From NCBI GenBank assembly GCA_000993275.1, contig LBVV01000016.1:1-39338 (forward strand): 39,338 bases of DNA, given 5' to 3'. This document shows, piece by piece, positions 1 through 39,338 of this stretch. The notes beneath the pieces are model-generated. The model searched no databases. It was not told where the DNA came from and saw only the letters and a program-made list of their open reading frames with translations. Made by a program: the position numbers and the translations under genes. Origin of the DNA: a candidate division CPR2 bacterium GW2011_GWC2_39_10 (lineage in GTDB: Bacteria > Patescibacteriota > CPR2). Every line of letters begins with the position of its first letter. The stretch's first letter is position 1.

Positions 1-238
1 CTTCCCCCTGAATAGTATTAGTAAGAATTACCAACGACTTGATGTAATTAGCTTTGACGCCCTGACGAATTGCAGCTATGGCTGCCTTATCCAAACCGTG
101 TTCTTTGTGCCTTATGGTATTATCTAGATCAAACACATAACCCGTAATGCCTTTTTCATAACAAAGCTCCCTAAATGGGATTTTTGACGCATGGCATACA
201 TGCAAATCAGGACGAACTAATTCCAATGCTTTCGACAT
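1..238 (-). CDS. YqeG-like HAD-superfamily phosphatase, N-terminal part (runs off window)
   Basis: Only the first 79 codons lie in the window; the gene continues beyond base 1. The reading begins MSKALELVRPDLHV and reaches a clear HAD motif I, GYVFDLDNTI, whose first Asp is the expected phospho-acceptor. The lead-in (xRPDLHV...IPFRELCYEKGITGYVFDLDNT) has the layout of the YqeG/HAD-IIIA phosphatase family. The ATG at 236-238 is preceded by an AAGGAG ribosome site eight bases upstream, which fixes the start. A TATAAT-type promoter lies about 115 bp upstream inside a repeated 80-bp cassette that also precedes the receiver operon. Substrate unknown. The family call rests on the N-terminal third only. 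Confidence 0.75.
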   Translation of the reverse strand, partial: MSKALELVRPDLHVCHASKIPFRELCYEKGITGYVFDLDNTIRHKEHGLDKAAIAAIRQGVKANYIKSLVILTNTIQGE

Positions 239-310
239 AACCCACGCTCCTTAATCTATATTCCTATGCTTATATTTTTTCCTGTCTATAGAATCATAAT
301 CGAAGACTAG

Positions 311-390
311 TATTTAATTTAAAAGTTGCACGAATCGCCTGTTTGACTTTGGATTATAGCAGAAAATGGCTCGAGTTTGAAGATTAATTA
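311..390 (-). repeat. 80-bp promoter cassette, copy 1
   Basis: This segment matches 2943-3022 at 72 of 80 positions by eye, without gaps. It contains the minus-strand promoter for the HAD gene and about 35 bp of the transcribed leader. Conservation includes the spacer and leader, not only the hexamers. Confidence 0.85.
353..381 (-). promoter_or_regulatory. Promoter of the YqeG-like gene
   Basis: On the minus strand: TTCAAA (376-381), a 17-bp spacer, then TATAAT (353-358). The predicted start near 346 gives a leader of about 108 nt, nearly the same as at the second cassette copy. Confidence 0.65.
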
Positions 391-500
391 TTATTGGTGC
401 AAAACATCTAACTGGAAAACTTAAAGAAGGTATCCAAAATCCAGAAGAATTTCATATTCGATTTGCCACGATTCAAGAAGTAAGGCAATCAGGAATTTAA
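381..500 (+). other. Short open stretch, possible gene remnant
   Basis: After an in-frame stop there are 39 open codons, including the reading IQNPEEFHIRFATIQEVRQS, ending TAA at 498-500. There is no start codon with a ribosome site and I do not recognise the peptide. It lies between the promoter cassette and the terminator of the receiver operon, on the opposite strand. The rest of the 239-596 gap holds the cassette, its leader and the terminator. Confidence 0.25.
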
Positions 501-530
501 AGTGAGATTTGGGAAGAAGTAAAATGAGCA

Positions 531-568
531 AAAGAAAAGACCGCTCTCACATGTTGTCAAGAGCGGCC
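531..568 (-). terminator. Terminator of the receiver operon
   Basis: On the minus strand GGCCGCTCT pairs with AGAGCGGTC (one G-T wobble) around a 12-nt loop, followed by TTTTCTTTT. It sits about 30 bp after the last stop codon of the operon. Confidence 0.85.
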
Positions 569-596
569 TTAAAGCCGTTGCTAAAGATTACGATTA

Positions 597-1298
597 TTAG
601 TAACAGCCGATTTTTGTATGTTTTCCATCGCAAAGCATGTGGTAGACTCCCTGCATTCCCTTTTCGAGCTTTGAAATCGGATCATCGTCTTCATCCAACA
701 TATCAATAATTGATTCATCAAAGAGGAAACCATTGGCTCCAAATGCTGCTATTCCAGCCATAATACATTCATCAGGAGCAGTAAGACATAGGGTCTCAAA
801 ACCCGAGAAATTGTCCCGTAAATCTGGCAGTATCTTTGCTAACGAATCTGGAGACACATTAAAGATGATGGTTTTAACTCCGGCTTCTTGAAGCCGCCCG
901 AAATCAAGCCAATCTTTCGTGTAGACGATGATTGTTGTTTCTGGACTCTGTGCCTTGATCCTGTCAATACCACTAAAAACCGTTTCGGTATCTATTGGCG
1001 GTGAGATGACAACAATCGGCACTTTAAGCTTACAACAGGCATCGATCCAATCGTATATACCTATCATCCATGTCAGATATACGCCGGTTGGTCTGCTTGT
1101 TCTTCTGGTTAGCTGACCCAGCTTTGTTTTAAGCTTTCTGGTTAGCGCGCCGCGGGTTTGATACGACATCCCTGCTTCGTTTTGAACGCCATAAAGAGCA
1201 AATCCAAAACCAGAAAGAAAAGCTGTCTCACCCACGGAGCTTTTAGGAGTAAAGGCTATCGGCATAGGCATGTTGAGCATTTCTGATAACTCACGCAT
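597..1298 (-). CDS. Unknown protein with a receiver-like fold, last gene of the operon
   Basis: About 233 residues. No family is recognised. The second half alternates strand and helix in a way that resembles a degenerate response-regulator receiver: VPIVVISPPID, then TTIIVYTKD, GVKTIIFNVS, and finally GANGFLFDESIIDML...LEKGMQGVYHML, close to the GAKGYLLK...LLEAIRAV ending of NarL-type receivers. No clear phospho-acceptor Asp is visible. There is no signal peptide or membrane segment. The reading frame opens at a GTG (1308-1310), but that codon abuts GGGAGGTG; the ATG at 1296-1298 is at a better distance, so I start there. It follows the receiver gene by a few bases and precedes the operon terminator. 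Confidence 0.7.
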   Translation of the reverse strand: MRELSEMLNMPMPIAFTPKSSVGETAFLSGFGFALYGVQNEAGMSYQTRGALTRKLKTKLGQLTRRTSRPTGVYLTWMIGIYDWIDACCKLKVPIVVISPPIDTETVFSGIDRIKAQSPETTIIVYTKDWLDFGRLQEAGVKTIIFNVSPDSLAKILPDLRDNFSGFETLCLTAPDECIMAGIAAFGANGFLFDESIIDMLDEDDDPISKLEKGMQGVYHMLCDGKHTKIGCY

Positions 1299-1314
1299 TA
1301 TAGTTTTCACCTCC

Positions 1315-1674
1315 CTATCCGCTTATCTTCAGTATGCCAAGGACTGTTTTGACCGTCTGCCATTTCTTAGACTCATGGCTGCAACCGGCCATTGATAACT
1401 CTTGGTTATAAGCCGACGAATTTGCGACAATCGGTCCGGCATACCCTTTATCTCGGATCCTCCGCAAAAGAGGCACTGTGTCCAACTCGTATGGCATACA
1501 TGCATCCATAACAATGATGTTAATCTTGTCTTGTCGGGCGCTAAAATGTGCCCAAGCGTCATCGATGGTAAATGCCTGAAGAACTTCAATGCCATGTCTC
1601 TCCAATCCTATTTTGTAAGATTCCTGTGAATTGTCTTCGTCTTCCACGACTAAAACTACAATCCTATCTTCCAC
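1315..1674 (-). CDS. Stand-alone response-regulator receiver domain protein
   Basis: About 119 residues that form only a CheY-type receiver domain with no output domain. Visible features: an acidic pocket in VLVVEDEDN, the phospho-acceptor Asp in NIIVMDACMP, the Ser pair in IVANSSAYN at the Thr/Ser switch position, and a Lys pair in HESKKWQT at the conserved Lys. The frame is open to an ATG at 1692 that overlaps the previous stop, but AGGAGGG sits inside that extension and points to the GTG at 1672-1674. No histidine kinase is encoded in the window, so its phosphodonor is unknown. It probably works as a protein-protein switch on its operon partners. Confidence 0.88.
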   Translation of the reverse strand: MEDRIVVLVVEDEDNSQESYKIGLERHGIEVLQAFTIDDAWAHFSARQDKINIIVMDACMPYELDTVPLLRRIRDKGYAGPIVANSSAYNQELSMAGCSHESKKWQTVKTVLGILKISG

Positions 1675-1688
1675 GATATCCCTCCTAA

Positions 1689-2141
1689 TCATTTTCTTCG
1701 GCGTTTAAATACTCTCCTAAAAACTGACTTAATTGATGAGGTAAGAAAATTGATCTTCTTGGTAAGCTTATTTTGATCTCTGTGCCAGTCTATATACGCT
1801 TGTTTCATTTCCCGGACAAAATCGTTACCTCTCATTACATACACTTTTATATCGATCAGACTTTCTGAAGCGACACTAAAAGCTTCTGTTGCATTCAAAT
1901 CCATTTCTTCACAAACGATCTTCATGATTTCACGAAGTCGATATAGAACCGGATCATCTTCTTTAGTCACCTCGTTGAATGCAAGAGATGCACCCGGAAC
2001 CTTAAGCTCAGAAACATCAAATCCCTCTTTATCGATCTTATCGCGAAGAAAATCCGTGATTCTTTCGCTGATAAGACGATCAGCTTTTTCCATATTGCTC
2101 GATTCTTCAGCTCCTAGCAAAAAAAGTAATTCTCTATTCAA
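1689..2141 (-). CDS. Unknown cytosolic protein with a basic tail
   Basis: 150 residues from a TTG start (2139-2141) that overlaps the stop of the preceding gene by eight bases. Translational coupling is likely because no good ribosome site is visible. The protein is mostly helical and charged, and ends in a strongly basic segment (FRRVFKRRRK). A later ATG, at the Met of SSNMEKAD, is a possible alternative start. No motif is recognised. It is followed directly by the receiver gene with an ATGA-type arrangement, so it is a likely partner of that receiver. Confidence 0.65.
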   Translation of the reverse strand: MNRELLFLLGAEESSNMEKADRLISERITDFLRDKIDKEGFDVSELKVPGASLAFNEVTKEDDPVLYRLREIMKIVCEEMDLNATEAFSVASESLIDIKVYVMRGNDFVREMKQAYIDWHRDQNKLTKKINFLTSSIKSVFRRVFKRRRK

Positions 2142-2871
2142 GCAGCGATCGTCGTCCCTCGATATAATCTTTATTTATGTGTATTAGCAACTCCTTAACT
2201 GTTTGATACAGTCCATATTCCTCGCTCTCACATTGGTTGCTTTTTTCTAGCTCTTCCATTTTTAGAATAAGAAAAGCTTCGATGCCTGCAATCGGAATGG
2301 GACCCCCAAGCATTTCGGGCGAGTCATACAGGTCGTGTAAATCCCAAAGGAAAGACCAAAAGGCAGCGGCGTCAGTACTTGGATTATCCTCTAATAGAGT
2401 CCTAATCCGTTCTTCAAAAAATAATGCTACCATTTCTTTATCTACAAACAAGGTAGAATTAATGGTTTGCTTACCCTTGTATCCATCCGGTGTTTCTGAA
2501 AATTCCGCTTCTAAAAGAGGGCCCTCTTTATAATGCATCAGCGAAGTATGTACAAGGAAGGCTTGGGCTATTTGATAGAGAAAAAGATTGTCACTGCCAC
2601 CAGGTTGGCTATCAAACTTCTCCCTTTCTTGAATTAGGAAAAGCTCGAGACCTTGAAGAAAGGTAATTCCGCCCGATTTATCAATGGCATCATAGAATGA
2701 TTGCATATTGTTTATACAATCATAAACACTAGTCCTCATAGCTCCTCTCGCAAATAACATTAAATCCTCTTTAAAAAACGCCTCTACCTCCTTTTTCTTT
2801 ACTGACAAGCTAAAATCGATCAACTGCCTAATTTGATAGCCTTCTGCTACTTCGGTTATCTCAGCTCTCAT
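2134..2871 (-). CDS. Unknown protein made of two tandem homologous halves; first gene of the receiver operon
   Basis: 245 residues, no signal peptide or membrane segment. The protein is an internal duplication of roughly 100 residues. VKKKEVEAFFKED in the first half corresponds to VDKEMVALFFEER in the second; SFYDAIDKSGG to DLYDSPEMLGG; LQGLELFLIQ to IAGIEAFLIL; and LYQIAQAFLVH to LYQTVKELLIH. The repeat is all-helical in appearance. I know no family to assign. A GGGGGTG ribosome site precedes the ATG. The gene is first in the operon behind the second copy of the promoter cassette. Confidence 0.75.
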   Translation of the reverse strand: MRAEITEVAEGYQIRQLIDFSLSVKKKEVEAFFKEDLMLFARGAMRTSVYDCINNMQSFYDAIDKSGGITFLQGLELFLIQEREKFDSQPGGSDNLFLYQIAQAFLVHTSLMHYKEGPLLEAEFSETPDGYKGKQTINSTLFVDKEMVALFFEERIRTLLEDNPSTDAAAFWSFLWDLHDLYDSPEMLGGPIPIAGIEAFLILKMEELEKSNQCESEEYGLYQTVKELLIHINKDYIEGRRSLLE

Positions 2872-2942
2872 TTCTACACACCCCCTGTTTGACCGTAATT
2901 ATATAATCGATGACCTATCCTCAAAATTAAACCACAAATCGT

Positions 2943-3022
2943 TATTTAGTTTATAAGTTGCAAGTATTGCTTGTTTGACTTTGGATTATACCAGAAAATG
3001 GCTTGAGTTTGAAGATTAATTA
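2943..3022 (-). repeat. 80-bp promoter cassette, copy 2
   Basis: Counterpart of 311-390 with eight mismatches. Here it precedes the four-gene receiver operon. The two cassettes bracket the whole operon in direct orientation. Confidence 0.85.
2985..3013 (-). promoter_or_regulatory. Promoter of the receiver operon
   Basis: On the minus strand: TTCAAA (3008-3013), 17-bp spacer, TG-extended TATAAT (2985-2990). The predicted start near 2978 gives a leader of about 107 nt. Confidence 0.7.
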
Positions 3023-3055
3023 ATTATTAATGATAAATTTTGATATTTTCGCTAT

Positions 3056-3094
3056 AAAAAAACACCTCCATGTTCCTTTGGAGGTGTTTTTTTT
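3056..3094 (-). terminator. Bidirectional intrinsic terminator
   Basis: AACACCTCC (3061-3069) pairs with GGAGGTGTT (3080-3088) around a 10-nt loop, with an A-run on the left and a T-run on the right, so it can act on either strand. On the minus strand it would end the radical SAM-methyltransferase transcript before the receiver-operon promoter. Confidence 0.85.
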
Positions 3095-3167
3095 GGTGGT
3101 GTTATTATAGCATTTGCTCGAACCTATTTTCAAGAAAAATTCAAAGAACGATTTGGGGATTTTGTCT

Positions 3168-3200
3168 GCCCGCAGGAGGGGTTTGGGGAGGAATGCGGGC
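3168..3200 (+). other. Hairpin with a G-rich loop
   Basis: GCCCGCA (3168-3174) pairs perfectly with TGCGGGC (3194-3200). The 19-nt loop contains GG, GGGG, GGGG and GG runs, which could form a quadruplex. It lies between the terminator at 3056-3094 and the radical SAM gene. A second inverted repeat, GGGATTAT...ATAATCCC, lies at about 3225-3255 directly after that gene's stop. Confidence 0.5.
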
Positions 3201-3259
3201 GAGCCATTTGCATGTGAGATCTAGGGATTATTCACTCATTTCTATGGATAATCCCAAAA

Positions 3260-5119
3260 TTATTTTTTAATCAGCTTAACTAAATGTCGTCGTCTAGTCA
3301 TACTATTTCCAATTTTACTAAGTTTACCAAATTCAACCTCATTAAGTGCTTCGATGATAAACTGGTCTTTAAAAATTTCGACAATATCCCATTTAGATAA
3401 GACGTAAGTTACAGTATCGGTGTCGGGGTTATGAAAAGCCGTTTTACCCTTAAAAACCGGGTCTGATTCACTAAAACAACTAATCAAAACTTTTGCGCCC
3501 GTTTTGGTAACCTTAGCTACAGAATCAGCATATTTTTCCCTATCTTCTGGCTTAATATGGTGAAGAAGTGATATATCAATTACAAATTCAAACGTGTTCG
3601 AATTCTGTTCATTAAGTAATGATTGCAGATCGAGAGCGTCACAAACCTCAAACCTAAGATTATTTTTTTGAAATTTTTCTCTGTCTCTAGCAATAACCTC
3701 TTCGGAAAAATCTACACCTAAGACATTAAATCCACTTTCAGACAGATAATTCGCATAATTACCCAAGCCACAGCCGATATCAAGAGTTCTACACGGTTTA
3801 ATCCAGCCGGATTTTATTATTTCGTCAAACCACTCTGGGACTTTTTCAAAATTCCAAGGAATTTCATTGGGGTTTTGCTCGTTGTATATTTTGTTCCATG
3901 CACTTGGATGATTTTTTTCCAACGAAAGCTCTTCAGTGGTTTTACGAGTATCAAGCGGCAAGCCAGTCTCTTTGGATATCATTTCTGCTTTTGAAAAATC
4001 GACAACATGACGCTTTTTATCCGTATCGTAAATTTTGTAATCCTTTCTTATGTCCATAGGCGTAAGATTGATTGTAACGCCATTTGCCCCAGCGTTAATT
4101 CCCATTGATTGGCCAGAAATAGTTAAATTCTCTGGTCTTGAAGTTAAAAGTTGATTGTCTAAATTACTTACTGACGGAATTCGTGCTTTGGGAAATAGAT
4201 GACGGTATATCGCCATCATATTCAAAGTTTTATAAAAATCTCCAGCAGAACTACCCTTGAGTGGAGTTTCGTCCGATGCAGTAAAAGGTGAGCAGCTGAC
4301 CATTTCCCATGATCCAAGTTTCCCCGCGTAGATAATATCGCCCGCTAATGATTCGTCGGTTTGACCAGGTAATCCGACAATTACGCCAGTACCAATATAC
4401 ATACCACTTTTACGAGCTTGAACCAGACAAGACGTCCGTCTCTCAAGAGTACTCCCTGGACGCATTTCTTCATGTAAGTCCTTATCAGATGTTTCGTGTT
4501 TAATTAAACAACTTGATGCACCGGCTTGTGCTAAGGCTAGATAATCTTGCTCGCTGTGATTACCTAAATTTACGATAATTTTTAGTTCTTTTAATTCTGG
4601 GTCAGATTTAATTTCTTCGATGGAATCTACGACAGTAGGGATAATCCTAGTACCTTCACCGCTTTGAATAAATAGCTCTTTAATCCCTGCCTCGTGAGCA
4701 ACCCGAGCTTGCGTAACCATTTGCTCTGAAGTTATTCGTTTTTGAGGTAATTGACGTAAATTATCTCTCCTCATTGGGCAATAAAGGCAGTTTTCCCTAC
4801 AAATATTACTTGCCTCAATAACTCCTCGCACTTGGATATTATGGCCGACATTTTCATCTCTAATTTTTTGTGCAGAACTATATAAAAAATCACGTTCTTC
4901 ACCATCAATATTCAAAATTTCTACAAGGGCTGAAACTATGGTCGTTTCCAATTCCTGAATTTGTTCATCAGCCTTAAGAGGATCATTTTCTATATCTGCC
5001 TTTGACCAAAGTGACTTCAGATTTGACCAATCGTTTTGAAGTTTTAATAATTTAGACCTAAATTCCTCTAGTCTTAAATTAAGGTCTTCTTTCCCCTTCG
5101 GCGGTTGCTCATTTTTCAT
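3260..5119 (-). CDS. Radical SAM enzyme (HydE/PylB/BioB-like) fused to a class I SAM methyltransferase
   Basis: 619 residues. Residues 1-65 are a helical lead-in. Residues ~95-380 are a radical SAM barrel with the cluster motif CRENCLYC (Cys107, 111, 114), GTGVIVGLPGQTDE (~243-256) and a C-terminal part (MGINAGANGVTINLTPMD) like the BATS-type region of HydE, PylB and BioB. Residues ~405-619 are a class I methyltransferase with motif I LDIGCGLGN (445-453), an acidic GVDFS at the end of strand 2, and a later FVIDISLLHH motif. Both halves bind SAM but use it differently, which suggests two steps on one substrate. No known pathway gene sits next to it. The ATG lacks a ribosome site and lies six bases after a TAGAAT box, so the mRNA is probably leaderless. 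The substrate is not predictable from this sequence. Confidence 0.88.
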   Translation of the reverse strand: MKNEQPPKGKEDLNLRLEEFRSKLLKLQNDWSNLKSLWSKADIENDPLKADEQIQELETTIVSALVEILNIDGEERDFLYSSAQKIRDENVGHNIQVRGVIEASNICRENCLYCPMRRDNLRQLPQKRITSEQMVTQARVAHEAGIKELFIQSGEGTRIIPTVVDSIEEIKSDPELKELKIIVNLGNHSEQDYLALAQAGASSCLIKHETSDKDLHEEMRPGSTLERRTSCLVQARKSGMYIGTGVIVGLPGQTDESLAGDIIYAGKLGSWEMVSCSPFTASDETPLKGSSAGDFYKTLNMMAIYRHLFPKARIPSVSNLDNQLLTSRPENLTISGQSMGINAGANGVTINLTPMDIRKDYKIYDTDKKRHVVDFSKAEMISKETGLPLDTRKTTEELSLEKNHPSAWNKIYNEQNPNEIPWNFEKVPEWFDEIIKSGWIKPCRTLDIGCGLGNYANYLSESGFNVLGVDFSEEVIARDREKFQKNNLRFEVCDALDLQSLLNEQNSNTFEFVIDISLLHHIKPEDREKYADSVAKVTKTGAKVLISCFSESDPVFKGKTAFHNPDTDTVTYVLSKWDIVEIFKDQFIIEALNEVEFGKLSKIGNSMTRRRHLVKLIKK

Positions 5120-5125
5120 AGAAGC

Positions 5126-5154
5126 ATTCTACCATAAATTCTTAACCCTTTAAA
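5126..5154 (-). promoter_or_regulatory. Leaderless promoter of the radical SAM fusion gene
   Basis: On the minus strand: TTTAAA, 17-bp spacer, TAGAAT (5126-5131), then six bases and the ATG. No Shine-Dalgarno is present. The rest of the 5120-5445 gap shows a GCCC/GGGC mini-hairpin near 5270-5281 and no recognisable gene. Confidence 0.55.
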
Positions 5155-5445
5155 TCTTAGGAATTTCTGAAAGAGTGCTTTTGGGTTAGGTTTTACTTTG
5201 CTTATTAGAGCCTTATAATCTAAAAATCAAAAGAAAACCTTAGGAATAAAAAAGACCTACTCAGTCAAGTCGCCCTGTTGGGCAAATTAACCTTTCGGTC
5301 TATCGTCTTATAGCTTTGCACTAGCTAAAGGGTATTATGTAACCGGTGCAAATACCGATACCCCAGATAGCCATGCTTACAATTTTGAATTGATTTATTA
5401 TAAAGCCCTTCTGATGTTAAAAGTAGTTTCATTTTGCATCTTTGG

Positions 5446-6072
5446 TTATAAGTTATTTTTTATATTCTGCAAGATTTCCATAAAAGCAGGCTGCTTAAAA
5501 TGACCTCTGTCTTCGAATTTCATGAAGTTTATCTTCTTAAAATATTTTAAGAACTTCTGGGAATGCTCAAATGGCACCATGTCGTCATCAACAGAATGGT
5601 ACAAAAAAATATGGTCCACTTGTTCTTCAATATTTCTGATGTTAGCAGGGTTAAATTTAAAGTTACCAAGCTTTTCACCTATTAATCCTTCGTCATCAAA
5701 AGCCGGAGAGACCAAATGAAGCTGGTCTACCCTTTTAGGAAAGCGGCTCTCCGAAAGATACTTTACTAGAAAAGTTGAACCAAGTGAATTGCCAACCATT
5801 ATCAACTTTATAGACTTATCCTTATTTATATAGGGAAAAACCTTTTCAAACCAAATCTTCCATGCCTCGTAATCTGCCCATTGCTTATTAGGCATATCCG
5901 GCACAAAAGCATCAAAATCCTCTGATAAGCCCCAAGCCAACCAGTCTCGCCAACTACGTTTCTTTTTGTAAGGATCATATTTCCGATTTCTTAAGTAGTT
6001 ATAAAATTCTTCCTTGCTATCAAAGTTTTCGCCCCCTCGGATAAAAATTACCTGGTTTTTTATATTTTCCAT
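5446..6072 (-). CDS. Small alpha/beta hydrolase (RBBP9/YdeN-like)
   Basis: 208 residues, cytosolic. The nucleophile elbow is GNSLGS within IKLIMVGNSLGSTFLVKYL. The acid is likely in YHSVDDDMVPFEHS and the catalytic His in FEDRGHFKQPAF, which together give a Ser-Asp-His triad in the expected order. Size and spacing fit the RBBP9/YdeN-type serine hydrolases, whose natural substrates are mostly unknown. The N-terminus begins IFIRGGENF, where such proteins carry the oxyanion-hole strand. A TTGCTA-17-TAAAGT promoter lies six bases before the ATG, so this gene also looks leaderless. It stands alone between the radical SAM gene and the SWIM remnant. Confidence 0.82.
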   Translation of the reverse strand: MENIKNQVIFIRGGENFDSKEEFYNYLRNRKYDPYKKKRSWRDWLAWGLSEDFDAFVPDMPNKQWADYEAWKIWFEKVFPYINKDKSIKLIMVGNSLGSTFLVKYLSESRFPKRVDQLHLVSPAFDDEGLIGEKLGNFKFNPANIRNIEEQVDHIFLYHSVDDDMVPFEHSQKFLKYFKKINFMKFEDRGHFKQPAFMEILQNIKNNL

Positions 6073-6078
6073 GGTTTT

Positions 6079-6107
6079 ACTTTATCAAAATATTATATAT
6101 CTAGCAA
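6079..6107 (-). promoter_or_regulatory. Leaderless promoter of the small hydrolase
   Basis: On the minus strand: TTGCTA (6102-6107), 17-bp spacer, TAAAGT (6079-6084), six bases, ATG. The -35 box falls inside the end of the SWIM-like reading frame. Confidence 0.5.
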
Positions 6108-6212
6108 TTTTACTGCTTGAATATGCGAACACTCCCCTTTTTTACCCATATATTGATTGCGCCCGTTAAAAAGATCGCAATCGCACTTCCATCCGCCTTT
6201 TGCAAAACTCAC
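6093..6212 (-). pseudogene. SWIM zinc-finger fragment
   Basis: A frame too short for usual gene calling. From a possible GTG (6210-6212) it encodes 39 residues; the frame is open slightly further, to about 6245. It contains the SWIM pattern C-x-C-x(n)-C-x-H: GGWKCDCDLFN, then KKGECSHIQAVKLL, and stops at 6093-6095. The two-Cys, Cys-His arrangement with a following helix is typical of SWIM domains, which normally sit inside longer DNA- or protein-binding proteins. No upstream N-terminal part is present, so I read it as the 3' remnant of a larger gene. It could also be an intact micro-protein. Confidence 0.55.
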
Positions 6213-6253
6213 ATTGTGTTTATTGGCACTACCCTCGACTACTAATTAACCCG

Positions 6254-6272
6254 AAAAGGGTGCCACCCTTTT
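6254..6272. terminator. Bidirectional terminator-like hairpin
   Basis: AAAAGGG (6254-6260) pairs with CCCTTTT (6266-6272) around TGCCA. The sequence GTGCCACCCTTTTTCCTGAA recurs after the dUTPase-like gene near 8662-8685. Confidence 0.6.
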
Positions 6273-6401
6273 TCCTGAATAACTAATATTACAAAGACAT
6301 TGAGTTGAAAATGCAAATGATGGCCGGTTGACCAGCCTGTATTGCCAAGAGTACGGAAAATTAAACATCAAAGGGTTTCTTAAGGGATTATTAATAAAAA
6401 C

Positions 6402-6486
6402 AGGGAGAAGCCTTTTGGTAATTACGTATCTAAACGTATTTAACAAAATTCTCTCCCTTAAAGGGGTCCGATCCTTAACGAACCCC
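6402..6486 (-). terminator. Two-hairpin 3' structure ending the kinase operon
   Basis: Read on the minus strand, an 8-bp hairpin (GGGGTTCG with CGGACCCC, one wobble; 6463-6486) is followed by a stem AGGGAGA/TCTCCCT (6402-6458) and then GTTTTTATT. The second hairpin fits an intrinsic terminator for the operon ending at 6594. The first hairpin is unexplained. I see no gene in 6246-6593. Confidence 0.5.
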
Positions 6487-6593
6487 TGAAACTTAGCATC
6501 TACATTTAGTGTCTTTTTTCGATAATTCTCTCTTTGCTTTATATCTACAGCAGACACCACCAAGATGATGTAATTGACCAACAATGTGTTTAT

Positions 6594-6803
6594 CTAACGT
6601 ATCTCATTTCTTTTGTGGTAACTTCTAGCATCATACATTCCTATCGTACTACCATCCTTGGTTTTTACATAAAACCCGCCTTCAGAAGGCTTTGCTAGCC
6701 TTCCATTAGGATCGACTCCGTGGACTGATGCAATTTCGCGTAAATTTCCACCACTGTCTTTAACGTAGTCTCCGGGTTTCATGTCCTTAATGCCTGATGA
6801 CAC
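6594..6803 (-). CDS. Small unknown protein of the kinase operon
   Basis: About 69 residues. The frame is open to a GTG at 6812, but GGAGGTGA overlaps that codon; the GTG at 6801-6803, eight bases after GGAGG, is the better start. The protein reads SSGIKDMKPGDYVKDSGGN...GGFYVKTKDGSTIGMYDARS. It has a beta-rich look with a MKPGDYV turn that recalls the first strand of small SH3-like or Hint-like barrels, but I would not assign a family. No Cys, no signal peptide. Last gene of the operon with the ProB-like kinase. Confidence 0.6.
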   Translation of the reverse strand: MSSGIKDMKPGDYVKDSGGNLREIASVHGVDPNGRLAKPSEGGFYVKTKDGSTIGMYDARSYHKRNEIR

Positions 6804-6876
6804 CCCATTCACCTCCCCTCAAACAAGCATATCTTTAATGTTGGACGGTTTTATGAGCTAAATTTGTGCAACTTAC

Positions 6877-6942
6877 CTATTCAGCTACCCGATAAATCCA
6901 ATCTTTTTTATTGTTTTTCCAATCTTGCCAGTTACGGTTCTA
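6877..6942 (-). other. In-frame open extension after a TAG stop
   Basis: Immediately after the TAG at 6940-6942 the same frame stays open for 20 codons to a TAG at 6877-6879. It reads NRNWQDWKNNKKDWIYRVAE. The density of Trp and charged residues looks protein-like, as if the first TAG arose from a TGG codon or is read through. Confidence 0.3.
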
Positions 6943-7224
6943 GTTCTTTGGTAGTTTAACGACTTTTCCTCCTCTAATTTCATACGGTCCAGGCTCAAAT
7001 GCTATGTTTACCGATGGAATAGGCGGAAAAGAAGTTGGATTGTCAAAAGCGATAGCCTCGCCAGCGAAATCCTTATCGACGGTGTTTTTGCTGATATGAG
7101 CACTAACGATTTTGATGCCATCTTCCGTGGGATATATAGCCCCGATAACCTCGTTGTCTTCCAGTACTTCTACAATCTCGATACCAGCGCGATACCTATG
7201 AGGCTTCTTTCTAAACGTTATCAC
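6940..7224 (-). CDS. Small unknown protein of the kinase operon
   Basis: About 94 residues from a GTG at 7222-7224, which follows a GGGGGG ribosome site; the ORF is open further upstream but without a better start. The sequence is beta-rich (VITFRKKPHRYRAGIEIVEVLEDNEVIGAIYPTEDGIKIVSAH) and ends in a Pro-rich, then strand-like, tail (SFPPIPSVNIAFEPGPYEI). No family recognised; no membrane segment. It lies 60 bp after the preceding small gene. The in-frame continuation after its TAG stop is described separately. Confidence 0.6.
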   Translation of the reverse strand: MITFRKKPHRYRAGIEIVEVLEDNEVIGAIYPTEDGIKIVSAHISKNTVDKDFAGEAIAFDNPTSFPPIPSVNIAFEPGPYEIRGGKVVKLPKN

Positions 7225-7284
7225 CCTAATTCCCCCCTTCCTATATCGAATTCCGAACAAAACACGTTCCAGAAGCGTTCGTGC

Positions 7285-7554
7285 CTATGTCTCAATCATC
7301 TCGGCATTATCGCCACTACCGCCTATATGATGATAATTGCCTACAATTTGCTTAGCCATATCTTCTGGCGTCATATCCACCTTCGCCTCTGCGTCGAGAT
7401 TGAATTTTTCGTAAGCATGCTCTATCATATTAAACATGATCTGATTTGAACCTTTTTCAACCTCATCTTCTGTTAGCTCTACTTTTTGGTCTTGGGCCAA
7501 TATCCTGATTATGCTTTTTACCATTTCTTTCATATACTCTCTTTCAGTTGCCAA
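7285..7554 (-). CDS. Small acidic helical protein of the kinase operon
   Basis: About 89 residues from a TTG at 7552-7554 that lies eight bases after GGGAGG; the upstream open part overlaps the kinase gene and has no ribosome site. It overlaps the kinase stop by 11 bases, so translation is probably coupled. The protein is acidic and helical (EYMKEMVKSIIRIL, VELTEDEVEKGSNQIMFNMIEHAYEKF). No family recognised. The overlap with the kinase makes it a likely functional partner. Confidence 0.6.
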   Translation of the reverse strand: MATEREYMKEMVKSIIRILAQDQKVELTEDEVEKGSNQIMFNMIEHAYEKFNLDAEAKVDMTPEDMAKQIVGNYHHIGGSGDNAEMIET

Positions 7555-8368
7555 TCGTAACACCTCCCTTAGCCTTACAATAGAATTCTGTCCCATGACG
7601 TGCTCCGTTAAGTAGTACGTCTGTAATCAAACCAGGTTTATTGATACTTAGGATATAAGCTTTCCTCTCACCTGGCTTAGCAGAAACAAAGTCCCAGCAA
7701 TATTTGACTTTTGTCTCCATGCCACCGGTTCCAACCGAACTACAATCTCCCATAGCAATGCAACGGATCTCATCCGTAATATTACAAACATGTGAAATCA
7801 GTCTTGCTTCTGGATTGCTGTTTGGATTAGCCGTGTAAAGACCATCGACATTAGTAAATAACGCTAACGTGCCAGCTCCCATGGCTTCGGCAATCATATA
7901 CGCCGTGTGATCGTTGCCATTGAGCTTACTTTCTGCATCAAGCTCATCATATGCAACATAATCGTTGTAATTGAAAATTGGGATAGCGCCAATTGACCAA
8001 GTCTCAAGAATAGAGTCTTGAATATCAGCCATAGCTTTGGCATTTTTAAAATTGTCCTCAGTTACAAGACCCTGAACAACTAAAGTTCTGCCAAAGTGCT
8101 TCTGGTAAATACTAATCAGCTCTCGCTGACCAGCACCCGAGAGAACACGTCTTTTGACTGGATTGCTAGGAATGTCCCACAAACCAACTATTTCTGTGCC
8201 AATTGATAATGCGCCAGAAGTGACAATAGCTACGCCATAACCTGCTTTGGATAGTTTATTTACATCCTCAACAATGCATCTTATTACGTCCTCGTTAACG
8301 CCACCGGAATCAGTAAGCCCTTCACTGCCATATTTTAAAACCACTCTCTTATTTTCATATCCATTCAA
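7544..8368 (-). CDS. Amino-acid-kinase-family protein, glutamate 5-kinase (ProB)-like
   Basis: 274 residues forming one amino-acid-kinase domain. Family motifs: a Lys-Tyr-Gly-Ser start strand (VVLKYGSEG), VAIVTSGALSIG, RVLSGAGQREL, NGNDHTAYMIAEAMGAGTLALFTNVDGLY, and GTGGMETKVKYCWD near the ATP site. The order and SGA, ND and GTGGM motifs are those of ProB, which phosphorylates glutamate for proline synthesis. The C-terminal PUA domain of many ProB proteins is absent, and no proA or proC lies nearby. The sequence is also more divergent than ordinary ProB. With three small unknown genes in the same operon, a different substrate is possible. A GGGGGGAT ribosome site precedes the ATG. Confidence 0.75.
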   Translation of the reverse strand: MNGYENKRVVLKYGSEGLTDSGGVNEDVIRCIVEDVNKLSKAGYGVAIVTSGALSIGTEIVGLWDIPSNPVKRRVLSGAGQRELISIYQKHFGRTLVVQGLVTEDNFKNAKAMADIQDSILETWSIGAIPIFNYNDYVAYDELDAESKLNGNDHTAYMIAEAMGAGTLALFTNVDGLYTANPNSNPEARLISHVCNITDEIRCIAMGDCSSVGTGGMETKVKYCWDFVSAKPGERKAYILSINKPGLITDVLLNGARHGTEFYCKAKGGVTIGN

Positions 8369-8514
8369 TTATTATCCCCCCAATAATTTAATTATTCTTT
8401 ATAATGACAAGCTGCCTTCAAAATTTAAAAGCAATTTGCCATTATAAAGCTGGGGATGTTTTTTAAGGTTCTTTTGACTGCTTATCATACCATATTTTTG
8501 CTGATTTAGCGAGA

Positions 8515-8542
8515 CTTTTTTATTCAAACTTTTTTATTCAAG
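8515..8542. repeat. 14-bp tandem repeat, two copies
   Basis: CTTTTTTATTCAAA (8515-8528) is followed directly by CTTTTTTATTCAAG (8529-8542). Confidence 0.8.
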
Positions 8543-8591
8543 CCGTCTGAACCACTTGCAGTTTTTAAAATACAAAGAGTACCTCGGACTG

Positions 8592-8643
8592 TCATTCCCG
8601 TGAAGCTTGTCCTCGACTCCGATCGGGGAACGGGAATCCAGGA
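8592..8643. repeat. REP-like dispersed repeat
   Basis: GTCATTCCCGTGAAGCTTGT...CGGGAATCCAGGAAGC contains inverted ATTCCCG/CGGGAAT arms. The same style of unit (CATCCC...CTTGAT...GGGATCC and CTGGATTCCGGA) occurs at 39171-39250. Confidence 0.6.
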
Positions 8644-8713
8644 AGCTTTTTAACATTAAAAGTGTGCCACCCTTTTTCCTGAATAATCTTAACTAGCTCT
8701 AAAAAATTAAGTT

Positions 8714-9226
8714 TTATTCTCGGTAGAACTCGTTAAATTGGAAACCCTTCTCAACTCCAAATGCCGGGAAAAATACAAGTTGAGCAATGGGACAGTTTTC
8801 TTCAATTCGAAGATGGGTCACGCCAGAAACACAAAGCCCAAGTCTTCCTCTACCTTTAAACCCCCCATCCCAAACACCACTCTGCAAAGTCCCACCACAG
8901 CGAAACAAGGTTGAACGAGGAAAGGCAAGACCCATCAGATTATTGGGTATATTAGTAAATTCATTAATATAGATGACGTAGAACCCGGACTTTAAAACAT
9001 ACCACCCATCAGTTATCTTAACATCACTCTCTGAAGCAACCTTGTTATGATAAGGATTACCAATTTGAGCTTCCCCAGATAATCGAACGATTTTCTTAAC
9101 TGTAACGTCAAAACCTGTCGGTTGAAGTTGATGCTCGAAATCGATAAAATCCTCAATCAAGGGCGGGCTGCTATTACATAAATCTCTAATCTCTCGATCA
9201 GACAAAACGGCAGAATAATGTATCAT
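8714..9226 (-). CDS. dUTPase/dCTP-deaminase-fold protein, probably dUTPase-like
   Basis: 170 residues. Trimeric dUTPase-fold motifs are visible: GLAFPRSTLFRCGG (the P-R-S-S-like motif), LQSGVWDGGFKGRGRLGL (the GVIDxGYxG-like motif with its Asp) and CPIAQLVFF. In dCTP deaminases a catalytic Glu follows this third motif in a V-L-E-F context; here the corresponding position is Gly (RLGLCVS). This argues against deaminase activity and favours dUTP hydrolysis or a binding-only role. dUTPase would keep uracil out of DNA. There is no ribosome site; a TTAACT-17-TACAAT promoter lies six bases before the ATG, so the mRNA is probably leaderless. Confidence 0.75.
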   Translation of the reverse strand: MIHYSAVLSDREIRDLCNSSPPLIEDFIDFEHQLQPTGFDVTVKKIVRLSGEAQIGNPYHNKVASESDVKITDGWYVLKSGFYVIYINEFTNIPNNLMGLAFPRSTLFRCGGTLQSGVWDGGFKGRGRLGLCVSGVTHLRIEENCPIAQLVFFPAFGVEKGFQFNEFYRE

Positions 9227-9232
9227 ATTTTC

Positions 9233-9261
9233 ATTGTAACAAAATTTCAGATTTTAGTTAA
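9233..9261 (-). promoter_or_regulatory. Leaderless promoter of the dUTPase-like gene
   Basis: On the minus strand: TTAACT (9256-9261), 17-bp spacer, TACAAT (9233-9238), six bases, ATG. Confidence 0.6.
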
Positions 9262-9314
9262 GATAGATGTACCCCCGAAATTTAATGAGTGTTCGCCATA
9301 ATTCCGTTGGGTAT

Positions 9315-9338
9315 CAAAAAATGGCTTAGATAAGCCAT
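9315..9338 (-). terminator. Terminator of the tRNA gene
   Basis: ATGGCTTA (9321-9328) and TAAGCCAT (9331-9338) form a stem directly after the tRNA 3' end; on the minus strand TTTTTGA follows. Confidence 0.75.
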
Positions 9339-9346
9339 ATTTTTAA

Positions 9347-9422
9347 TGGTGGACCTGATCGGGTTCGAACCGACGACCTCCTCCATGCCATGGAGGCGCG
9401 CTACCAGCTGCGCCACAGGCCC
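9347..9422 (-). tRNA. tRNA-Ala (GGC)
   Basis: Read on the minus strand the cloverleaf is complete: acceptor GGGCCTG pairs with CAGGTCC, the D-arm contains GCGCAGCTGGTAGCGC, the anticodon arm is CCTCC-ATGGCAT-GGAGG with anticodon GGC, and the T-arm carries GGTTCGAACCC. The discriminator A and an encoded CCA follow (CCA at 9347-9349). GGC reads Ala codons GCC and GCU. Confidence 0.95.
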
Positions 9423-9439
9423 ATAATCTTTTTTTAAAA

Positions 9440-9484
9440 TGACAGGGATTGCTTCGTCCGGCAACTGCCCGGACTCGCAATGAC
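9440..9484. repeat. REP-like dispersed repeat
   Basis: ATGACAGGGATTGCTTCGTC...GACTCGCAATGACA with internal GTCCGG/CCGGAC arms. This is the GATTGC...CTTCG...CGCAATGAC type of interspersed repeat; related pieces lie near 9594-9632 and 17304-17383. Confidence 0.6.
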
Positions 9485-9638
9485 AAGGAAAATTATAGCA
9501 TAAATCTAAGACATTTATAATGCTAAAATTTTTTAGTATTATTGAAAAAAGAGGTATTTAAGTCTCTCTTTATTTCAAGATTTCAAGGTAAGATTGCCGC
9601 GTCACTCATTATCATTCGCTCCTCGCAATGACACTCCT

Positions 9639-9694
9639 TTTGTTTCTTGTTTCTTGTTTCCTGATTCCTGGTTACTGGCTCCTGACCCTAGTTC
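9639..9694. repeat. Degenerate heptamer tandem array
   Basis: Seven to eight consecutive 7-bp units: TTTGTTT, CTTGTTT, CTTGTTT, CCTGATT, CCTGGTT, ACTGGCT, CCTGACC, CTAGTTC. The last unit contains the clpC stop codon (9688-9690). Confidence 0.75.
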
Positions 9695-12156
9695 GTCTTT
9701 ACTAGCGGTTTAAACTTGAAATTATCGCCCTCCCTCAGGATTTCCACTGTATCCCATTCTGTTATCTCACCTCTTAAAACGGCGGATGCCAATGAATCTT
9801 CTATTAGATCCTGAATAGTCCTCCTTAGGGGTCTCGCGCCGTTATCAATGTCGAAACCTTTCTCAACTAATAATTCTTTCGCCTCTTTATCAACTTTCAA
9901 GATTATGTGCTGTTCTTCCAATCTTTCGTTTAGCAAATTAAGCTGAAGGTCCACGATTTTTCTAATGTCGTCTTTTGATAATGCCCTAAATGCAATAACC
10001 TGGTCGACCCTATTTAAGAATTCCGGCCTGAAAGATTTTTTTAGTTCGCCAAAAACATTGGACTTTATTTCTTTCTGTTTATTTTCCATAAAAGACTCAT
10101 GTTCTTTGTTCTTCAGATCAAAACCCATGCTTCCGGAAGAATATAGGTTTTTTGCGCCGATATTGGAAGTCATGATAATGATGGTATTTCTAAAATCCAC
10201 CCTTAAACCTTTGGCATCGGACAGATAACCGTCCTCTAAAATTTGAAGTAACATATTAAAGACTTCCGGATGCGCTTTTTCGACTTCGTCAAATAAAATG
10301 ACGCTATAAGGATTGCGCCTTACTTTTTCAGTTAGCTGTCCGCCTTCGTCATAACCGACATATCCGGCCGGAGCCCCAACTAGTCTTGAAGCATTATGAC
10401 GCTCCATAAATTCGGACATATCCATTTTTATAAGATTTTCGACAGAACCAAACATTTCCTTAGCCAAAACCTTGGCAAGTTCAGTTTTGCCAACACCGGT
10501 AGGACCGAGAAAAATAAACGAACCAATTGGACGTTTGGAATCCGAAACGCCGGTTCTTGACCTTCTAATGGCCGAGGAAACCAATGTAACCGCTTCATCC
10601 TGACCAATTATATTTTGCTTTAACTGTTCCTCCAATTTGAGAAGATTTTCAGATTCGGTCTTAACCAGCCGTTTTAGCGGAACACCGGTAATTTGAGAAA
10701 CCACTTCGGCAATATCTTCCTTGGAAACCACTAAAACATTACCCGAAACTCCCTCTCTCTTTTCCACTTCATCAATTTTATTTTCCAGATTTATTTGTTT
10801 CGCCTGTAACCGTCCGGCATAATCATACGCCTGATTGGCAACTGCCAATTCTTTTTCTTCTACGGTAAGAGTCAGTTCTTTCCTTAAATTTGCAAGTTCT
10901 TTGGAAATATTGCCCTTTTTAATTCTGACATCTGCCGCCGCTTCGTCAATGAGGTCAATGGCTTTATCCGGCATATGGCGATCGTTAATGTATCTTTTTG
11001 ATAATTTTGCCGCCTGAATTAAAGCTTCGTCCTCAATAATTACGTTATGAAACTGCTCGTATTTAGCCCTAATTCCTCTTAGAATATCTTTGGTTTCATC
11101 CAAAGAAGGCTCCATTACCATTATCGGCTGGAAACGTCTTTCTAGGGCGGGGTCTTTCTCGATATATTTTCGGTACTCATTTAAAGTGGTTGCACCAATT
11201 ACCTGAATTTCACCTCTTGATAAAGCCGGCTTTAAGATATTGGCCGCATCAAGTGCGCCTTCCGCCGCACCGGCTCCAACTACGGTATGCAGCTCATCTA
11301 TAAAGACAATTAAATCGCGATCTCCTTTAATTTCGTCAATTATCTTCTTTAGTCGTTCTTCAAATTCGCCCCTGTATTTGGTGCCGGCAATTATAGAAGC
11401 CAAGTCCAGCATAAAGATTTTCTTGTTTTCCAAAAATTCAGGGACATCTTCGGCGGTAATACGCTGTGCCAAGCCTTCCACAATCGCAGTTTTGCCCACA
11501 CCGGCCTCGCCAATTAAAACCGGATTATTCTTGGTTCTTCTATTTATAATTGAAACTAACCGAGAAATTTCTTTTGTTCGTCCAATTACCGGATCCAGCT
11601 TGCCGTCTTTGGCCATGCCTGTAAGATCAATACTGTATTGTCCAATTAATTGATGCTTGCCTTTTTTCCTTACCCCCTGCTGGTTATCCGACACATAATA
11701 CGGTGAATTTTGAAAATAATCTTCAACTTCCGCCTTAATTTGCACAACATCAGCCTTTAAGGCCTTTAAAACTAGGCTTGCTTTGGAATTTTGCTGAGAT
11801 AAAAGACCATACAAAATATGCTCTGAACCAACAAAGTTTTGGCCGAACTCCCTGGCAATATAATAAGAAAGCTCCATGCTTTTTTTAAGGGCTTCGCTTA
11901 AACCTTTTTGAGTTTGAACTTTTGCCGAATTATCCTCTACCAATGGCTTGGTAAAGGCAACAAGCGGACTCACCTTTTCGTAAGTTACGTCAAAGTCCTC
12001 TAAAATTTCATGCGCAAGGCAATCTTTGTTAGACAAAAGGCCAAGCAAACAATGTTCGCTCCCAATATATGAAGCCCCCGAATTCTTGGCAACATCCTGT
12101 GCGCTAATTAAGCATTTTTTTGCGTTTTCGCTTAAACGATTTAAATAATCGTCCAT
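9688..12156 (-). CDS. clpC: ClpC-type AAA+ protease ATPase
   Basis: 822 residues, normal for ClpC. Order: two Clp-N repeats (1-145); AAA-1 with Walker A GEAGVGKT (216-223) and Walker B LIVFIDELH (282-290); a middle region with a UVR-like segment around 434-465 (AYDYAGRLQAKQINLE), which marks ClpC rather than ClpB; AAA-2 with Walker A GPTGVGKT (551-558) and a Walker B VILFDEVEKAHPE; and a C-terminal D2-small domain (FLNRVDQVIAF, GARPLRRTIQ). It unfolds substrates for ClpP in the cytosol; clpP is not in this window. It follows nusA by 57 bp without a terminator and is probably cotranscribed with it. A GGGGGT ribosome site precedes the ATG. Confidence 0.96.
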   Translation of the reverse strand: MDDYLNRLSENAKKCLISAQDVAKNSGASYIGSEHCLLGLLSNKDCLAHEILEDFDVTYEKVSPLVAFTKPLVEDNSAKVQTQKGLSEALKKSMELSYYIAREFGQNFVGSEHILYGLLSQQNSKASLVLKALKADVVQIKAEVEDYFQNSPYYVSDNQQGVRKKGKHQLIGQYSIDLTGMAKDGKLDPVIGRTKEISRLVSIINRRTKNNPVLIGEAGVGKTAIVEGLAQRITAEDVPEFLENKKIFMLDLASIIAGTKYRGEFEERLKKIIDEIKGDRDLIVFIDELHTVVGAGAAEGALDAANILKPALSRGEIQVIGATTLNEYRKYIEKDPALERRFQPIMVMEPSLDETKDILRGIRAKYEQFHNVIIEDEALIQAAKLSKRYINDRHMPDKAIDLIDEAAADVRIKKGNISKELANLRKELTLTVEEKELAVANQAYDYAGRLQAKQINLENKIDEVEKREGVSGNVLVVSKEDIAEVVSQITGVPLKRLVKTESENLLKLEEQLKQNIIGQDEAVTLVSSAIRRSRTGVSDSKRPIGSFIFLGPTGVGKTELAKVLAKEMFGSVENLIKMDMSEFMERHNASRLVGAPAGYVGYDEGGQLTEKVRRNPYSVILFDEVEKAHPEVFNMLLQILEDGYLSDAKGLRVDFRNTIIIMTSNIGAKNLYSSGSMGFDLKNKEHESFMENKQKEIKSNVFGELKKSFRPEFLNRVDQVIAFRALSKDDIRKIVDLQLNLLNERLEEQHIILKVDKEAKELLVEKGFDIDNGARPLRRTIQDLIEDSLASAVLRGEITEWDTVEILREGDNFKFKPLVKTN

Positions 12157-12213
12157 TATTACCCCCTGGTTAATAATACTTTTTTGTTTTTGTTTTTTAC
12201 TAACTAACTTTTA

Positions 12214-13536
12214 TTATTGGCCTGCCTTAGAAGCTAAAACGTCTTCTAGGTTTTCTTCAGTTTTTTCTTCTGCCGGAACATTTTCGGCTTCAACAGTTTC
12301 GGATACTTCAGTTTCTTCCGGCGTTTTTTCCTGAATCTCTTCAACTACCGTTTCTTCCGGCGTTTTCGAAGATTTTTGTACTTCCTCTACATTAAGTGTT
12401 TCACCTTGTTCTTGATTTTCAATATTTTTGATAATTTCATCTTCGATGTTACGTTTTGCCTGGGGTTTATCTTCTACGGCTTCAGCAGTTGCCTCAATTC
12501 CATAGTCATCGGTGCCCAAAATATCAATATTCCAACCGGTTAGCTTGGCGGCAAGACGAACGTTTTGACCCTGTTTACCAATAGCCAAAGACAGCTGGTC
12601 GTCAGGCACTTTGACCTTGGCTCTTTTTTCTGCCTCATCAACCATAACCTCTGAAACTTTTGAAGGAGAAAGCGCATTGGCAACATAAGTTTTAGCGTCT
12701 TCATTCCATAAAATAACATCAATTTTTTCGTCGCCAATTTCAGCCATTACAGATTGAACCCTAATGCCGCGTTGACCAACCAGCGAACCTACCGGATCCA
12801 CGCCTCCAGCTTCGGAGAAAACAGCAATTTTGCTTCTTTGCCCGGCTTCTCTGGCAATGGATTTTATTTCCACTGTTCCGGCCACAATTTCCGGCACTTC
12901 AAGTTCGAAAAGTTTCTTAACCATGCCCGGGTGAGACCTGGAAAGCAAAATCTGCGGCCCTTTAGAACTTTGGTCTACTTTTACAATAAATAACTTGAGG
13001 CGCTGACCGTTATAATATCTTTCACCCTGAACTTGTTCCTGCGGAAAAATGACTCCGGTAGCTCGTCCTAAATCGACAAAAATATTGCTGCCTTCTATTC
13101 GCTGAACGATACCGTTTAGAAGATCACCTTCTTTCTCTTTATATTCCGAGAAAATAATATCTCTTTCAGCTTCGCGAATTCTCTGAATAATAACTTGCTT
13201 GGCAGTCTGTGCGGCAATTCGTCCAAAATCAGATACAAATTCCTGAAACTCAATCGTATCACCAATTTTGGCGTCTTTTTTTAGTTTTACCGCATTATCT
13301 AAAGTAAGCTGCAGATGAGGGTTTTCAACCTCTTCCGCCACTTCCTTTAAAACATAAATTGTCGGATGGCCCGTTTCTTCGTCTAGCTCAACCCGAACTT
13401 CCTGTTCTTTATGACCATAATCTTTTTTGTAAGCCGCCGCTAGTGCCGCCTCAACAGTTTCTAAAACTATTTCTTTCGGAATGTTTTTCTCGGCGCAAAT
13501 CTGATTAATTGCTGCCATAAATTTTTTGTCTTCCAT
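12214..13536 (-). CDS. nusA: Transcription termination/antitermination factor NusA
   Basis: About 440 residues. The N-terminal RNA-polymerase-binding domain (MAAINQICAEKNIPKEIV...) is followed by an S1 domain (GDLLNGIVQRIEGSNIFVDLG), then KH1 (AGQRSKIAVFS...DPVGSLVGQRG) and KH2 (KVPDDQLSLAIGKQGQNVRLAA). The last ~95 residues are a low-complexity, Glu-rich tail in place of the acidic repeats of some NusA proteins. An ATG eight codons upstream (13557) is open, but AAGGAG just before the ATG at 13534-13536 indicates the shorter start. rimP and infB, its usual neighbours, are not here. A small AACAGC/GCTGTT hairpin lies in the leader near 13581-13596. Confidence 0.95.
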   Translation of the reverse strand: MEDKKFMAAINQICAEKNIPKEIVLETVEAALAAAYKKDYGHKEQEVRVELDEETGHPTIYVLKEVAEEVENPHLQLTLDNAVKLKKDAKIGDTIEFQEFVSDFGRIAAQTAKQVIIQRIREAERDIIFSEYKEKEGDLLNGIVQRIEGSNIFVDLGRATGVIFPQEQVQGERYYNGQRLKLFIVKVDQSSKGPQILLSRSHPGMVKKLFELEVPEIVAGTVEIKSIAREAGQRSKIAVFSEAGGVDPVGSLVGQRGIRVQSVMAEIGDEKIDVILWNEDAKTYVANALSPSKVSEVMVDEAEKRAKVKVPDDQLSLAIGKQGQNVRLAAKLTGWNIDILGTDDYGIEATAEAVEDKPQAKRNIEDEIIKNIENQEQGETLNVEEVQKSSKTPEETVVEEIQEKTPEETEVSETVEAENVPAEEKTEENLEDVLASKAGQ

Positions 13537-13626
13537 TTTTCTCCTTACTTGGCCCATGTGTCTTATTTAACATCAGGCCTAACAGCAAAAGCTGTTTTCT
13601 ACTTATTTAGTTGTTACCTGTTTAAA

Positions 13627-13665
13627 AAAAGCCGCGTTTTTAAAACCCGACTACTACAGGCTTTA
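13627..13665 (-). terminator. Terminator between yraN and nusA
   Basis: On the minus strand AAAGCC (13659-13664) pairs with GGCTTT (13628-13633), flanking a GGGTTTT/AAAACGC inner stem, followed by TTTT. It separates the yraN transcript from nusA. Confidence 0.6.
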
Positions 13666-13711
13666 GTATAGATAAACTGAAGCGAAATGTCAAGTAAATT
13701 TTCCTATATTT

Positions 13712-14074
13712 TTAATACTCAAAGACAGCATTCCTTATTAAATTTATTGATTGGCCGTCTCCATCTATGGCTACAACGTCTATCCTAATGGGACCAACGA
13801 GATTCCGCCTAAGGTAATACTCCTTCGCCATTCTCATTAGTTTTAACTGTTTTTTCGCGTCAACCGCATCTGCGGCCGAACCGAACTTACTGTTTTTTCG
13901 CCACTTAACTTCTACAATACAAACCGTTCCCCCCTCTTTAGCCACAATATCTATTTCCCCAAATCGACTTCGAAAATTCCTTTCTAAAATTTCATAGCCT
14001 TTACTTTCCAGATAAGCGCAAGCTAGGTCTTCGCCAATACTGCCTTTATTTTTATTTTGCGATTTTTCAGACAT
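13712..14074 (-). CDS. YraN-family (UPF0102) endonuclease-like protein
   Basis: 120 residues, the usual family length. The restriction-endonuclease-like core is visible: KGSIGEDLACAYLESKGYEIL, then FRSRFGEIDIVAKEGG and VCIVEVKWRK, which provides the E-x(n)-D-x(n)-E-x-K metal site. The family is widespread and usually sits beside rnhB and rplS, as here, but its cellular substrate is not settled; roles with branched or recombination DNA have been suggested. A short terminator-like hairpin (AAAGGGT/ACCCTTT at 14097-14115) separates it from rnhB. Confidence 0.92.
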   Translation of the reverse strand: MSEKSQNKNKGSIGEDLACAYLESKGYEILERNFRSRFGEIDIVAKEGGTVCIVEVKWRKNSKFGSAADAVDAKKQLKLMRMAKEYYLRRNLVGPIRIDVVAIDGDGQSINLIRNAVFEY

Positions 14075-14096
14075 TTATCCACTCCTTAGTACCCAT

Positions 14097-14115
14097 AAAA
14101 AGGGTCTAACCCTTT
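14097..14115. terminator. Short terminator-like hairpin between rnhB and yraN
   Basis: AAAGGGT and ACCCTTT form a 7-bp stem with a 3-nt loop; on the minus strand TTTTT follows. Possibly weak, allowing read-through into yraN. Confidence 0.4.
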
Positions 14116-14131
14116 ATTCGGTGTAATCTTC

Positions 14132-14740
14132 CTACAACATGGCCGAGACAGGCCAGAAAGAAAGACGATGAATGCTTGTCCAGCCATATTCCGTAATTGC
14201 TTCCAGATGTTTCTTGGTTAAGTAACCCTTGTTAGTATGAAAATGATATTCGGGATATTTTTCTGCCTGTTTGTTCATAAGGTCATCCCTGTAAACTTTG
14301 GCCAAAATTGACGCACAGGCTATGGAATAAATTTTAGAATCCCCGTGGGTAACAGACTCACTTTTTATGCCAAGATCCGGAATTTTAAAAAAATCAATTA
14401 ACACAAAATCCGGTTTAATTTTCAGTTTATTTACTGCCTGTTTTAAAACCAAGCGGTTCGACAGCGAAATTCCTTCTTTATCAATTGTATAATTGGAAAC
14501 TTCGGCCGCAGACCAACAAAGCGAATTTTCTATAATTTTTTCCCTTAATTCCAAACGTTTTTTTGCAGATAACAATTTGGAGTCATTAATGCCTTTAATG
14601 GCCGGTTTGGCCGGATCCATAATAACGGCCGCCGACACAATTGGCCCCGCCACCGGCCCCCTGCCCACTTCGTCGACACCGGCAACAAATTTGTATCCTT
14701 GGCCAATTAATTCTTTTTCTCTTGCTAATTCTAGTACCAT
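14132..14740 (-). CDS. rnhB: Ribonuclease HII
   Basis: 202 residues. Hallmarks: YKFVAGVDEVGRGPVAGPIV with the first Asp-Glu pair, KGINDSKLLSAKKRLEL, FVLIDFFKI with the third acidic residue, and GDSKIYSIACASILAKVYRD. It cuts RNA in RNA-DNA hybrids and at single ribonucleotides in DNA. It lies between rplS and yraN, the conserved rplS-rnhB-yraN order. A terminator at 14778-14806 partly separates it from rplS. Confidence 0.96.
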   Translation of the reverse strand: MVLELAREKELIGQGYKFVAGVDEVGRGPVAGPIVSAAVIMDPAKPAIKGINDSKLLSAKKRLELREKIIENSLCWSAAEVSNYTIDKEGISLSNRLVLKQAVNKLKIKPDFVLIDFFKIPDLGIKSESVTHGDSKIYSIACASILAKVYRDDLMNKQAEKYPEYHFHTNKGYLTKKHLEAITEYGWTSIHRLSFWPVSAML

Positions 14741-14777
14741 TTATAAAACATAACCTAATTTTGGACAAAATAATAGT

Positions 14778-14806
14778 AAAAAACCGCCTTTGGAGCGGTT
14801 TTTTAT
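14778..14806. terminator. Intrinsic terminator after rplS
   Basis: AAAAACCGC and GCGGTTTTT form a strong hairpin around CTTTGGA with A- and T-runs on both sides. It sits about ten bases after the rplS stop. Confidence 0.85.
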
Positions 14807-14815
14807 AGTATCAAA

Positions 14816-15421
14816 TTATTTTTTATCTTCTTTTTCGGTTTTTTCTTTTAGCTCTTCTTCCAATGCTTCCTCTTCGGCTACTTCATCAGTATCTTCGGAA
14901 ATTTCTGAATCCTTTTCTTCACTAACCTCTTTTAGCTCTTCTTTAGTTTCATCAACTTCTTCTTCGTTTGAAACCTCAGCCTTTGCTTCTTCTGTCTCAA
15001 CTATTTCCTCTACCTCTTCCGGCTTTGCCAATTCTTCAGGTTTTAATTCTCTTTCCTCAACATTTACGGCTAATTTATCAAACTGCTGCTCTTTCATCCT
15101 GGCCGCTTTACCTCTTAAACCCCTTAAATATCCAAGATAAGCTCGTCTAACTTTTGATCTTCTTAAAACTTCAATTTTGACAATATTTGGCGAATGAAGC
15201 GGATAAGTTCTTTCGACACCAACACCGGAAGCAATTTTTCTTACCGTAAAAGTGGCGCTAGTTCCCTTGCCGCCTCTAATTCTTATAACAACACCTTCAA
15301 AAATTTGGATTCTTTCCTTGCTTCCTTCTCTAACTTTTTGATGCACCCGAACAGTGTCACCGGATTTTAAATCGGGAATATTTTTTAAGTGTTTCTTTTC
15401 TACAACAGAAATCAAGTTCAT
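14816..15421 (-). CDS. rplS: Ribosomal protein bL19 with a long acidic C-terminal extension
   Basis: 201 residues. Residues 1-~112 are a standard bL19: [64 protein letters not shown] and [16 protein letters not shown]. Residues ~113-201 are an added low-complexity tail of Glu, Ala, Val and Ser. Bacterial bL19 is normally about 115-120 residues, so the tail is unusual; acidic tails on ribosomal proteins occur in some candidate-phyla lineages. AAGGAC precedes the ATG. Confidence 0.96.
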
Positions 15422-15498
15422 AATTAGTCCTTTTTGTGCTTAAAGTCAGGTATTAGTTTACCCAAAAAAATGATGAAAGTCAAGGATAAATTTGACAC

Positions 15499-16629
15499 TT
15501 AAGATTCTTTTTTTGTATCTTCAGATACTTTGGTTTTTTTAAAAACAAACACGCCACCAGTTGCTAGTCCAAGCAGAATTACAGCAAAAGATCCAAGAAT
15601 GATAGGTGATTTATAGAATGGTTTATTTACCGTTTGGACCACATTAGTTTCTTTAGCCACAATTGAAAATTTTATTGAATCAGTTTTTTCAACAAATTTA
15701 TTATTCTGGGAGGCATCAATAACTGTCAACTCCAGTGAATGCGCGCCTATCCCCAAATCTTTGGTTAATTCATATGACCAATCTCCGTTTTTATCTGAAT
15801 AGGTTTCTGCCTCAAAAGGGTCTGAATGAAATATTAATATAACTTTTTTTGATGGATAGGTTTTTCCCCTAAAAACGATTTTTTCGCCCTGTTTTATTGT
15901 CTGCGTTAAATCTTTATCACCTTCATATTCCTTGTTCCCAAATTTAATTCCCAATATTTTCGTAGTGATGATTTTTTCAGGTGTCGGCGTTGGGGTGAGG
16001 GTTGGAGTGGGAGTAGGCTTTGGAGTGGGAGCGATAGAATGATTACCAGTATTTGTATTTGATACTGGAACTGAAGGCGTTGAAGTTGGTCTTGGAGTAA
16101 AAGTTACATAACTAGATGTGCCTTGACAAGCATCACCTTCAACTAATTTCCATGTGTTAGTATTGCCATAATCATATTGCCAAACTCCTAACTTGAAGGT
16201 AAGATTTTTTCTTTCAGCTACCGTGGATTTAATATAAATATAGTCATAGATTTCACTACCATAATCATTATATTGTCCACTAGTTTCTTCCCTTAAAAAA
16301 TATGCTTTGGCTTGTGTCGTAGAAATTGTATTACCGAAACCTGATGCAGTCATAATGACATAGTTGGATTCCGGTGGTGATCCATAAGAGGATAAAGTTG
16401 TGCCGTTTATAGAATTTTTATCAGGCATTTTACCGCCAATATGATAAGTAAATTTCATCTGTAATCTTATTGTATCCGACCCATTGGCAACTGCGGTTGA
16501 TTTATCCGCATAAATATGACAACCCGTTTCATTATTGGGCAAAGATATAAGCTGATCCGCCCTTGCTATTTGAGGACTGAAAAACATTCCAAATATAAAT
16601 AATATTGTTAATACTACTTTTCTCATCAT
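15499..16629 (-). CDS. Secreted, membrane-anchored surface protein with a Pro/Thr stalk
   Basis: 376 residues. A signal peptide (~1-24, VVLTILFIFGMFFSP...ARA) is followed by a ~150-residue beta-rich domain with two Cys. Then come a low-complexity Thr-Pro linker (~180-218, PTPKPTPTPTLTPTPTP), an Ig-like region (GKTYPSKKVILIFHSDPF...WSYELTKDLGIGAHSLELTVID), and a C-terminal membrane helix (~345-365) with a short basic tail. The architecture is that of a cell-envelope adhesin or structural protein; no specific family is recognised. AGGAG precedes two consecutive ATGs. It is the last minus-strand gene before the opposite-strand micro-ORF region. Confidence 0.8.
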   Translation of the reverse strand: MMRKVVLTILFIFGMFFSPQIARADQLISLPNNETGCHIYADKSTAVANGSDTIRLQMKFTYHIGGKMPDKNSINGTTLSSYGSPPESNYVIMTASGFGNTISTTQAKAYFLREETSGQYNDYGSEIYDYIYIKSTVAERKNLTFKLGVWQYDYGNTNTWKLVEGDACQGTSSYVTFTPRPTSTPSVPVSNTNTGNHSIAPTPKPTPTPTLTPTPTPEKIITTKILGIKFGNKEYEGDKDLTQTIKQGEKIVFRGKTYPSKKVILIFHSDPFEAETYSDKNGDWSYELTKDLGIGAHSLELTVIDASQNNKFVEKTDSIKFSIVAKETNVVQTVNKPFYKSPIILGSFAVILLGLATGGVFVFKKTKVSEDTKKES

Positions 16630-16702
16630 TCTTTCTCCTATTTATTTTTGTTTCTACATTAATAATAAAGGGAAAATGATTTTAGCAAAAGACTTAATTT
16701 CG

Positions 16703-16772
16703 CGTCATCCTAAATTTACCTGCCCATTCGAAGCATAGCAAAGGAGGATTTCAGGATCTCAGAGCAGGACCC
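16703..16772. repeat. REP-like dispersed repeat
   Basis: CGCGTCATCCTAAATTTACC...GATTTCAGGATCTCAGAGC followed by a TCTCAG/CTGAGA hairpin. It resembles the common GTCATCCT...TTTCAGGATC interspersed repeats. Confidence 0.5.
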
Positions 16773-16827
16773 TGAGACGAGGCAGACGAACTAAAAAGTA
16801 TGGCTTAACAAGAAGCCAGGAATTTTC

Positions 16828-16856
16828 TTGACGATTAATCAAGCATTTGCTATGAT
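16828..16856 (+). promoter_or_regulatory. Promoter of micro-ORF transcription unit 1
   Basis: TTGACG (16828-16833), exact 17-bp spacer, TATGAT (16851-16856) on the plus strand, opposite to all nearby genes. Predicted start near 16863. Confidence 0.75.
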
Positions 16857-16962
16857 CACCGTAACGAATACGAAAAAATCAGCACATTAAAAATCAACAC
16901 CTCGAATCATTATGCATATCAAAATAAATTGTGGCATTCGGATAAAAAAGGAGGGTTGTCGT

Positions 16963-17082
16963 ATGGGCATTTTGTACATCCTGCCAGCTGTTTATAAAAA
17001 TATTGCGGGATACAAAACCGTACCGTTCTTGCAAAACAGACAGCACAATTTTAAGACGAAAGCAGTCATCAAGGAGACATAA
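16963..17082 (+). CDS. 39-residue micro-protein, unit 1
   Basis: The ATG follows AAAGGAGGG at a normal distance, one of the best ribosome sites in the window. The product begins MGILYILPAVYKNIAGYK, hydrophobic then basic, and ends KTKAVIKET; no Cys and no recognised family. It lies about 100 nt into a transcript with its own promoter and a structured, terminator-like 3' end. It could be a real micro-protein, a toxin-like peptide, or a leader peptide that reports ribosome progress to the structure at 17153-17269. Conservation data would decide. Confidence 0.5.
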   Translation: MGILYILPAVYKNIAGYKTVPFLQNRQHNFKTKAVIKET

Positions 17083-17152
17083 ACCAATATTATTTCTGAC
17101 TTAAAGCGCAGAAATCAAACATCAGGTATCATAATCGAGGACTTTGTCTTTT

Positions 17153-17269
17153 GGGGGGGTCTATGCAGCAAAAATTGCAGCAACTTCGTTGCAGTAATTG
17201 CTAAACAATAAATATTTGCGAAAAAAACAACACCAAAGCAAATATCAAAACCAAGACCCCCTCTTTTTT
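17153..17269 (+). ncRNA. Three-way-junction RNA ending in an intrinsic terminator
   Basis: A closing stem GGGGGTCT (17155-17162) with AGACCCCC (17254-17261) encloses two further stems. One is AGCAA...GCAAC-TTC-GTTGC...TTGCT (17167-17202); the other is ATATTTGC/GCAAATAT (17212-17219 with 17238-17245). TCTTTTTT follows the closing stem. A 13-codon ORF (17163-17204, MQQKLQQLRCSNC) coincides with the first inner stem, so its translation would unfold the structure. Either a terminator-coupled regulatory RNA or a stable small RNA. Confidence 0.55.
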
Positions 17270-17274
17270 ATTAC

Positions 17275-17395
17275 AAAAAAGTTATTGCTCACAACCCTGC
17301 GTCTTTGCGAGTGAAACGAAGCAATCTCCTCTGCTTGAAACAAGATTGCCGCACTCTCCGGCGGCTGCCGGATCGTTCGCAAAAAAAAGTTATTG
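17275..17395. mobile_element. REP/MITE-like element with 13-bp flanking duplications
   Basis: AAAAAAGTTATTG occurs at 17275-17287 and again at 17383-17395. Between them, 17288-17382 holds an inverted-repeat unit that begins CTCACAACCCTGC, has TTTGCGAG...GAAGCAATCTC in one arm and AAGATTGCCGC...GTTCGCAAA in the other, and carries a CCGGC/GCCGG core. The direct repeats look like a target-site duplication. CTCACAACCCTGC also starts a short related piece at 39126. Confidence 0.6.
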
Positions 17396-17421
17396 ACAAA
17401 GGAGTAAAAAAGTAGTATCCT
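17393..17421 (+). promoter_or_regulatory. Promoter of micro-ORF transcription unit 2
   Basis: Perfect TTGACA (17393-17398), 17-bp spacer, TATCCT (17416-17421). Its -35 overlaps the right-hand 13-bp duplication. Predicted start near 17428. Confidence 0.8.
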
Positions 17422-17494
17422 GTTACGCAACAGTCGCTAGATAGATACTTGACTACTATAACTCGAAAACCAATATGAGCGGAGCGTGAATATT

Positions 17495-17638
17495 ATGCTT
17501 CGACCAGTAAATTACTTTATGCGTATATTCTATTGGATAATACTGCTTATTGTTTTTGCAACAGAAGATGCGCGGGCATCAAGCACCTATTCCGAGGCAG
17601 ATGACAGCGCTATAGAGCCAGATGTAGGATTTATCTGA
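17495..17638 (+). CDS. 47-residue signal-peptide-like micro-protein, unit 2
   Basis: Starts with an ATG ten bases after GGAG. The product has a short basic start (MLRPVNYFMR), a hydrophobic core (IFYWIILLIVFA) and a plausible signal-peptidase site after ARA. The remainder is an acidic 19-residue tail beginning SSTYSEADDS. This layout fits a secreted or membrane-held peptide. No family recognised. A 4-codon ORF overlaps its upstream region (ATGAGCGGAGCGTGA). It is the first ORF of unit 2. Confidence 0.5.
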   Translation: MLRPVNYFMRIFYWIILLIVFATEDARASSTYSEADDSAIEPDVGFI

Positions 17639-17681
17639 TAAACCACTGCAACCCTATACAACCGTTAAGGAGGTGAGCAAG

Positions 17682-17756
17682 ATGAAGTCCAGAGCTCCAA
17701 CGATGTTCTTAGGCAACAAAACGTCGATCCCCCTTATTAGAAGAAGAACAGCGTAG
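17682..17756 (+). CDS. 24-residue basic micro-ORF, unit 2
   Basis: Preceded by AAGGAGGTGA five bases before the ATG, a near-perfect anti-Shine-Dalgarno match. The product begins MKSRAPTMFLGNKTS and ends RRRTA. No family recognised. The strength of the ribosome site is the main argument for translation. Confidence 0.4.
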   Translation: MKSRAPTMFLGNKTSIPLIRRRTA

Positions 17757-17808
17757 CGCGCCGGCGCGCCGAGCAGGCGTAATGATCTCGAGAGAGAGGT
17801 CTGGAGGA

Positions 17809-17883
17809 ATGAAAAAGCGAAGACGTTGGCGCTTAGTCATGCCATTATATTACGTACAAAGTGCATGGTTAAGCGCGTATTGA
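17809..17883 (+). CDS. 24-residue basic micro-ORF, unit 2
   Basis: Begins MKKRRRWRLVMPLYYV, strongly basic then aromatic. GGAGG lies too close to the ATG for ideal use; GAGAGG further upstream fits better. It overlaps an AAGCG/CGCTT hairpin, so it could be incidental to RNA structure. Confidence 0.3.
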   Translation: MKKRRRWRLVMPLYYVQSAWLSAY

Positions 17884-17938
17884 TTTACGGTTATCGCTTG
17901 TAAAATCGGCCCTATACCGAAAGAAGGTGAGTCGATAT

Positions 17939-18001
17939 ATGATTGTATCCACCCACGCAAGAAAACTAATAATGATTCATCATGCTCCCGCCGGCGCATA
18001 G
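17939..18001 (+). CDS. 20-residue micro-ORF, unit 2
   Basis: AGAAGGTGA precedes the ATG at a suitable distance. The product begins MIVSTHARKLIMIHH. Its end overlaps a GGCGC/GCGCC hairpin. Weak candidate on its own. Confidence 0.3.
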   Translation: MIVSTHARKLIMIHHAPAGA

Positions 18002-18171
18002 GCCAGATAGCGCCTCCGCCACCGGTGAACAGGAGAATTTGTAAGAAGAATGCTGAGAAGAAAAAAATAATCCGATTATGTTTGTTTTGAGTAGCGAAAA
18101 AAAATAATCCAATTGCTCCCAGATGTTCGGCAACCTCATACGAGGCCCCTATTATGCGAGCAAAAAGGGCG

Positions 18172-18205
18172 GGATCCTGAATAAGAAATTCAGGATCCTT
18201 TTTTT
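18172..18205 (+). terminator. Terminator of unit 2
   Basis: GGATCCTGAAT (18172-18182) pairs perfectly with ATTCAGGATCC (18188-18198) around AAGAA, followed by seven T. The T-run overlaps the mnmA stop codon, so the two transcripts converge. Confidence 0.93.
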
Positions 18206-19223
18206 ATGCAATAATTCCCCCGCCTAAAACCTTATCGCCATCATAAAAAACAATGGATTGTCCGGGAGTAACAGCTCGAACCGGTTTATCAAATTTAAAA
18301 TATACCTTGTCACCATCAATTTTTCCTTTTCCTGAAATTTCTGCCATATTGTAACGGATTTTGGCTTTTGCCTTAAAACTTTCTTTAGTTTCAGAAAGCC
18401 AATTTAGATTTCCGGCCTCAACTTCGCCTTTTTCCAGATCTTTTTCATCACCAACCGTAATCGAATTTTTGGCCACGTCTATTTTTATAACATACTTCGG
18501 TTCTCCCCCCGCAACATCTATTCCCCTTCTTTGACCAATCGTATAAAAAGGCAAGCCTTTATGCGCACCAATTTCTTTACCGTGAATATCCAAAATTAGT
18601 CCAGGCATAATCCGAACTTTATCCAAGTGCTTTTTTAAAAAAGATGGATAATCATTATCCGGAATAAAACAAATTTCTTGAGATTCCGGCTTTTTGGCCA
18701 CAACTAAATTTTCCTTTACAGCGATAGACCTTACTTCATCTTTTGTTAAATTTCCAACCGGAAACATAATTTTAGACAAATTCTCTTTCTTGATACCGTA
18801 CAAAAAGTATGACTGATCTTTTCTCTCGTCTTTTCCTTTAAATAAATTTCCGCCTGAAATTCTTGCATAATGACCGGTCGCCAGATAGTCGGCTTCAAAA
18901 TTATCAATTTGCTGCAATAAATAACCAAACTTTATTGTCTTGTTGCATTTGACGCACGGGTTGGGCGTATGACCGTTTTCATACTCTTTTACAAAATCCT
19001 TAATTACTTCTTCTTCAAATTCTTTTGAAAGGTTAATTTTGTGATGTTCGACACCAATTTGATCAGCCACCTTTCTTGCTTCTTCAACTGTGCCGTTATT
19101 GCACTCCTCAAGCGTAAAAAGGCGCATTGTAATACCAACCACGTCATGTCCGTCTTTTTTTAGTAAAAAAGCTGCCACGGACGAATCTACTCCTCCGGAC
19201 ATTGCCACAATTACTTTAGCCAA
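18204..19223 (-). CDS. mnmA: tRNA-specific 2-thiouridylase MnmA
   Basis: 339 residues. PP-loop ATPase motif SGGVDS (9-14), catalytic cysteines Cys90 (TPNPCVKCN) and Cys185 (SQEICFIP), ATGHYAR and the PFYTIGQRRG motif are all present. It thiolates U34 of Lys, Glu and Gln tRNAs with sulfur from a cysteine desulfurase; iscS lies 4 kb away in the same direction. Its start overlaps the DHH gene by eight bases, so the two are cotranscribed. Its stop overlaps the T-run of the opposite-strand terminator. Confidence 0.97.
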   Translation of the reverse strand: MAKVIVAMSGGVDSSVAAFLLKKDGHDVVGITMRLFTLEECNNGTVEEARKVADQIGVEHHKINLSKEFEEEVIKDFVKEYENGHTPNPCVKCNKTIKFGYLLQQIDNFEADYLATGHYARISGGNLFKGKDERKDQSYFLYGIKKENLSKIMFPVGNLTKDEVRSIAVKENLVVAKKPESQEICFIPDNDYPSFLKKHLDKVRIMPGLILDIHGKEIGAHKGLPFYTIGQRRGIDVAGGEPKYVIKIDVAKNSITVGDEKDLEKGEVEAGNLNWLSETKESFKAKAKIRYNMAEISGKGKIDGDKVYFKFDKPVRAVTPGQSIVFYDGDKVLGGGIIA

Positions 19224-20232
19224 AAACTACCTCGCCAACCTTTAGCCTTTTAGATATAACTCCAATGGCTTTATTAAAATCTTTCTTTTTTACCGCCCCG
19301 CCGGCACGTTTTTCATGACCGCCACCAAAACCTTCAAAAAGCGAGGCACAGTTTATGGGGCCCTCGGACATGGCCCTTATTTCTATCCGTTCCTTAAATA
19401 TTTGATAGCAAATTACAATTTTACGATCATCTAATATACTGCCGATAGTTTTTGAAAGCATTTTTATTACGGCTGTTTTGGACGGACTTTTAACCTCAAC
19501 AAAGACGACTTCATTTTTAGATAACAATTTATCGATTTGAGTAATATTTAATTTAATTTCCTTTTTTATTTTTTCATAAGACTTAGTCAAGCTTCCGCCG
19601 CCAAGCAAGTTATTATAAAGATCATTAATTGACCTTGCTTGCAAAACAAGCGCAATAAGCTCATTTATAATATCGTTATCTTCTTTTGCCATGGCAAGGT
19701 AAGATATGGCGTCCGATAATTCGTCCGCTTTTTTCCTGTCTTCAATTGAGAAATGGTGATATTCGGGCCAATTGTTAAAAACGTTATCGCCCAGCACTCC
19801 AATTAATGCTAACCAATTAACTTGGGTTACCCGAAGTAAATCGTCTACTATTTTTGAACAAGAATATTTCATTGACTTTTTACCTTCTAGCTCAGGATTA
19901 ATAAAAATTTCATCCGGCCATTTTTCTCTGCCATCAATAAAAAGATGATGATCTACGGTAATTATTTTTGCCAGTTTTACAAGCTTTAAGTGCTGGTCCA
20001 AGTTGGAAGAATGATAATCTAAATTTAATATTAAATCCGGCTTAAATTTATTAATCCTTTTTAAATCTTTTGGTCTAAAGTCCCTATTTGGAGTATCAAC
20101 TGCAACCAACAGAAAGTTTTTTCTTTTGGTCGAATGCGTAACCATTGCCATAGAAGCAATGCCATCAGCATCCGGATGGAAACCAATAACTATTCTATTT
20201 GCCTCTTCGATAGCAATTCTAAAACTATTCAT
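19216..20232 (-). CDS. DHH-family phosphoesterase (NrnA/RecJ-like)
   Basis: 338 residues. DHH domain: IGFHPDADGIASMAM (17-31), a further Asp in LILNLDYHS, and TVDHH (92-96). DHHA1 domain: the C-terminal FGGGHEKRAGGAV. These give a two-metal phosphoesterase of the NrnA (oligoribonuclease/pAp phosphatase) or RecJ-like type; the length fits NrnA better than RecJ. Which substrate it uses (nano-RNA, pAp or cyclic dinucleotide products) cannot be decided here. It overlaps mnmA and the YdcF-like gene on either side. Confidence 0.88.
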   Translation of the reverse strand: MNSFRIAIEEANRIVIGFHPDADGIASMAMVTHSTKRKNFLLVAVDTPNRDFRPKDLKRINKFKPDLILNLDYHSSNLDQHLKLVKLAKIITVDHHLFIDGREKWPDEIFINPELEGKKSMKYSCSKIVDDLLRVTQVNWLALIGVLGDNVFNNWPEYHHFSIEDRKKADELSDAISYLAMAKEDNDIINELIALVLQARSINDLYNNLLGGGSLTKSYEKIKKEIKLNITQIDKLLSKNEVVFVEVKSPSKTAVIKMLSKTIGSILDDRKIVICYQIFKERIEIRAMSEGPINCASLFEGFGGGHEKRAGGAVKKKDFNKAIGVISKRLKVGEVVFG

Positions 20233-20818
20233 ATTTACCCGTCAGTTCGATATAAATTATTCTATAAGCCTCCTGCAACGTCAACTCAATACTGGCCGGG
20301 CTTTGCCACCAGCGGCTTTTTCTCCATGTGGAATCAACCGCGGAATGGTTAATAATTGTGTACTTTGAGCCAAAAACGTTATCGAAAGTCACCCGCGCTC
20401 TTTTTTGATGATAGGGCGAGGTCACCAAAATGAACTCCTTAATATTATTATTATCAATAATGGTTTTTACGTTTTTAGCATTTTGATAGGTATTTTCGGA
20501 TGTTTCATCAATCATTATTTTTGAAGAGTCAATACCCGCCTCAACCGCCATGCTTTTCATAACGCTTGCATTGGAAATTGGGCCTTTTTCGGCCGCGCCG
20601 GAAAAAATAAGATAATCCGAAAGGCCATCTTTAAAAAGTTTAATTCCCTCATTGGTGCGCGCTTTGGTTTCCCCGCCGGAAACAACAACAATGGCATCCG
20701 CTTTTTGTAATTGATCCTGCGGAGATAACCAAAAACCTAAAATTAGAACTAAGCCAGCAATAGACATGGGCACCAATAGTATTAATGATAATAAAATAAA
20801 TTTTTTTACTTTTTTCAT
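20225..20818 (-). CDS. YdcF/SanA-like (DUF218) membrane-anchored protein
   Basis: 197 residues with one N-terminal membrane helix (~7-30) and a DUF218 domain: ADAIVVVSGGETKARTNEG, YLIFSGAAEKGPISNASVM, DETSENTYQNAKNVKTI, and FILVTSPYHQKRARVTF. The family includes YdcF and SanA, which are linked to envelope integrity and, in some members, undecaprenyl-lipid metabolism. The domain should face outside the membrane. GGAGG lies upstream of the ATG. It overlaps the DHH gene by eight bases. Confidence 0.85.
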   Translation of the reverse strand: MKKVKKFILLSLILLVPMSIAGLVLILGFWLSPQDQLQKADAIVVVSGGETKARTNEGIKLFKDGLSDYLIFSGAAEKGPISNASVMKSMAVEAGIDSSKIMIDETSENTYQNAKNVKTIIDNNNIKEFILVTSPYHQKRARVTFDNVFGSKYTIINHSAVDSTWRKSRWWQSPASIELTLQEAYRIIYIELTGKYE

Positions 20819-20845
20819 CTTTCTCTTGAAATTTCCTCCAACATT

Positions 20846-21805
20846 TTATTCGGTAAATTCCTGGGAAAACATTTTACCATAAGGACCGGCATCTATGCAG
20901 CCAATTCCCACCTTACCAAAATTAGGATCTAAAATATTTGCCTTATGACCTTCGCTATTCATTAGCCCTTCATGTGCCAAATCGACAGTGGGTGCCAAAG
21001 CCAAGTTTTCTCCGGCATATTCATAGTTTATACCGGCTGTCTCCATCCGGTCAAATGGATCTTTGTTCTCCGGATTTATATGCGCAAAATAACCCTTTGC
21101 AAGCATGTCCCTAGAATGCGCCCTAGCCAAAAACCTTAAACTATTTTCCATCGAAAGCGGCTTAATCCCCCTTTTTGTCCTCTCCCCATTTACAAGTTTA
21201 AGCATTTCATCTTCTGAAGAAGCATCCACCGTAACAGCAGTAGTCTTAAAATTTAATTCTATTCTTTCATTCTCTTTTGGCTTTACCATAAAATATGCCA
21301 GCGAATCTTTAATTGCCCGACCAAAAAGTTTTTGAACATCCTGCTCGTAAACACTGGTTTGGGCCACGATACGGCTGGCAATTTTAGAATTTAAAACTTT
21401 CGACTTTATTAATCCTTGGACAGGCAAATAAGCAATTAAGGTTAAAGTTACCGCTATCAAAATGACGCCCTTGGCAAGAGAAGCAAAAATGCCGGTGATT
21501 CTATTTATTTTAGAATCAGTGATCTTTCGGTTGAATTTTTTATAGAAAAAATGAGCGCCAATCAGATAAATGGCGTCAAAAACTACCCAAATAATAAAAA
21601 ACGATAACAAATTAATGACTGATAGCGGCATTTTGGAAAAATATTTCGAAAGAACGGCGGCAAATGGCGGATACAAGGCAAAAGAAATTGCCAGTGAAAA
21701 AAAGAAACCAATAAGCTCTAGGGCAACTCTAATAAAACCGTAGTAATAACCAAGAGCCATATAGATAACCAGAACTATAAAGATGATGATGTCGACGATG
21801 TTCAT
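20846..21805 (-). CDS. CvpA-like membrane domain fused to a CAP/SCP domain
   Basis: 319 residues. Residues ~1-130 carry four membrane helices in CvpA style (DIIIFIVLVIYMALGYYYG, LSVINLLSFFIIWVVFDA, GVILIAVTLTLIAYLP). Residues ~195-319 are a CAP domain: LVNGERTKRGIKPL, ARAHSRDMLAKGYFAHI, YAGENLA, NSEGHKANILDPNFGKVGIGC, with the His-Glu-His pattern of the family. The CAP domain should lie outside the membrane. CvpA proteins are linked to envelope stress and biofilm, CAP domains to extracellular proteolysis or lipid binding. An AT-rich -10-like box lies very near the ATG, and no ribosome site is visible. Confidence 0.88.
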   Translation of the reverse strand: MNIVDIIIFIVLVIYMALGYYYGFIRVALELIGFFFSLAISFALYPPFAAVLSKYFSKMPLSVINLLSFFIIWVVFDAIYLIGAHFFYKKFNRKITDSKINRITGIFASLAKGVILIAVTLTLIAYLPVQGLIKSKVLNSKIASRIVAQTSVYEQDVQKLFGRAIKDSLAYFMVKPKENERIELNFKTTAVTVDASSEDEMLKLVNGERTKRGIKPLSMENSLRFLARAHSRDMLAKGYFAHINPENKDPFDRMETAGINYEYAGENLALAPTVDLAHEGLMNSEGHKANILDPNFGKVGIGCIDAGPYGKMFSQEFTE

Positions 21806-21844
21806 AGATTAAAATTTTATTTTAAAATCCTCTCATTTCAATGG

Positions 21845-22588
21845 TTAACTTACTAAATGTGACAACTCAAATATTACTAAAAATCCAAAAAGTAAAAACA
21901 TTGTTACTCTTCTGCCGCCTTCATCTAAGGCTTCGGGAATTAGGGTCTCTGAGACCATCGCTAAAATTGATCCGGCTGCAAGCGACAGGGCAAGACTTAC
22001 AACCAACGGGGATGCATTTTGAAATTTAACATATCCGAACACCGCAGAAATTGCACAAACCACGGTAATTAAAGTCCATAACGTATACATGAACTTTCGA
22101 CTCTTTTCCGCATTCTTAAGTCCATGCACTCCCGAAATCCCCTCCGGAACATTATTTAATAATACCGCTATAAGCATAAGTAAGCCCAGTCCTGCATTTT
22201 GGGCAACTCCAATACCAATAACAATCGCTTCGGGAATACCATCTAAAAGTGCTCCCAATGCAATGGCCTTGTCGTTTGCCAAAGCTTTAGCCCTTATTGA
22301 TTTTTTATGTTTTCTGTGAGACCCCCCCAAAATATCAACAACATAGTCCAAGACAACAAAAGCCGCACCTCCGGCGATAAAACCCAATGTCACAATATGG
22401 AAAGCGCCATTAGCCTTTTCATAAGCTTCTTCCATCAACACCGAAGCCAGCGTCGCAATTAAAACTCCACTGCCAAATGCCATAATACAAGCATTGGTAA
22501 TCCTTTTAAAATTAAAACGAATACCAAGATAGGCACCAATAAATAAACCGGAGCTTGCTACTAAACCATAAATAAGGCTCGTTAACAT
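21845..22588 (-). CDS. ZIP-family metal-transporter-like protein
   Basis: 247 residues with about eight membrane helices and a basic cytosolic loop (GGSHRKHKKSIRAKALAND) in the place of the His-rich ZIP loop. The paired ZIP helices are recognisable as LLDGIPEAIVIGIGV and LNNVPEGISG, but the usual His of HNxPEG is Asp-Gly or Asn here. Metal specificity is therefore doubtful. Transport of divalent cations is the family role. TACAAT sits six bases before the ATG with no ribosome site, indicating a leaderless mRNA. Confidence 0.8.
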   Translation of the reverse strand: MLTSLIYGLVASSGLFIGAYLGIRFNFKRITNACIMAFGSGVLIATLASVLMEEAYEKANGAFHIVTLGFIAGGAAFVVLDYVVDILGGSHRKHKKSIRAKALANDKAIALGALLDGIPEAIVIGIGVAQNAGLGLLMLIAVLLNNVPEGISGVHGLKNAEKSRKFMYTLWTLITVVCAISAVFGYVKFQNASPLVVSLALSLAAGSILAMVSETLIPEALDEGGRRVTMFLLFGFLVIFELSHLVS

Positions 22589-22594
22589 ACTTAT

Positions 22595-22600
22595 ATTGTA
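22595..22600 (-). promoter_or_regulatory. -10 box of a leaderless ZIP mRNA
   Basis: TACAAT on the minus strand, six bases before the ATG; the -35 is poor. Confidence 0.4.
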
Positions 22601-22658
22601 ACTGAAGTTCTATACTTAAACCAGAAGTTTACAACCGATCTAGAAGAGTATTTAATGC

Positions 22659-23075
22659 TTAGAGTTTAGAATTTCTTTTGTCCTCATATTCACTAATGGC
22701 CTTATGCAAAGCATCGGCAGCCAAATTTGAACAATGTTCTTTAACCGGAGGTAAACCGCCCAACTGGGAGGAAACGTCTTTTCTGGTCAGTTTTTTTGCC
22801 TCCTCTATGGTCATGCCAACAGCCATGTCTGTTATCATTGACGAAGTGGCAATGGCGGCCGCGCAACCGAAAGTTTTAAATTTTATATCTGTAATAATTT
22901 CTTTGCCAGCTTTTTTTTCAACTTTTATATAAAGCTTCATCATATCTCCGCAAACAGGGTTGCCAACGCTTCCCACTCCCGAAGCATCTTCAATAACCCC
23001 GTAATTGTGCGGGTTAGTAAAATGATCTATTACTTTTTGATTATAAGGCCCGAAACCTTTGTTATCTTTTTTCAT
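22659..23075 (-). CDS. iscU: Fe-S cluster scaffold IscU/NifU-type
   Basis: About 138 residues. The three scaffold cysteines are Cys42 (GNPVCGD), Cys71 (TFGCAAAIA) and Cys115 (PPVKEHCSNLAADALHKAI), with Asp44 next to the first. The SSMITDMAVGMTIEEA segment is typical. An upstream ATG is open, but AAAGGAG precedes the ATG at 23073-23075. It accepts sulfur from IscS and assembles Fe-S clusters, which the radical SAM fusion in this window would need. It follows iscS after a 198-bp AT-rich spacer with ATTTTCAATT-type repeats and no visible gene. Confidence 0.95.
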   Translation of the reverse strand: MKKDNKGFGPYNQKVIDHFTNPHNYGVIEDASGVGSVGNPVCGDMMKLYIKVEKKAGKEIITDIKFKTFGCAAAIATSSMITDMAVGMTIEEAKKLTRKDVSSQLGGLPPVKEHCSNLAADALHKAISEYEDKRNSKL

Positions 23076-23273
23076 AAAATCTCCTTTTTGATTCAAAACA
23101 GATTTCTTTTCTAAAACCTGCCATTCTATACATAAAAATTTTTAATTTCTAATTGTCAATGAATTTTCAAATCATTAATTTTCAATTATTAAGTCGTGTT
23201 GTTTGAAGATTAAGTCATTATAAATTGACTGAAAATTGCAAAATTGGTAATTGAAAATTTATCTCTTTTTCGT

Positions 23274-24476
23274 CTATAGGGCACTTATTTCTCTTAACTT
23301 ATAAACAATTTCCGGAAAGACTTCCAAAAAATAGTCGACTTCTTCCTTAGTATTTTCTTTGCCCAAAGAAATTCTAAGCGACCCATGAATTTTTTCCGGC
23401 GGATAATTTAATGCCTTTAAAACATGACTTGGCTCTAAGGAACCGGAAGAACAAGCGGAACCAGTGGATACGGCAATGCCTTTAAGGTCAAGCTTTATAA
23501 GCATGGACTCGCCCTCAATCCTGTCAATTAAAAAACTTGCAATATTTGGCAGTCTAATTTCCGGATGACCGGTTAAGATAACCCCATCAATTTTTTTCAT
23601 TAAATTTTGAGTAAGATAATCTCTAAGTCCGGAAACTTTTTTGCTTTCCATTTCCTTGTTTTCCTGAGCACTTTTTAAAGCCGCCGCAAGCCCAACTATG
23701 CCCGATATATTTTCGGTGCCTGCCCTTAAACCATTTTCGTGCCCGCCACCGGTACTTAAAGCCTCGATTCCAGTTCCTTTTTTTATGTACAAAAGACCGG
23801 TTCCTTTTGGACCATAAAATTTATGCCCCGAAATAGACAGCATATCCACGCCCAATTTTTTGACGTCTACGTCCAGATATCCGGCCGCTTGAACAGCATC
23901 GGCATGAAAATATATCGGCAAATTATTGCCATTATCTTGTCGTTTTTCTCTGTGTTTTTCAACTATTTTGCTAATTTCTACTATCGGCTCAATGGTACCC
24001 ACTTCGTTGTTGGCATACATCACGGAAATTAAAATTGTATTATCCTTAATCTCACTTTCCAGTTGGCTTAAATTGACAAGTCCGTTTACATCGACATCTG
24101 CGTAGGTTGCCTCAAAATCAAATAATTTTTCAAGCTGCTTGACCGTTTTTAAAATTGCCGGATGCTCAATTTTAGTTGTAATAATATGAAGAGGCTTTGA
24201 AATTAATTTATCCCTAAAAGCGGCTAAAACCGGACCTTTTATGGCAAGATTATCCGATTCCGTCCCTCCGGAATTAAAAATGATCTCCAAAGGATCGCAA
24301 TTTAAAATATTCGCCACTTTCTGTCTCGATTCATCTAAGGCAGCTTTGGCTTCCTGACCAAAAGCATGTAAAGAAGAAGCATTGCCAAATTTATCCGAAA
24401 AATAGGGCTTCATTTTTCCTAAAACGTCTTTGTCTAAAGCTGTAGTAGCCGCATGGTCAAAATAAATTCTTTTCAT
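23274..24476 (-). CDS. iscS: Cysteine desulfurase IscS/NifS
   Basis: 400 residues. PLP lysine Lys219 in SISGHKFYGPKG, active-site Cys342 in STGSACSSGS, the N-terminal FDHAATT, and RAGTENISG are all present. The enzyme takes sulfur from cysteine and passes it to IscU and, very likely, MnmA. Its ATG overlaps the stop of the upstream Phd-like gene (ATGA, 24473-24476), so the two are translationally coupled. Confidence 0.97.
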   Translation of the reverse strand: MKRIYFDHAATTALDKDVLGKMKPYFSDKFGNASSLHAFGQEAKAALDESRQKVANILNCDPLEIIFNSGGTESDNLAIKGPVLAAFRDKLISKPLHIITTKIEHPAILKTVKQLEKLFDFEATYADVDVNGLVNLSQLESEIKDNTILISVMYANNEVGTIEPIVEISKIVEKHREKRQDNGNNLPIYFHADAVQAAGYLDVDVKKLGVDMLSISGHKFYGPKGTGLLYIKKGTGIEALSTGGGHENGLRAGTENISGIVGLAAALKSAQENKEMESKKVSGLRDYLTQNLMKKIDGVILTGHPEIRLPNIASFLIDRIEGESMLIKLDLKGIAVSTGSACSSGSLEPSHVLKALNYPPEKIHGSLRISLGKENTKEEVDYFLEVFPEIVYKLREISAL

Positions 24477-24691
24477 TTATGTAATTCTTTCTTAAAATCT
24501 TTTATACAACTTTTGCATTCTTCAACATGAACGTCTTCGCAGCATATTAATTTGTTATATGTCTCATAGCTAACGAGAACGCCAACCGGCTTAGAATACC
24601 TGAGTAGCACAAAATCTTCACCGTCATTTAAGCCCTGAATTATTTTTGGCGTTTCATTTTGTAGTTCATTTATATTTACAAAGTTTTTCAT
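24473..24691 (-). CDS. Phd/YefM-fold protein with a Cys/His cluster, first gene of the isc operon
   Basis: 72 residues. The N-terminal two thirds look like a Phd/YefM antitoxin domain (VNINELQNETPKIIQGL, DFVLLRYSKPVGVLVSYETY). The C-terminal third, where a toxin-binding segment is expected, instead carries Cys50, Cys51, His55, Cys59 and Cys62 in CCEDVHVEECKSC. No toxin gene is adjacent; the next gene is iscS, overlapping by four bases. Phd-type proteins bind DNA at palindromes and repress their own operon, and an inverted repeat lies over the promoter just upstream. A metal- or cluster-sensing repressor of isc is a reasonable hypothesis, not shown. Confidence 0.7.
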   Translation of the reverse strand: MKNFVNINELQNETPKIIQGLNDGEDFVLLRYSKPVGVLVSYETYNKLICCEDVHVEECKSCIKDFKKELHK

Positions 24692-24697
24692 AATAAA

Positions 24698-24751
24698 TTA
24701 CCCTAAATGTATCCTTTAATCTAGGGTAACTTTTATCCATAAAAAAGTCAA
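24698..24751 (-). promoter_or_regulatory. isc operon promoter with overlapping operator-like inverted repeat
   Basis: On the minus strand: TTGACT (24746-24751), 17-bp spacer, TACCCT (24723-24728). Perfect 8-bp arms TTACCCTA (24698-24705) and TAGGGTAA (24722-24729) are separated by 16 bp. The distal arm covers the -10 box and the proximal arm is seven bases before the ATG of the Phd-like gene. Confidence 0.6.
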
Positions 24752-24876
24752 GGATTTTAACAGATAACGGATTATTTTTGGCTTTTACCTGAAACGATGT
24801 CAAATTTTAAAAATTAAGTTTAAATCTTGTAAAAGAGCTAAAACTGTTTTTTGTTTATTGCTCTTTGTTTGTTGAC

Positions 24877-25998
24877 CTACGGTTGATGGGCTTTTCTTAA
24901 AGATAGGAAAATACTTCCAAGACCCAAAAACCAAACGCCGAAATTTATAATCCAACTTATAACAGGTATGTTTGCCAGAACTACATAGACCAAAAGACCT
25001 AAAGCGATAGCTGCGTAATCGGAAACTTTTTTACTGCTTCCAAATCTCTTAAATAAGTATTTACCGGCAGCAAGAGCCACAAATAGTTTACTTAAAACCA
25101 CCGTGGTTACATAGATTAGAAGAAGCAAAACCGCAATTGGGATACCAATTAAAGTGATAAACAAGAAGATAATGACTACCGGCACCAAGAAGAAGGCCGC
25201 CAGGCCGTACAAGAAGGCTTTGCCGGGCTCTTCGGATATAGTTTCGGATACTTGCTTAAAAGGCTTAGAAAATAACCAGTAAATAAACAATCCAAGAACC
25301 AAATAGGCAAAGAATCCGTAAATGATGGCTGCTATCTTTGCTCCGGGGCTAACTTCCTTGGGCCGTACAATATGTTGCATAACTGTTCCTTTAATTTGAG
25401 CACCTTGGTCAATATCTGCGTTTCTGGTAGATTTAATATTTAAATTACCATTAATGACAGCCCCTTGGGTAACCGTCACAACGCCTGAATTAACAATTAC
25501 GCTGCCATCAACCCAACCCCTAATAAACATGTTTCCGGTAGTTGCCCTTACCCCTCCCGCAACCTTTCCGTCTAGGTTAATGTTGCCGCCTGCCACAATA
25601 ACGTCACCCCTTACATAGCCGCCGGACAGAAGGGAAACATCTCCTCCCGCGACCAACAAATCACCGTCAACCTTGCCTGAAATTCGGACTTGACCTCCGG
25701 CAACTCTTAAATCACCGTTTACATTTCCGCTCGAATCAATTTGACCCGAAACCGCAATTACGTCTCCGCTTACAGTGCCGTCAATGGATAGCTTGCCTGT
25801 AGCCGCAACCACGTCGCCCTTCACAATTCCCTTAATATACGTTTCACCACTTGCAACATAAAGGTTCCCGCTAACAGTTTCGTTTTCTGCCACAGAAACG
25901 TTTTTTTGCGATACTTTATAGCTTGCCGCAAATACAAAAAGGGGAAGCATCAAAAATAAAGCGGTAATGATTACAATTGTTTTCTTAAATCTAAACAT
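24877..25998 (-). CDS. Bactofilin-like beta-helix protein with C-terminal membrane domain
   Basis: 373 residues. A signal peptide (~1-24) is followed by about 180 residues of short repeated strands of the type GDVxVxxGxIxxxGxVxGD (SGNLYVASG, VKGDVVAATG, VSGDVIAVSG, VNGDLRVAGG, VDGDLLVAGG, VRGDVIVAGG). This is the signature of polymer-forming bactofilin or other right-handed beta-helix domains. The C-terminal ~150 residues have about four membrane helices. Bactofilins are usually cytosolic; the signal peptide puts this domain outside, so it may be an envelope scaffold. A GAAGGG site precedes the ATG. Confidence 0.85.
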   Translation of the reverse strand: MFRFKKTIVIITALFLMLPLFVFAASYKVSQKNVSVAENETVSGNLYVASGETYIKGIVKGDVVAATGKLSIDGTVSGDVIAVSGQIDSSGNVNGDLRVAGGQVRISGKVDGDLLVAGGDVSLLSGGYVRGDVIVAGGNINLDGKVAGGVRATTGNMFIRGWVDGSVIVNSGVVTVTQGAVINGNLNIKSTRNADIDQGAQIKGTVMQHIVRPKEVSPGAKIAAIIYGFFAYLVLGLFIYWLFSKPFKQVSETISEEPGKAFLYGLAAFFLVPVVIIFLFITLIGIPIAVLLLLIYVTTVVLSKLFVALAAGKYLFKRFGSSKKVSDYAAIALGLLVYVVLANIPVISWIINFGVWFLGLGSIFLSLRKAHQP

Positions 25999-26117
25999 TA
26001 TTTGCCCTTCGTTTAACTACACTTTAAGCATACCAAATGGCTAGATAATTAAAAAGGGCAATTTCAATAACTATTTCACTTTTAGAAGCATCTTTTCTAA
26101 TCTTTCTTTGCCAAAGG

Positions 26118-26146
26118 TTGATTTTATCCTCATTTGAAACTAAACT
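26118..26146 (+). promoter_or_regulatory. Leaderless promoter of corA
   Basis: TTGATT (26118-26123), 17-bp spacer, TAAACT (26141-26146), six bases, ATG at 26153. No Shine-Dalgarno. Confidence 0.6.
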
Positions 26147-26152
26147 ATACTT

Positions 26153-27064
26153 ATGCAAACAGTTTCAACAGAAAATTTCAACTGGCTTAATATCGAAAAT
26201 CCCACCGCCAAAGATATTATTTTTTTAAAACAAAGTTACGCCTTTCATGACTTAAACTTGGAAGACTGTCTTTCGGATATTCAAAGACCAAAAGTAGACG
26301 CTCAACCGGATCATATTTTTATTGTCCTACATTTCCCGCGCTATTTTAAGACCTTAAAGAAAATGATAGCCTCCGAAGTTGATATTTTTTTAGGTCAAAA
26401 CTATATGATTACCCTGCATAAAGGAGATCTAAAACCCTTAAACGATTTCTTTAGTGACATGAAAAAAAATAAGACCGAGCTGGATAGTTTAGTTGAAAAA
26501 GGGTCGGCCATGGTCATGTACGAACTAATCTCCCAAATGTTTGAATATTGTTTTCCGATAATAGACAAAATTGGTGAACGCCTAAACACTATCGAATCCG
26601 CGATGTTTGAAGAAAGACCATCGTCAATTGTGCCCGAAATTGCCAGAATAAATCAGGAAATTATCACCTTTAGAAAAACCATCGCTCCCGAAAGAAGGGT
26701 AATTTTAGACCTCGAGGATCGCATCAGACCATTTTCTTCTCCCGGAAACGATTTGTATTTTGATGACATGACTGACTTAATCGAAAAAATTTGGGACAAC
26801 TTAGAAAACTTTAGGGAAGTTTCCGAATCTCTTCAGCGTACACACGATTCTTATATCACCTATAGGTTAAATGAGGGTATCAAAATCCTAACCGTGTTTT
26901 CAGCTATACTTTTGCCGCTAACATTAATTACCGGTTATTATGGAATGAACGTCGAAGGTTTGCCCATTGCCAGACACCCTTTATCGGCTGAGTTTATTTT
27001 TCTTGGTATGCTTGCAATAGTAGGACTGCTTTTATATCTTTTCAAGAAAAAAGACATTATTTAG
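26153..27064 (+). CDS. corA: CorA-family magnesium/cobalt transporter
   Basis: 303 residues. A soluble N-terminal funnel domain, a long helix (YELISQMFEYCFPIIDKIGERLNTIE...), then two membrane helices with the signature GYYGMNVEGLP in the loop (GMN motif) and a short C-terminal basic tail (FKKKDII). This matches CorA pentameric channels for Mg2+. It is one of only two ordinary plus-strand genes in the window. Its stop overlaps the stop of the convergent gene at 27061-27064. Confidence 0.95.
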   Translation: MQTVSTENFNWLNIENPTAKDIIFLKQSYAFHDLNLEDCLSDIQRPKVDAQPDHIFIVLHFPRYFKTLKKMIASEVDIFLGQNYMITLHKGDLKPLNDFFSDMKKNKTELDSLVEKGSAMVMYELISQMFEYCFPIIDKIGERLNTIESAMFEERPSSIVPEIARINQEIITFRKTIAPERRVILDLEDRIRPFSSPGNDLYFDDMTDLIEKIWDNLENFREVSESLQRTHDSYITYRLNEGIKILTVFSAILLPLTLITGYYGMNVEGLPIARHPLSAEFIFLGMLAIVGLLLYLFKKKDII

Positions 27065-27705
27065 ATGCTATAGAATCCACAATACTTGCTTCCACAGCTG
27101 TCCGTATAATACTTATCTATCTTTATTTCTCCTAAAACTTTCTTAAATTCATAATATGCCGTCCTCACAACCGTGCTTTCCCTGCCCAACGAATTATCAT
27201 AAACCAATCTTTGCTCTTTAACCGTTGCCTTGCTTTCGTCTCCCTGGGAGGAACCGGATAAGACCTTATAATGAGTAGTATAAGAAAGGGCGCTACTGGT
27301 TACGAAAAGATGGGGGCCTCCCAAATTGCCATTTAAATCTTTTCCGGTCGAAAGAAGAGATTTTGTAATTTTATCCGCTTCCGATTCCGCTTCAGTAAAA
27401 TTGTCAAAAATTTTGCTGATATCCTTGGACATATAATCATTAATAAAACCTTCAAGAGTTACCGAAAACTCATAATTTATATTATTTTGCCAATCCTCGG
27501 GCGATGAAGTTGGTGTTATTGTGGTGCTTAGCCCTTCCTGAATTATTCTTTCCTTCTCGGAAATTGTAGGCGACGGAGTACCTCGGTCTACCGTCTTTTT
27601 ATTATCTTTTTTAAACAAAAGGGCACCAATTGCCAGTCCGCCAAATACTGCCACAAATGACAATATGATAATAAACATTTTAAAATTCTTCTTTTTCATT
27701 TTCAT
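27061..27705 (-). CDS. Unknown membrane-anchored extracellular protein
   Basis: About 214 residues. After a basic start (MKMKKKNFK) there is one membrane helix (FIIILSFVAVFGGLAIGALLF), a Thr/Pro/Ser-rich linker, and a ~150-residue domain with two Cys near the end (DSCGSKYCGFYSI). No family recognised. The ATG at 27703-27705 follows GGGGG; an ATG four codons upstream (27717) is also open. Convergent with corA. Confidence 0.65.
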   Translation of the reverse strand: MKMKKKNFKMFIIILSFVAVFGGLAIGALLFKKDNKKTVDRGTPSPTISEKERIIQEGLSTTITPTSSPEDWQNNINYEFSVTLEGFINDYMSKDISKIFDNFTEAESEADKITKSLLSTGKDLNGNLGGPHLFVTSSALSYTTHYKVLSGSSQGDESKATVKEQRLVYDNSLGRESTVVRTAYYEFKKVLGEIKIDKYYTDSCGSKYCGFYSI

Positions 27706-27766
27706 AATTACCCCCATAATTTTATCTTAAAACTATTTTAGCATATTTTTTTAAAACTCTTTATTA

Positions 27767-27772
27767 TATAAT
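27767..27772 (+). promoter_or_regulatory. -10 box of a leaderless mRNA
   Basis: Perfect TATAAT followed by six bases and the ATG at 27779; no ribosome site. Confidence 0.55.
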
Positions 27773-27778
27773 TAAGTT

Positions 27779-28273
27779 ATGAACAGATATGACTTATTTA
27801 AAAAGCTCGTGGAAGAAAACGGATCATTCATAATTGATGCGGTTGACAGGAAATCCAACCCCGTTTTCAGTTTATGTATTAACAAAGTTTCCTTTTCAGA
27901 CGGCTCCGAAGCTATAGAAGTTAAGCAGCTAGTATTTATAAGGCCTTACATAGAGGCAAGCGAAAAAGTAACGCCAATTGTTTTTACTTACCACTTAAAA
28001 AAAGACGGCGATATACTAATTAATCAGAAAGAGGTTGAAAACAAAGTGGCTGATTGGCTTTCGTCTGAAGATATTAAAGCGGCAGTCAGCCATGTTATCT
28101 GGGATTTAAACTACCCATGGAATTACACGTATCATTTTGAAGAAACTGCCGATAAAATAACCCTTCGCGACAGTTCCTTTATTACTTCGGGGAAGGGCAG
28201 TAATTTTGTTATTAGACCATATGACGAGAAAACAAACCTTTACGATTTATGGCAATCCAGACTTTCTCTCTAA
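27779..28273 (+). CDS. Unknown cytosolic protein
   Basis: 164 residues, no signal peptide or membrane segment. A mixed alpha-beta sequence (MNRYDLFKKLVEENGSFIID, VFSLCINKVSF, IEVKQLVFIRPYIE) with an aromatic segment (VIWDLNYPWNYTYHFEE). Nothing recognisable. Its mRNA starts at or next to the ATG. It is convergent with the next gene, with stop codons overlapping at 28270-28273. Confidence 0.65.
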   Translation: MNRYDLFKKLVEENGSFIIDAVDRKSNPVFSLCINKVSFSDGSEAIEVKQLVFIRPYIEASEKVTPIVFTYHLKKDGDILINQKEVENKVADWLSSEDIKAAVSHVIWDLNYPWNYTYHFEETADKITLRDSSFITSGKGSNFVIRPYDEKTNLYDLWQSRLSL

Positions 28274-28773
28274 CTTTTCTTTAGGTTTTGAATTATTTTT
28301 ACTAATTCTTTTTTATCTAATTGCTGCATCGGCCGTATTGAAACCCATGTTCCGTTATAAATGAAGCTGGCCGCCAAGATACCATTTGCCTGCCCAAAAT
28401 ATACGTCTTTGCCGTCAATCATTTCATTTTTTAAATCGAGCCACGAAAGATAGGTTTTTAAATCTATCTCCCTTGTAATTTTACTTTCGGTAAACCAAAT
28501 TGTATCGCTACCCTTTGCCGCAAAAAAAGCAAAATTATCGGGTTGAATTTTTTTGGACTCGGATAATGATTGGCCGCTAATAACAAATCCTTCAGGCAAA
28601 TACCGCGGCTCATATAGATCAAAGATTACCTTACTTTTATACATCTCAAATTGGGTATGAGAATAACGATTGCTATTATTTTTATAGGAAACAAATATAA
28701 ATACAACCAGAGCGGCAACTATTATAGCCGGAAGGAAGATTTCTTTTTTAATTGTCGACGATTTTTCACTCAT
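28270..28773 (-). CDS. Membrane-anchored protein with a DUF4367-like domain
   Basis: 167 residues: a basic start, one membrane helix (FLPAIIVAALVVFIFVSY), then an extracellular domain. The segment LYEPRYLPEGFVISGQSLSE has the YLPEGF pattern seen in DUF4367-type domains of anti-sigma-like and envelope proteins. This is a weak family hint. A TATCAT box lies nine bases before the ATG, and no ribosome site is seen. Confidence 0.65.
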   Translation of the reverse strand: MSEKSSTIKKEIFLPAIIVAALVVFIFVSYKNNSNRYSHTQFEMYKSKVIFDLYEPRYLPEGFVISGQSLSESKKIQPDNFAFFAAKGSDTIWFTESKITREIDLKTYLSWLDLKNEMIDGKDVYFGQANGILAASFIYNGTWVSIRPMQQLDKKELVKIIQNLKKS

Positions 28774-28825
28774 CTTGCCCGTATGATAATTTATTTACTA
28801 AAGTATGTCCAGCCTAATCTTTTAA

Positions 28826-29665
28826 TTAATTTTTCAAATCAAAGAAATTGACGGCATTTTTGGTGGTCCAATCCGCCACTTCTTCAAGTTTTATTTGCTT
28901 AATTTCGGCAATTTTTTTAGCCACTTCCAATAGATTAGCCGGCTCATTTATTGTCCCTCTTTTGCCCTGCGGCGCCAGAAAAGGGGCGTCAGTTTCGATC
29001 ATTATGGGCGATAAATCAAAATAACGGATTATTTCTTGACCGTCTTTATTGTTTGGATAGGTAATATTAGCCGTAAAAGAAATTAGCCACCCTTTATTAA
29101 TAATTTCTTTAGCAATTTCCAAAGAATACGAGAAACAATGAAAAACCGCCTTAAGGTTTGAAAATTCATTCATTATTTTTAAGGTATCATCGGCCGAATC
29201 TCTGGAATGAATTATTACTGGCATATTATCATAAGCCGCAAGTTGTAATTGCCGAATAAATAGTTCTTTTTGAGCTCTCTTTATGTCTATTTCCCCGACT
29301 TTGCCCTGAGCGAAGTCGAAGGGTGTTTCCGGCAGACGAAAATAGTCCAGACCAATTTCGCCAATTGCCACTACTTTTTCTTCGCCTAAAAGCTGCTTAA
29401 TCTCAAAAATTTGATTATCAATTAACTTGTCTTCGTTAAATAAGTTATCCTCAACTAAAACATGGGGATGCAAACCGATAGAGGGATAAATTTGACTATA
29501 TTTTTTCCCCAAATCAACACTTTTTCTAGACCCGACCAAATTATTGCCGACGTTTATAATTTTAGTAACTCTCGTATTTTGGGCATTATCCAAAACCTTA
29601 TCTATCCTTCCGATAAGGTCGGGGAAATCCAAATGAGCATGAGTGTCAATTAACTGGGACAGCAA
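28826..29665 (-). CDS. tatD: TatD-family metal-dependent nuclease
   Basis: 279 residues, TIM-barrel hydrolase. Metal ligands are visible: IDTHAHLDFP (HxH), EIGLDYF (Glu), IIHSRD (His), FHCFSYS (His), and IETDAPFLAP (Asp). The family acts as a 3'-5' DNase/RNase and in DNA repair. After GEIGLDYFRL there is an insertion reading PETPFDFAQGKVGEID that other TatD proteins lack; it is encoded by a palindromic repeat (see the repeat entry). The gene overlaps the MFS gene by 20 bases and ends the metG-MFS-tatD operon. Confidence 0.94.
   Translation of the reverse strand: MLSQLIDTHAHLDFPDLIGRIDKVLDNAQNTRVTKIINVGNNLVGSRKSVDLGKKYSQIYPSIGLHPHVLVEDNLFNEDKLIDNQIFEIKQLLGEEKVVAIGEIGLDYFRLPETPFDFAQGKVGEIDIKRAQKELFIRQLQLAAYDNMPVIIHSRDSADDTLKIMNEFSNLKAVFHCFSYSLEIAKEIINKGWLISFTANITYPNNKDGQEIIRYFDLSPIMIETDAPFLAPQGKRGTINEPANLLEVAKKIAEIKQIKLEEVADWTTKNAVNFFDLKN
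29300..29330. repeat. Palindromic repeat inserted in frame in tatD
   Basis: CCCTGAGCGAAGTCGAAGGG (29304-29323) is a dispersed bacterial repeat type. Here it is read as the residues PFDFAQGK within TatD without breaking the frame. Confidence 0.65.
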
Positions 29666-30845
29666 TTTTTGACTCCACTTTAGATAGCGGCATAACCGAA
29701 ATCATAAAACTTGCCAGTCCGCCAATTAAAATACCAAGAATTAAAGTTGATTCTAAACTAAAATATAAACTGAATACGAAAATTAGACCGAAAAAGATAA
29801 CTCGCGATAAATCAGCGGTAACTTCCATTATGTAAAGGTATTCCAACCGGCTTTCTTCGTCAGCATGAAGATAATATTCCGCAAACCATGGCGATAAAAA
29901 GATTGCATGACAAATACTTCCAAACACATTGAATAGCAAAACATGACTGGCAGTCTTAGCATACAATCTCAAAAAATAGGAAACTCCGGTAAGGTAGCTT
30001 CCCCGCTTAATATAATCCGATTTTATTTTTTTATCCGTTTTTTTACCAACCATATACGTTGTAAAAACCCCTGCAAGACTTGCCAGCGAAGCAAGAGCTC
30101 CAACCATTTGGTAGCTTAAAACAATTAAATAAACAAAAAAAGGCCATATAAATAAACTAACCGAAGCCTCAATGCCGCTTCCGGCATAAGAAAGCTGCTG
30201 CCTATAGATATCTTTGATTTTCACTCTTTTTAAAATAAAATGATCTTTGACGGGCGGTTCGCTGGTACTAAGCAATGGAATAAGCGCAAGTATTAGGCCT
30301 ATAAGTACGAATAAATAAACGTATTGCATGCCATAATTTTCGGCTATAAAGCCGCCAAAAAAAGGAGCAAGGGCGCTAACAAACCAAAGCATGATATACA
30401 TTTTGCTCACTTCTTTACCGGCAGAGCCTCGATGCTTTGCCTTGGAGAAATCGAAATGATACCCCTGCCAAAACAAAGCCATGGATATTGCTTGAATCAT
30501 GGCGAGCAACCAAAACGGCCAACGATAAGTTCCTACATTGGATAACATAAAAAAATGAAGAATCAAAAACGGAACACTTAAAGCAATGTTGTGTTTTGGG
30601 CCAAATCTTAAAATTGAATAAGAAGACACTATTTCGAATATGGCCTCAAATAAAAAAAGATAAAAATAATATAAAATAATTGATTGGATTGAATAATGGA
30701 GATTGTAAAGGTAAATAGGAATAAAAATTGAAGCCATGGCCACCAAAAAAGATCTTAAAGTCATAAAAAGATAGATCTCGTTTAGCTCGGAAAATTTTAT
30801 CCTATGCAAATGATGACTATTTAGCCGGTGTTCGGACAGAAACAA
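29646..30845 (-). CDS. MFS-type membrane transporter
   Basis: 399 residues with about eleven to twelve membrane helices and a central charged loop (STSEPPVKDHFILKRVKIKD). Gly-rich helix ends and a basic loop after helix 2 (LRFGPKH) fit the major facilitator superfamily. No substrate clue. The start is a TTG (30843-30845) just after AGGAGGG. Nine bases separate it from the metG stop, so the two are cotranscribed. Confidence 0.8.
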   Translation of the reverse strand: MFLSEHRLNSHHLHRIKFSELNEIYLFMTLRSFLVAMASIFIPIYLYNLHYSIQSIILYYFYLFLFEAIFEIVSSYSILRFGPKHNIALSVPFLILHFFMLSNVGTYRWPFWLLAMIQAISMALFWQGYHFDFSKAKHRGSAGKEVSKMYIMLWFVSALAPFFGGFIAENYGMQYVYLFVLIGLILALIPLLSTSEPPVKDHFILKRVKIKDIYRQQLSYAGSGIEASVSLFIWPFFVYLIVLSYQMVGALASLASLAGVFTTYMVGKKTDKKIKSDYIKRGSYLTGVSYFLRLYAKTASHVLLFNVFGSICHAIFLSPWFAEYYLHADEESRLEYLYIMEVTADLSRVIFFGLIFVFSLYFSLESTLILGILIGGLASFMISVMPLSKVESKIAVPVN

Positions 30846-30854
30846 TTTACCCTC

Positions 30855-32411
30855 CTAATTTTCTATTCTCGGAAACAAGGCTTCTATTTTGCCAATTTTT
30901 GTCCCCGGTTTTAAGCCGCCCCATTTTATTTCATTATAAAAATCAAAATTATTTTCGTCTATTTTTTTGATACCCAACTGCTCTCTTATTTTATTGGCCG
31001 TCTCCGGCATGAAGGGGTAAATGGCAATAGTAATCTGCCTCAAAGACTCGGCAAGATAATATAAAACCGCAAACAGTTTTTTTTCGTTGCCACTTTTGGC
31101 TATTTCCCAAGGCTTGGTTTGCTCGATATACTTATCGTTTTCGGAAATTGCTAAATTGAATACACTGTGTGATAAAACTAAATTGTAAGCATAGCCGGAC
31201 AAATTTTGCTCATATAATGCCCAAAAAGCTTCATTATTTTCCGAGAAATCTCTTTTAGAATCAAGAATCGGTCGATCTTGTTTTTCGTCTTGAGGAATAA
31301 TGCTGTCTGAATACTTTTCAATCATTTTTAAAACTCTGGAAGAAAAGTTGCCCAGGCCTTTGGCAAAATCCGCTTCATATTTTTCGGCAATTCTGCCTAA
31401 TGTTAAATCGCCATCACTGCCAAAAACCATTTCTTTTAAAAGTATATAACGGACAAAATCGGCACCGTATTTATCAACTAGTTCTAAAGGATTAATAACA
31501 TTTCCGATAGATTTACTCATTTTTTGCCCGCCGGATGTAAAATACCCGTGAACAAACATTTCTTGCGGCAATTCCTCTTTCATGGCAAGAAGCATGGAAA
31601 GCCAAATAGTAGCATGAACCCGAAAAATATCCTTAGCCATCAACTGAACATTTGGCGGCCAAAATTGTTCATACTTTTCTTTATCTTGTGGCCATCCCAA
31701 ACCGGTTAAATAATTTAAGAAGGCATCTGCCCAAACATATGTCGTATGATCCCCGTCAAAAGGCAAATCAATGCCCCAATAAACATTTTTCTTAAGCCTT
31801 GAAAATGCTATATCATTTAAGCCCTCCCGCTCTAAAAAAGAAATTATTTCATTTTTTCTCGAATCTGGCTTAATACGAACTTTATCATTCTTTATAATAT
31901 CTAATATCTGATTCTTAAATTTTGACATTTTAAAAAGATAGGCTTCCTCAAATTTTAATTCCGGTTCCGTTAGATGATCCGGACACTTACCTTCAACTAA
32001 TTCAGACCTAGTTTTATATTGCTCGCAGCCGACACAATATAATGCCTCGTATTTCCCTTTTTCAATATATCCTGCCTCGAATAATTTGGTTATAACTTCC
32101 TTAACACCTTCCACATGTTTTTCATCAACGGTTCTTATAAAATTATCGTATTTAATATTGAGTTTTTCCCAAGCCAACTTAAAACTTTCGGCTATTTCAT
32201 CAACAAATTCCTGAGGCGTTTTTTTTTGCTCCTCAGCTTTTTGCTGAATTTTTAGGCCATGCTCATCCATACCGGTAAGAAAAAACACATTATCGCCAAT
32301 AAGCCTGTGGTATCTGGCCAAAACATCTGCTGCAACCGTTGTATAAGCATGACCAATATGCGGCTGGCCGCTGGCATAATAGATCGGAGTTGTAATATAA
32401 AATTTAGACAT
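30855..32411 (-). CDS. metG: Methionyl-tRNA synthetase (short form)
   Basis: 518 residues. HIGH (18-21) in SGQPHIGHAYTT, KMSKS in GGQKMSKSIGN, and a Cys knuckle (ALYCVGCEQYKT...EGKCPDH) in the connective domain are present, followed by an anticodon-binding helical domain. The C-terminal EMAP-like tRNA-binding domain of many MetRS is absent. The ATG lies seven bases after the stop of the HAD remnant, whose tail supplies the AAGGAA-like ribosome site. Confidence 0.96.
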   Translation of the reverse strand: MSKFYITTPIYYASGQPHIGHAYTTVAADVLARYHRLIGDNVFFLTGMDEHGLKIQQKAEEQKKTPQEFVDEIAESFKLAWEKLNIKYDNFIRTVDEKHVEGVKEVITKLFEAGYIEKGKYEALYCVGCEQYKTRSELVEGKCPDHLTEPELKFEEAYLFKMSKFKNQILDIIKNDKVRIKPDSRKNEIISFLEREGLNDIAFSRLKKNVYWGIDLPFDGDHTTYVWADAFLNYLTGLGWPQDKEKYEQFWPPNVQLMAKDIFRVHATIWLSMLLAMKEELPQEMFVHGYFTSGGQKMSKSIGNVINPLELVDKYGADFVRYILLKEMVFGSDGDLTLGRIAEKYEADFAKGLGNFSSRVLKMIEKYSDSIIPQDEKQDRPILDSKRDFSENNEAFWALYEQNLSGYAYNLVLSHSVFNLAISENDKYIEQTKPWEIAKSGNEKKLFAVLYYLAESLRQITIAIYPFMPETANKIREQLGIKKIDENNFDFYNEIKWGGLKPGTKIGKIEALFPRIEN

Positions 32412-32417
32412 ATTGAA

Positions 32418-32586
32418 TTAAAATTCCTTAAGGATTTTTGGAAGCTCCTTAAGAGATTTTAACATAAACTTCTCACCTAGACCAGCTTGTAAAAAATCAT
32501 CTTTTGAATATCCCTGTCAAAACTGCAACAAAAGAAATGTTTGCACCAGAGGCTGCCTGGTAATCGAAAATTACCGCTTTAATCAT
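32418..32586 (-). pseudogene. Internally deleted HAD-phosphatase gene, with a frameshift
   Basis: The ATG overlaps the rsmI stop (ATGA, 32583-32586) and the frame starts MIKAVIFDY, the typical HAD N-terminus. It then jumps to QAASGANISFVAVLTGIF, which fits the motif IV region of phosphoglycolate-phosphatase-like HADs. The first frame stops at 32497-32499. Removing one A from the AAAA run (32502-32505) continues in frame as KDDFLQAGLG...SLKELPKILKEF to a TAA at 32418-32420. Roughly 150 or more central codons of a normal HAD are missing. So the start and end of the gene survive and the middle is lost. Confidence 0.7.
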
Positions 32587-33254
32587 TTTTTTGATCCCTC
32601 CACCACCACCGCAAACTCCCCCTTTTCCTTAACCTGACTTGATAATTCTAAAAGGCCGCCCCTTAAAATTTCTTCAAATTTTTTTGTAGCCTCTCTTAAA
32701 ACTACCACTTTTCGGTCGCTTCCTAAATAATCCGCAAGCTCTGATAATGTTTTCCTAATCCGATGCGGGGATTCGTAAAAAACGATTGTTCTTTTTTCTT
32801 CCTTTAAGCCATTAAACAACGTTTGCCGGCCTTTCTTTTTTGGTAAAAAACCCAAAAATACAAATTGATCCGTATTAAAACCGGAAACTGATAAAGCTGC
32901 AATAACAGCCGAAGGCCCGGGTATTGGTATAATTTCTGTTTCCGGCAGTTCTTTTAATATTTGAGAAATCAAATATTGTCCGGGATCTGATATCCCGGGA
33001 GTTCCAGCATCGGAAACCAAAGCCAAATCCTGTTCTTCCCTTAGCAGACTTATAAACTTATCCAACTTAGTAACCTTAGTGTGTTGATGATAACTTACCG
33101 TGGGAGTCTCAATTTTGTAATGATTTAAAAGTATTTTAGTATGCCGGGTATCTTCGGCCAAAATTAAATCAACTTCCTTTAAAACACTAATCGCTCTATA
33201 AGTCATATCCTCTAAGTTGCCAATTGGCGTCGCCACAATAAAAAGTTTACTCAT
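32583..33254 (-). CDS. rsmI: 16S rRNA (cytidine1402-2'-O)-methyltransferase RsmI
   Basis: 223 residues, a tetrapyrrole-methylase-fold enzyme. FIVATPIGNLEDMTYRAI, LILAEDTRHTKILLNHY, ALVSDAGTPGISDPG, IPIPGPSAVIAALSVSGF and VFYESPHRI are all diagnostic. The C-terminal domain of longer RsmI is shortened. It methylates C1402 in the ribosomal P site; rsmA in the same gene group also modifies 16S rRNA. Confidence 0.96.
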   Translation of the reverse strand: MSKLFIVATPIGNLEDMTYRAISVLKEVDLILAEDTRHTKILLNHYKIETPTVSYHQHTKVTKLDKFISLLREEQDLALVSDAGTPGISDPGQYLISQILKELPETEIIPIPGPSAVIAALSVSGFNTDQFVFLGFLPKKKGRQTLFNGLKEEKRTIVFYESPHRIRKTLSELADYLGSDRKVVVLREATKKFEEILRGGLLELSSQVKEKGEFAVVVEGSKK

Positions 33255-33260
33255 AATCCC

Positions 33261-33689
33261 TTATTTCTTCTTGTCAGCCGTCTTTTCATCCCTAATAATA
33301 TGTCTTATGTGAAAAACAAATAATGGAACTCCAATAATCAGCATGGAAAAACCAAAATTTAATTGACTGTAAAGCGGGTCGTAAACATTCATTTTTTGAT
33401 TTTTTACTGTATCCTGCCAATTTTTGTAATCTTTAAGCCAAGCTTCTATAGCTTCTTTATCAGCTTTTGATAAATCCTCTCTTAAGGTTAAGTCGCTAAC
33501 AGCCTTTGTATCATTTAATGGAAGCGGTGGAATACCGGCCATTTCTACTTGACTCTGAGGGCCTTGTTTAAAAACATATTTAGTCATTGCGCCATTTATT
33601 ATGGCAAAAGATCCAATAACAATCATCAAGAGCGCGCCTAATGAAGCAAACGAATAATAAATCCCTTTCGGACTTAAGTCTTTAAACAT
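33261..33689 (-). CDS. Small protein with two membrane helices, unknown
   Basis: 142 residues. Helix 1 (YYSFASLGALLMIVIGSFAIINGAM) and helix 2 (LNFGFSMLIIGVPLFVFHIRHII) flank a ~65-residue loop rich in charged residues (SKADKEAIEAWLKDYKNWQDTVKNQ), with a basic C-terminus. No family is recognised; similar two-helix proteins are common in small-genome bacteria. It lies six bases before rsmI and is clearly cotranscribed. Confidence 0.7.
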   Translation of the reverse strand: MFKDLSPKGIYYSFASLGALLMIVIGSFAIINGAMTKYVFKQGPQSQVEMAGIPPLPLNDTKAVSDLTLREDLSKADKEAIEAWLKDYKNWQDTVKNQKMNVYDPLYSQLNFGFSMLIIGVPLFVFHIRHIIRDEKTADKKK

Positions 33690-33704
33690 TTTCTGTTCTC
33701 CTAT

Positions 33705-33977
33705 TTAAATTATTTGAAAATCTTCGAACTCGGAGATTGCTTCGCTTTCGGTAGTATCAACATCCGCAACTTCAGCCATCGGGCTACCTTCCCATGCCCA
33801 ATCTACAAAATCTTTTAGGGCATCACTTTCGCCTTCAACTGAAATTGATACATCGCCGTTTGCCTCGTTTCTTATCCGGCCGGTTAATTTCAAATCTCTA
33901 GCTTTTTTTGAAGCATGATGTCTGTAAAAGACACCCCGAACATCCCCCTTAACAAGTAAGTGAAGACGCTTTACCAC
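33705..33977 (-). CDS. acyP: Acylphosphatase
   Basis: 90 residues, normal family length. The phosphate-binding signature GDVRGVFYRHHA carries the catalytic Arg, and GRIRNEANGDVSISVEG carries the catalytic Asn. It hydrolyses acyl phosphates such as carbamoyl phosphate or 1,3-bisphosphoglycerate. It starts with a GTG (33975-33977), one base after the rsmA stop. Confidence 0.95.
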   Translation of the reverse strand: MVKRLHLLVKGDVRGVFYRHHASKKARDLKLTGRIRNEANGDVSISVEGESDALKDFVDWAWEGSPMAEVADVDTTESEAISEFEDFQII

Positions 33978-33978
33978 T

Positions 33979-34803
33979 TTAAGTTTCTCCTCTTATTATA
34001 TTATATAAACTTAACCAGTCGTCTAAACTCAGCTCTTCCGCCCTGGCATCGATGCCAATTCCCGATTCCCCTAATATCTTTATAGTTTCTTCTTTCGAAA
34101 TTTGCAAGCCCCCCGTTAGGGAATTTACTAATTTTTTTCTTCTTTCGCCAAAACCGGCCTTTACAACTCGAAAGAAATCTTTTTCCTTGCCATTAAGCGG
34201 CAAGTTTTGATTTACGTCAATATTAATGATAGCTGAATCGACTTTTGGCGGCGGCCAAAAGGATCTTGCCGGAACAATATCAATTATTTTTGGCTTTCCG
34301 TAATATTGAATTGCAACCGCCAGTACGCTATTCGGCGGCGAAGAAACCATTCTTTCGGCTACTTCTTTTTGAATAAGCAGAGTCATGGATTCCGGTTTAT
34401 TCTTAGCTTCTAAAAAATTTCGAATTATTGGTGACGTAATATAATACGGCAAATTTGCTACAACCTTATAATTTTTGGGCAATGTGGCGGTATTAAATTT
34501 CAAAATATGTTCATTTTTGACAATCATTTTTTTAGAACTAATGCTAGAACTTAACAATTCCGCCATTTTTGGATCAAATTCAACCGCAACAACCTGGCCG
34601 GCATGCTTTAAAAGCTCGCGAGTTAGAACACCAAGACCGGGCCCAATTTCCAAAATAGTATCTTCGGAAGAAATATTTGCAGTCTCAATAATATTTGCTA
34701 AAGCTTTTTCGTCAATTAAAAAATGCTGGCCAAGGGATTTTCTGGCCCACATTCCGTGAGATATTAGAAGTTGTTTTATTTCTCTGGGATTCTGGAGATT
34801 CAT
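33979..34803 (-). CDS. rsmA: 16S rRNA dimethyladenosine transferase RsmA (KsgA)
   Basis: 274 residues. KSLGQHFLIDEKALANII, the SAM site ILEIGPGLGVLTREL, VAVEFDPKM, and the catalytic NLPYYITSPII are all present, with a helical C-terminal domain (FGERRKKLVNSL). It dimethylates two adjacent adenines in helix 45 of 16S rRNA. The repaired reading of the upstream G5 gene ends one base before this ATG. Confidence 0.97.
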   Translation of the reverse strand: MNLQNPREIKQLLISHGMWARKSLGQHFLIDEKALANIIETANISSEDTILEIGPGLGVLTRELLKHAGQVVAVEFDPKMAELLSSSISSKKMIVKNEHILKFNTATLPKNYKVVANLPYYITSPIIRNFLEAKNKPESMTLLIQKEVAERMVSSPPNSVLAVAIQYYGKPKIIDIVPARSFWPPPKVDSAIINIDVNQNLPLNGKEKDFFRVVKAGFGERRKKLVNSLTGGLQISKEETIKILGESGIGIDARAEELSLDDWLSLYNIIRGET

Positions 34804-34804
34804 T

Positions 34805-36003
34805 TTATCTTAAACCGCACACCCTTGCCGTATTGGGCCATGGTTTCCACGGATCCGAACTTCCATTACTAATAGCCGTACTTACTCTTGCTGCTGTTGC
34901 ATATATTTGGGCTTCGGGATCAAACTTATTTCTGCCCCCATAACCGGATATTTGCGACCATTTGTAAACGTACCTTCGCCAGCCTTCCACCAGCCACCGC
35001 TTTCTCTTACCATGACACAAAACATTGCGGAAGGATCTATGCCATATTTTTGTCCGGCAGCTACTAACAGGTTCCAATAATCACCGGGATTTGGCGGTTT
35101 GGTTCCGCGTTTAATTACCCTTGCTTTAGACTCTAAAATTATTTTTTCTTCGATTAAAGTTTCGGAGGCAACTAAGCCATTTTCGAATACCACCTTATAG
35201 GTCTGCTCTTTTTGACCGTCACTGCCTTCGTCAATAATCTGCTCAATGCCCTTAGTTACATTGAAATCATTTTGGTAAGACGTTGGCCTGGTAATTGAAA
35301 CGGTTTTTTTCACTACACTTTCGGCTACTCTTATAACCTCAATTCTAGTGCCGTTAGTTATGACGGAGTCAAGTGACGGACTTGTTTTATCTCTGTCTCC
35401 GACAACAATCTTTTTTTCATCTAAAAGCTCTTTGACCGTTCTTGACCAAGACTTGAAAGTAATGGTGGAATTATCAACAAAAACTTCCATTCGCGGCGCT
35501 CTTCTAATTTGAATTTTTTGACCAAGCCAATTTTCGCCGCCTACATCCATAATCAAAGAATTATCAACAATATCTTCTTCGGAGATTGCAATATTATGCT
35601 GGGCTAAAATCTGTTTTGGATCATCGTAACCTGAAAAGGTTTTAAGAGAAGTATTTTCGTCCGCTATTAAAACAGGAACCGCCCGATCTACATTAATAGA
35701 AATTGCAGCTCCATTTAATTTGGTGTCTAGTTTAGGACTAATGGCGTCCCACTGGCCAATACTCACTTTAGATAACGACAAAGCGCTTCGGACGTCTCCC
35801 GCCTGAAGTCTTTCTGTTGTTGTTTGGCCATCAACATTAATTGTTACGGCCGTTACCGGACCTGTAACAATTATTTCATTTGATGAAACTAAGCTTCCTG
35901 AAACACTGGCAGGAATTAACACAAACGTTGCTAAGGCTGACGAAATTTTCTTGGTAGCAGATATCAGCCATTGTTTATTAAACTGTAAAATGGATTCCTC
36001 CAA
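34805..36003 (-). pseudogene. G5/DUF348 cell-wall protein with lysozyme-like C-terminus, frameshifted
   Basis: The first frame (36003 to 34882) has an N-terminal membrane/signal helix and two DUF348-like repeats (EIIVTGPVTAVTINVDGQTT; RMEVFVDNSTITFKSWSRTV). A G5 domain follows (SITRPTSYQNDFNVTKGIEQIIDEGS...) and the start of an Rpf/lysozyme-like domain (YGIDPSAMFCVMVRESGG). At GTTATGGGGGCAG it goes off into KPKYMQQQQE and stops. Adding one base in the five-G run (34935-34939) restores GGRNKFDPEAQIYATAAR...WPNTARVCG, the expected end, with a stop one base before rsmA. This is a YabE/Rpf-type peptidoglycan hydrolase, either truncated or with a sequencing indel. Confidence 0.85.
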
Positions 36004-36043
36004 TTTAACAATAAAGATTTTTTGTTTTTTATTTTACTTCCCT

Positions 36044-36072
36044 ATTTTAGTCGAGGTTCGGGTGTCTGTCAA
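36044..36072 (-). promoter_or_regulatory. Promoter of the G5 protein-rsmA operon
   Basis: On the minus strand: perfect TTGACA (36067-36072), 17-bp spacer, TAAAAT (36044-36049). A GGAGGA ribosome site precedes the ATG. Confidence 0.85.
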
Positions 36073-36128
36073 GTCGCCGTATTTTGGCTTAAATAAGCCA
36101 TTATCAAATGACTTAATAAATAGGTCAT

Positions 36129-38228
36129 TTAATTAATTTTTTCCACAGGAGCAAAAACAGACGACAATCTTTTCAAGCCAAAACTATCAAATAAAACGTC
36201 AATTTCTTCCCCATTGACACCAACAACCAAACCGGTTCCAAATTTGGCGTGGCGGATTTTGTCCCCCGCTTTTATATCAAAGCTTGGTTCTTTTAACTCA
36301 ACTGTTCGTGTAGTAAAATCTGTCATCAAGTGAGAGGGGACATCATTAATAAATCGGGAAGGCGGATTGGATGAGATGCCTCCGTACAACATTCTGTTTG
36401 ACGCATATACTAGATATAAGCGTTTTCTGGCTCTGGTCATAGCTACATAACAAAGCCTTCTTTCTTCCTCCATTTCTTCTTCACTAAATGAACTTCTTGA
36501 ATGCGGGAAGATCCCTTCTTCAAGACCAACCATAAACACCACCGGAAATTCCAAACCTTTAGCTGAATGCATTGTCATTAATGTAATTGACTTTGATTCA
36601 TCCGAATAATTATCGATGTCACTTAAAAGCGATATTTGCTCTAAGAATTCGCCCAAACCAAGGCCGGAAGACGCCTCTTCAAATTCCCTAGCCACCGAAA
36701 TTAACTCCTCCAAGTTTTCGACACGGCTATCGCCCTCAACCGAACCATCATCGTAGTAACTTTTAAGCCCTGATTTTATAATAACTTTTTCGATGAAATC
36801 GGCGACACCCAAAACATTTGACAGTGAAACAAGCTGCTTCGCCATGTTCCCAAACTCCGAAAAACCTTTTTTCATTTTATCCTGAAGATTTGTATCCTCA
36901 ACCCGGCTCAAGGCATCCATAAGTGATAAATTGTTGTTTCTTGCAAAATTTTCAAATACCTCCAAACTTTTCGCCCCGATTCCTCGTGCGGGTAAATTTA
37001 TTATTCTTTTAAACGAAACCCAATCGGTGCCGGAATATATAAATTTTAAGTATGAAAGCAAATCCTTAATTTCCCTTCTCTCGTAAAAGCGAACGCCGCC
37101 GATAATTTTATAGGGTATATTGAATTTCAATAATTCTTCTTCCAAACTCCTGGATTGGGCATTTGTTCTGTATAGAATGGCGATGTCGCTTAAACCATAA
37201 CCTTGTTTTTCAAGCCGACCGGCCTCCGCAATTATAAACTGCCCCTCTTCTTTTTCGTTAAACGCCTCATATAATATCACCGGCAAACCGGATTCATTAT
37301 CAGTCCATAATTTTTTGTCTGTTCTTTCAATATTTTTTGCAATAACGTTATGCGCCGCTTCTAAAATATTTTTTGTCGAACGGTAATTTTGTTCCAGCTT
37401 GATAATTTTCGCATCCGGATAATCCTTATGAAAATCCAAAATATTGCGGTAATTAGCCCCTCTCCAAGAATAAATCGATTGCCAGTCGTCCCCTACTACG
37501 CAAATATTTTTATGTTTAGCTGATAATTTTTTACAAAATAGGTACTGCACATGATTAGTGTCTTGGTATTCGTCAACTAAAATATAGTGGAATTGATTTT
37601 GATACTTTTCTAAAACTTCCGGAAATTTATTAAAAATTTCAACTGTTTTTAAAAGCAGGTCATCAAAATCTAGCGCATTACTTTCTTTAAGGCGCTTATC
37701 ATATTCATAGTAAATTTTGGTAACTATTTCCTGAAAATGTCCGACCGCCAAATTAGCGTACTCCGCCGCTCCGACCATTTCACTTTTTGCCGAGGAAATT
37801 GCCCCCAAAACCGCCCTCGGATTAAATTGCTTCGGATCAATATTTAGATATTTCATACTCTCTTTTATAACCTGAAGCTGATCGGAGCCATCCGAAATCA
37901 AGAAACGCTGGTTATAACCTAAAAGCTCGATCTCTTTTCTTAATATCTTCACGCAAACCGAATGAAAAGTTCCGGAAAAAGGAAAATCGTAAGTCGACCC
38001 AAGAAGCTTTTGAATTCTTATTTTCATCTCTTTAGCTGCCTTGTTGGTAAAAGTTACCGCCAAAATATTAAAAGGACTCACCTTCTCATGCTCTACTAGA
38101 TAGGCAATTCTGTGAGTTAAAGCTTTTGTTTTGCCGGAACCGGCACCCGCCAAAATTAAAACCGGTCCTTTAGTGGCAAGAACCGCTTCTTTTTGCGCAG
38201 AGTTTAAACTAGATAGAATATCCGACAT
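36129..38228 (-). CDS. pcrA: ATP-dependent DNA helicase PcrA/UvrD
   Basis: 699 residues, superfamily 1. Q-motif LNSAQKEAV, Walker A AGAGSGKT (~27-34), TFTNKAAKEMK (Ia), LVDEYQDTN (II), GDDWQSIYSWRGA (III), LEQNYRST (IV), GLEFPVVFMVGLEEGIFPH (V) and EERRLCYVAMTRARKRL (VI) are present. The C-terminal part (DKIRHAKFGTGLVVGV) is the Tudor-like domain of PcrA/UvrD that contacts RNA polymerase. It acts in repair and in transcription-replication conflicts. TATAAT lies nine bases before the ATG, so its leader is at most a few bases. Confidence 0.96.
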   Translation of the reverse strand: MSDILSSLNSAQKEAVLATKGPVLILAGAGSGKTKALTHRIAYLVEHEKVSPFNILAVTFTNKAAKEMKIRIQKLLGSTYDFPFSGTFHSVCVKILRKEIELLGYNQRFLISDGSDQLQVIKESMKYLNIDPKQFNPRAVLGAISSAKSEMVGAAEYANLAVGHFQEIVTKIYYEYDKRLKESNALDFDDLLLKTVEIFNKFPEVLEKYQNQFHYILVDEYQDTNHVQYLFCKKLSAKHKNICVVGDDWQSIYSWRGANYRNILDFHKDYPDAKIIKLEQNYRSTKNILEAAHNVIAKNIERTDKKLWTDNESGLPVILYEAFNEKEEGQFIIAEAGRLEKQGYGLSDIAILYRTNAQSRSLEEELLKFNIPYKIIGGVRFYERREIKDLLSYLKFIYSGTDWVSFKRIINLPARGIGAKSLEVFENFARNNNLSLMDALSRVEDTNLQDKMKKGFSEFGNMAKQLVSLSNVLGVADFIEKVIIKSGLKSYYDDGSVEGDSRVENLEELISVAREFEEASSGLGLGEFLEQISLLSDIDNYSDESKSITLMTMHSAKGLEFPVVFMVGLEEGIFPHSRSSFSEEEMEEERRLCYVAMTRARKRLYLVYASNRMLYGGISSNPPSRFINDVPSHLMTDFTTRTVELKEPSFDIKAGDKIRHAKFGTGLVVGVNGEEIDVLFDSFGLKRLSSVFAPVEKIN

Positions 38229-38253
38229 ACAACAATGATTATATCAAATTTAT

Positions 38254-38300
38254 AAAAAAACCGCACAATCTTTTTGGTTTACCCTAAAAATTGTGCGGCT
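38254..38300 (-). terminator. Terminator before pcrA
   Basis: CCGCACAA (38261-38268) pairs with TTGTGCGG (38291-38298), extended by TTTTT/AAAAA; on the minus strand TTTTTTT follows. It ends the transcript of the synthase-like gene. Confidence 0.85.
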
Positions 38301-38356
38301 TCACATAGACAATTGCTCACTCAGATTTTTACGCTCACTACTTATTATGTTTAAGA

Positions 38357-39016
38357 CTACCTGACAAGTAAAAACCTAGACGAAAGATAAGCAAATCTCG
38401 TGCTTATAAGAAATACAAAAAACCCGTATCTGTTTCTGGCGCTAACAAGCAGTTTAAAAGCATATGGCAAGAGCTTGAAGCCTTCGACGGTTATTTTTCT
38501 CTGCCAGCGTTTTTTGCCTTTTTCATCCGCAGCAGGGCAATTCAAATATCCCGCCTTTAGATCTATTTCTAAATCGCATGCTGTGTCAAACAAAACGCCC
38601 GCCCAATAGACATTAGCTATTGTTTTGTCGCTAGCAGTTTTAAAAATGCCTGTTAGTTCTGCTATGAGCAACCCCTGTCTTTTGTAATTTTCTTCCAGCC
38701 TCTCAAACTCAACAGCGATTCCGCAACGCATTGCGTCAAAAGCTAATGTCTCTATAATCTCAAGGAGCATTATCTTTTCCTGCAATGTGATATCAACCTG
38801 ATTATATATCTGGTGTTTATCAGCCATAAGCAAATTCTTTTCCTGTTCCAGAAATTCAAGCCTTTCTTCTCTGGATTTACCCATGTCATCAATAGTATTA
38901 TCTAAAAATCGCACGTAACTATAAAGGTTAGCAATTTTTTTTGGCACCATTTTCATAAGTAAACTCCAAAGAAATATGTTTTGCCACTCATCAAAAGCTC
39001 GAAGGCTAAATCGCAT
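38357..39016 (-). CDS. Squalene/phytoene-synthase-like protein, short
   Basis: 219 residues, all helical. The N-terminal half has the trans-isoprenyl diphosphate synthase style motif YSYVRFLDNTIDD, comparable to YxxxRxxDDxxDE. The second half has VLFDTACDLEIDLKAGYLNCP, comparable to the second Asp-rich motif and the GRxYLP end. Both Asp-rich sites are altered and the protein is about 70 residues shorter than usual. It may be an inactive or new-substrate relative. A strong AGGAGG precedes the ATG. No other isoprenoid gene is in the window. Confidence 0.6.
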   Translation of the reverse strand: MRFSLRAFDEWQNIFLWSLLMKMVPKKIANLYSYVRFLDNTIDDMGKSREERLEFLEQEKNLLMADKHQIYNQVDITLQEKIMLLEIIETLAFDAMRCGIAVEFERLEENYKRQGLLIAELTGIFKTASDKTIANVYWAGVLFDTACDLEIDLKAGYLNCPAADEKGKKRWQRKITVEGFKLLPYAFKLLVSARNRYGFFVFLISTRFAYLSSRFLLVR

Positions 39017-39078
39017 GTCTTCTCCTCCTTTTTCTGCTTATAAATTGTCAATATTCCGTCATTTTTCTAGATTTGGAT

Positions 39079-39107
39079 ATTTTAACACAATTCTCTCAAA
39101 ATAGCAA
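39079..39107 (-). promoter_or_regulatory. Promoter of the synthase-like gene
   Basis: On the minus strand: TTGCTA (39102-39107), 17-bp spacer, TAAAAT (39079-39084). Confidence 0.65.
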
Positions 39108-39125
39108 TGGTTCGAACTGTATCTA

Positions 39126-39151
39126 CTCACAACCCTGCATTTTATGTTCGC
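39126..39151. repeat. Short relative of the REP/MITE-like element
   Basis: CTCACAACCCTGC (39126-39138), a few bases, then TTCGCA. The same ends bound the element at 17288-17382, so this may be a deletion derivative. Confidence 0.35.
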
Positions 39152-39170
39152 ATATTATATTAAACTATCT

Positions 39171-39250
39171 ATGTCATCCCAAACTTGATTTGGGATCCAC
39201 TTGTTCGGTTAAATATCGAGCTTTCTGGATTCCGGATCAAGTCCAGAATG
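39171..39250. repeat. REP-like dispersed repeat pair
   Basis: ATCCCAAA/TTTGGGAT form one hairpin (39176-39196) and TTCTGGA/TCCAGAA another (about 39220-39248). Related to 8592-8643. The rest of 39017-39338 holds the promoter above and a CTTCCAA/TTGGAAG hairpin near 39294-39315; no gene is certain. A 19-codon frame running off the window end (39279-39338, minus) could be a gene end. Confidence 0.6.
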
Positions 39251-39338
39251 GGCATAATGCTTAAAAAGTGTTGCTACTTTAGGTCAAAATATGCCTTCCA
39301 ATAAATAAATTGGAAGAGATGATCTTCTGTAAGTCCAT

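Follow-up and report, generated by a model that had tools for sequence, protein, structure and literature searches.

A candidate lineage-specific micro-ORF transcription unit in a sequence-turnover hotspot beside mnmA of a CPR2 bacterium

The described systems that come closest to the locus studied here are orphan intergenic small ORFs, known as ismORFs or microproteins (PMC11188072) and collected in a small-protein catalogue (PMC11364881). Large ornate RNAs such as OLE, ROOL and GOLLD are also intergenic, extend over several hundred nucleotides and contain no long ORF (PMC12286853), and type I toxin-antitoxin loci combine a short hydrophobic peptide ORF with an mRNA that carries hairpins (reviewed in PMC6563280). 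Here we analyze a region of about 780 bases, hereafter unit 2, that adjoins the tRNA-modification gene mnmA in the 1.1 Mb genome of a candidate division CPR2 bacterium; the window, meaning the whole stretch of DNA considered, is 39,338 nucleotides long. We propose, with a probability of about 0.42, that unit 2 is a lineage-specific orphan micro-ORF transcription unit located in a turnover hotspot, most likely a young or fast-turning-over gene for a small peptide (an orphan smORF).

Unit 2 is flanked on one side by mnmA, which is encoded on the - strand, and on the other by a MITE copy, beyond which lies a gene for a secreted protein with Ig-like repeats. The original prediction, made from the DNA letters, had described a promoter and a perfect 11-bp terminator with seven T bracketing the region, a 14-bp palindrome and a 24-codon ORF preceded by AAGGAGGTGA, and we found all of these (Table 1). 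Because the T tract directly follows the stem on the + strand only, the terminator serves unit 2 more than mnmA, and a + strand terminator at this place, whereas the annotated flanking genes are all on the - strand, was counted as above chance. Both strands were searched, over 261 kb of the same genome, for promoters with at least 10/12 consensus matches that have a strong Shine-Dalgarno sequence (SD) and a start codon no more than 300 nt downstream. Such arrangements occur at nine places: units 1 and 2, the 16S rRNA leader, and six sites that lead into ORFs 156-440 codons long. A third candidate for a micro-ORF unit, at L165:16460, was rejected, as it is the 16S rRNA leader. The combination of signals at unit 2 thus exceeds chance, and since these signals identify real genes at other places in the genome, we regard unit 2 as a self-contained transcription unit on the + strand. 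From a housekeeping-type promoter, transcription would then run for about 775 nt, convergently to mnmA, and stop at the terminator at 18171-18205; ribosomes would bind the AAGGAGGTGA site at the least and translate the 24-codon ORF2, and the 47-codon secreted-type ORF1 would perhaps be translated too. From these signals we infer that unit 2 is expressed now or has been recently; its transcription, its translation and any function of a peptide are predicted properties.

Table 1. Features of unit 2, of its flanks and of the corresponding slot in the congener (window positions unless a contig is given).
Feature	Position	Strand	Details
Secreted Ig-like-repeat protein gene	15499-16629	-	Other border of the slot
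Unit 1	16828-17272	+	TTGACG-17-TATGAT; SD AAGGAGGG; 39-codon ORF 16963-17082
MITE copy	17281-17382	+	3'-truncated; abuts unit 2 promoter
Sigma-70-type promoter	17393-17421	+	TTGACA-17-TATCCT; 10/12 consensus matches
ORF1	17495-17638	+	47 codons; MLRPVNYFMRIFYWIILLIVFATEDARASSTYSEADDSAIEPDVGFI; alternative GTG start at 17486
Shine-Dalgarno sequence	17666-17676	+	TAAGGAGGTGA; its AAGGAGGTGA part is the complement of the own 16S tail GGATCACCTCCTT
ORF2	17682-17756	+	24 codons; MKSRAPTMFLGNKTSIPLIRRRTA; behind TAAGGAGGTGA
Palindrome	17756-17769		GCGCGCCGGCGCGC; 14 bp; direct reading
ORF3	17809-17883	+	MKKRRRWRLVMPLYYVQSAWLSAY; 24 codons; behind GGAGG; chance-level codon score
Strongest internal hairpin	17829-17876	+	Inside ORF3; 14 pairs (2 G-U); 20-nt loop; arms 17829-17842/17863-17876
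ORF4	17939-18001	+	20 codons; behind AAGGTGA; at chance
Intrinsic terminator	18171-18205	+	Perfect 11-pair stem 18172-18198; 5-nt loop; seven T at 18199-18205
mnmA	18204-19223	-	Convergent to unit 2; NF001138, 420 bits
Congener slot unit	L140:7386-6950	-	Promoter TTGACA-17-TATAAT, 12/12, at L140:7386

The coding content of unit 2 is less distinctive than its signals. As had been claimed, neither strand of the unit has an ORF of 60 codons; the longest measure 50 codons (GTG) or 47 codons (ATG) on the + strand and 57 on the - strand. The 47-residue ORF1 does resemble a signal peptide, with a basic N-terminus, a hydrophobic core, a polar tail and ARA/S, but its length is no more than chance would give (shuffle mean of 43.9 codons for the longest ATG ORF; fraction as long 0.35), and its SD, GGAGCG, is weak and predicted to be paired. 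The expected pair of weaker small ORFs turned out to be two or three, and ORF2 is the only member of the set with a strong SD. By codon score, ORF1 is intermediate between genes and random ORFs, while ORF2 and ORF3 are random-like, and the inability of length and codon usage to separate these ORFs from random sequence weighs against the orphan gene that we propose. With a single strong SD, a set of ORFs whose codon usage is at chance and no relatives, the suggested multi-peptide operon was not borne out. What the unit does have, outside annotated genes, is ORFs of fewer than about 70 codons with a promoter and an SD of their own.

In sliding windows across unit 2, no frame gave consistently gene-like codon usage, and on this ground a decayed long gene was rejected. 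The lack of such a trace counts against a second explanation, namely that unit 2 is a non-functional spacer or relic, left by a lost gene or a small insertion, which drifts with leftover promoter, SD and terminator and collects MITEs; so does the finding that promoter, exact SD and terminator are intact together. This explanation nevertheless agrees with ORFs and stems that are near chance, and we consider it a serious possibility that ranks closely behind the orphan transcription unit.

The shape of ORF1 and its paired SD could also be expected of a type I toxin-antitoxin-like locus, in which the hydrophobic peptide would be silenced by an antisense RNA starting from a promoter-like site on the - strand inside unit 2 (TTAACC-17-TATAAT, 17872-17844). 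This site, which is no more than promoter-like, lies downstream of ORF1 and over ORF2 and ORF3, so no antisense RNA gene overlapping ORF1 was found, and chance alone yields many promoter-like sites of this level (4.4 expected for all sites). ORF1 gave no match in Pfam, NCBIfam, PADLOC or PDB, and only a chance-level match in PHROG. We therefore hold a toxin-antitoxin locus to be very improbable, since significant PHROG, Pfam or PADLOC matches are missing as well.

A structured non-coding RNA, or an mRNA-like small RNA that works through its hairpins, is an unlikely alternative to the orphan unit, although folding lends it something. Free energies are slightly below those of shuffled sequences, 60-nt windows of rank 2-6 fall in the 3-7% tail of the shuffles, the GC content exceeds that of the genome, and of the many hairpins originally reported the 14-pair stem at 17829-17876 stands out, with a local z of -2.6 on the + strand and -4.7 on the - strand. 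Without the terminator the unit folds only slightly better than its shuffles and equally on both strands (z = -2.1 on + and -2.1 on -), which is neither strand-specific nor well beyond shuffled sequence. Perfect stems of at least 6 bp with loops of 3-10 numbered zero in unit 2 versus 0.5 expected. No Rfam family matched unit 2 at gathering or lax thresholds, covariance models for tmRNA and RNase P had no match in the interval (their matches sit elsewhere), no homologues were found from which covariation could be read, and the strong SDs favor translation. The large structured RNA that had been offered as the other possibility is thus not upheld, and neither a conserved peptide system nor a conserved large structured RNA is supported at unit 2. 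The same models recorded two RNase P RNA matches above the family cut-off in this small genome (G000:C12:3895-4289 and G000:C14:18307-18706; 197 and 108 bits), and no tmRNA match above the Rfam cut-off in the genome, which is an estimated 97% complete.

Unit 2 occurs as a single copy in its own genome. No significant match was obtained in 146 relatives or in 380 genomes sampled across the phylum, and none among phages, plasmids and E. coli genomes; a phage or plasmid origin was rejected for lack of a match. Scans of IMG/VR for ORF1 and two DNA motifs returned nothing, and unit 1, which ends in a GGGGGGGTCT...AGACCCCC stem ahead of a T run, likewise has no relatives. An mnmA query against genome contigs gave matches in distant phyla only. 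As judged by sequence comparison, unit 2 is known from one species only within the sets searched. This absence of relatives fits a drifting relic, and it deprives the orphan gene of a homologue with which selection could be assessed.

Two further properties are in keeping with a relic. The composition of unit 2 is mildly foreign, with a GC content of 0.44 versus a mean of 0.376 and a 4-mer distance at the 95th percentile, and the MITE abuts the promoter. The MITE copy in the window is flanked by a 13-bp direct repeat, AAAAAAGTTATTG, at 17275-17287 and 17383-17395, the right copy of which overlaps the -35 box. Intact copies elsewhere in the genome are bounded by terminal inverted repeats of 14 bp (GTAACTGCTCACAA...TTGTGAGCAGTTAC), and one copy shows an 8-9 bp target duplication; the family, with the core TTGCGAGTGAAACGAAGCAATCTC, occupies about ten further places in the sampled genome and is common to the congener. 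Unit 2 itself was rejected as a member of a repeat family, as it is single-copy and the matching repeats are the MITE. A second type of repeat, GTCATCCTGAA...-like, is found at 16697-16793.

To the only other genome of the genus (G001), most of the neighboring sequence, including some intergenic DNA, aligns at 83-93%, and the slot does not align at all, which favors an orphan unit in a place of rapid turnover. The two border genes align (mnmA at 86% identity, the other border gene at 93%), and homology ends at 18210 on the mnmA side and at about 16669-16689 on the side of the secreted-protein gene. Between these borders lie 1520 nt in the window versus 726 nt in the congener, with no detectable similarity; homology of units 1 and 2 to the 726-nt gap was rejected, as alignment scores are inside the shuffled range. 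Sequence between mnmA and the surface-protein gene is probably exchanged about as fast as species diverge, and MITEs have inserted close by. However, a 177-nt intergenic stretch at 23097-23273 has no alignable counterpart in the congener either, so that lost similarity by itself is no proof of replacement, and this counts against our proposal. Between rplS and the secreted-protein gene, the congener carries about 2.7 kb (L140:8862-11587) that includes a transposase-like ORF along with ORFs for small membrane proteins, versus fewer than 100 bases in the window.

The absence of the locus from all relatives, which had been named in advance as its refutation, is true of the sequence and untrue of the position. 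The slot of the congener holds a unit with a 12/12 promoter, a first SD at L140:7311 that belongs to a start-stop ORF (AAGGAGTGGTGTGT-ATG-TAA) and a second SD, AAGGAGG, at L140:7197, followed by a 7-codon ORF. No relative was found, and this unit shares orientation and a similar layout with unit 2 on unrelated DNA. A congener slot with intact signals argues for the orphan unit and against a mere relic. It could also mean that a functional micro-ORF RNA is maintained beside mnmA throughout this genus, its layout being selected and its sequence wholly turned over between species whose DNA on either side of the slot is 86-93% identical: an RNA with a promoter directed towards mnmA, at least two strong SDs with very short ORFs, and a terminator, acting as a ribosome-loading RNA or a peptide gene and conserved by position and anatomy only. 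We regard this version as improbable.

Small orphan genes beside mnmA are also seen at a wider scale. In other class members (L123-L128 and L131), a stereotyped strong promoter, in several with a leader containing TCCTTTCG, is followed downstream of mnmA and on the same strand by an SD of the GGAGGTGA type and a protein of 88-122 aa; these proteins are unrelated, have no Pfam family above the cut-off, and are apparently orphan genes in a fixed slot. By this pattern, a small orphan gene close to mnmA is nothing unusual for the class, in agreement with our reading of unit 2, and unit 2 was rejected as a remnant of these proteins for want of a meaningful match. Elsewhere in the window, at 20846-21805, a single protein fuses a CvpA-like membrane domain to a CAP (cysteine-rich secretory) domain.

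What commends an orphan micro-ORF gene is hence the company that its signals keep in the genome, an SD that matches the 16S tail, a terminator oriented for the + strand, and the behavior of the slot in congener and class. If unit 2 is expressed, a small, reduced genome has here an orphan locus that is transcribed and translation-competent, in a slot for which two congeners use unrelated units, and this would be a natural setting in which to study how small genes of bacteria arise and disappear. If it is not expressed, then good matches to promoter, SD and terminator can occur on drifting sequence.

Compared with the described systems, unit 2 departs from type I toxin-antitoxin loci in that the case for an antisense RNA gene opposite ORF1 is not convincing and in having no homologue (PMC6563280). 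OLE, ROOL and GOLLD each form a conserved family of defined structure, whereas unit 2 has neither Rfam match nor homologues and folds marginally (PMC12286853). From ismORFs it differs in that its ORF length is at chance and that, with no homologues found, conservation and selection are not demonstrable, but it resembles them in having intergenic ORFs of 15-70 codons that are restricted to a lineage and provided with their own expression signals (PMC11188072, PMC11364881).
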